Origin: Nitrospirota bacterium
GTDB lineage: Bacteria > Nitrospirota > Nitrospiria > 2-01-FULL-66-17
NCBI GenBank assembly: GCA_040757335.1
Contig: JBFLXB010000035.1
Coordinates: forward strand, 1-38,901
Length of the DNA stretch: 38,901 nt
Direction: 5' to 3'
The notes beneath the pieces were generated by a model. That model worked only from the letters and a program-made list of their open reading frames with translations, was not told the origin of the DNA and did no database searches. This document shows positions 1 to 38,901 of the stretch, piece by piece. The position numbers and the translations under genes are program-made. The stretch's first letter is position 1, and each line of letters opens with the position of its first letter.

Positions 1-84
1 CCGAATGCCTTTCCCGGCCTTCGACAACTCCACGGCACGACGACGACGCCTTTCCAAGCTCGCGGCTGATCCGAGGGGGCGCAT
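1..84 (-). CDS. IS630-like transposase, N-terminal fragment (runs off left edge)
   Basis: The reverse strand is open from an ATG at 84 to the window edge, 28 codons in frame. The segment LERRRRRAVELSKAGKGIR resembles the first helix of the helix-turn-helix that opens IS630-type transposases and related winged-helix DNA-binding proteins (typical pattern: LERRRRRAV-L-(E/K)-G). The DDE catalytic domain would lie outside the window. A well-formed promoter sits directly upstream (TTGCGT, 17-base spacer, TATTAT), and the -10 ends only 5 bases before the ATG. No ribosome-binding site is visible. The family call rests on 28 residues, so another helix-turn-helix protein remains possible. Confidence 0.5.
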   Translation of the reverse strand, partial: MRPLGSAASLERRRRRAVELSKAGKGIR

Positions 85-89
85 GCCTC

Positions 90-118
90 ATAATACCACC
101 GTTCTATTACTTACGCAA
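90..118 (-). promoter_or_regulatory. Sigma-70-type promoter of the left-edge transposase gene
   Basis: On the minus strand TTGCGT (113-118) and TATTAT (90-95) are separated by 17 bases. The -10 ends 5 bases before the ATG at 84, which predicts a leaderless or nearly leaderless transcript. The whole site lies in an AT-rich pocket of an otherwise GC-rich region. Confidence 0.5.
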
Positions 119-144
119 AACTCAATAGTACCTTAAGGAGTTTT

Positions 145-207
145 CCAGTACGCTCCGGTTTCCTCCTCGCTGCGGCCTTGCGGCTGGAACTTTTTGAGCA
201 ACCTACC
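145..207. repeat. Intergenic repeat, copy A
   Basis: This non-coding segment begins CCAGTACGCTCCG and continues through a TCGCT-CG-CCTTGCG core to GGAACTTTTTGAGCAACCT. The first 13 bases and the CCTTGCG core recur at 32012-32051, upstream of the ATP-grasp gene. The last part (189-205) resembles the reverse complement of the IS left end at 38775 (GGACTTTTTCAGCACCCTG). A short inverted repeat, AAAACTC/GAGTTTT, lies just before it at 117-144. The stretch between the transposase fragment and the PilZ gene (85-368) holds only this repeat and two promoters. It looks like a dispersed extragenic or IS-derived repeat. Confidence 0.4.
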
Positions 208-285
208 GGCCTCTGAAGTTCTTCAGCATCTGCCCGTTCAGAGTTACCATCTCGGTCCTTTTCCGCCCCAGGCCCTGAGCCTCGC

Positions 286-313
286 TTGTCGGCTGCGACG
301 CGGTTGCTATACT
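286..313 (+). promoter_or_regulatory. Sigma-70-type promoter of the PilZ gene
   Basis: TTGTCG (286-291) and TATACT (308-313) are separated by 16 bases. The predicted transcript start near 320 leaves a leader of about 49 bases before the ATG at 369, which carries a GGAGG at 354-358. Confidence 0.5.
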
Positions 314-368
314 GTTCGACGCACCGCGAAACCACCGATCCATGCTCGCGCACGGAGGCCGTGATCGT

Positions 369-1187
369 ATGCTGATGCTGGAGCCGACCACCGCGTACCC
401 GATCATCATCCACTTCAAAGACGGTCGGATCGATCGCGGCACGTTGCTGTCCTCGTTGTTGGCCGAAGGACCGCTCCGCTACCGTCCCCAGACCGCCGCC
501 GATGAACGACGCGGCGTGCCGCGCCTGCCGTTTCTGACCGAGGTCAAAGTCGACCGCGTCATGGTCGGCCGCGCCAGCGACGTGAGCGTGCGAGGGATGT
601 TTCTGGAAACACTGACGCCGTACGCGGTCGGGACCGTGCTCCACGTCGCGCTCCGGGTCGACACCGAGACCATCGAGGCCGAGGCGCGCGTGGTGTTTGC
701 GGACCCCGGGGTGGGGATCGGGCTTGAGTTCAAACGGCTGTCCGCCGCGGTCCGGCATCGCCTGGAGGCGGTCTTGCACCGGCTGGCCAAAACCACCCAG
801 GCTTCGCCGTCTTCGGGTCGCCGAACCACTGAACGACGCGATGACGCCGGGACCGCGCGACGGCCATGGGACGGACGCAAAGGAGAGCGCCGGTCCCGAA
901 CAGGCCTCCATGAGCTTCCGCCCGCTGAGGTTGACCTGGCCAACGTCAAGTCGGTTTTTTTTGTGGATCCCGCCCCGAACGACAACGCCCTCCCGGAGTG
1001 GGGAGCGGATCCCATGGACCGGCAGGTCACCGTGGAGTTCCGGGACGGCGAGACGATCCACGGGACGCTGCGCGAGATGTCGCCGGATGCGCTGGGCTTT
1101 TTCGTCGCGCTTCGCCTCGACGAACGCAACACGCACAGCGTCTACGTGGTCAAGTCAGCGGTGAAAAGCATCCAAACCGTGTTCTAA
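369..1187 (+). CDS. PilZ domain protein (putative c-di-GMP receptor)
   Basis: 272 residues. PilZ domains bind cyclic di-GMP through an RxxxR arm and a (D/N)xSxxG motif. Here these are R48-GVP-R52 and D71-VSVRG76, at the expected spacing, inside a barrel-like region of roughly residues 45-135 (VGIGLEF follows). Short similar segments flank the domain: FKDGRIDRGTL near the N-terminus and FRDGETIHGTL near the C-terminus, suggesting two copies of a small beta-rich module. A variable charged linker (about 145-195) joins PilZ to the C-terminal copy. An earlier ATG at 342 is in frame, but GGAGG at 354-358 sits 10 bases before the ATG at 369, so that start is preferred. Nothing nearby reveals the controlled process. 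The stop codon overlaps the first bases of an inverted-repeat element. Confidence 0.85.
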   Translation: MLMLEPTTAYPIIIHFKDGRIDRGTLLSSLLAEGPLRYRPQTAADERRGVPRLPFLTEVKVDRVMVGRASDVSVRGMFLETLTPYAVGTVLHVALRVDTETIEAEARVVFADPGVGIGLEFKRLSAAVRHRLEAVLHRLAKTTQASPSSGRRTTERRDDAGTARRPWDGRKGERRSRTGLHELPPAEVDLANVKSVFFVDPAPNDNALPEWGADPMDRQVTVEFRDGETIHGTLREMSPDALGFFVALRLDERNTHSVYVVKSAVKSIQTVF

Positions 1188-1365
1188 CCCGGATTATTCA
1201 TGAACCTTCTACTGCACCCGCGGATACGCCGCTGCAACGGGCGATCTCGCCGCTCAGTCGGTCAACGTACCGCAGAGAGTACGCCTCCCTCCTTCGCGGC
1301 TCCAAGCACCCGTTTCGCTGGCGTCTGCGCGGGTTCGCGACGAACGTTCATAAATAATCTGGGTT
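1186..1365. mobile_element. MITE-like element with 20-bp terminal inverted repeats
   Basis: The left end AACCCGGATTATTCATGAAC (1186-1205) is the reverse complement of the right end GTTCATAAATAATCTGGGTT (1346-1365) at 18 of 20 positions. The 180-bp element has no credible coding sequence. Its AT-rich ends contrast with a GC-rich interior. It lies exactly between the PilZ stop codon (the TAA supplies the first AA of the left repeat) and the convergent TPR gene. A non-autonomous transposable element fits best, but a large hairpin acting as a bidirectional terminator is an alternative. No flanking target duplication is obvious. Confidence 0.6.
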
Positions 1366-1382
1366 GAAACAGGGACGACTCC

Positions 1383-2009
1383 TCAGCTCGCCAGCAGGCG
1401 GGTGAGGGCCTGGAGCTTGGCTGCCAGGCGCGCATCGGTCATGGTGAGCACCCGAGATTCTTCCAGCGCGAGGTCGAATTCTCCCATCAGCAGGTAGGTG
1501 AGGCCGAGGTCGAAGCGCGCCTGCGCGTCGTCCGGCCGCGCCGCCAACGCGGCCTTGACCCGGGCGATTTCTTCCTCGTACGGCGAAACCTCCGCCACCC
1601 CCAGCGTGAGCGGCTTCGTCGATCGGCCCGGAGCCACCGGCGGCTCGATCAAGGTGATCCAGCCCTCGCGAAGGGCCATCTGGCAAAACGTCGCATCCCG
1701 CAAGGCAATCATGCGCACGAGGTCCGCGGCGAGCCCGCCCCAGAGTTGCTGCACCACGATCGCCGCCAAGAACGCGATGGCGGCGTAAATGAACCGGCCG
1801 CTGACCAACAGCGCCACGCCCGCGGCCAGTCCGCCGAGGTAACACACCCCGAGGCCTCGAAACAGCCAGCGGCTCCCGGCTCCGATGTAGTCGGTCAGGG
1901 GGGGCTGTCCTCGCACCACCAAGCGACGCGCCGTGAGGTGGTCCAAGTCGATCACCGCACGCTGTTCCGCCACCGCGGCCTGAAGGTCTTGGAAACTACG
2001 AAGATCCAT
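1383..2009 (-). CDS. Membrane protein with TPR-like tail
   Basis: 208 residues, function not recognised. Two adjacent hydrophobic helices are visible at about 47-70 (FRGLGVCYLGGLAAGVALLV) and 73-98 (FIYAAIAFLAAIVVQQLWGG), forming a membrane hairpin. The C-terminal third (about 145-200) has a TPR-like pattern: ARFDLGLTYLLMGEFDLALE. A cytoplasmic or periplasmic scaffold anchored in the inner membrane is plausible. The ATG at 2009 is preceded by a GAGGTGA site and, further up, by TTGACC-N18-TACAAT. The gene therefore has its own promoter, whose -35 overlaps the stop codon of the upstream transglycosylase gene. Confidence 0.7.
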   Translation of the reverse strand: MDLRSFQDLQAAVAEQRAVIDLDHLTARRLVVRGQPPLTDYIGAGSRWLFRGLGVCYLGGLAAGVALLVSGRFIYAAIAFLAAIVVQQLWGGLAADLVRMIALRDATFCQMALREGWITLIEPPVAPGRSTKPLTLGVAEVSPYEEEIARVKAALAARPDDAQARFDLGLTYLLMGEFDLALEESRVLTMTDARLAAKLQALTRLLAS

Positions 2010-2025
2010 GGCTCACCTCGGGCCG

Positions 2026-2055
2026 ATTGTACGAAAGGCCTTCGCGGAGGGTCAA
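2026..2055 (-). promoter_or_regulatory. Promoter of the TPR membrane protein gene
   Basis: On the minus strand TTGACC (2050-2055) and TACAAT (2026-2031) are separated by 18 bases. The -35 includes the stop codon of the transglycosylase gene (2052-2054). A leader with GAGGTGA precedes the ATG at 2009. Confidence 0.55.
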
Positions 2056-4358
2056 TCCGGGGCGGATCGAGTCGCGTGCACGATCCGGGACTCGGCCGGA
2101 GCGTACAGCGCCTGATACAGCCACGCGCTGCGCAGCACCCGTTTGACGTACCCTCGCGTCTCGACGAACGGGATTTCTTCGATGAATTCGTCGATCGCGC
2201 GGGGGGGATTGCTTTCCAGCCACCGGGTGACCGCCTCGGGGCCCGCGTTGTACGCGGCCACGGCATAGGCCTGGTTGCCCGCGAACCGATCCAGAAGATC
2301 GCCCAGGTAGCGAACCCCCAGGGTCAGGTTCACCTCCGGCGTGTAGAGCTGGTCCACCGAGAAATCGGACAACCCCGCGGCGCGAGCCACGCGGCGTCCC
2401 GTGTCGGGCATGATTTGCATGAGACCGATGGCCCCGACCGGGGAAAGCGCTCGAGGGTCGTAGACGCTTTCCTCCCGGATCAACCCCGCGACGAGGAAAG
2501 GATCCACGCGATCCCGGGCGCGCGATCGGATCGGATCCAGCAGATGGTCCGGGTAGGCGCGACGCCAGATCGCGGGTGAGAGCGCGGCGTCGCCGCGCTC
2601 GAGCGCAGGAGCAAAATACCTCCGCACCAGGCGCAGCGCCTCCTCGTCCGCGCCCACGGTCGCCAGCGCCTCGGCCACGTCCGCGGCGCGGTCCGGAGGG
2701 GGCGGCGCGCGCCGCGTGGCGATGAGCACCTCATCCCGCGCGTCGTCGCGCAACCCCAGGAGCCACAACTCGGCCGCCTTCGGGAACAGCGCAGGGTCGG
2801 GCGAGGTCTCGGGCGCGCCGGCAGCTTCGTCGAAGACGTTTACGCCGTCGAGCGCGTTAAGGGACGATTCCTCCCCGACCACTACGGCGCCCCGGCGCGC
2901 CAGCAGTCCGTAATAGGTGAAGGGGAACCGGTCGCCAAGCGCCTGAACCCGGTCCTCTTCATCAACCGTTGGCTGCTCCGGGTCCAGGACATCGAGTCGG
3001 CCCATCCAATACAGCAGTTGCGGAATTTGGGGGTCGGACGGGGCGGCCGCTTCGAGCCCGCGTGCGAGCGCTTCGCGTGCCGCAGCCAACCGTCCCCGCC
3101 TGTACTCCAGCCATCCAATGTTCCAGTTGGCTTCGACCACCTTGTCCGACCGGCGCAGCTCGCCCGCGACCTTGGCGAGTTCCTGGTACGTCGCCACTGC
3201 GCGATCGCTGCGCCCTTGCCCGCGGTACCACGCCGCCTGCAAACTCAACAGTTCCAATCGACGGGGGCTCTCCGGAAACCCCGTGGCCATCGCGGACTCG
3301 GCCCGCTGCAGCGCCCGGACATCGTCCCGCCGAAACGCGGCGCGGCCTTCCCAGAGCCGCGCCTCTTCGCGCAACTCGGGAGCGGCGCTCGACGCGGCCA
3401 AACGCCGGAACGCCCGCCATGCGTCGTCCCACTGCCGCAGCCGATACCTGGTGATGGCGGTCTGGAGCTCCACTTCCCGCTTGATGGCCGCCGACGGCGC
3501 GGCGCGTTTCAGATCCTTCCACTCGGCCAGGGCGTCCGCGAACTTGGCGCCTCGCGCGAGCATTTCCGCCCGGCGGCGACGCTCCCCAAACGTCAGCGCG
3601 GGGATGGCCCCGGTCTGCACCAGGCGTTGGCATCGCCCTTCGATGGACCCGGCCTCGGTCGACGCCGCGTATTCGACCAGCAACGCGCGGCACGCAGATC
3701 CCGTCCGATCCAATTGCCCGGCGGATTCGGCCACGGACACGACCTGGGCCAATGCCGCAGGTGCGCGCGGATCCTGCGGAAACCGGGCCGCCAGATCCAG
3801 CAGATCCTTTAAGGCGTCGTCCTGACGCCCGTCGATCGACGACCACAACTCGGCCGCCGACCACAGCGCCGTGGGCACGAGCGATGACTCGGGATACTGG
3901 GCTGTGAGGGTCTCCAACAACGCGGCGGCTTGTTCGGGCCGGCCGTTGCGGCGCTCGGCGTCGGACGCCAACGCCAGCGCGCGATCCCCTACCAGCGGCA
4001 ATTCCACGGAGGCCTTGAGCGTCCAGTCGAGCGCGGAGGCGGGGTCGTTCTCCATCTCCAGCCGCGCCAATAGGAGCGCGGCGCGACCCGGCCACGGCGT
4101 ACCCGGCCAGAGCTCGCGAATGAGCAGCAACCGCTCCCGGCCCGCGAAAACGTCACCCCGGTCGATTGCGGCGCGAGCCGCGGCAAAACAGGCCTCGGCA
4201 TCAGGGCAATCAGGTAGCCCGGGGCCTGGCTGCGCGCCGTGGGCAGGCGGTGGTTGCTGACCCACAATGGGCGCGGACGCGCACCCCGATGCCGTGAGCA
4301 CGGCTGCGGCCAGGAACCCTGCGCGGAGTCCGGGTATTAGGGACCAGCCCTCTCGCAT
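2052..4358 (-). CDS. Soluble-type lytic murein transglycosylase, lipoprotein
   Basis: 768 residues. Slt-type enzymes cleave the MurNAc-GlcNAc bond of peptidoglycan, forming 1,6-anhydroMurNAc. The N-terminus is a lipoprotein signal with lipobox LTASGC (Cys26). Residues of about 40-590 form a long alpha-helical, TPR-like solenoid, as in Slt70. The catalytic SLT domain follows at about 610-740. It has IREESVYD (probable catalytic Glu630, the residue before Ser), then GAIGLMQIMP and AYAVAAYNAGPEAV, all diagnostic. The length is slightly above that of E. coli Slt (about 645). The likely location is the outer membrane, facing the periplasm. Promoter TTGCTC-N18-TACAAT lies upstream, and the -10 ends 7 bases before the ATG, with no Shine-Dalgarno sequence, suggesting a leaderless message. 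Confidence 0.93.
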   Translation of the reverse strand: MREGWSLIPGLRAGFLAAAVLTASGCASAPIVGQQPPPAHGAQPGPGLPDCPDAEACFAAARAAIDRGDVFAGRERLLLIRELWPGTPWPGRAALLLARLEMENDPASALDWTLKASVELPLVGDRALALASDAERRNGRPEQAAALLETLTAQYPESSLVPTALWSAAELWSSIDGRQDDALKDLLDLAARFPQDPRAPAALAQVVSVAESAGQLDRTGSACRALLVEYAASTEAGSIEGRCQRLVQTGAIPALTFGERRRRAEMLARGAKFADALAEWKDLKRAAPSAAIKREVELQTAITRYRLRQWDDAWRAFRRLAASSAAPELREEARLWEGRAAFRRDDVRALQRAESAMATGFPESPRRLELLSLQAAWYRGQGRSDRAVATYQELAKVAGELRRSDKVVEANWNIGWLEYRRGRLAAAREALARGLEAAAPSDPQIPQLLYWMGRLDVLDPEQPTVDEEDRVQALGDRFPFTYYGLLARRGAVVVGEESSLNALDGVNVFDEAAGAPETSPDPALFPKAAELWLLGLRDDARDEVLIATRRAPPPPDRAADVAEALATVGADEEALRLVRRYFAPALERGDAALSPAIWRRAYPDHLLDPIRSRARDRVDPFLVAGLIREESVYDPRALSPVGAIGLMQIMPDTGRRVARAAGLSDFSVDQLYTPEVNLTLGVRYLGDLLDRFAGNQAYAVAAYNAGPEAVTRWLESNPPRAIDEFIEEIPFVETRGYVKRVLRSAWLYQALYAPAESRIVHATRSAPD

Positions 4359-4365
4359 GGCTTGA

Positions 4366-4395
4366 ATTGTAGCGTCAGTTCGTTTTAGGGAGCAA
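4366..4395 (-). promoter_or_regulatory. Promoter of the lytic transglycosylase gene
   Basis: On the minus strand TTGCTC (4390-4395) and TACAAT (4366-4371) are separated by 18 bases. The -10 ends 7 bases before the ATG at 4358. The -35 lies inside the last codons of the upstream propeller gene. Confidence 0.55.
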
Positions 4396-7300
4396 GCTGG
4401 GGATCGAGCGCCAGCCCGTGCGGGGTCAACAGCCCGGTGGACGAGCCTTGGACCACCCGCGGCTGCAGCGACGGCGCGGGCGTGTCCACCACCAATGAGG
4501 CCAGGTTAAAGACCAGGATCCGGCTATTCGTTGCATCCGAGATGTTGGAGACGTACAGATCCTTTGTCCCTGCGTCGAACGCCACCCCGAATGGGCTGAT
4601 GAACGACGAGTGCGCAATCGTCCACGCCGGCGCCTGGTTGTCATCCGGCGGCTGCGGACTCCCGTCGGCTGCATCGACGAGGGCGCTCAGTCCGCGGAAA
4701 ATCAGGACGCTATTATTGTCACGATTCGCTACAACGAGCCGGTCGTCCGCCACAGCGTCACCGGGATCCGGGTCCGGAATCAATACCAACCCCGCCGGCC
4801 GTTTGAGAGTCGTCTTATCCGTCACCGGAAGACAATTGACTGTACACGGCCGCGGCGGCGGGTCATCACCCTCGATTTTCCAGGTAGGCGCCACGTTGCC
4901 GGCCACGCTGCTGGCATCTTTGAACGCCACAATTCTCCGGCCGACCAGATCCTGAACCACCCTGGCGTCGCGATTGGACACATACAGGATGTCGTGATCA
5001 GGGTCAATGGCCAAACCCGTTGGAAAGACCATCTCGGTGAGATTGTCCTGCGTCGAAAACGGATTCGTCGGGTCCGCTGGACCGAGATACCGGGAGGGAG
5101 AGACGTTACCTGTCAGCAATGGTGAGCTCGTTCCATCGCCTTCTTGGAACACCGCCACCGAATGGCTCGACTGGTTAACTACATAGAGCGCGCCTTGCTC
5201 GAACGAATCACGGCGGAAATACAAGGCCACCGGATGGTCCAACCGGGTCAATGGCCCCGCAATGATGCGATCCGGGGCTTTCAGGCCGGTGACGAAGTCA
5301 TTCGGGTTGTCGTACACCAAGATCATGTTCGCGTGAAAACTCGCCACGTACAACCGCTGGGGCTCCTGAAGGTCCAGCGCCATGCCGGTGGGACCCAGCA
5401 ACGGGTTGAGGAGGACTCGGTCAGGCGGCGTGTTGAGCGGGAGTGAATCCTGGCCCACCGACACGTCGAACACCGCAATGTTGGGAATCGGGGTGAGGCC
5501 TGCTGCGTCGAACAAGCCCGGCGTCACCACGTACGCCTCGTCAACCCCAGCGTTGTCGACCACCGTGACCGCGAACGGTCCGTGGCTCGGGAACGCGGGA
5601 CTCAGCACGGGTTGCCCCAGCAAGGTCCTGGTCCCCTTGATCACGCGGAGCGGCGTGATGTTTCCGCCCGCGATCATGTCGCTCTTGGCGAAAATCAGCA
5701 GGGACTGCCCCGCGTCGGTGGTCACATAGACTCGATTCTTCAGTGGATCAGGATCAACAAAAATGCCGGTCGGCCGCGCGCCGTCCAAGCCCGTGTTGGG
5801 CCCCTCAACGACTATCGGGGTCTGTTGCCTATCGGCATTGATCACTTCCGAGAAGATCAAGATATTGCTCTTTTCGCGATTGACCACAAACAGCCGACCG
5901 CCGGGGTTGGTGTCGCCGGTGTTATCACCGTCAAACGCCAGGGCGGTCGGGCCGCAGATGCGGCCGGACGGCTCCGTAGCCGGAGTCAGGCAGGGGCCGT
6001 CCGTGGTGCCCCAGAACGTACGGTGGGGCAAAGAGTCCAGGTCCTCTATGTTTTCGCCGTACCCGAAAACTTGGATGGACCAGCCCGTCCGGTCTCCCGG
6101 ACTGAAGTCATCGCGGTTGGCGACGTACAACAGCTTGTTCCCTTCATCCACAGCGAACCCGAGCGGGCCCCGGAACGTGCCGGGGGCAAGGGTCGCGATG
6201 GGGGGCTGATTAGGGCCTTGCGGCGCCTGGGTGATGTCGAACGCGAGAATGTTCTGCGGCAGACACACCGGCGCAAAGGGGTTCGGCAACGCCAACGAGT
6301 TCGCGACGTAGAGAATTTTCCGGCCATCCAGGCGCTGCTGGAGCCGTAGCGTGGATGGACCGCAGAGCTGGGTGATGTCGGTGGCCGTCAAGGTTCCCTG
6401 GATCGTCCACTCGGGTTCCAGATTGTGCCCGATTCCGTACTCGCCGAACTGCACCGGTTGGTTGTTGATCGTTGATCGTAACTTGTACGCCGCGATCATA
6501 TTGGCCGACGGGTCCGCCACATACACCAAGTCGTCGTCCGGCCTGTTCGGATCGCCTTGGTCCACGGCGATCCCGGTGGGCGCAACGAGCTGCGTTCGGC
6601 CCGCCGTCACCAGCGCCGAGGCCTGGTCGCCCTGGACCTGCGCAATGTCCGGAATCACCGACAGGCTGTTGGCCACCTGGTTGGCGACGTAGAGCCGACC
6701 CGCCGGTGGTGTACGGACAAGATCAGCCGTGATGATTTCATCGGATTCATTGCCTGCGAGATCGTGTACCCGCAGTTGAATCTCGTAGTTTGAACTGGCC
6801 ACCAGGCCTTCCAATTTCAGGCTCTGCTCCCCCACCTTCGACGGAATGCTGCTGAATCCCGCGTCAACATCGCGTTTGTATTCCACGGTGTAGATCAGGT
6901 TGGTGGATACATTGCCGGGCAGATCGTACGCAGCCGGGGAGGTCGGGATGCCGTCGCACGTCGTCGCCGTGGTGGGTGGATCATCGTTCCACCAGCACAC
7001 GGTTACGGTGTCGTACCGGTCTGGGACCGCTAGCACTTTTCTATTGGGGTTCCAGACCGGCTTCTGATCGTCGTACGTGTCGCTGGTGGTAAACCGCCAC
7101 GTGTACACGTTGTCCGGACTGCCCGTGTCCAAGAAGTTTCCGGCCACGTCGCGCCACCCGTCGTTGAACGTAACGGTGAAATGGGTGTTCGGGGGCAGCA
7201 GCGTGGCTGGAGTGATGAAGAGGGTATCGCTTCGACTCTCCCACACCAACCCCAAGGGTTGCGCGCGTAACTGGACCTCCTGCACGGTGCCGTTGACGAA

Positions 7301-7567
7301 CTGGAAAAATCTAAGGTTCCGTCTTTGAAGATCCAGCCGCCCGGCATTCATCTCCTCGCTGAACTCGACGGCGATGATCGCGTTGACGGGCACGGAGGCC
7401 TCTCGGTCGGTAGGAGACGTGGCGATGATCCGGGGCCGAGTGACGTCGGTGGTGCTGTCTCCGGCGGGCTCGGCAGCGGGCTGGCCGCCGCCGCAGCCGG
7501 CAACGGCAAGGCCCAACAGCCAGCCGAGCGTTAGACCGCGCGAAAAGCGATGGGGTCGTATGGCCAT
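4385..7567 (-). CDS. Large lipoprotein with Ig-like, Fn3-like and beta-propeller domains
   Basis: 1060 residues from the ATG at 7567. The signal peptide ends in lipobox LAVAGC (Cys25). A bacterial Ig-like (Big_5/SbsA type) domain follows at about 40-160 (TSPTDREASVPVNAIIAVEF...FSEEMNAG). Next comes a fibronectin-III-like segment at about 200-285 (SSNYEIQLRVHDLAGNES). The rest is a series of NHL/YVTN-like blades with repeated LYVAN, PTGIAVD and ILVY/ILIF strands. It was probably anchored in the outer membrane and exposed to the periplasm or cell surface. The ligand is unknown; propellers of this kind serve in binding as well as catalysis. An in-frame TTG at 7594 could extend the protein by nine residues, but it would place a poor n-region before the signal peptide, so the ATG is preferred. 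A hairpin lies 4 bases upstream of this start. Confidence 0.8.
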   Translation of the reverse strand: MAIRPHRFSRGLTLGWLLGLAVAGCGGGQPAAEPAGDSTTDVTRPRIIATSPTDREASVPVNAIIAVEFSEEMNAGRLDLQRRNLRFFQFVNGTVQEVQLRAQPLGLVWESRSDTLFITPATLLPPNTHFTVTFNDGWRDVAGNFLDTGSPDNVYTWRFTTSDTYDDQKPVWNPNRKVLAVPDRYDTVTVCWWNDDPPTTATTCDGIPTSPAAYDLPGNVSTNLIYTVEYKRDVDAGFSSIPSKVGEQSLKLEGLVASSNYEIQLRVHDLAGNESDEIITADLVRTPPAGRLYVANQVANSLSVIPDIAQVQGDQASALVTAGRTQLVAPTGIAVDQGDPNRPDDDLVYVADPSANMIAAYKLRSTINNQPVQFGEYGIGHNLEPEWTIQGTLTATDITQLCGPSTLRLQQRLDGRKILYVANSLALPNPFAPVCLPQNILAFDITQAPQGPNQPPIATLAPGTFRGPLGFAVDEGNKLLYVANRDDFSPGDRTGWSIQVFGYGENIEDLDSLPHRTFWGTTDGPCLTPATEPSGRICGPTALAFDGDNTGDTNPGGRLFVVNREKSNILIFSEVINADRQQTPIVVEGPNTGLDGARPTGIFVDPDPLKNRVYVTTDAGQSLLIFAKSDMIAGGNITPLRVIKGTRTLLGQPVLSPAFPSHGPFAVTVVDNAGVDEAYVVTPGLFDAAGLTPIPNIAVFDVSVGQDSLPLNTPPDRVLLNPLLGPTGMALDLQEPQRLYVASFHANMILVYDNPNDFVTGLKAPDRIIAGPLTRLDHPVALYFRRDSFEQGALYVVNQSSHSVAVFQEGDGTSSPLLTGNVSPSRYLGPADPTNPFSTQDNLTEMVFPTGLAIDPDHDILYVSNRDARVVQDLVGRRIVAFKDASSVAGNVAPTWKIEGDDPPPRPCTVNCLPVTDKTTLKRPAGLVLIPDPDPGDAVADDRLVVANRDNNSVLIFRGLSALVDAADGSPQPPDDNQAPAWTIAHSSFISPFGVAFDAGTKDLYVSNISDATNSRILVFNLASLVVDTPAPSLQPRVVQGSSTGLLTPHGLALDPQLAP

Positions 7568-7571
7568 TCGA

Positions 7572-7607
7572 TGGGGGTGCGTTCCACTATTCAAAACCGC
7601 GCCCCCA
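7572..7607. other. GC-rich hairpin next to the propeller lipoprotein start
   Basis: The arms TGGGGGTGCG (7572-7581) and CGCGCCCCCA (7598-7607) pair over 10 bp (one G-T pair) around a 16-base AT-rich loop. On the minus strand this hairpin ends 4 bases before the ATG at 7567 and could affect its translation. A second inverted repeat, CCGGCT/AGCCGG, lies at 7621-7644. Together they occupy most of the divergent gap before rlmN. Confidence 0.4.
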
Positions 7608-7688
7608 CCTGTTTTATTTCCCGGCTTCCCCGCGGGTCAGCCGGGTTATTTGGCGTCGAAGTGTGTTATAAATCAACCGGTTGAAGAA

Positions 7689-8765
7689 ATGCCCCCGCTA
7701 TCCCTCAAGACCTTGACCGCTTCCCAGCTCGCAGAATTTGTCGCGGCGCACGGCTGGCCCCGCTACCGCACCCGCCAGCTCCTGGCATGGATGTATCGGC
7801 ACGGGGTCACCCGGTTCGACCAGATGAGCAACCTGGGAAAAAGCGAGCGGGCCCAATTGGAAGAGCTCGCCGTGATTAGGGCGCCCGAAGTCGTGGACGT
7901 CCGACGCGACGCGGAGGACGGCACGGAGAAGCTCTTGTTCCGCCTCGAAGACGGCGAGACCGTTGAGTCCGTTCTGATTCCCGACGACGACCGGCTGACG
8001 CTCTGTCTGTCGACCCAGGTCGGCTGTACCCTGGACTGCGGATTCTGCCTGACCGGAACCATGGGGCTCACGCGCAACCTGAAGGCTCATGAGATCGTGG
8101 ATCAGGTCCTGGGCGCCCGCGCGCACGCAGGCCCAGAGCGCCCGATCACGAACCTGGTCTTCATGGGGATGGGTGAACCGCTGGCCAACCTTCCCGCGGT
8201 TTGTGAAGCCATCGAGCGGCTCACTGCGGAGTGGGGCGTGGGCTACTCTCCGCGGCGGATCACGGTGTCCACCTCGGGATTGGTCCCCCAAATGGCCGCG
8301 CTGGGGGCGTTTCGGCACAAGGTGAACCTCGCTGTCTCGCTGAACGCCACCACGGACCAGACGCGCAATCGCGTGATGGGGACCATCAACCGTAAATACC
8401 CGCTGGAGACCTTGTTCGCGGCCTGTCGGGCCTACCCGCTCCCGCCTCGGCGGCGGATCTTCTTCGAGTACGTGCTCCTCGCGGGGGTGAACGACTCTCT
8501 GGAGGACGCACGCCGGCTGATCAAACTCCTGCACGGGATCCGCTGCAAGATCAACCTGATCCCGTTCAATCCGTGGCCGGGCGCGCCGTTTCACCGTCCG
8601 TCGGATGCGTCGGTCGCGGCGTTCCAGGCCCTGCTGATCGAGGCTCACTTCACCGCCTTCGTTCGTAAGAGCAAGGGACAACAGATCCTGGCTGCGTGCG
8701 GCCAATTGCGATCGGCGCACCAACCCCGGGACCCGCTGGTCTCGATCCCATTCGGCCCACGCTGA
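7689..8765 (+). CDS. rlmN: Dual-specificity 23S rRNA A2503 / tRNA A37 C2-methyltransferase RlmN
   Basis: 358 residues, normal for the family. RlmN is a radical-SAM enzyme that methylates C2 of A2503 in 23S rRNA and of A37 in some tRNAs. The Fe-S-binding motif CTLDCGFC supplies Cys113, Cys117 and Cys120. The second-domain cysteine that carries the methyl intermediate is probably Cys337 in AACGQL. Other family signatures are GMGEPLANL, RRITVSTSG, VNLAVSLNA, FEYVLLAGVND and INLIPFNPWPG. Upstream in-frame codons are open but lack family similarity. The ATG at 7689 begins the usual LSLKTLTASQLAEF segment, with a TATAAA -10-like hexamer at 7667-7672. Only a weak GAAG precedes the start. It stands upstream of two tRNA genes, which suits a tRNA/rRNA modification role. 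Confidence 0.96.
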   Translation: MPPLSLKTLTASQLAEFVAAHGWPRYRTRQLLAWMYRHGVTRFDQMSNLGKSERAQLEELAVIRAPEVVDVRRDAEDGTEKLLFRLEDGETVESVLIPDDDRLTLCLSTQVGCTLDCGFCLTGTMGLTRNLKAHEIVDQVLGARAHAGPERPITNLVFMGMGEPLANLPAVCEAIERLTAEWGVGYSPRRITVSTSGLVPQMAALGAFRHKVNLAVSLNATTDQTRNRVMGTINRKYPLETLFAACRAYPLPPRRRIFFEYVLLAGVNDSLEDARRLIKLLHGIRCKINLIPFNPWPGAPFHRPSDASVAAFQALLIEAHFTAFVRKSKGQQILAACGQLRSAHQPRDPLVSIPFGPR

Positions 8766-8783
8766 CCCGAGCCCGCGCCCGTG

Positions 8784-8811
8784 TTGACAAGCTTTGCAAC
8801 GGGGTGATACA
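8784..8811 (+). promoter_or_regulatory. Promoter of the tRNA-His (and probably tRNA-Arg) unit
   Basis: A perfect TTGACA (8784-8789) is followed after 16 bases by GATACA (8806-8811). The mature tRNA-His begins about 20 bases further on. Confidence 0.55.
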
Positions 8812-8832
8812 ACCGGCCTCTGCGGCTGACGT

Positions 8833-8908
8833 GGCGGGTGTAGCTCAAGGGTAGAGCACTGGACTGTGGCTCCAGGGGTTGGGGGTTCGAAACCCCTCAC
8901 TCGCCCCA
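8833..8908 (+). tRNA. tRNA-His (anticodon GTG)
   Basis: The sequence folds into a full cloverleaf. The acceptor stem GCGGGTG (8834-8840) pairs with CACTCGC (8898-8904), including one G-U pair. The extra 5' G (8833) pairs with C73 (8905), the hallmark of tRNA-His. CCA (8906-8908) is encoded. The anticodon GTG is at 8866-8868, in the loop closed by CTGGA/TCCAG, and the T arm is GGGGGTTCGAAACCCC. It is 55 bases from tRNA-Arg and probably cotranscribed with it. Confidence 0.95.
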
Positions 8909-8963
8909 CGCCGCGGAATATTGACCGAGACGTTGCCCGTTCCCACCGAGTCGAGACGGCATC

Positions 8964-9040
8964 GCGCCTGTAGCTCAGCTGGATAGAGCGTCGGACTTCG
9001 AATCCGCAGGTCGGGGGTTCAACTCCCTCCAGGCGCGCCA
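8964..9040 (+). tRNA. tRNA-Arg (anticodon TCG)
   Basis: The acceptor stem GCGCCTG (8964-8970) pairs with CAGGCGC (9030-9036), followed by discriminator G and an encoded CCA (9038-9040). The D arm GCTCAGCTGGATAGAGC is standard. The anticodon TCG is at 8998-9000 in loop CTTCGAA and reads CGA codons. The outer pair of the anticodon stem (8991 with 9007) is a T-C mismatch. No separate promoter is seen between the two tRNAs. Confidence 0.93.
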
Positions 9041-9081
9041 CGTCGTGCATGGCATCGTCCGGCCGCTCGGACACGCGGCGT

Positions 9082-9111
9082 TTGACTTTGCCGGTTTCGC
9101 AGACCTAAGAT
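9082..9111 (+). promoter_or_regulatory. Promoter of the gap-pgk-tpiA-secG operon
   Basis: TTGACT (9082-9087) and TAAGAT (9106-9111) are separated by 18 bases. The predicted transcript start near 9118 gives a leader of about 29 bases ending in AGGAGG (9137-9142), 4 bases before the gap ATG. Confidence 0.6.
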
Positions 9112-9128
9112 TAACCTCATTGTTTTGA

Positions 9129-11373
<2,245 letters not shown>

Positions 11374-11374
<1 letters not shown>

Positions 11375-12210
11375 TGGCGCCCTCCCCCGCGCAGCCTCCG
11401 TTGGTCATCGCCAATTGGAAAATGCACAAGACCGTGGCCGAGGGTGTGGCCGCGGTGGAAGCGCTCCGGGGTCGGCCCGACCTGTTGGCCGCGGTGGACG
11501 TGGTCCTGGCCCCGCCCGCCACGGCGCTCGACGCGGTTCACCGGGCCATGGCCGGAAGCCGACTGGCACTCGCCGCTCAAAACTGTCATTGGGAAGCGTC
11601 CGGCGCGTATACCGGGGAAATCGCGGTGTCGCAGCTCGCCGACGTGGGCTGCGCATACGGTCTGGTGGGACATTCCGAGCGCCGACAGAACTTCGGCGAG
11701 ACCAACGAACACGCGCGGCGAAAAACCGCCTCGCTCCTCGCCGCCGGGCTCACCCCGGTATTGTGCGTGGGCGAGACCTTTGCCGAACGCAGGGCCGGCA
11801 AGACCGAACAGGTGGTGGCGGAGCAGGTGTCGATCGCGGTACAAGGCTTGACGCCCGCGCAGGCGGAGCGCCTGGTGGTGGCCTACGAGCCGGTGTGGGC
11901 GATCGGGTCGGGCAAAGCCGCCACTCCGGCCGAGGCCGCCGCGGTGCACCGTTTCGTGCGACAGTTGCTCACCCACGACTACGGCGCGGCCGCGGGCGCC
12001 ATCCGCATCCTGTACGGCGGGAGCGTGTCGCCGGAAACCATCGGCGGCCTGTTGGCGCAATCCGACATCAACGGCGCGCTGGTGGGTGGAGCCAGTCTCA
12101 ACACCACGACGTTTATCGGCATACTCGAACGGGCGGCGCAACGGGAGTCGGGGGCGCCGCCGGTGGCATCGAATCGCGTGACCCCGACACCCGCAAGGAG
12201 CTTTGCATGA
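11374..12210 (+). CDS. tpiA: Triosephosphate isomerase
   Basis: 278 residues. It interconverts dihydroxyacetone phosphate and glyceraldehyde 3-phosphate. The catalytic residues are Lys16 (NWKMHK), His100 (GHSERR) and Glu172 (AYEPVWAIGSG). The phosphate-binding segment LYGGSVSPETIG is intact. The C-terminus carries an extra tail of about 25 residues rich in Ala, Pro, Arg and Ser beyond the usual end near GILERAA, with no evident function. It may simply accommodate the AAGGAG (12195-12200) that serves secG. The start overlaps the pgk stop (TGATG) and the stop overlaps secG (ATGA). Confidence 0.97.
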
Positions 12211-12575
12211 CGGTGTTGATCATCATTGTCCACGTGCTCGTTAGCCTGATCATGATCGGCGTGATTCTCTTGCAGGCCGGAAAAGGCGCGGAAATCGGCG
12301 CCGCCTTCGGCGGTTCCAGCCAAACCATCTTTGGGAGCCGCGGCGCCACCACGTTTCTGAGCAAGATGACGATCGTCGCCGCGACGCTGTTCATGCTCAC
12401 GTCGATGAGCCTCTCGGTCCTGTCAAAGGGGCGCTCCGTGGCTTCGTCGATCGTCGACTCGCTGCCGCCGACCGCCACGACTCCGGCTCCGGCCCAAACC
12501 CCGGCCTCGGACGGCGCCGCCGAAAGCGCGCCTCCGGCCGCCCCCGGCGAACCAACCGCACCCGCCACCCCATGA
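12207..12575 (+). CDS. secG: Preprotein translocase subunit SecG
   Basis: 122 residues. SecG is the small inner-membrane subunit that assists SecYE/SecA during protein export. Two transmembrane helices are visible at about 2-22 and 53-72. Between them is the conserved cytoplasmic segment LLQAGKGAEIGAAFGGSSQT followed by FGSRG. The C-terminal 40 residues are Ala/Pro/Thr-rich and low-complexity, as in many SecG proteins. AAGGAG lies 6 bases before the ATG, which overlaps the tpiA stop. secG after tpiA is a widespread bacterial arrangement. Confidence 0.96.
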   Translation: MTVLIIIVHVLVSLIMIGVILLQAGKGAEIGAAFGGSSQTIFGSRGATTFLSKMTIVAATLFMLTSMSLSVLSKGRSVASSIVDSLPPTATTPAPAQTPASDGAAESAPPAAPGEPTAPATP

Positions 12576-15214
12576 GGTCACCCGCCGTCGCGCTGACGCT
12601 GGTCGCGGCTGTCCTAGCGATCGGCGCGGCCCGGCAGGCCCTGGGAGCCTCGATCGATCCGTTGCTGCTTCCGGTCCTGTCGGGACAATCCACGCCTCAG
12701 GTGCTGGGGTTGGCTGCCGGCGCTGCGGCTCAGGACGGGACCGGAGAATCACTCCTGTCCGTCACCCTGCGCTTCTCCGGGAGTTTCGATGGCCTTCGCA
12801 GCTTGGGCATCCGCTTCGGCGGGGTGCTGGGCGACGTCGCGACCGCGGATGTCTCGGTGACCCAGCTCCGTCAGCTCGCGTCCCATCCAGACGTTCGGTC
12901 GATCCAAGCGGCAAGACGCTTGGACCTCCAACTGGACGTCAGCGGGGGCCAAGCCCATACCGCCGTGGACCTCGTTCGCATGCGAGACGGGGATGGATGG
13001 AGCCTAACCAGTCACACCGGTCGCGGCGTGCTGATCGGCATCATGGATACCGGCGTTGACCTGCGGCACGATGATTTTCTCAAACCCGACGGGAGCACTC
13101 GGGTCGTTGCGGTGTGGGACCAGTCCACCGCGGTCGGGAGACCCCCGCGCGGATTTTCGTACGGCGCCGAGTGTACGGTGTCGCAAATCAACGCGCGGGA
13201 CTGCCCGCAGGTCGACCGCAACGGTCACGGGACGCACGTCGCGGGCATTGCCGCCGGCGACGGGTCGGCCACCAGCCGCGATCAAACCGCGTACCGTTAC
13301 ATCGGGATGGCGCCCGAGGCCGATCTGGTGGTGGTCAAAATGGCCGATCTGACCACCGCGCGAGCCATCGACGGACTCAGCTACCTGAAGAGCAAAGCCA
13401 CGGAGCTCGGGAAACCCATCGTGGTCAACCTCAGTTTCGGCTCCACGTTGGGCCCCCACGACGGAACCTCGGATCTGGAACAAGCCGTGAACGCGTTTAC
13501 GGTGCGGGACGATGGCCTGGGCGCGGTGGCGGTCGTGGCCGCCGGCAACGAGGGTCAGACGGTCGAAGGCAATCCGCTCCACGCCGTAGGGTGTTTTCAA
13601 ATGGGGCCATCGCCTCCGGCCTGCCCCAGCGGCGTCGCCGCGTTGTCCGGCGCCGATCCGGCAGCCGTCGGTTTCGTGGTGCCCGACGGGACGACGTCGG
13701 TCTTTTTGGAGGTCTGGTACCCGGGCTCTGCCACGCTCGGGGTCAGGGTGAGCGAGCCCGCAGCGTGCGCCACCGCCACGGCGTCGCTGAACGGCTCTCC
13801 CATCGTCACCGCCTCGACTCCGTGCGGGAGCATCGTCATTGCCGCCGGGGATACCAACAGCGTGAACGGAGACCGCAGCAATATCGTCGCCCTGACGAGC
13901 CCATCCCAACTCACCGGGGGCATCTGGAGTCTGGCGATCACAGGAGACAGCCTGCCGGCCACCAGCGCCACGCGGTTCGACGTGTGGCCGGACGCAGAGC
14001 CGTCCGACCATAACCCGGTGTTCAACAGGCTGGGCGACCCGGGGACGACCCTCATCATGCCCGCCGCGGCGGCCGAAGCCATTACGGCGGCGCCGTACGT
14101 GAGCAAGACGTCGTGGGTCTCGCTCATTGCGGGGTGTTGCGCGCTGCCCCTGTCACACGGCACGCTGAACACCCTGGCGTCCTACGCCAGCCGGGGTCCC
14201 CTACGCCCCTGTACGACCTGCGCCGCTCCGTCGCCGAAACCGGATCTTGCGGCCCCGGGCGTGGTGATCACGTCCAGCTTCTCCTCCCGCATTCCGGATG
14301 ATCCCGCTCTTGACGCCCAAGTCGACCCCGACCGGCTGCACTACGCCCTCGAAGGCTCCAGCATGGCCGCGCCCCAGGTCGCAGGCGCGGCCGCCTTATT
14401 GCTCCAAGTCAATCCCACCCTGACCGCCCCCCAGGTCAAGGCGTACCTCAAGAACAGCGTGTCGTCCCCGCTCGGAACAGGGCCGTTTCCGATCGAGCGG
14501 TGGGGCCAAGGACGGCTCAACGTGCAGGCCGCCATCGCCGCGATGAAAGCCGCGGGGGACGACCCTCCGCCCGCCAAGCCCACGGGGCTTCGGGTCACGT
14601 CGGTACGCAGCCAACGCGTGGCGATTACATGGGACGCCAGTCCAGATTTGGATCTCCAGTACTATCGGGTGCAGCGGACGGATTCGAGTGGGGTGATGGT
14701 TCCGATCGCAAGCCGGTTGCCTGCCACCGCAACGACGTTCGAAGACATTCCAGACGACCATCTTCTCCTCAATGACGGCATCACGGATATGACGAACGAG
14801 GCTGTCTACACCTACACCGTCCAAGCCGTGGATATCAGCGACCAGGAAAGCCCGCCGTCAGACCCGCTCCCGGCCGTACCCACCGCCGGGGAGGGATCCG
14901 TGGGCTTGTGTTTCATCGCCACCGCCGCATACGGCAGCCCGTGGCATCCGCACGTGACGTCGCTGCGCGTCTTTCGTGACCGCCACTTGCGGCCGCACGC
15001 GGTGGGGCGCGCCGCGATCGCCGCGTACGAAGCGATCAGTCCTCCCCTGGCTCGGTTCATCGCGCCCCATCCCACGCTGCGGGCCGCGGCCCGCGTTGCG
15101 CTCACGCCCCTCGTGCTCTCGATCGAGCGTCCGCGGACCTCGGCCGCCATTCTGGGGATCGCTCTTCTGGGCGCCCTCGGGGTCTGGCTTCGCCGTCGCT
15201 CACGCCGGCCGTGA
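12572..15214 (+). CDS. Secreted S8 subtilisin-like protease with Fn3 and CFI-box C-terminus
   Basis: 880 residues. A Sec signal peptide spans about 1-26 (VALTLVAAVLAIGAARQALG), then a propeptide-like region. The catalytic triad is Asp159 (IGIMDTGVD), His219 (NGHGTHVAG) and Ser597 (GSSMAAPQVAGA), with the oxyanion Asn in VAAGNEG. The gap of nearly 380 residues between His and Ser implies a large insertion, perhaps a protease-associated or P-like beta domain. An Fn3-like domain (about 670-765) follows. The C-terminus has CFIATAAYGSP...LRVFRDRHL...SPPLA, which I recognise as the CFI-box C-terminal domain of secreted proteins. After it come a hydrophobic helix (about 855-872) and an Arg-rich end (RRRSRRP), resembling a sorting tail. 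The ATG overlaps the secG stop by 4 bases, and the stop overlaps the next gene. Confidence 0.92.
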   Translation: MRSPAVALTLVAAVLAIGAARQALGASIDPLLLPVLSGQSTPQVLGLAAGAAAQDGTGESLLSVTLRFSGSFDGLRSLGIRFGGVLGDVATADVSVTQLRQLASHPDVRSIQAARRLDLQLDVSGGQAHTAVDLVRMRDGDGWSLTSHTGRGVLIGIMDTGVDLRHDDFLKPDGSTRVVAVWDQSTAVGRPPRGFSYGAECTVSQINARDCPQVDRNGHGTHVAGIAAGDGSATSRDQTAYRYIGMAPEADLVVVKMADLTTARAIDGLSYLKSKATELGKPIVVNLSFGSTLGPHDGTSDLEQAVNAFTVRDDGLGAVAVVAAGNEGQTVEGNPLHAVGCFQMGPSPPACPSGVAALSGADPAAVGFVVPDGTTSVFLEVWYPGSATLGVRVSEPAACATATASLNGSPIVTASTPCGSIVIAAGDTNSVNGDRSNIVALTSPSQLTGGIWSLAITGDSLPATSATRFDVWPDAEPSDHNPVFNRLGDPGTTLIMPAAAAEAITAAPYVSKTSWVSLIAGCCALPLSHGTLNTLASYASRGPLRPCTTCAAPSPKPDLAAPGVVITSSFSSRIPDDPALDAQVDPDRLHYALEGSSMAAPQVAGAAALLLQVNPTLTAPQVKAYLKNSVSSPLGTGPFPIERWGQGRLNVQAAIAAMKAAGDDPPPAKPTGLRVTSVRSQRVAITWDASPDLDLQYYRVQRTDSSGVMVPIASRLPATATTFEDIPDDHLLLNDGITDMTNEAVYTYTVQAVDISDQESPPSDPLPAVPTAGEGSVGLCFIATAAYGSPWHPHVTSLRVFRDRHLRPHAVGRAAIAAYEAISPPLARFIAPHPTLRAAARVALTPLVLSIERPRTSAAILGIALLGALGVWLRRRSRRP

Positions 15215-15927
15215 CACGCATCGCGGCCAGCGACCAACCCGCGGTGGCTATGCGGATCGCGGCGATCGAGCCCCAAGGAGTCGAAGAGCTTCGGTCCGTG
15301 CGCCTGGTGGCGGCGTCCGACACCGCGCCCGATTTCGACTTTATCCCGGGCCAGTTCCTCCATATCCGAACACCCTCCGGAGACGCCTCGTATTTCGCCA
15401 TCGCCTCCGCGCCCGGGCACGCGTACTACGAGGTGCTGGTCAAACGAGCCCAGGGCGCATCGCGGGAACTGTTTGGTCTCCCGGTCGGGGCCTCGGTGCA
15501 GGTCGTCGGGCCCCAAGGAAAGGGCTTCCCGCTCGCGGGTTATGACGGCTTCGATGTGCTGTTGATGGGGGTCGGAACCGGCATTGCTCCGCTCCGCTCG
15601 CTGGTCGGCTGGGCGCTCGCGCGGCAGCGGGAATTCGGCCGTCTCACCCTGCTGTATGGCGTGCTGACCCCGCCGCATTGTTGTTACCGCAACGACTTTG
15701 CGACCTGGTTGACGGCCGGCGTTGACGCGCGGGTGACCGTCACGTCAACGGCCGGCTGTTCATGGAGCGGTCCGGTGGGATTCGTCCAAGATCTGCTGCC
15801 GACCCTTCGCATCGACCCGCATCGAACGGTTGCGTGCCTGGTGGGAATGAAAGAGATGGTGCAGGCCAACACCGAACGCCTGCGAGAACTCGGGCTGCCG
15901 GCCGAACGCATCCTGCTCAATTTCTGA
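15211..15927 (+). CDS. FAD/NAD(P)-binding oxidoreductase (ferredoxin reductase-like)
   Basis: 238 residues from a GTG at 15211 that overlaps the protease stop (GTGA). An internal ATG at 15250 is an alternative start. The protein has the two-domain layout of the ferredoxin-NADP reductase family. The N-terminal flavin-binding barrel contains FIPGQFLHIRTP and YFAIASAPG. The C-terminal NAD(P) domain contains LLMGVGTGIAPLRSL and ends in the ERILLNF-type tail typical of the family. It lacks the C-terminal Cys cluster of dihydroorotate dehydrogenase electron-transfer subunits, so it is probably a simple flavin reductase or an electron-transfer partner of a protein encoded elsewhere. The physiological acceptor cannot be told from context, since the upstream neighbours are glycolytic and secretory genes. 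Confidence 0.82.
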   Translation: MTRIAASDQPAVAMRIAAIEPQGVEELRSVRLVAASDTAPDFDFIPGQFLHIRTPSGDASYFAIASAPGHAYYEVLVKRAQGASRELFGLPVGASVQVVGPQGKGFPLAGYDGFDVLLMGVGTGIAPLRSLVGWALARQREFGRLTLLYGVLTPPHCCYRNDFATWLTAGVDARVTVTSTAGCSWSGPVGFVQDLLPTLRIDPHRTVACLVGMKEMVQANTERLRELGLPAERILLNF

Positions 15928-15953
15928 CCTGGCTGCTGCGACCCCAACCGTCG

Positions 15954-15982
15954 TGGCACGCTAGGGGGTTCTTTGCTATACT
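15954..15982 (+). promoter_or_regulatory. Promoter of cobO
   Basis: TGGCAC (15954-15959) and TATACT (15977-15982) are separated by 17 bases. The start codon is 21 bases beyond the -10, with GGAG at 15994-15997. The -10 shares its flanking sequence (TTGCTATACT) with the PilZ promoter at 304-313. Confidence 0.5.
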
Positions 15983-16003
15983 CGCACCGTTTTGGAGCGC
16001 GGC

Positions 16004-16564
16004 ATGGCCGGACCGCAGACCCCGCCCCGACTCGACGGCACCCGTCGCAAAGGGCTCATCATCGTCCATACCGGAGCCGGAAAGGGCAAGACCACCGCGG
16101 CCCTCGGGCTCGCGTTGCGGGCCGTGGGCCACGGCTGGCGCGTGTTGATGGTCCAGTTCATCAAGGGCGACTGGCGCTACGGCGAACTGGAGGCGGCCAA
16201 CCGGCTCGCGCCGAGTTTGACGATTCGCCCCATGGGCGAGGGCTTCACGTGGGACACCAAGAACCCTGAACGGGACGCGGCCAAGGCGCGGGAGTGCTGG
16301 GAGTATGGAGTGAAGGCGGCCCGCTCCGGCGAGTATCAGATGGTGATCTTCGACGAGATCAACTACGCCCTCGCCTACGGCTATCTTCCCCTTGATGAGG
16401 TGCTCGCGTTTCTTCAGACCAAACCGGAGTCGCTCCACGTGGTCCTGACCGGACGGGACGCACCCAAGGAACTGATCGACGCGGCGGACACCGTGACCGA
16501 AATGCGCGAGGTGAAACACGCGTTCCACCAGGGGGTGAAGGCCCAGAAAGGCATCGAGTTTTAG
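16004..16564 (+). CDS. cobO: Cob(I)yrinic acid a,c-diamide adenosyltransferase (CobO/BtuR type)
   Basis: 186 residues. The enzyme transfers the 5'-deoxyadenosyl group of ATP to reduced corrinoids, for B12 synthesis or salvage. The P-loop HTGAGKGKTTAALGLALRA lies near the N-terminus. The family segments VQFIKGDWRYGE, MVIFDEINYAL and VVLTGRDAPKELIDAADTVT are intact. An in-frame TTG at 15992 would add four residues, but GGAG (15994-15997) falls on it and lies 6 bases before the ATG at 16004, so the ATG is preferred. No other cobalamin gene and no cobalamin riboswitch is in the window. The next gene is 50 bases downstream and probably cotranscribed. Confidence 0.95.
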   Translation: MAGPQTPPRLDGTRRKGLIIVHTGAGKGKTTAALGLALRAVGHGWRVLMVQFIKGDWRYGELEAANRLAPSLTIRPMGEGFTWDTKNPERDAAKARECWEYGVKAARSGEYQMVIFDEINYALAYGYLPLDEVLAFLQTKPESLHVVLTGRDAPKELIDAADTVTEMREVKHAFHQGVKAQKGIEF

Positions 16565-16614
16565 TTCGTCTCGGAAGCGGCATGGAGCCATCTTCTCACG
16601 AAAGGAGTCTTGGT

Positions 16615-17229
16615 ATGAACAGGTATGGTCGCACGGCGCTGGCCGGCGCGTTCGCGGGCGTGGTGGCATTCGGACTCGTAGCAACGGGATGGGCGCAGCC
16701 CCCCGGCCATCCGCCGATGGGCGGGATGGGCATGGGGATGGGCGGTGCGCAAGGGCCGGGTGGCGGGCCCGGCATGGGCATGATGTTTTCCAAATCCTTC
16801 CTGAAGGATCAATTGAAACTGTCCGATGAACAGATCGACAAGTTCAGGAAGCTGCGCAGCGAGTACGAAAAGGAGAGCATCAAGCGCGGCGCCGACCTCA
16901 AGGTCGCGGAGATCGAGCTCTGGGATCTGATGGACAAGAAGGACCTCACCGGCGACCAGATCGAAAAGAAGGTTCGCGAGGTCGAAGGGAAGAGAACCGA
17001 CCTACGCGTATACCGTTTCAAACAATTGATGACCGTCAAGACGATCCTGACCCCGGAGCAGTTCGAGAAGTTTCGTTCCATGGGCATGATGATGTTCGGC
17101 GGCGCGGGCCGTTACGGGTCAGGCATGGGAATGGGCATGGGGATGAGGGGCGGTTCAGGAATGATGGGACATCCGGGCATGGGTCCCGGCGGGGGATACC
17201 GCGACTACGACTACGACGACGAGGACTGA
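16615..17229 (+). CDS. Spy/CpxP-like periplasmic protein, Met/Gly-rich
   Basis: 204 residues. AAAGGAG (16601-16607) lies 7 bases before the ATG at 16615. An in-frame ATG at 16582 lacks a site and would lengthen the signal peptide. The signal peptide (about 1-28) is cleaved near TGWAQ. The middle (about 60-150) is a charged helical hairpin with LSDEQIDKFRKLRSEY and LTPEQFEKFRSM, the two LTxxQ-type motifs of the Spy/CpxP/ZraP superfamily of periplasmic chaperones and metal sensors. Both ends are strikingly rich in Met and Gly (PMGGMGMGMGG; GMGMGMGMRGGSGMMG), and the C-terminus is YDYDDED. Met clusters and the acidic tail suggest copper or other metal binding, which is inference. A strong terminator follows. 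Confidence 0.8.
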   Translation: MNRYGRTALAGAFAGVVAFGLVATGWAQPPGHPPMGGMGMGMGGAQGPGGGPGMGMMFSKSFLKDQLKLSDEQIDKFRKLRSEYEKESIKRGADLKVAEIELWDLMDKKDLTGDQIEKKVREVEGKRTDLRVYRFKQLMTVKTILTPEQFEKFRSMGMMMFGGAGRYGSGMGMGMGMRGGSGMMGHPGMGPGGGYRDYDYDDED

Positions 17230-17260
17230 TCGTCGTCCCGTATAGATATAGAAATCCGCG

Positions 17261-17296
17261 CGTGGGGGCGTTCGATCGAACGCCCCCACGTTTTTT
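17261..17296 (+). terminator. Rho-independent terminator after the Spy-like gene
   Basis: CGTGGGGGCGTTCGA and its exact complement TCGAACGCCCCCACG (17261-17290) form a 30-base perfect palindrome, followed directly by six T (17291-17296). The T-run serves the plus strand. The minus-strand transketolase gene ends at 17296 against the same hairpin, but its message would lack a U-tract. Confidence 0.92.
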
Positions 17297-19149
17297 CAGA
17301 TCAGCCGCTTGACGGTTTCGATGATCGCCCGAGCGCTGATGCCGTAGCGATCGAGCAACTCGTCCGGTTTCCCGCTGTGCGGGACTTCGCGCACAGCCAG
17401 TTTCTGCACGCGAACGCCCTCGCCCCCCACCGCACCCAGTACGGCGTCCCCCAGTCCTCCGTGGGCATAGTGATCTTCGACCGTGAGGATCTTTCCGCCG
17501 GTGGCGCGCGCCGCGTCCAACAACGCGGTGCGGTCGATCGGCACGATGCTGTAAAGGTCCATAACGCGGACGTTGATGCCGCCGGCCTTGAGCTGGTCGT
17601 ACGCCTTCAGCGCTTCGAACACGGTGACGCCCGCCGCCGCGATGGTCAGGCGATCGGTGGCGCTGTGGCGCAAGACTTTCGACCCGCCGATCGAGAAACG
17701 CTCCTCGGGACCGTACAGGATGGGGCATTTGGGCCGGCCGGTTCTGATGTAGATCAGGCCGCGGTGCGCCGCGGCCGCCTCAACCAGGCGGTAGGTGGCA
17801 TATGCATCCGCCGGGTACAACACCACCACGCCGGGCTGGGCCGCCATCATCGCCAGGTCTTCCAGGCCCATTTGCGAGGGACCGTCTTCCCCGATACTCA
17901 CGCCGGCGTGGGACCCCATGAGTTTGATATTGGCGCCGCTGATGGCGGCCATGCGGATGAAGTCGTAGGCGCGAGTCAGGAAACAGGCAAACGTGGCGGC
18001 GAATGGGATATAGCCGCTGGCGCTCAAGCCCACCGCAGCCCCCACCATGTTCTGTTCGGCGATGAAGTTCTCGAAAAACCGTTCGGGAAACCGTTTGCCG
18101 AACGCTTCGGTAAACGTCGAGTTCTTCACATCCGCGTCAAGGGCCACCGCCATTGGATTCGCGTCGCCCAACGCCACGAGCGCGTGGCCGAACGCCTCGC
18201 GGGTCGCCACGGAGTCCGTGGGTTTATACGCGGGAGGCGCCACCGCTTTGGCTGTCGGTCGGGGGTTCCCCCCGTCCAGGGGGCGCAGGATCGGCGTGGG
18301 GGTTTGGGCGTTGAGCCCTTTGGATAATTCGTCCAGTGCTCGCTGCAACTCTTCGCCCTTCTTGAGCGCCTTGCCGTGCCAATCCGGACGATCTTCGATA
18401 AAGGAAATCCCCTTCCCCTTCAATGTGCGGGCCAGGAGCACGGTGGGGCGACCCTTGACGGATGACGCTTCGTCGAAGGCCGCGACCAGGGCTTCCGGAT
18501 CGTGCCCGTCCACCACGATCGCATGCCAACCAAATCCCACCCACCGCGAGCGGTACCCGTCCATGTTGTGCTGCAACATCGTGGGGTCGCTTTGTCCCAG
18601 ACGGTTCACGTCGATGATCGCACACAGATTGTCCAAGTTCTCGTGTCGCGCGATCTCCGCGGCCTCCCACACCGAGCCTTCCACGGACTCGCCGTCCCCC
18701 ATCAGCACATAGACGCGCGCGGCCGACCGATCCAGCCGTTTGGCCGCCAAGGCCATGCCCACACCCGCCGGGAGGCCCTGCCCCAGCGAGCCGGTCGCCA
18801 CATCCACGAACGAGAGGCGCGGCGTCGGGTGGCCCTCCAAGTCCGAGGCCAGCGTGCGCAGCTTCAGGAGGTCGGCCTTGTCGAACAAGCCCGCTTCCGC
18901 CCACGCCGCGTACAGGAGCGGCGCGGCATGACCTTTCGAGAGCACGAAGCGGTCGCAGCCGGGGTGTCGGGGGTTCTTCGGATCGTACCGCATGACGGAG
19001 AAGAACAATGCGGCTACGATATCGGCGGCCGAACAGCAACTCGACGGGTGACCGCTGCCCGCCTCACTGGTCGCGCGGACGCTTTCCATCCGAAGCACCG
19101 CAGCCTTGTGGCGAAGCATGGCGAGCAGATCCGATCGTTTCAGGTTCAT
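17296..19149 (-). CDS. tkt: Transketolase, single-chain animal-type
   Basis: 617 residues, shorter than the E. coli enzyme (about 660) and close to mammalian transketolase (about 620). It transfers two-carbon ketol units between sugar phosphates with thiamine diphosphate. The N-terminal segment RATSEAGSGHPSSCCSAADI resembles the animal-type branch. The thiamine diphosphate motif is GDGESVEGSVWEAAEIA...IIDVN. The pyrimidine-domain segment FIAEQNMVGAAVGLSASGYI contains the expected catalytic Glu. The C-terminal domain begins near GGSKVLRHS. AAAGGAG (19156-19162 on the minus strand) precedes the ATG by 6 bases. It is a lone gene, convergent with the Spy-like gene. Confidence 0.95.
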   Translation of the reverse strand: MNLKRSDLLAMLRHKAAVLRMESVRATSEAGSGHPSSCCSAADIVAALFFSVMRYDPKNPRHPGCDRFVLSKGHAAPLLYAAWAEAGLFDKADLLKLRTLASDLEGHPTPRLSFVDVATGSLGQGLPAGVGMALAAKRLDRSAARVYVLMGDGESVEGSVWEAAEIARHENLDNLCAIIDVNRLGQSDPTMLQHNMDGYRSRWVGFGWHAIVVDGHDPEALVAAFDEASSVKGRPTVLLARTLKGKGISFIEDRPDWHGKALKKGEELQRALDELSKGLNAQTPTPILRPLDGGNPRPTAKAVAPPAYKPTDSVATREAFGHALVALGDANPMAVALDADVKNSTFTEAFGKRFPERFFENFIAEQNMVGAAVGLSASGYIPFAATFACFLTRAYDFIRMAAISGANIKLMGSHAGVSIGEDGPSQMGLEDLAMMAAQPGVVVLYPADAYATYRLVEAAAAHRGLIYIRTGRPKCPILYGPEERFSIGGSKVLRHSATDRLTIAAAGVTVFEALKAYDQLKAGGINVRVMDLYSIVPIDRTALLDAARATGGKILTVEDHYAHGGLGDAVLGAVGGEGVRVQKLAVREVPHSGKPDELLDRYGISARAIIETVKRLI

Positions 19150-19161
19150 GCTGGACTCCTT

Positions 19162-19183
19162 TCGATCACTTCTCGATCACTTC
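19162..19183. repeat. 11-bp tandem duplication in the transketolase leader
   Basis: TCGATCACTTC occurs twice head to tail (19162-19172 and 19173-19183), followed by a partial third copy (GATGTCACT). It lies directly upstream of the ribosome-binding site of tkt, within its untranslated leader or promoter. It could be an operator pair or simple slippage. Confidence 0.6.
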
Positions 19184-19298
19184 GATGTCACTCGGTAAGT
19201 GCAACGCGGAAGGACGCCGCCACCAGCGGCGCGACTCGTGGAGACTAACAAAACCTCCGAAGGCGAGTCAACGAATTTCGCACCACCCCGACGCTCCC

Positions 19299-19327
19299 TT
19301 GCCTCCCGCAACCGTCTTCCGTATCCT
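19299..19327 (+). promoter_or_regulatory. Promoter of the ABC export operon
   Basis: TTGCCT (19299-19304) and TATCCT (19322-19327) are separated by 17 bases. The -10 ends 6 bases before the ATG at 19334. No Shine-Dalgarno sequence intervenes, so a leaderless transcript is predicted. Confidence 0.6.
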
Positions 19328-19333
19328 GCTGGG

Positions 19334-19999
19334 ATGGTTCGCCTGGAGCGCGTCGGCAAGCTCTACACGCGAGGCCCCCAAACCGTGTGGGCCCTGCGCG
19401 ACGTGACGATCCACATTCCGCGTGGAGAGTTTCACGTGGTGATGGGACCGAGCGGATCGGGCAAGAGCACCCTGCTCCACCTCATTGCCACGCTCGACCT
19501 CCCCACCGAAGGCACGGTGTGGATCGACGGGAGACCCACCGCCGCGTGTTCAGACGCGGAGTTGACGCGGCTGCGTCGCGACCATGTCGGACTGGTCTTT
19601 CAATCCTTCAACCTCCTGCCTTACCTCACGGTCCGGGAAAACATTGCACTGCCCCGGCTCCTTCAGCGCGTTTCGGCGAAGCAGGTCCGCGGCGAGACCG
19701 ACGAGTTGCTGGACGCCGTGGGGCTGACGCCGCGCGCCGAACACTGGCCGCATGAGCTCTCGGGCGGCGAGGCCCAGCGGGTGGCCATCGCACGTGCGCT
19801 GATCACGAGGCCACCCCTGCTGCTCGCGGACGAGCCGACCGGCAACCTGGACTCCACGCGCGGGCGGGAGATTCTCGCGTTGATCTCACGTCTCACCGCC
19901 GCGGCCGGGGTCACCACCGTGCTGGTCACGCACGATCCGGACGCGGCCAAGTTCGGCCATCGCGCGACGCGCATCAGAGACGGTCGGATCGACCTGTGA
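19334..19999 (+). CDS. ABC transporter ATP-binding protein (LolD/YbbA/AttE-like)
   Basis: 221 residues. This is a complete nucleotide-binding subunit of the MacB/LolD class. It has Walker [10 protein letters not shown] (38-46), a Q-loop in [16 protein letters not shown], signature [15 protein letters not shown], Walker [14 protein letters not shown] and the switch His in VLVTHD. This class powers FtsX-type permeases that move lipoproteins or other envelope substrates by mechanotransmission. The frame extends upstream to 19199, but those residues lack similarity. The ATG at 19334 lies 6 bases after a good -10 hexamer, so translation probably begins at the 5' end of the mRNA. The stop overlaps the permease GTG (GTGA). 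Confidence 0.93.
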
Positions 20000-22548
20000 G
20001 CCTCTTGCTCCGCTTCACGACCCTACGTCACCTCTCCCGCGCCAAACTGCGGAGCGCTTTGACCGTAGCGGGCTTGGCGCTCGGCGTCGCGTTGTACGTC
20101 GCGATTCGGCTGTGCAACGAAAGCGTCTCCGCGTCGTTCCGCGACACCGTGACGGGGGTGAGCGGCGCGGCCACGCTCGAAGTGATCGGCGGAGAACGCG
20201 GCTTCGACGAACGCGCGCTGGAAACCGTGGTCACCACGCCGGGCGTGCTCGCGGCCGCGCCCGTGATCATTCGCCAGATGGCGTTCGACGACCACACCGC
20301 GCTGGTGGTATTGGGCGTGGATCCGTTCAGCGAAGCTCCGTTCCGATCGCACGGCCCGGAATCCACGTTCGCGCCGGATCGCGTCGAGAGGTGGTTATTG
20401 GATCCCAAAGCGGTGTTGATCACCGCTCGCTTTGCGTCGAGCCGCGGGCTTGAGAGCGGGGACGAACTGATCGTGTTGGACCGTGATCGCGCCGTCACCC
20501 TCGTCGTAGCAGGCACCATGACAGATGAACGCCTGGCGCGAGCGTGGGGAGGCGCGGTCGCCCTCATGGACATCGCGGCCGCACAATGGACGTTCGACCG
20601 CGTTGGTCGCCTCGACCGCATCGATGTGTTGACCGCCGGGGACCAGATCGACGCCGTGCGGCAACGGCTGGTGCGAACGCTGCCCCCCGATCTGACCGTG
20701 CAGCGGCCCGAGGCCCGTTTGGCGCACGCCGAGCAGGTGGTCCGTTCTTTTCAGGTCAACCTGACCGCATTGAGCGGCATCGCGTTGCTCGTCGGCTTGT
20801 TCCTCATTTACAACACCATGACCCACGCGCTCTTGCGCCGTCGCGCCGAAGTCGGCCTGTTGCGCGCCCTGGGCGTGGGGCGATCGCGCCTGTTCGGCGT
20901 GCTCACGGCGGAGGCGCTCGCCTTTGGTGTCGCGGGAGGAGCGGTCGGGGTGCCGCTCGGATGGCTGCTGGCGCGAACCGCGGTGGGAACCGTGTCCTCG
21001 ACCGTCGAAGCCCTATACGGCGGTGCGCCCGCGCAACAGGTCGTGCTCACACCCCACCTCGCGCTGGAGGGGCTCGGCTTGGGCTGCCTCGTGGCGGTGG
21101 CCGCGGCGCTGGTCCCGATCGTGGAAGCTCTGCGGACCGTGCCGCGTGAGGTCCTGCACCCCGGGTGGGTGGAGCGACGAGGCCAGGTCCGATCCGGACG
21201 GCTGGCAATCATTGGGGGCGGATTGGGCGTGCTGGCCGTAGCCCTGTCCCAAGTGGGTCCCGTGTCCGGCATCCCGTGGTTCGGGTACGGTGCGGCGTTG
21301 TGTCTGGTGTTGGGAGGGGCGTTTCTCACGCCGCTGGCCGGCACGGGGTTGGACCGGCTGGTCCGCCCCTTTGCCATACGCACCGGGGTCGTGGAAGCGC
21401 GTCTCGCGTCCGGAACGCTTGCCGCCGCGCCCGGGCGAACCGCGGTGGCGGCCGGCGCGCTTATGACCGCGCTCGCCATGATGATCAGCGTGGTGGTGAT
21501 GGTCGGGAGCTTCCGGGACACCGTCAAACGGTGGATCGAAGCGACCATTACCGCGGATCTGTACGTCAGCCCCGCCTCGCGTCCGGCCGTGGGGTCGTCC
21601 GCCTACTTCGACGATCCCGGTATCGTGGGGCGGATCGCGTCGGTCCCGGGGGTGGTGGTGGTGGACCCGTACCGGCAAGTCCCGATCGAATATCGCGGGC
21701 GCTCGATTCTCCTGTCCGCGCGAGACCTCACAATCGTGCGCGAGCGCAGCGGAATGCAGTTCATGCGCGGCGACGCGAACGAATTGCTCACCCGCCTGTC
21801 GCGCGGGGAAGGGATCGCCGTGTCCGAAGTCCTGGCCAAACAACTCCAGATCGGCCCCGGCGAGGTCCTGGATCTGCCTACCGCGGAGGGGCGGGAGCTG
21901 TTCCCTGTGCTCGCGGTGTTTTATGATTACGCGACCGACGGCGGCCGCGTGGTGATGGATCGGTCGGTGTGGCAACGGCATTGGCGTGATCAGGGAATCA
22001 CCGCGCTGGCGGTGTACCTTGACCCGGACGCGGATCCTGAACAAGTCCGCGCGGGAATCGAGGCCGCGGTGGCTCCCGCGCACCGGGTCTCGATCCTGTC
22101 GAACCGCGCGCTCAAGACCGAAATCCTCGACGTGTTCGATCAGACCTTCGCGATCACCCGCGCGCTGGATCTGGTGGCGATGACGGTGGCCGCGCTCGGG
22201 ATCGCCAGCACCGTGCTCGCGATCGTGTGGGAGCGCCGGCGCGAGATCGGGATCGTCCGCGCACTGGGCGCGAGCCAGGCTCAGGTCCGACGCGTGGTGG
22301 TGTGGGAGGCGGCGCTGATCGGCCTCCTGGGCGGGGCGTTGGGCGTGGGGATCGGGCTCGGGGTGTCGTTGGTGCTGATCAAGGTGGTGAACGTGCAGTC
22401 GTTCGGGTGGACCATCATCTTTTCGTGGCGAACGCCCGAGCTGATCGCGGCGGCCTTGCTGGGGCTCGCGTCGGCGATGTTGGCGGGGTGGCTCCCGGCT
22501 CGTTACGCGGCAAACTTGATGTATTTGGAGGCGTTGGCGGATGAGTAA
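19996..22548 (+). CDS. FtsX/MacB-type ABC permease (YbbP/AttFG-like)
   Basis: 850 residues from a GTG overlapping the ATPase stop. It contains two FtsX-type permease units in one chain, as in E. coli YbbP. A first helix at about 17-37 (LRSALTVAGLALGVALYVAI) is followed by a periplasmic MacB-like domain. A helix group comes at about 250-380 (LSGIALLVGLFLIYNTM; GVAGGAVGVPLGWLL), then central helices at about 400-510. A second periplasmic domain follows, and the final three helices are at about 715-845. The motif RRAEVGLLRALGVGRSRLF and its copy RRREIGIVRALGASQAQVR are the cytoplasmic coupling segments facing the ATPase. With the next gene it forms an AttEFGH-like set. The substrate is unknown. 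Confidence 0.9.
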   Translation: MSLLLRFTTLRHLSRAKLRSALTVAGLALGVALYVAIRLCNESVSASFRDTVTGVSGAATLEVIGGERGFDERALETVVTTPGVLAAAPVIIRQMAFDDHTALVVLGVDPFSEAPFRSHGPESTFAPDRVERWLLDPKAVLITARFASSRGLESGDELIVLDRDRAVTLVVAGTMTDERLARAWGGAVALMDIAAAQWTFDRVGRLDRIDVLTAGDQIDAVRQRLVRTLPPDLTVQRPEARLAHAEQVVRSFQVNLTALSGIALLVGLFLIYNTMTHALLRRRAEVGLLRALGVGRSRLFGVLTAEALAFGVAGGAVGVPLGWLLARTAVGTVSSTVEALYGGAPAQQVVLTPHLALEGLGLGCLVAVAAALVPIVEALRTVPREVLHPGWVERRGQVRSGRLAIIGGGLGVLAVALSQVGPVSGIPWFGYGAALCLVLGGAFLTPLAGTGLDRLVRPFAIRTGVVEARLASGTLAAAPGRTAVAAGALMTALAMMISVVVMVGSFRDTVKRWIEATITADLYVSPASRPAVGSSAYFDDPGIVGRIASVPGVVVVDPYRQVPIEYRGRSILLSARDLTIVRERSGMQFMRGDANELLTRLSRGEGIAVSEVLAKQLQIGPGEVLDLPTAEGRELFPVLAVFYDYATDGGRVVMDRSVWQRHWRDQGITALAVYLDPDADPEQVRAGIEAAVAPAHRVSILSNRALKTEILDVFDQTFAITRALDLVAMTVAALGIASTVLAIVWERRREIGIVRALGASQAQVRRVVVWEAALIGLLGGALGVGIGLGVSLVLIKVVNVQSFGWTIIFSWRTPELIAAALLGLASAMLAGWLPARYAANLMYLEALADE

Positions 22549-23671
22549 CCGGACAAAGGGGTGGGGGTGGGGCGTGCTGGTCGTGGTCGCGATCGGCGCG
22601 GGCTGGGGCATGATACCGGAGCCGGCGGCGGGCGCAAAGGGGTTTGCCGTGGCGGAACCGGGATACGGGTACGTGTTTCCGCGAGACCACGGGCCGCACC
22701 CGACCTATCAGACCGAGTGGTGGTATTACACCGGACGCCTCACCGCGGAGTCGGGGCGTACATACGGCTATCAATTGACATTCTTTCGCCGCGGAATCGA
22801 CGCGGTCGCGGTCCGCAACAACCCGTCGAAATGGGCGCTCAAGAACGTCTTCCTCGCCCATTTCGCCATCACCGACGACACACAGAAAAAATTCGTGTAC
22901 GCGGAAAAAGCCAACCGGCCCGGGGTGGCGACGGCCGGTGCCGACTCCAAGCGGTTCAAGGTCTGGAACGGGCCTTGGTCGGCGGAGGAGCGGGACGGGG
23001 TGATGGTCCTGTCCGCGGTGGCGAGCGACCGCTCAATCCTCCTCCGACTGAAACCCTCGCGCGGACCGATCATCCACGGCGCGGATGGTATCAGCCTCAA
23101 AGGGCCGGGAAAGAGCCAAACGTCGCACTACTATTCCATGACCCGCATGGAGACCACCGGGACGCTCACGATCAACAACCGGTTGGAAACCGTGACGGGA
23201 TTGAGCTGGATGGACCACGAGTTCGGTTCGAACCAACTCTCGGCGGAACAGGTCGGGTGGGATTGGTTCGGGCTGCATCTCGACAATGGGATGGATCTCA
23301 TGCTCTATCGGATTCGTCGAATCGACGGCACCGTGGAGCGGGTCTCGAGCGGGACGCTGATCCAGCCGGACGGCGGCGTCATCCATTTGCCGCGCGAGGC
23401 GTTCGGGTATTCGGTCCGCGACGTCTGGACGAGCCCCAAGACCCGCACCGTCTACCCCAGCCGATGGGTCATCACGGTGCCGGATCACGGCATCGACCTC
23501 GCGATCCAGCCCACGGTCGCCGATCAGGAACTGGTGACGACCCACAGCACGCGCGTGACCTACTGGGAAGGCAGCGTGTCGGTCAAGGGACGGGTGGGTG
23601 ATGCTCCAGTGTCCGGTCATGGCTACGCGGAACTGACCGGCTACGCCGAGTCATTAGGCGAACGGTTTTGA
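22541..23671 (+). CDS. AttH/CrtC-like lipocalin-fold secreted protein
   Basis: 376 residues. The ATG overlaps the last 8 bases of the permease gene, with GGAGG at 22527-22531 inside it. A signal-anchor or signal peptide covers about 8-31 (WGVLVVVAIGAGWGM...AAGA). The AttH family signatures are strong: YQTEWWYYTGRL, YGYQLTFFRR, NVFLAHFAITD, TGLSWMDHEFGSNQL and GWDWFGLHLDNGMDLMLY. The fold is two lipocalin-like barrels, related to hydroxyneurosporene synthase CrtC. In attEFGH-type operons this protein accompanies the ABC exporter, probably handling a hydrophobic ligand outside the inner membrane. No carotenoid genes are nearby, so a CrtC role is unlikely. It converges on the next gene with only 2 bases between. 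Confidence 0.92.
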   Translation: MSNRTKGWGWGVLVVVAIGAGWGMIPEPAAGAKGFAVAEPGYGYVFPRDHGPHPTYQTEWWYYTGRLTAESGRTYGYQLTFFRRGIDAVAVRNNPSKWALKNVFLAHFAITDDTQKKFVYAEKANRPGVATAGADSKRFKVWNGPWSAEERDGVMVLSAVASDRSILLRLKPSRGPIIHGADGISLKGPGKSQTSHYYSMTRMETTGTLTINNRLETVTGLSWMDHEFGSNQLSAEQVGWDWFGLHLDNGMDLMLYRIRRIDGTVERVSSGTLIQPDGGVIHLPREAFGYSVRDVWTSPKTRTVYPSRWVITVPDHGIDLAIQPTVADQELVTTHSTRVTYWEGSVSVKGRVGDAPVSGHGYAELTGYAESLGERF

Positions 23672-23673
23672 GC

Positions 23674-24333
23674 TCAGCCCTCTTCCACCGCGTCGCCCAC
23701 GGCCACGGGCTCGAGTAACGCCATCAAATCCTCGCGTTTGATGCGAAGCACTTTCTCGCCCGCCAGGCGGTACGCCGTGAGCTTTCCGGTCTTGATGTAG
23801 CCGCGGAGCGTTTGGTGGTGGATGCCCAGGAATTCGGCGGCCTGGTCCACGGTGAACAATTCGCGCGACGACGTGCCTGCAGCGGGTGCCGGCGCGCCGA
23901 CCCCAGACGGGCTCGGCGCCTGCGACGCGGCTACCACCTCTCGGACGCGGCTGCGCAGCGTATCCAGCGTGGCGCCGCGGCTGATCAGCAGTCCGGGTAA
24001 GAGGCCCTGACCACTCGCGACAATGCCCAGCAACACGTGGGCGCTCCGCGTCAGGCGGCTCCCTAATCGCCACGCTTCGTCCGCAGCCGCTTGGATGATC
24101 GGTTGAAGCTGGGGACCCCAGCGCGACCGAGCGCCGCGAGGCGCGGACGCGGGAGCGTGGCCCGGCTGTCTGAGGTCGGCTTCGTCGATCCCGAGTTCCC
24201 GCAGCACCGTCGCACCCGATGGGTCCGCGGCGCGCAACACGCCGAGCGCCAGGTGGTCGGCCGTGACCTCGGCTCCCTCCTCGCGCGCCGCGGCTTCCGC
24301 GGCCTCGAACACGTCGCGTACCTCTCGATACAT
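23674..24333 (-). CDS. Clp N-domain / excisionase-type HTH fusion protein
   Basis: 219 residues. Residues 1-54 and 75-133 look like the two repeats of the Clp N-terminal domain (FEAAEAAAREEGAEVTADHL; VLLGIVASGQGLLPGLL), the adaptor- and substrate-binding part of ClpA/ClpC. No AAA+ ATPase modules follow. A Pro/Ala linker instead leads to a helix-turn-helix of the HTH_17/MerR-excisionase type at about 158-209 (LFTVDQAAEFLGIHHQTLRG...GKLTAYRL...IKREDL). The frame is open to an ATG at 24405, but GGAGG lies 8 bases before the ATG at 24333, which begins the domain directly. It may be a DNA-binding regulator sensing Clp-type partners or unfolded protein, which is inference. An AT-rich stretch (24424-24490) lies upstream. 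Confidence 0.8.
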   Translation of the reverse strand: MYREVRDVFEAAEAAAREEGAEVTADHLALGVLRAADPSGATVLRELGIDEADLRQPGHAPASAPRGARSRWGPQLQPIIQAAADEAWRLGSRLTRSAHVLLGIVASGQGLLPGLLISRGATLDTLRSRVREVVAASQAPSPSGVGAPAPAAGTSSRELFTVDQAAEFLGIHHQTLRGYIKTGKLTAYRLAGEKVLRIKREDLMALLEPVAVGDAVEEG

Positions 24334-24485
24334 CGAAACATCCTCCCCTGGACCGCGCCTACGCGGCGGCCGGGGCACTCCCACAAATCTTGGTCCTCGT
24401 CTCATGGCACCCTCGCTTGGCTGATTCCATAAGCAAAAATATCATGAATACTAATTAAAACGCAATAGAATATAGGATGGCCTGT

Positions 24486-24848
24486 TTATTGATTCTGGTG
24501 AGAAGAGGAGCCTGATTCGGATACGGGTGGCCGTTGCTTACGGAGACGGTGCAATCGAGCGCGCATCTTTTGAGTCGGGATCGCGTCGTGCGTCTGCTCA
24601 CCCACTGCAAGACCTTGTTGATACACCACCATCGCGTCGTCCACACGGCCTGCTCCTTCCAGTGCTTTGCCAAGGGGCCAGTAGGCCGCGGTGTATTTCG
24701 GATTGAGCGTGACCGCACGCTCCAGCGAGGTGACGGCCTCGATGAACTGGCCGGCTTCCAGATAGGCCTGACCCAACGCGAGATAGAGCGCAGGGTCATT
24801 CGGATCGTGCGCGACCAACTGCTTCAGCTTATCGATGGGGAGGGCCAC
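24486..24848 (-). CDS. Small TPR protein
   Basis: 120 residues from a GTG at 24848. Two to three tetratricopeptide repeats are visible: NDPALYLALGQAYLEAGQFI, AVTSLERAVTLNPKYTAAYW and GKALEGAGRVDDAMVVYQQG. They are followed by a basic, Gln/Ser-rich tail. There is no signal peptide, so it is a cytosolic protein-interaction module of unknown partner. The frame continues upstream to 24983, but the segment has no pattern. TATGAT on the minus strand (24855-24860) ends exactly 6 bases before the GTG, which suggests a leaderless start there. It is divergent from the propeller lipoprotein gene. Confidence 0.75.
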   Translation of the reverse strand: MALPIDKLKQLVAHDPNDPALYLALGQAYLEAGQFIEAVTSLERAVTLNPKYTAAYWPLGKALEGAGRVDDAMVVYQQGLAVGEQTHDAIPTQKMRARLHRLRKQRPPVSESGSSSHQNQ

Positions 24849-24854
24849 GTTCGC

Positions 24855-24860
24855 ATCATA
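24855..24860 (-). promoter_or_regulatory. -10 element of the small TPR gene
   Basis: TATGAT on the minus strand, ending 6 bases before the GTG at 24848. I see no good -35 hexamer at the expected distance. Confidence 0.4.
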
Positions 24861-24899
24861 CCGCAACAGGGTCGCGCGCGCCCGCGCGGTTATCGCCAG

Positions 24900-24928
24900 A
24901 TGACAGATCGCGCCGACTCGCGTACAAT
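24900..24928 (+). promoter_or_regulatory. Promoter of the second propeller lipoprotein gene
   Basis: ATGACA (24900-24905) and TACAAT (24923-24928) are separated by 17 bases. The -10 ends 6 bases before the GTG at 24935. Confidence 0.55.
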
Positions 24929-24934
24929 CCCGCT

Positions 24935-27274
24935 GTGAAGTACGCACGCCGGCGGGCTGGAATACTGACTTCATCGAGAACATCTCCGGTCTACCACATG
25001 GTTCGTCGTCTTCGGTGCGTCACAGGTTTCGGATTTGCGGTCACGCTGACCGCGGCGCTGGCACTCGTGGCATGCGAGGACACGACCCCGGACAGCGGCG
25101 GCCCCGCACCCCCGAGTCCTTGCACCACGATCGTCACGTGTCAGGTGCGAGGATCCGGCAGCACCACGCCCCTTCCGACCGGCGACACGGTCCGATTTGC
25201 CTACGTGGCAAACACCACCGACAACACCCTCTCCATGTTCCTGGTTGATGCCGCAACAGGGCGGCTGATGCCGATCGGATACGTGTTGGTCGGAGCCGCG
25301 CCGGTCGCAGTCGCCACCGATCCGGCATCGAAATACCTGTACGTTGCGAACCGGGACGACGACAGCATTTCGGGGTTCACCGTGGAGGAACGAACCGGCA
25401 CGCTTCTGGAAATGGCCGACTCTCCGTTCGCAACCGGGGCGGAGCCCGTCGCGCTGCTGGTCGATCCGACGGGTGAATTTCTCTACACCGCAAATCAGGC
25501 CGGCGAATCCATTTCGGTGTTCTCCATCGACGCCACCGACGGCTCGCTGACCTTCCGAGCAACCGCCACAACGCTTGGTCGGTCCCCCGCGTCACTCGCC
25601 GTCAACAGTGCGAGTTCGTTCTTATTCGTCGGCAACAGCGAAATCGGGACCAATCCCGCAAGTGTCTCGTCGTTTTCTATCGATTCATTGACCGGGGTGC
25701 TTTCTCCGGTGGACGCCACGCTGGTGGGAAACGGAGCTCTCTCGATCACCCTGCACCCCGCCGGAGCGTTTCTATACGCGGTCAGCGACTCTGCCGGAGA
25801 CGTGGCACTGTTGTCGGTCGACGTAGGCGGCAACCTAGCGGTCCCTGATCCCTCGACAGTCACGCTTGGACCTGGCGGAGCCAGCATCATCGTGACGCCC
25901 GGCGGTGCACACGCATACGCGATCAATCGGGTCGACAACACCGTTCAAGATTACTCGGTCGCTGTTGATGGAACGCTGACCGCGATCAGCACGTCGCCGC
26001 TCGACACGGGAACCGCACCCTCAAGCCTGATTGTTGATCCGCTCGCAGAGCGGCTGTACGTGACGAATGCAGGATCAGCCGACGTGTCGGTGTTCTTAAT
26101 TGACGGGGCGACCGGCGCGTTGACCAAGGGCAGCACGACTCGTGCACAACGCGGCCCGCAGTCCTTGGCCTTCGTCACGCGCGGCGTGGCCGCCTCTGCC
26201 AAGGCAAAATACGCTTTCATCTTGAACCAGGGCGCCTCGACGATCTCCTCGTACGACGTCAACGCCGTGTCCGGCGTGTTGAGCCCGAACGGAGCGCAGT
26301 TGCTGACCGGCGGGCTGGGCATTCCCCGCGCGACGGCCGTGGATCCGTTTGCGCGGTTCGTGTACGTCGCGCACGCGTCCAACGAAATCTCCGCGTATCG
26401 GATCAACGCGGCGAACGGAAGTCTGCCGTCCGTCGATACCGTTACAGCGGGGGTGGATCCAAGTGTGACGGTCAGCGTCGACCCTACGGCCGTCACCATC
26501 GAGCCGTCGGGCCGATTCGCCTACGCCGCGGGCAGCAGCCTCGCCGGATCAACCGGCTGGCAAGTGGTCGTCCTGACGATCGATCAGTCAACCGGAGAGC
26601 TGACCGAGGTCACCGGGGCCGGGCTCGACATTGGAACGTTGCCGGTGTCCATGACCGCCGACCCCACCGGGCGGTTCCTCTACACCGTGGACTCCGGGTC
26701 GGACTCCGTTTCGGCGTTCACCATCGACCCGGCCACCGGCCTGTTGACCAGCGTGGGCGCGGCGCTGTCGGTCGCCGACGATCCGCGCAGCGTGGCCGTG
26801 GATGCCTCGGGCCGATTCGCCTACGTGGTCAGCGCGGGCTCCACTCCCAACCAGATTCAGGGGTTTGCGATCGACGCCGACACCGGCGCGTTGACTTCGC
26901 TCATGAGCCCCCTGGCAACCGGCACCAACCCGCAGGCGGTTGCCGCGGACCCCACCGGCCGATTCGTATACGTGGCCAACGCAAACGCCAACACGATCAC
27001 GCCCTACGCCATCGACATCGAAGAGGTCATCGACGCCAGGATGGGAGAACTCACCGCGGGCAACGTGTCCACCCCGACTGGGACGAGCCCCACCGCGCTG
27101 GCGGTTGAGCCTGGAGGGAAGTTCATCTACGTAACTAACCAAGCGTCCAACTCGCTCGCCACGTATTCGATCAGTCAGACCACCGGCAATCTGACTCGCG
27201 TCAGCAGTGCCTCGATCCCGTCTGGCACCCTGACCACCCCGATCGCGATCGGGCTCACCTTGTTCATCGAGTAA
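24935..27274 (+). CDS. YVTN/lactonase-type beta-propeller lipoprotein
   Basis: 779 residues from the GTG at 24935. A lipobox, LALVAC, is clear. It would be Cys47 from this start but a more normal Cys26 from an in-frame ATG at 24998, so the start is uncertain. The GTG is favoured by a -10 hexamer 6 bases upstream, the ATG by signal-peptide length. The rest is about 14 repeats of roughly 48 residues of the form DPTGRFLYTVDSGSDSVSAF-TID--TG-L, the seven-bladed-propeller pattern of the lactonase/YVTN family, enough for two propellers. It was probably outer-membrane-anchored. No enzymatic residues can be assigned and binding or surface-structure roles are equally possible. It converges on the ABC exporter gene with 23 bases between. 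Confidence 0.85.
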   Translation: MKYARRRAGILTSSRTSPVYHMVRRLRCVTGFGFAVTLTAALALVACEDTTPDSGGPAPPSPCTTIVTCQVRGSGSTTPLPTGDTVRFAYVANTTDNTLSMFLVDAATGRLMPIGYVLVGAAPVAVATDPASKYLYVANRDDDSISGFTVEERTGTLLEMADSPFATGAEPVALLVDPTGEFLYTANQAGESISVFSIDATDGSLTFRATATTLGRSPASLAVNSASSFLFVGNSEIGTNPASVSSFSIDSLTGVLSPVDATLVGNGALSITLHPAGAFLYAVSDSAGDVALLSVDVGGNLAVPDPSTVTLGPGGASIIVTPGGAHAYAINRVDNTVQDYSVAVDGTLTAISTSPLDTGTAPSSLIVDPLAERLYVTNAGSADVSVFLIDGATGALTKGSTTRAQRGPQSLAFVTRGVAASAKAKYAFILNQGASTISSYDVNAVSGVLSPNGAQLLTGGLGIPRATAVDPFARFVYVAHASNEISAYRINAANGSLPSVDTVTAGVDPSVTVSVDPTAVTIEPSGRFAYAAGSSLAGSTGWQVVVLTIDQSTGELTEVTGAGLDIGTLPVSMTADPTGRFLYTVDSGSDSVSAFTIDPATGLLTSVGAALSVADDPRSVAVDASGRFAYVVSAGSTPNQIQGFAIDADTGALTSLMSPLATGTNPQAVAADPTGRFVYVANANANTITPYAIDIEEVIDARMGELTAGNVSTPTGTSPTALAVEPGGKFIYVTNQASNSLATYSISQTTGNLTRVSSASIPSGTLTTPIAIGLTLFIE

Positions 27275-27297
27275 CGAGCCTCCCCGACCGGGAAGGC

Positions 27298-29019
27298 TTA
27301 GACCTGAAACTGGGCTTCGTACAGCGCGGTGTAAAGGCCGCCGCGACGCAGCAGGTCATCGTGCGTGCCGGTCTCGACGATCCGGCCGTGATCCATGATT
27401 ATGAGGCGGTCCACGGACCGCAGCGTGGACAGACGGTGGGCGATGATCAACGTGGTGCGGCCCGCGATCAGCCGCTCGAGCGCCTCTTGGATCTGCACCT
27501 CGGTCTCGCTGTCGATGTTCGAGGTGGCCTCGTCCAACACCACGATCGGCGGATCTTTGAGGAGGGCCCGCGCAATGGCGAGGCGTTGTTTCTGGCCGCC
27601 CGACAGCTTGACCCCCCGCTCGCCCACCAGTGTGTCGTACCCCTCGGGCAACGCGGCGACGAATTCGTGCGCACGGGCCGCGCGCACCGCGTTGTCCAGG
27701 TCCGCGTCGGACGCGTCCGGCCGCCCGAACAAGAGATTCTCGCGCACGGTGCCGTTGAAGAGCACCGGGTCCTGCGGCACGAGCCCGATCTGATCGCGCA
27801 GGCTCCGCAGCGTGAGCCCGCGGATGTCGCGCCCGTCGATTTCGATGCGGCCTGATCCCGCGTCGTAGAACCGCAGCAGCAACTTCACCACCGTGCTCTT
27901 CCCGGCCCCGCTGGGCCCGACCAGCGCGACTTTCTCGCCCGACGCAATGCCCACATCAAGGTCGTGGATCACCTCCACATCGGACCGATACCCGAACGAC
28001 ACCTGTTCGAAGCGCACCTCACCGCGGCCACGCGGCAACATCACGGCCTCCGAGGCCTCCACCACCTCGGGCTTGGCATCGAGGATCTCGAACACGCGCT
28101 CGCCCGAGGCCAACGCGTGCTGGAGCATGTGGTTGACGGAATGGATCTGGTTGATCGGCACGTAGAACATCGCCAGGTACGACAGAAATGCCACCAGCTC
28201 ACCCAGCGTCATCCGACCGGCCACCACCTCGCGTGAACCCACGCCGAGGATGAGCAGCGTGCCCACCGATCCGAGGAACACCATCGAGGGCGAATACACC
28301 GACCACACCCGAGCGACCCGCAACTGCTCGCGGCAATACGCCCGATTGTGCGCATCGAAACGCGCGGCCGCGTAAGCCTCGCGATTGAACGCGAAGATTT
28401 CGCGGATGCCGGAGAGGTGATCCTGAAGCACCGCGTTCAAGCGACCCGATTCCTGCCGGATCGCGCGGTAGAGCGCGTGCACCCGTCGCGTAAAGACCGA
28501 CGCCCCGAGTACGAGGAAGGGGATGGGGATCAATGCCAGCAACGCGAGCTGCCAGTGCATCGCGAACAACATGACCGCGATCCCGACCAACGCGAGACCC
28601 GCCATCACCAGCGACTCCACGCCGTCGATGAAGATCCGTTCGAGGTTGGTGACGTCGCTCGTGACGCGTGAGACCAACTCGCCGCTCGCGCGCTGGTCGT
28701 AGTACCGGACCGACAACACCTGCAACTTGTCGTACACCGCTTTGCGGAGATCGTAGATCACACGCTGCTCGAGCACGTTGTTGAGGCGGACGCGCGCGCC
28801 GGTCAACACATTGCGTCCCAGGTAGGCCAGCGTCAACGCCGCCATCAGCCACGGCAGCGGCTCCAGGTCCGCCGGACGGACCACCGTGTCGATGATCAGT
28901 TTGATGATCCACGGCGGAACCAGGTCGACCAGAGTCGCGAGGACCGCGCACGCCAGCGCGGCGAGCGCGAGCGTCCGGTAGGGCGCCAGATACCTCAGGA
29001 CGCGCAGGAGTAACCGCAT
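27298..29019 (-). CDS. MsbA-like ABC exporter (fused permease-ATPase)
   Basis: 573 residues, the length of type IV ABC half-transporters. Residues of about 1-320 form a six-helix transmembrane domain (LALAALACAVLATLVDLVPPW; LVMAGLALVGIAVMLFAMHW). The ATPase domain has Walker A GPSGAGKST, Q-loop VPQDPVLFNGTVRENLLFG, signature KLSGGQKQRLAIARALL, Walker B IVVLDEATSNID and the switch His in IIAHRLSTL. MsbA-family homodimers flip lipid A or other amphiphiles, and many related ones export drugs or peptides. No lipopolysaccharide genes adjoin it, so the substrate is open. TATAAC on the minus strand (29026-29031) ends 6 bases before the ATG, with no Shine-Dalgarno sequence. Confidence 0.93.
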   Translation of the reverse strand: MRLLLRVLRYLAPYRTLALAALACAVLATLVDLVPPWIIKLIIDTVVRPADLEPLPWLMAALTLAYLGRNVLTGARVRLNNVLEQRVIYDLRKAVYDKLQVLSVRYYDQRASGELVSRVTSDVTNLERIFIDGVESLVMAGLALVGIAVMLFAMHWQLALLALIPIPFLVLGASVFTRRVHALYRAIRQESGRLNAVLQDHLSGIREIFAFNREAYAAARFDAHNRAYCREQLRVARVWSVYSPSMVFLGSVGTLLILGVGSREVVAGRMTLGELVAFLSYLAMFYVPINQIHSVNHMLQHALASGERVFEILDAKPEVVEASEAVMLPRGRGEVRFEQVSFGYRSDVEVIHDLDVGIASGEKVALVGPSGAGKSTVVKLLLRFYDAGSGRIEIDGRDIRGLTLRSLRDQIGLVPQDPVLFNGTVRENLLFGRPDASDADLDNAVRAARAHEFVAALPEGYDTLVGERGVKLSGGQKQRLAIARALLKDPPIVVLDEATSNIDSETEVQIQEALERLIAGRTTLIIAHRLSTLRSVDRLIIMDHGRIVETGTHDDLLRRGGLYTALYEAQFQV

Positions 29020-29025
29020 ACGCGG

Positions 29026-29054
29026 GTTATACCACGCACCGAGGCCTCACGGAA
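29026..29054 (-). promoter_or_regulatory. Promoter of the MsbA-like gene
   Basis: On the minus strand a weak TTCCGT (29049-29054) is followed after 17 bases by TATAAC (29026-29031). The -10 ends 6 bases before the ATG at 29019. The -35 touches the first copy of the repeat described at 29054-29193. Confidence 0.45.
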
Positions 29055-29193
29055 ACGTGCTTAGCGAAGTGCGCGCCATAATGGGCCGCAGGCTTCTTTC
29101 CACGTGGCGCGGCAACGTGCTTAGCGCCGGGGGGCGCTGCCAACGAGCCGAAGGGCCTCCCTGCACATCGCGCAGCAACGTGCTTCGCGAAGT
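29054..29193. repeat. Three spaced copies of an AACGTGCTT(A/C)GCG repeat
   Basis: AACGTGCTTAGCGAAGT (29054-29070), AACGTGCTTAGCG (29114-29126) and AACGTGCTTCGCGAAGT (29177-29193) occur in the same orientation at intervals of 60 and 63 bases. The bases before copies 2 and 3 also match (CAC-T-GCGC-GC), so this looks like a decayed 60-bp tandem repeat. It fills the divergent region between the ABC exporter and symporter genes, next to both promoters. Confidence 0.6.
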
Positions 29194-29222
29194 TCACGCC
29201 GCACAGTCTGGTGTGGTATCCT
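29193..29222 (+). promoter_or_regulatory. Promoter of the SLC13-type symporter gene
   Basis: TTCACG (29193-29198) and TATCCT (29217-29222) are separated by 18 bases. The -10 ends 5 bases before the GTG at 29228. The -35 abuts the last copy of the upstream repeat. Confidence 0.45.
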
Positions 29223-29227
29223 GCGGC

Positions 29228-30748
29228 GTGCCCGAACCCTCCGTCACCACCGACGGGCCTACCCGGCGACGCCTTGCCGCCGTGGGATTCGCGCTAGGGC
29301 CCGTCGCCGCCCTGGCGGTCTGGGTCTTCCCACTCCCCGTGGTTCCGCAGGCGCACGCCCTGGCCGGCCTCCTCGCGTGGGTGGTGATCTATTGGATCAC
29401 CGAACCGATCCCGATCCCCGCCACGGCGCTGCTCGCTCCGGTCGCGGCCGTGGCGCTCGGCGTGGGCAGCGCCAAAGACGTCTTCGCGCCGTTCGCGCAC
29501 CCGGTCATCTTCCTGTTCATCGGCAGTTTTCTGATCGCCGAAGCCATGATCGTGCACGGCCTCGACCGTCGCATCGCCTACTGGGTCCTCACACGACCCG
29601 TCATCGGCGAAAGCCCGGCCCGGATTCTATTCGCGGTGGGCCTATTGGCCGCCGGGATGTCGCTGTGGGTCAGCAACACGGCCACGACCGCGATGATGTT
29701 GCCGATCGCGACGGGTATGCTGGGCGCGCTGGCGGGTGCGCGCCGCAACGCCCAGGAGGCGTCCCCCTCGCCCGCGGCGTGGCGCTACAGCACCGCACTG
29801 ATGTTGATGGTGGCCTACGCCGCGTCCATCGGCGGTCTGGGGACGGTGATCGGCACCCCGCCGAATCTGATCGGCAAGGGGTTGATCGCGGACCGACTCG
29901 GGGTGGACATCGGGTTCGTTCAGTGGATGCAATTCGGCATCCCGATCGTCATCGTGACGTTCGCCGCATTGTTGGTCCTGCTCTACGCGCTGCACCCGCC
30001 GGACCTGGGATCCTTGACCGGGGTGGCCGCGTTCCTCGCCCGCCAGCGGGCCGCGCTCGGGGCCATGGGGCGCGGCGAACGCAACGCGGCCGTCGCGTTC
30101 GGCACGGCCGTCATCCTGTGGCTGGCGCCCGCCGGCCTCGTCTTGATATGGGGTGCGGACTCCGGGGTTGCCAACTGGTACGACCGCCACATCCCGGAAG
30201 CCGTGGTCGCGCTGATCGGCGCAGGCCTGTTGTTCGTATTGCCCGTTGATTGGCCCACCCGTCGGTTCACCCTCTCGTGGGAGGAAGCCGAGCGGATCGA
30301 CTGGGGCACGATCCTGCTGTTTGGAAGCGGCCTGGCCTTGGGAGAGCTGATGTTCCAGACCGGTCTGTCCGAGGCGATCGGCCGCGGCGCGGCGCAGGCG
30401 TTGGGAGCCGACAGCCTGTGGACGCTCACCGCGTTTGCGATCGCCCTGGGCATCGTATTGAGCGAGCTCACGTCCAATACCGCGTCCGCCACCATGGTGA
30501 TCCCGGTGGTCATCGCCATTGCCCAGGGCGCGGGCGTGAGCGCCCTTCCGCCCGCCTTGGGCGCGTGTCTGGGAGCGAGTTTCGGGTTCATGCTGCCGAT
30601 CTCCACCCCGCCCAACGCCATCGTGTACGGATCCGGGCTGATTCCGATCCAGCGGATGATCCGCGCAGGGGTGTTGCTCGACCTCGTCGGCTTCGCGGTG
30701 ATCTGGGCGGGGTTACGAGTCCTGTGCCCGCTGTTGGGTTTGCTCTGA
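29228..30748 (+). CDS. SLC13/DASS-family anion symporter
   Basis: 506 residues. The divalent anion:sodium symporter family takes up dicarboxylates, citrate, sulfate or phosphate. Both helical-hairpin signatures are present: SNTATTAMMLPIATGML (first SNT motif) and TSNTASATMVIPVV (second). Also present are ITEPIPIPATALLAP near the N-terminus and IGGLGTVIGTPPNLIGKG. About 11 membrane segments are expected. The frame stays open to 29057 but that part encodes the upstream repeats, so the GTG at 29228 is chosen. It follows TATCCT by 5 bases. The motifs do not decide the substrate. The gene ends 3 bases from the convergent DUF192 gene. Confidence 0.92.
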   Translation: MPEPSVTTDGPTRRRLAAVGFALGPVAALAVWVFPLPVVPQAHALAGLLAWVVIYWITEPIPIPATALLAPVAAVALGVGSAKDVFAPFAHPVIFLFIGSFLIAEAMIVHGLDRRIAYWVLTRPVIGESPARILFAVGLLAAGMSLWVSNTATTAMMLPIATGMLGALAGARRNAQEASPSPAAWRYSTALMLMVAYAASIGGLGTVIGTPPNLIGKGLIADRLGVDIGFVQWMQFGIPIVIVTFAALLVLLYALHPPDLGSLTGVAAFLARQRAALGAMGRGERNAAVAFGTAVILWLAPAGLVLIWGADSGVANWYDRHIPEAVVALIGAGLLFVLPVDWPTRRFTLSWEEAERIDWGTILLFGSGLALGELMFQTGLSEAIGRGAAQALGADSLWTLTAFAIALGIVLSELTSNTASATMVIPVVIAIAQGAGVSALPPALGACLGASFGFMLPISTPPNAIVYGSGLIPIQRMIRAGVLLDLVGFAVIWAGLRVLCPLLGLL

Positions 30749-30751
30749 TTC

Positions 30752-31216
30752 TTAGAACTTGAGGATCTGGCCGACCGCCAACCCCTCGCGTCGGGCTGCG
30801 CCGCCCGCGATTTCCAGCACGTACCGGGCCGGAACGTCGAACTGATAGATCGGGCACGGATCGGCTTTGCACGGCGGTGTGTCGGGCAGAATCGCCACCA
30901 CCCGCTTGGATTCGTCGAGCCAGATGAGGTCGAGCGGAATCAGGCAGTTTTTCATCCAGAACGCGTACCGTCCCGAGGTGTCAAAAACAAACAGCATGCC
31001 GGTTCGAGGGGGAAGGGTTGCACGGAACATCAGGCCCCGCTCGCGTGCCTCCGGCGTCCGAGGAATCTCCACGGAGTAGACCACTCCGCTCGGGAAGGTG
31101 ACCGTGCCGCGGTCGGACAGCGTGGCTCCGGCTCCTGCGCCGGAGGACCCCGCCACGTGCAAGAACGCGAGCAACACCGACCCGGCAGCGACTCGCGTGA
31201 AACGTCCTTTCGTCAT
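30752..31216 (-). CDS. DUF192 family exported protein
   Basis: 154 residues. A signal peptide or anchor covers about 8-31. The mature part has the compact DUF192 pattern: VYSVEIPRTPEARERGLMFR, GMLFVFDTSGRYAFWMKNCL, IPLDLIWLDE and YVLEIAGGAARREGLAVGQ. The biochemical function of this family is not established. Two Cys in DTPPCKADPCP could form a disulfide in the periplasm. The gene has a possible extended -10 (TGC-TAGCAT) upstream on the minus strand. Confidence 0.9.
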   Translation of the reverse strand: MTKGRFTRVAAGSVLLAFLHVAGSSGAGAGATLSDRGTVTFPSGVVYSVEIPRTPEARERGLMFRATLPPRTGMLFVFDTSGRYAFWMKNCLIPLDLIWLDESKRVVAILPDTPPCKADPCPIYQFDVPARYVLEIAGGAARREGLAVGQILKF

Positions 31217-31264
31217 GGCGAATCTATGCTAGCAGAACCCCCCGCGAGCCCACAACGTCACCGC

Positions 31265-31294
31265 CTGACATAAGATTCGGCGCTGTGGTATGAT
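31265..31294 (+). promoter_or_regulatory. Promoter of the Nfu-like gene
   Basis: CTGACA (31265-31270) and TATGAT (31289-31294) are separated by 18 bases, one of the best promoters in the window. A leader of about 26 bases ends in GGGAGG (31315-31320). Confidence 0.6.
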
Positions 31295-31326
31295 TCGGGC
31301 ATCTGTAGGTCTACGGGAGGATGAAT

Positions 31327-31947
31327 ATGCCGACATTAACGCCGACATTAACTATGACCGCCACCGCGCGCGAGCAGATTCTCGCTGCCATGAACATGCC
31401 GGGACGCACTGCACACGGTCTGCGCTTGACCGTGAAATACCCCGGGACCCGCAACCAGACCTACGGATTGAGTCTGGTGGAAAAATCCACTCCCGACGTC
31501 AACGACGTCATCGTGGAACTCGACGGCATCAAGGTGTTTTTGGAAAAGCAGAACGCTACGTTCGTGGACGGCGCCACCATCGACTACCTCACGGGTCCCA
31601 GCGGCAGCGGGTTCAAGATCGAAAGCCCGTATCAACCGCCGACGGCCCAGATGCCGACCGAACCGCCGACCGGTCCCCTGGCTGACGCCGTTCAAAAGGT
31701 GATTCGCGAGCAGATCAATCCCGCGGTCGCTGGACACGGCGGATACGTCTCCCTGGTGGATGTGAAGGACGAGATCGCCTACGTTCGATTGGGCGGCGGG
31801 TGCCAAGGATGCGGGATGGCCGACGTCACGCTCAAGCAGGGCGTCTCCGTGATGATCAAGAAGGCGGTGCCCGAGGTCAAAGATGTCTTGGACATCACCG
31901 ACCACGCGAACGGCACCAATCCATATTATCAGCCCAGCAGCAAGTAG
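31327..31947 (+). CDS. NfuA-like Fe-S scaffold/carrier protein
   Basis: 206 residues. The C-terminal NifU domain (about 118-195) has the cluster-binding motif GGCQGCGMADVTL (Cys159, Cys162). It binds a bridging [4Fe-4S] cluster in a dimer and passes it to apo-proteins. The N-terminal 100 residues resemble an A-type carrier (HesB/IscA) fold (ARTAHGLRLTVKYPGTRNQT; ATIDYL) but have no cysteine, the same degenerate arrangement as E. coli NfuA. GGGAGG abuts an ATG at 31321, leaving no room for initiation there. The in-frame ATG at 31327 has a 6-base spacing and is preferred. No isc or suf genes are in the window. Confidence 0.88.
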   Translation: MPTLTPTLTMTATAREQILAAMNMPGRTAHGLRLTVKYPGTRNQTYGLSLVEKSTPDVNDVIVELDGIKVFLEKQNATFVDGATIDYLTGPSGSGFKIESPYQPPTAQMPTEPPTGPLADAVQKVIREQINPAVAGHGGYVSLVDVKDEIAYVRLGGGCQGCGMADVTLKQGVSVMIKKAVPEVKDVLDITDHANGTNPYYQPSSK

Positions 31948-31970
31948 CCTGATCCCCCGATAACGCGGCG

Positions 31971-32051
31971 CCTGCTGCGTTGTCGCGTCGGTTCGCGTGC
32001 TCACGTACGACCCAGTACGCTCCGCGCGCAACCTTCGCTCCGCCTTGCGAC
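31971..32051. repeat. Intergenic repeat, copy B (imperfect palindrome)
   Basis: A non-coding segment between the Nfu-like and ATP-grasp genes. It is an imperfect palindrome centred on ACGTACGACCCAGTACGC, with GC-rich arms ending CTGCGTTGTCGCG on the left and CCGCCTTGCGAC on the right. Its right half (CCAGTACGCTCCG ... CCTTGCG) matches copy A at 145-181. It has the look of a dispersed extragenic palindrome. Confidence 0.45.
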
Positions 32052-32134
32052 CCACCTTCGAGGAGACATTGTCGGAAGTCCCCGAAGGGGGCATTCGCCG
32101 CGTTCTCGGCGGCCAGGCTGGCAACCACCACGTA

Positions 32135-33382
32135 ATGAGCCGTGATCCACTTCCTGTGAAGAAACGACTCCTGCTCTTGATGCCCGCGACCACGTACCGT
32201 GCCGCGGACTTCCTCGCCGCGGCCCACCGACTCGGGGCGGACGTGGTGGTGGGGTCCAACCTCCCGCAGATCCTCGAGGCGTTCTCCGAGGGCGGAACGA
32301 TCACGCTCGACTTCGACGACCCCGCGGCCGCGGTCGAACAGATCCGTCCCCTTCCTCCGTTCGACGCGATCATCGGGGTGGACGAGGAGAGCGTGTCGCT
32401 CGCGGCCATGCTCTCCGCCGCGCTCAAACTCCCGCACAATCCGGTCGAGGCCGTGGCCGCAACCCGCAACAAGGCGGTCGCGCGACGCATCTTCCGAGAA
32501 GCGGGCCTGCCAGCCCCGCGCTTCGAAGTCATCGGGGTGGAGGAGGACCCTGAGCCGGCGGCCACACGCGTCGGGTATCCGTGTGTGGTCAAGCCGCTGA
32601 TCCTTGCAGCCAGTCAGGGCGTGATCCGGGCCGACGACGCGGCGTCGCTACGCGCCGCGGTGACGCGCGTGTCCGCCATTCTGGCCGCGCCCGCGGTCCG
32701 GAAGCACGGTCCGGCCTCGCGGCAACTCCTGGTCGAAGCGTTCATTCCCGGCCGGGAGGTCGCGCTCGAAGGACTGTTGCGACACGGGCGCTTGGACGTG
32801 TTGGCGCTGTTCGACAAACCCGATCCCCTGGACGGCCCGTTCTTCGAGGAAACCCTGTACGTCACGCCCTCGCGCCTGCCCCGGCCGATCCAAGACACGA
32901 TCGCCGACTGCGCCGAGCGAGCCGCACGGGCGTTGGGCCTGCGCGACGGCCCGATCCACGCCGAGTTGCGGGTCAACCAGCAAGGTCCGTGGCTGCTCGA
33001 AGTGGCGGCTCGATCGATCGGCGGCCTGTGTTCGCGCGCCTTGCGATTCGGAACCGGCCTCACGCTGGAAGAGATCATCATCGGACACGCGCTGGGGATG
33101 AAGATCCCGTCGCTGGAACGCGAGCGCCGCGCCGCCGGCGTGATGATGATTCCGATTCCGAACGCGGGGAAGCTCGTCGCTGTACGGGGCCGCGAGGCGG
33201 CCCGCGGCCTGCCGGGCATCGAGGAGGTCACCATCCTGATGCGTCGCGGCCAGCGGGTCGTCCCGCTGCCCGAGGGCAGCCGCTATCTGGGGTTCATCGT
33301 CGCACGAGGCGAAACGCCCGAACAGGTCGAAGCCGCGCTGCGCCAGGCCCACAAGTGCCTGGCGATCGACATCAACCCGTAG
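32135..33382 (+). CDS. ATP-grasp domain protein
   Basis: 415 residues from an ATG at 32135. An in-frame GTG at 32156 (followed by KKRLLLLMPATTYR) is equally reasonable, as neither has a clear ribosome-binding site. Frames further upstream fall in the repeat. ATP-grasp enzymes ligate a carboxylate to an amine or thiol through an acyl phosphate. Visible are the N-terminal Rossmann-like part (ADFLAAAHRLGADVVVGSN), the central ATP-grasp lobe (RVGYPCVVKPLILAASQGV; LLVEAFIPGREVALEGLL) and the metal-binding strand HAELRVNQQGPWLLEVAARSIGG. The last keeps the E-A-R-G pattern of biotin carboxylase and carbamoyl-phosphate synthase relatives. It most resembles L-amino-acid ligase-type proteins. The substrate is unknown. 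Confidence 0.85.
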   Translation: MSRDPLPVKKRLLLLMPATTYRAADFLAAAHRLGADVVVGSNLPQILEAFSEGGTITLDFDDPAAAVEQIRPLPPFDAIIGVDEESVSLAAMLSAALKLPHNPVEAVAATRNKAVARRIFREAGLPAPRFEVIGVEEDPEPAATRVGYPCVVKPLILAASQGVIRADDAASLRAAVTRVSAILAAPAVRKHGPASRQLLVEAFIPGREVALEGLLRHGRLDVLALFDKPDPLDGPFFEETLYVTPSRLPRPIQDTIADCAERAARALGLRDGPIHAELRVNQQGPWLLEVAARSIGGLCSRALRFGTGLTLEEIIIGHALGMKIPSLERERRAAGVMMIPIPNAGKLVAVRGREAARGLPGIEEVTILMRRGQRVVPLPEGSRYLGFIVARGETPEQVEAALRQAHKCLAIDINP

Positions 33383-33390
33383 CGGTCACG

Positions 33391-33660
33391 CTAGGCTTGT
33401 CTGTAGATGTAAACGCCCATCAGCACGCCGATGACGCTCAGCAGGTTGATCTTCACCGAGGCGCCGGCCGTCACGGTGATGAGGAAGAGATCCACGGTAA
33501 TGGGGTTGGTGATCCCGATGTTGAGATTTTTCAGGAACAGCGAGCTGATCGGGCCGGTGGGAGCAACCGCGCGGAGAATCTCGGCCACCACACCGCCGAA
33601 CAGCCCGCCCACGATGACGAAGAAGATCAACAGCCAAGGCGTCTTGCGAAGTATTGCCAT
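33391..33660 (-). CDS. Small membrane protein (DUF4321-like)
   Basis: 89 residues with two hydrophobic helices at about 8-30 (PWLLIFFVIVGGLFGGVVAE) and 62-85 (VKINLLSVIGVLMGVYIYRQ). Between them lies a polar loop with NLNIGITNPITVDLFLITVT. The layout PWLL-GG-GG-AE...N-NIGI...VDL and its length match small DUF4321-type proteins as I recall them. No function is known. AAAGGA on the minus strand precedes the ATG by 8 bases. It is divergent from trxB and converges on the ATP-grasp gene with 8 bases between. Confidence 0.75.
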   Translation of the reverse strand: MAILRKTPWLLIFFVIVGGLFGGVVAEILRAVAPTGPISSLFLKNLNIGITNPITVDLFLITVTAGASVKINLLSVIGVLMGVYIYRQA

Positions 33661-33733
33661 CGAGGATATCCTTTCGCGCGGTTCGCAGGACAGTAAAACC
33701 GTTAGCAGGTGCTTGTCAAGGCGGACGGGCCCG

Positions 33734-33763
33734 TTGATTTGGAAAGAAGGTGAATGCTACGAT
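33734..33763 (+). promoter_or_regulatory. Promoter of trxB
   Basis: TTGATT (33734-33739) and TACGAT (33758-33763) are separated by 18 bases. The predicted transcript start near 33770 lies after the ATG at 33762 and before that at 33792, which supports the latter as start codon. Confidence 0.45.
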
Positions 33764-33791
33764 GTCGATTCATGTCGAGGAGCGTGACGCG

Positions 33792-34712
33792 ATGCGTTCC
33801 GTCATCATATTGGGTTCGGGTCCGGCGGGGTTGACCGCGGCTCTCTACGCCGCCAGGGCCAATCTCCGCCCCCTGGTGGTGGAGGGTCTGCAGGCCGGCG
33901 GCCAGCTCACGATCACCACCGAGGTGGAAAACTATCCGGGCTTCCCCAAGGGAATTCTCGGCCCCCAGTTGATCCAGGAGATGCGCGCGCAGGCCGAGCG
34001 GTTTGGCGCGGAGTTCGTGCGCGGTGACGTGACCAAAGTCGACCTCCACGGCCCGCCGTTCCGGCTGTGGGTGGAGGGTGAGAGCGACCAGCAGTGCGAG
34101 GCGCTGATCATCGCCACCGGCGCCTCGGCCAAGTTGCTCGGGCTGGAGTCGGAGCGACAGTTGATGGGTCGGGGCGTGTCGGCCTGCGCCACCTGCGACG
34201 GATTCTTTTTTCGGGATCGCAAACTGATCGTGGTGGGCGGCGGCGACACCGCGATGGAGGAGGCGCTTTTTTTGACCAAGTTCGCGTCGCAGGTGACGGT
34301 GGTGCACCGGCGGGACAAGCTCCGCGCCTCCAAAGTCATGCAGGACCGCGCAAGAAAGAATCCCAAAATCGACTTCGTGTGGAACAGCGCCGTGGAAGAG
34401 ATCCTGGGCGCCGAGCGGGTGGAAGGCGTGCGGCTGCGCGACACCAAGACGCAGGCCACGAGCGAACGCGCCGTGGACGGCGTCTTCGTCGCCATCGGCC
34501 ACCAGCCCAATACCTCGCTGTTCGCGGGTCAACTCGCGATGAACGACGTGGGCTACATCCTGACGTCGAACGGGACCAAGACCAGCGTGCCCGGTGTGTT
34601 CGCGGCGGGCGACGTCCAGGACCCCGCCTACCGGCAGGCGGTGACCGCGGCCGGTACGGGGTGTATGGCGGCCATCGACGCCGAGCGTTATTTGGAAGCG
34701 CGTCACGGGTAA
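33792..34712 (+). CDS. trxB: Thioredoxin reductase
   Basis: 306 residues. The flavoenzyme reduces thioredoxin with NADPH. The FAD motif [16 protein letters not shown] starts almost at the N-terminus. The redox pair is Cys132/Cys135 in ACATCDG. The NADPH motif [10 protein letters not shown] and the following [10 protein letters not shown] basic residues for the 2'-phosphate are intact, as is the C-terminal FAD motif [16 protein letters not shown]. In-frame starts at 33750 and 33762 exist. GAGGAG at 33777-33782 lies 9 bases before the ATG at 33792, which gives the normal family N-terminus, so it is chosen. The cupin gene follows after 12 bases. Confidence 0.95.
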
Positions 34713-34724
34713 GACGAGGAGACC

Positions 34725-35102
34725 ATGGGGAATATTAGGGATCTGAACGCGCTCCGACGGTTCGCGCCGGAGAAAATGCAGAAGGTCGGTCTGTTCGAAA
34801 CGCCGCGGCTGTTCTGTGATCTCTACTGCCTGGAAGCGGGTCAGGCGCAGAAGGCCCACAGCCACGGGGATGCCGACAAAGTGTATCTGGTTCTCGACGG
34901 ACAAGCCCATATCCAAGTGGGCGCGGACCGTTACGACCTGGGGCCGCAAGAGGCCGTGCTTGCTCCGGCCGGTTCGGACCATGGGGTCAGCAACCCGGGC
35001 CCTGGGCGCTTGGTGCTCTACGTCTTCGTGGCGCAGACTCCATCGACCTCGCCTGCCAAGGACAGCCACTCGCACGAACACGGACAGGGGCACCGCCACT
35101 AA
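34725..35102 (+). CDS. Cupin-domain protein with His-rich tail
   Basis: 125 residues. A single cupin barrel (about 35-105) has motif 1 AHSHGDADKVYLVLDGQA, with two His and a usual Asp/Glu position, and motif 2 APAGSDHGVSNPGPG, with the third His. Together these would bind a divalent metal. The last 13 residues are HSHEHGQGHRH, a likely extra metal-binding tail. GAGGAG ends only 3 bases before the ATG, a short spacing. It is almost certainly cotranscribed with trxB. Small stand-alone cupins act as isomerases, dioxygenases or ligand sensors, and the sequence does not choose between them. Confidence 0.85.
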   Translation: MGNIRDLNALRRFAPEKMQKVGLFETPRLFCDLYCLEAGQAQKAHSHGDADKVYLVLDGQAHIQVGADRYDLGPQEAVLAPAGSDHGVSNPGPGRLVLYVFVAQTPSTSPAKDSHSHEHGQGHRH

Positions 35103-35172
35103 CAGGAGAGGATGATCGAGTCGCGGTACGATGCCGCGGCCTTTTATCGTGGGTATTAGCCAGGAGGGCTCG

Positions 35173-36450
35173 ATGAATCGATTTGCGGAGCGGCCGCACC
35201 GCCGCGCACTGATCCTGATGACCGGCCTCGCGTTGGCCGCACTCCTCTGCACGCCCACCACGGCGGTGGTGTCCGGTGCGAACGCTGCTCGGTCCGCGCT
35301 GGAGGAGGGCAAGGCGTTCGAAGGCAAAAAGGAGTTCTCCAAAGCCGCCGAGGCGTACGAGCGGGCGATTGCGGAATCCCCCAAGGCGGCGGAGCCCCGG
35401 TACCGATTGGCGATCGCCCTCCGCGCCCTTGACCGTCGCCCCGAAGCAGTGGAAGCCCTCAACCAGGCGCTCGCGATCAAACCGACTTACGGCGAGGCGC
35501 TGGTCTTGCTGGGACAAATCCAGGAGGAACGAGAGCTCTGGACCGACGCCATCGCGGCCTACCTCAAGGCGCAGGAGGCGGGCGTCAAAACCGCCGACCT
35601 CCAAAGTCGGTTGGGCAATGCCTACCGCCACACCCGCGAGTACGACAAGGCCGTGGCGGTGTATCAGAAAGCGGCGGCGCTGGACCCGGCCAATCTCGTC
35701 ATCCGGTATGAACTGGCCAACACGCTCGCGGAGATGGACCGCGGCGGCGACGCCCTGGCCGAATACGACAAGATCCTCGCCAAAGACCGCGACTTTTACA
35801 TGGTGCATTTCCAGAAAGGGCTCGTCTACAAACGCCAAGACAAACTCGACCCCGCCGAGATGGAATTCACCGCGGTGTTGACCGCGAATCCCCAGATGGC
35901 TACGGCCTTCTTCGAACTGGGCCAGGTGTATGCGCGGATGGGGAAGACCGGCGCTGCGGCCGCGGCCTATCGCGAGGTCGCCGCGATCAACCCTTACGTG
36001 GGGAACGTGAACACACGCCTCGGCGAAATCGCCTTCGCCGACGGCAAAGTCGATTCCGCGATTGCGTACTTCAAAAAGGCGCTGGAGCGCGACACCGAGC
36101 AGTTCATGATCTACTTCCACCTCGCGAACGCCTACAAGAAACGCGGCGATCTTCGCGAAGCGGCCGACGCGTATCAACAAGTGATCAAGCTCTTTCCCGT
36201 GTTGTTCGACGCCCGATACAACCTCGGCGTCGTGTTCAGCCAGCAGAACCGGTGGGTCGACGCGGAGAAAGAGTTTCAGGAGACGCTGACCTTGAATCCG
36301 CGATTCAGCCCGGCGCACTACCAGATGGCCGCCACCCAGGTCAAACTCGGTAAACGCCAGGAGGCCAAGAAACACCTCGAGGACTATATCAAGATGGCGC
36401 CGGAGGGCGAGTACCTGGCCGACGCCAAGAAACTGTTGGCGTCGCTGTAG
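35173..36450 (+). CDS. Exported TPR-repeat protein
   Basis: 425 residues. AGGAGGG (35162-35168) lies 4 bases before the ATG at 35173. A frame open to 35131 is not needed. The N-terminus is a signal peptide or anchor (ALILMTGLALAALLCTPTTA). The rest is about eleven tetratricopeptide repeats of 34 residues, for example AAEAYERAIAESPKAAEPRY, AVAVYQKAAALDPANLVIRY and AIAYFKKALERDTEQFMIYF. Such periplasmic superhelices scaffold envelope complexes or polysaccharide export machinery. No partner gene is adjacent. The short-MutY gene starts 7 bases after the stop. Confidence 0.85.
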   Translation: MNRFAERPHRRALILMTGLALAALLCTPTTAVVSGANAARSALEEGKAFEGKKEFSKAAEAYERAIAESPKAAEPRYRLAIALRALDRRPEAVEALNQALAIKPTYGEALVLLGQIQEERELWTDAIAAYLKAQEAGVKTADLQSRLGNAYRHTREYDKAVAVYQKAAALDPANLVIRYELANTLAEMDRGGDALAEYDKILAKDRDFYMVHFQKGLVYKRQDKLDPAEMEFTAVLTANPQMATAFFELGQVYARMGKTGAAAAAYREVAAINPYVGNVNTRLGEIAFADGKVDSAIAYFKKALERDTEQFMIYFHLANAYKKRGDLREAADAYQQVIKLFPVLFDARYNLGVVFSQQNRWVDAEKEFQETLTLNPRFSPAHYQMAATQVKLGKRQEAKKHLEDYIKMAPEGEYLADAKKLLASL

Positions 36451-36457
36451 TCCACGC

Positions 36458-37171
36458 ATGGCCCGCTCCAACGCGCCTCGCCTCGATCCGGGCTCGTCGC
36501 GAGCGTTTCAGAAGCGGCTGCTCGCCTGGTACCGCCGCCACGGTCGCGACCTGCCGTGGCGAGACACCACGGATCCCTACAACGTCCTGGTTTCGGAGAT
36601 CATGCTGCAGCAAACGCAGGTCGAGCGGGTGATTCCCAAATACCATGAGTTTCTTTCCAAGTACCCGACCGTCGAGGACCTGGCCCGTTCACCGATCGAA
36701 GAGGTGACCAGAACCTGGTATCCGCTCGGGTACAACATTCGTCCCGTTCGCCTGCACGGCATCGCGCGCGAAGCGGTCGCGCGCTACGGCGGAACGATCC
36801 CCTCATCGGAGGAAGCGTTGCTGTCGATGAAAGGCATCGGCCGCTACACCGCCGGCGCGGTCAGAAGCTTCGCGTTCGGACTCGACGCGCCGATCTTGGA
36901 CACCAACGTGGCGCGCGTCCTCGCCCGCGTGTTTCTGCCCGAGGCCGATCCGAAACGTGGGGCGGACCGGACCAGGCTCTGGACGCTCTCCGAAGCGCTG
37001 ATTCCTCGCGGCAAAGGGTACGACTTCAACCAGGCGCTGATGGACTTCGGCGCAACCGTGTGCACCGCGCGGAAACCCGCGTGTCCGACCTGCACGATGC
37101 GGACGATCTGTAAAACGTACCGGCGCGAGACCCGTCGCCATGTCACCAGCCGACGACCCCGCCCCGGTTGA
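36458..37171 (+). CDS. mutY: Short MutY-type adenine DNA glycosylase
   Basis: 237 residues, against about 350 for E. coli MutY. MutY removes adenine mispaired with 8-oxoguanine. The HhH-GPD fold is complete. It has SEIMLQQTQV with catalytic Glu47, helix-hairpin-helix MKGIGRYTAGAV, catalytic Asp148 in ILDTNVARV, and the [4Fe-4S] loop C-x6-C-x2-C-x5-C (Cys202, 209, 212, 218). The Glu at 47 favours MutY over endonuclease III, which has a Lys in the hairpin (here Tyr). The C-terminal MutT-like domain that recognises 8-oxoG is missing. The motif WYPLGYNIRPVRL replaces the usual WAGLGYYxRAxNL. A separate Nudix gene overlaps the 3' end by 32 bases. No ribosome-binding site is seen. Confidence 0.85.
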   Translation: MARSNAPRLDPGSSRAFQKRLLAWYRRHGRDLPWRDTTDPYNVLVSEIMLQQTQVERVIPKYHEFLSKYPTVEDLARSPIEEVTRTWYPLGYNIRPVRLHGIAREAVARYGGTIPSSEEALLSMKGIGRYTAGAVRSFAFGLDAPILDTNVARVLARVFLPEADPKRGADRTRLWTLSEALIPRGKGYDFNQALMDFGATVCTARKPACPTCTMRTICKTYRRETRRHVTSRRPRPG

Positions 37172-37544
37172 GATCGCCGCGGCCGTCATCGAAGATCACG
37201 GGCGGTTGCTGATCGCCCGCCGGTGGGACGACGCGGTCCTGGGCGGGTACTGGGAGTTTCCCGGCGGCAAGCGCAGACCCGGTGAAACGTTGATCGCCTG
37301 CCTGCACCGCGAAGTGGAGGAAGAGGTCGGCGTCGCGATCACGGTCGGCGACGTGATCGAGCGCGTCGCGCACAGATATGCACACGGCGCGGTGGAAATC
37401 AGTTTTTTTCGCGGGACGTTGACCTCCGGTGCGCCGACGGCCCGCGGTTGTGCCGAGGTGCGTTGGGTCTCGGCGTCCGAGCTGGCGCAGTACCGCTTCC
37501 CCCCCGCCAACCAAGCCGTGATCCGACGCCTCGCCGGTCGGTGA
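37140..37544 (+). CDS. MutT-like Nudix hydrolase
   Basis: 134 residues. The Nudix box G-x5-E-x7-REVEEEVG is complete in GGKRRPGETLIACLHREVEE followed by EVGV. YWEFPGGK precedes it, as in 8-oxo-dGTPase MutT. MutT cleans 8-oxo-dGTP from the nucleotide pool. The other strands (VEIAAAVIEDHGRLLIARRW; AHRYAHGAVEISFFRGTL; EVRWVSASELAQYRFPPANQ) match MutT of about 130 residues. The start lies inside the short-MutY gene, overlapping by 32 bases in another frame, so the two are cotranscribed. It may supply the function of the domain missing from that MutY, or simply act on the nucleotide pool in the same repair pathway. Confidence 0.93.
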   Translation: MSPADDPAPVEIAAAVIEDHGRLLIARRWDDAVLGGYWEFPGGKRRPGETLIACLHREVEEEVGVAITVGDVIERVAHRYAHGAVEISFFRGTLTSGAPTARGCAEVRWVSASELAQYRFPPANQAVIRRLAGR

Positions 37545-37554
37545 CCGGTCCGCC

Positions 37555-37583
37555 TTGAATCCGCTCCGGCCCTCAGGTATGGT
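37555..37583 (+). promoter_or_regulatory. Promoter of thiI
   Basis: TTGAAT (37555-37560) and TATGGT (37578-37583) are separated by 17 bases. The -10 ends 6 bases before the GTG at 37590, which predicts a leaderless message. Confidence 0.55.
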
Positions 37584-37589
37584 ACCGGC

Positions 37590-38774
37590 GTGCGGTACGC
37601 GTTGGTCCATTACCACGAACTCACGCTCAAAAAGGGCAACCGCGGCTACTTTGTCCGCAGGTTGATCAGGAATCTCCAGCGGGGCCTGGCAGGCACGGGT
37701 GCGGGAACCATTGCCCAGACCGGCGCGCGCTTTCTGATCGACCTTCCCGACAAAGCCGATGAAGCCCAGGTTCGAGCGCGCCTTGCCCGCACCTTCGGCA
37801 TCGCCAACTTCGCCATCGCGCAATCAATACCCCTGGACATGGACGCGCTCGGTCGCGCGGTTGAAGAATTGGTGAAGACCCGATCCTTCGCGTCGTTTCG
37901 GATCTCCGCCAAGCGGAGCAACAAGACCTTCGCGCGTTCTTCCAATCAGATCAACGTTGAACTCGGCGCGCTCGTGCAACGGTTGACCGGCGCACGGGTC
38001 GACCTCGAGGGCGCGGAGTTGACGATTTACGTGGAGATCCTGGATCGAGCGTGCCTGTTGTACGTCGATCGGATGTCCGGACCTGGTGGGCTGCCTGCCG
38101 GTGTGTCCGGTCGGGTGGCGTGCCTGATGTCGGGTGGGTTGGACTCACCCGTCGCGGCCTACCGGATGATGAAACGCGGGGCGTACGTCGTCTTTGTGCA
38201 TTTTCACAGCCATCCCTTGGTCTCGCGCGCCTCGTCCGACAAGGCTAAGGAGTTGGCCGAGTGGCTGACCCAGTACCAATACGCCTCGCGTCTGTTTTTG
38301 GTCCCATTCGGCGAGGTCCAGCGCGAGGTCGTCCTGGCGGTCCCGGCTCCGCTGCGCGTGATCGTCTACCGCCGGCTGATGGTGCGGATCGCCGAGGCCA
38401 TCGCGCGAACCGTCCGCGCGCAAGCCTTGGTGACGGGCGAAGCCCTGGGCCAGGTGGCGTCCCAGACCTTGTCGAACATGACGACGGTTGACGCCGCGGC
38501 CACGATGCCGATCCTGAGGCCCCTGGTCGGGATGGACAAGGAGGAGATCGTGCACCAGGCGCAGGCCATCGGCACGTACGAGATTTCGATTCAACCGGAC
38601 GAGGATTGCTGCTCGCTGTTTACACCCAAACACCCCGCCACGGCCTCGACCACGCGCGAGTTGGAAGCCGCGGAGGCCCTGCTGGACGTGTCCGGGTTGG
38701 TGCGGATGGCGGTGAAACACACCGAAGAAACGCGGTACGCCTACCCGCCGCAAAAGGCTGGTCTCCAGGTCTAA
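37590..38774 (+). CDS. thiI: tRNA 4-thiouridine synthase ThiI (no rhodanese domain)
   Basis: 394 residues from a GTG. ThiI adenylates U8 of tRNA and replaces its oxygen with sulfur; in some bacteria it also serves thiamine synthesis. The N-terminal ferredoxin-like and THUMP region (about 1-165) starts RYALVHYHELTLKKGNRGYF. The PP-loop is SGGLDSPVAAY (181-191). ALVTGEALGQVASQTLSNM and EDCCSLFTPKHPAT (Cys340-Cys341) are typical of the family. The C-terminal rhodanese domain of E. coli ThiI is absent, as in Bacillus-type enzymes, so sulfur must come from a separate carrier. The stop codon is followed immediately by the left end of an insertion sequence, so the last few residues (KAGLQV) may have been altered by the insertion. 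Confidence 0.93.
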   Translation: MRYALVHYHELTLKKGNRGYFVRRLIRNLQRGLAGTGAGTIAQTGARFLIDLPDKADEAQVRARLARTFGIANFAIAQSIPLDMDALGRAVEELVKTRSFASFRISAKRSNKTFARSSNQINVELGALVQRLTGARVDLEGAELTIYVEILDRACLLYVDRMSGPGGLPAGVSGRVACLMSGGLDSPVAAYRMMKRGAYVVFVHFHSHPLVSRASSDKAKELAEWLTQYQYASRLFLVPFGEVQREVVLAVPAPLRVIVYRRLMVRIAEAIARTVRAQALVTGEALGQVASQTLSNMTTVDAAATMPILRPLVGMDKEEIVHQAQAIGTYEISIQPDEDCCSLFTPKHPATASTTRELEAAEALLDVSGLVRMAVKHTEETRYAYPPQKAGLQV

Positions 38775-38901
38775 CAGGGTGCTGAAAAAGTCCTATGATT
38801 GAGAGTCCCACCCTGGTATACTGGCGCCGTCCCTTCGGAGGAGCGCCCATGCGTGGCAGCCAGGAGCCCCAGAGCGGGTTGTTCAGTTACGTGGCCCCGG
38901 A
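38775..38901 (+). mobile_element. Left end of an IS5-like insertion sequence (incomplete)
   Basis: The base after the thiI stop starts CAGGGTGCTGAAAAAGTC, which looks like a terminal inverted repeat of the GG-TG-TGAAAAAGTC type found on IS5-like elements. It is followed by a TATACT -10-like hexamer (38817-38822), a GGAGGAG site and the start of a transposase gene. The element continues past the window edge. The exact end and target duplication cannot be fixed without the other end. Confidence 0.65.
38849..38901 (+). CDS. IS5-like transposase, N-terminal fragment (runs off right edge)
   Basis: The ATG at 38849 is preceded by GGAGGAG (38837-38843) at 5 bases. Seventeen codons are visible, MRGSQEPQSGLFSYVAP. 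This matches the conserved opening MRG-(D/E)---G-LFSYV(S/A)PE of a large group of IS5-family transposases. The DDE core is beyond the window. The neighbouring end sequence CAGGGTGCTGAAAAAGTC agrees with this assignment. Confidence 0.7.
   Translation, partial: MRGSQEPQSGLFSYVAP

Follow-up and report, generated by a model that had tools for sequence, protein, structure and literature searches.

A MITE with IS1380-type ends beside the stop codon of a PilZ gene in a Nitrospirota bacterium, and the YTAR junctions of its family

The window, a 38,901-nucleotide stretch of DNA from a Nitrospirota bacterium, carries a gene coding for a PilZ/DUF6982 protein and a convergent gene, and the interval between them is occupied by a small repeat-bounded segment (Table 1). 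An earlier note on this DNA, made from the sequence alone, had reported 20-bp terminal inverted repeats with 18 matches, and these repeats are real: the left one, AACCCGGATTATTCATGAAC (1186-1205), agrees at 18 of 20 positions with the reverse complement of 1346-1365, AACCCAGATTATTTATGAAC. An inverted pair of this quality within 260 bases was reached by 1 of 100 dinucleotide shuffles of the region 701-1700. The inverted repeat runs on to 33 nt with 82% identity, a second and inner pair of arms (26 nt, 77%) was found at 1216-1241 and 1309-1334, and the folding of 1180-1372 gave one long hairpin of -86.7 kcal/mol (z -6.7). The AT-rich ends in GC-rich DNA and the lack of coding potential were also described correctly: GC content is 40% in the 20-bp end, 59% in 1186-1365 and 65% in the window, and the open reading frames that overlap the element are mechanical only, no gene of its own being found. 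The 180-bp extent given to the element (1186-1365) holds for the repeat and fails for the borders, which were reset by comparison with other copies to a core of 176 bp, the 4 bases outside it being target site. At this locus the flanks CTAA and TTGA are equal at two of four positions, so the target copy is not a clean one and its right member has presumably decayed.

Table 1. Features of the PilZ gene end and of the adjoining element (G000, the window's own genome; G001, a genome of the same family).
Feature	Position	Strand	Remarks
PilZ/DUF6982 protein gene (Pfam PilZ, DUF6982)	342-1187	+	C-terminus intact; TAA at 1185-1187
Left target-site copy CTAA	1184-1187	+	Contains the PilZ stop TAA; family junction motif YTAR
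MITE core	1188-1363	.	176 bp, without own gene; full-length copies (176 or 177 bp) 88-92% identical in G000, G001 and G002; one long hairpin
Left terminal inverted repeat, CCCGGATTATTCATGAA	1188-1204	+	Same or similar ends in other copies
Right terminal inverted repeat	1347-1363	-	2 mismatches versus the left one
Right flank TTGA, expected place of the second target copy	1364-1367	.	2/4 match with the left copy; presumed decayed
Convergent gene, 208 aa	1383-2009	-	TPR matches weak, under the Pfam cut-offs; separated from the element core by 19 bp; lies next to PilZ in G001 too

In the earlier note, the left repeat was read as starting within the TAA of the PilZ gene, so that the end of the element would supply part of the stop codon and its insertion might have created or preserved this stop. 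With the borders at 1188 and 1363 and the YTAR rule of the family described below, the TAA belongs to the left 4-bp target copy CTAA and thus falls outside the element. The comparison of the PilZ C-terminus with orthologues, which had been proposed as a check, was carried out. The G001 orthologue (51% identity) has the same convergent neighbour across a gap of 64 bp without the element, and its C-terminus, ...KSIQTVL followed by TAG, stops at the same end residue as ...KSIQTVF followed by TAA in the window. A second orthologue, in G004 (41% identity), stops at the same place with TAA. The conserved end in both genomes rules out the element as the maker of the PilZ stop and supports the other half of the suggestion, namely that the stop was kept by the insertion.

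The position of a very stable hairpin between two convergent genes is also compatible with a transcription terminator or an mRNA-stabilising hairpin of the PilZ gene that merely resembles a transposon. We consider this explanation extremely unlikely. The region 900-1700 has no terminator-like site (a GC stem followed by a T run; 0 sites), on which ground an intrinsic terminator was rejected, and no promoter-like site was found in it either. A known RNA family was rejected in the same way, 1000-1600 giving no Rfam match up to E 1. Moreover, copies of the element lie beside many unrelated genes, and the element is absent after the PilZ orthologue of G001.

The family was then followed in the window's own genome (3.56 Mb, 61 contigs), where the search for other copies asked for in the earlier note revealed six two-ended MITE copies, the window included (L049, L050, L051, L053, L054 and L092; the other five on contigs C2, C30, C14, C3 and C6). 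Two one-ended copies (L052 on C11, L055 at another site of C3) and shorter fragments elsewhere were also detected. A single copy conserved in position, which the earlier note held to be the mark of a terminator, is therefore not the situation of this multi-copy element. The full-length relative with a transposase, also proposed as a check, was found on contig C18 (14855-16527). It is an insertion sequence of 1,673 bp with CTAG on either side, each of its ends differs by one mismatch from the consensus of the MITE ends, and its 17-bp ends are nearly those of the MITE. Its transposase of 471 aa matches the IS1380 model NF033539 with 365.5 bits (cut-off 180) and PF13701 with 418 bits. The left end of the window MITE aligned with the two ends of this IS over 17 bp (94%) and 13 bp (100%), with an E value of 0.003 in each case, and no match below E 0.8 was obtained between the IS interior and the window MITE. 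Derivation of the MITE from the C18 IS by internal deletion alone was consequently rejected, since no more than the ends match. Further pieces of transposase lie at contig ends in C29, C56, C2 and C16. The MITE-like reading of the earlier note is thus borne out by the multiple copies in the genome and by an IS1380 relative of full length with nearly the same ends. A module of about 62 bp is nested at differing positions in four G000 MITE copies (L051 on C14, L052 on C11, L053 on C3 and L054 on C6, twice in the latter), and sequences related to it (76-82% identity) stand alone on C34, C40, C19 and C1.

Among the 58 genomes searched, own genome included, 25 match the element at E≤0.001, and all of them are members either of the window's family or of one other family (f2) of the same class. 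A pattern derived from the core recovered nine stretches in a named genome collection, which may omit near relatives, and all nine are from Nitrospirae MAGs. The elements are 176-177 bp long in the window's family and mostly 173, 188-189 or 209 bp in f2; by eye, the consensus sequences of three length classes have ends and parts of the core in common. No IS1380 transposase match at E≤1e-20 was obtained in 9 of 12 genomes searched, several of which contain dozens of ends, suggesting that the copies there are immobile at present unless another transposase acts on them. Outside G000, five IS1380 transposase loci were found, one in G018 and four in G049; a CTAG followed by a similar end (3 and 4 mismatches) was seen at two of the five, both in G049, and not at the other three. 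A part of the MITE core (query 61-118) recurs with 82-83% identity at 1501-1558 in both L081 and L084, within a repeat with different ends (CAGG...GAAAAAG); L085 and L087 look like these two by eye, and two families may have this core in common.

The junctions were analysed on 115 two-ended elements from 14 genomes, of which 80 came from 89 loci and 35 from 36 further loci. In the first set, a two-ended pair was lacking at 11 of the 89 loci under the thresholds applied; in the second, 36 pairs came from the 36 loci, one of them (L232), a spurious overlap, being removed, and L261 gave none. The 115 include the full-length IS as well as a MITE that has an IS110 element within it; a gene for an IS110-family transposase (PF02371, PF01548) lies within the MITE copy L146 (1235-2581; G010, contig C43). 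No two of the 115 are alike in both flanks and two pairs are alike in one flank, indicating that they represent separate insertions. A YTAR tetramer was found at both junctions of 79 elements, at one junction of 32 and at neither of 4, that is, at one junction or more in 111. The two flanking tetramers are identical in 55 of the 115 and equal at three or more of the four positions in 95. TAA or TAG is present on both strands of every YTAR, and the motif forms its own reverse-complement class.

This last property leaves room for another reading of the same flanks, in which the inverted repeats would be longer and have YTAR as their outermost 4 bp, the element thereby bringing half of each stop codon. 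YTAR being a self-complementary class, an arrangement of the type CTAG...CTAG fits both readings, and of the nine elements with non-palindromic YTAR on both sides, six have direct pairs and three have inverted ones, so that flank identity alone is weak evidence for a duplication. The point rests for this reason on the empty sites of one locus. In G047, the element L166 lies between two copies of TTAG at the stop of an SCP2 gene (...SLFPSLRP). Four element-free genomes, G081, G065, G064 and G058, have a single tetramer (CTAG, CTAG, TTAG and CTAA, respectively) at the place of L166, with alignment of both its flanks over 39-44 of 46 bases on the left and 31-36 of 40 on the right; the left flank of this site is itself the end of another repeat. 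The single YTAR of these genomes is the stop of the same SCP2 gene. Relatives without the element thus keep one YTAR at the same place (four genomes, one locus), and orthologous genes keep their stop without it, which makes the outer-repeat reading very unlikely. At the level of the family, with YTAR on both sides in 79/115 elements and one YTAR in the four element-free genomes at this one locus, the tetramer is a duplicated target site.

The SCP2 stop was examined on both strands at 20 loci, 19 of which hold the gene (L277 does not). By eye, an IS1380-type MITE end abuts the stop in 3 of the 19 (G047, G078 and G056), the end of a repeat beginning with CAGGCTGTT or similar in 6 (G027, G010, G063, G055, G071 and G066), the end of a repeat beginning with GAGTCTGTCCGAGTCAT in 4 (G081, G058, G065 and G064) and something else in the remaining 6, among which G072 has an end of the CAGGCTGTT kind a few bases off. 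The tetramer at this stop is not always YTAR, TTAT, TTAC and CTAT occurring too. Over all loci examined, YTAR precedes 14 of 18 ends of the GAGTCTGTCCGAGTCAT family and, with two patterns whose sets may overlap, 13 of 36 and 13 of 48 ends of the CAGGCTGTT family, against 0.26% of the positions of G027; several of these ends come from the SCP2 locus in different species and are not all independent, and most CAGGCTGTT-family ends are without a preceding YTAR. The 115 elements have 230 junctions, and at 11 of these a further end of this kind lies directly on the other side of the common 4 bp (one neighbour pair being counted from both sides), compared with 9 of 57,140 sampled positions. In locus L127 of G027, elements of 173 bp (1217-1389) and 188 bp (1394-1581) are placed back to back with a single CTAG between them. 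Elements of different families can thus insert one after another at the same motif. We put forward, tentatively and with slightly less than even confidence, that several unrelated MITE families in this class may use stop codons as renewable docking sites, in which motif and stop would be restored each time. Different families could then queue behind one gene without harm to its protein, and gene ends would offer mobile DNA permanent sites to occupy. Upstream of the PilZ gene, a repeat of about 60 bp (window 145-204) is covered wholly or partly by 28 of 32 other genome matches to window 85-240; visual comparison suggests a likeness to the end of the CAGGCTGTT family.

A gene stop falls exactly in the junction of 44 of the 115 elements (32/80 in the first set and 12/36 in the replicate, one of the 36 being spurious), or in 44/113 when the two pairs alike in one flank are collapsed. 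The genes were predicted with a crude codon-model gene finder, retrained between the sets, and both runs gave 32/80 with one member differing each way. A Pfam domain over cut-off is present in 37 of the 44 genes, which include those for chorismate synthase, CoaE, DnaJ, RNase PH and the small subunit of exonuclease VII. This frequency could reflect an active preference of the transposase or insertion complex for stop codons or gene ends, over and above the YTAR motif. The use of one stop serially by different families points in that direction, as do the controls: among YTAR sites located at stops or in non-coding DNA, those at stops are 101/453 in 400 kb of G027 (p 0.0005 against all elements) and 9/150 in the replicate flanks (p 4e-5 against the replicate), and the elements of G027 alone are at stops in 8 of 19 cases (p 0.048), with the reservation that, 82% of the control sequence being called coding by the gene finder, genes were missed and stops are probably underrepresented in the control. 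In the first-set flanks, stops account for 37 of 249 such sites and for 37 of 444 of all YTAR there. Against non-coding YTAR sites lying just past gene ends, on the other hand, no significant excess of exact stops was found within 1-30 bp (44:10 versus 101:29, p 0.36) or 1-100 bp (44:27 versus 101:83, p 0.19), and a weak one appeared within 1-300 bp (44:41 versus 101:155, p 0.03). Elements are commoner than control sites between convergent genes (20/115 versus 32/457) and rarer between divergent genes (13/115 versus 81/457), a picture also expected if insertions into genes and promoters are selected against. Since there is no excess over YTAR within 100 bp past gene ends, the motif together with the removal of harmful insertions is enough to explain the pattern at stops, and selection would be the reason why these positions are common. 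An active preference for stops is possible rather than demonstrated, and we regard it as unlikely.

At six other loci (L048, 3006-3926; L154; L156; L172; L231; L257), predicted genes enter the end of an element and terminate inside it, the stop being located 16 nt in (TGA of CATGA) or, for the full-length IS, 23 nt in. The last codons of these predicted genes, and their stop, do come from the element. The stop of an adjacent predicted gene thus lies within the ends of five MITEs and of the full-length IS, which affects annotation.

Taken together, the segment beside the PilZ gene is very probably a non-autonomous MITE of an IS1380-type insertion sequence, inserted in a YTAR tetramer whose copy on the gene side keeps the stop. 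An IS1380 transposase supplied in trans would recognise the 17 bp at each end and mobilise the element, which would insert into a YTAR tetramer, usually CTAG, and duplicate it. TAA or TAG being present on both strands of the tetramer, an insertion at a stop would leave a gene-side copy with a stop and the protein unchanged, and the same course is proposed for the end of the PilZ gene, where the stop was kept and not made. Because the motif would be restored at both ends, the same stop could take further insertions. A target motif with a stop codon on both strands would make insertion at gene ends silent and offers a simple and testable reason for the pile-up of elements there, and a stop that different families occupy in different species provides a natural archive of how insertion and selection have acted.

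MITEs derived from insertion sequences are well documented in bacteria (PMC2229807, PMC6382973). No description of the present family was met among titles and abstract beginnings on Nitrospira MITEs or REPs and on IS1380 with MITEs or CTAG, which does not establish its absence from print. Like RUP and MITEAba12, as presented in the sections consulted of these two papers, the present element is shorter than 200 bp, has inverted ends shared with an IS and belongs to a family that duplicates its target. The target of RUP includes TA, and the duplication is 9 bp long for MITEAba12 and 3-26 bp for YPAL (PMC2229807, PMC6382973); in contrast to these three as described there, the target tetramer of the present element itself has a stop codon on both strands. 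The likeness to the IS1380 family (NF033539; PF13701, DDE_Tnp_1_4) lies in the transposase of the partner IS, whose 1,673 bp are close to the 1,672 bp reported for IS1247, a member of that family with a 5-bp repeat (PMC3281130, in the portion available); the MITE differs in being without transposase, in having the ends alone in common with the IS and in its 4-bp YTAR target copy. The target of IS5, 4-bp Py-T-A-Pu with CTAG as the commonest (15 of 24 listed), is of the same type, with the same commonest tetramer, IS5 itself having a transposase of another family; the consequence for stop codons was not found stated in the part of that article consulted (PMC5493358). YTAR targeting is therefore already known from IS5, and it is the stop-codon consequence and the stacking, neither of which was found stated in the portions of the literature surveyed, that form the interesting part of the present observations. 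A further precedent is ISPsp10, of the IS5 family, for which the target site is reported, in the excerpt consulted, to provide a stop codon after insertion (PMC4133298): there the target completes the transposase gene, whereas the target copy described here keeps the host gene's own stop.
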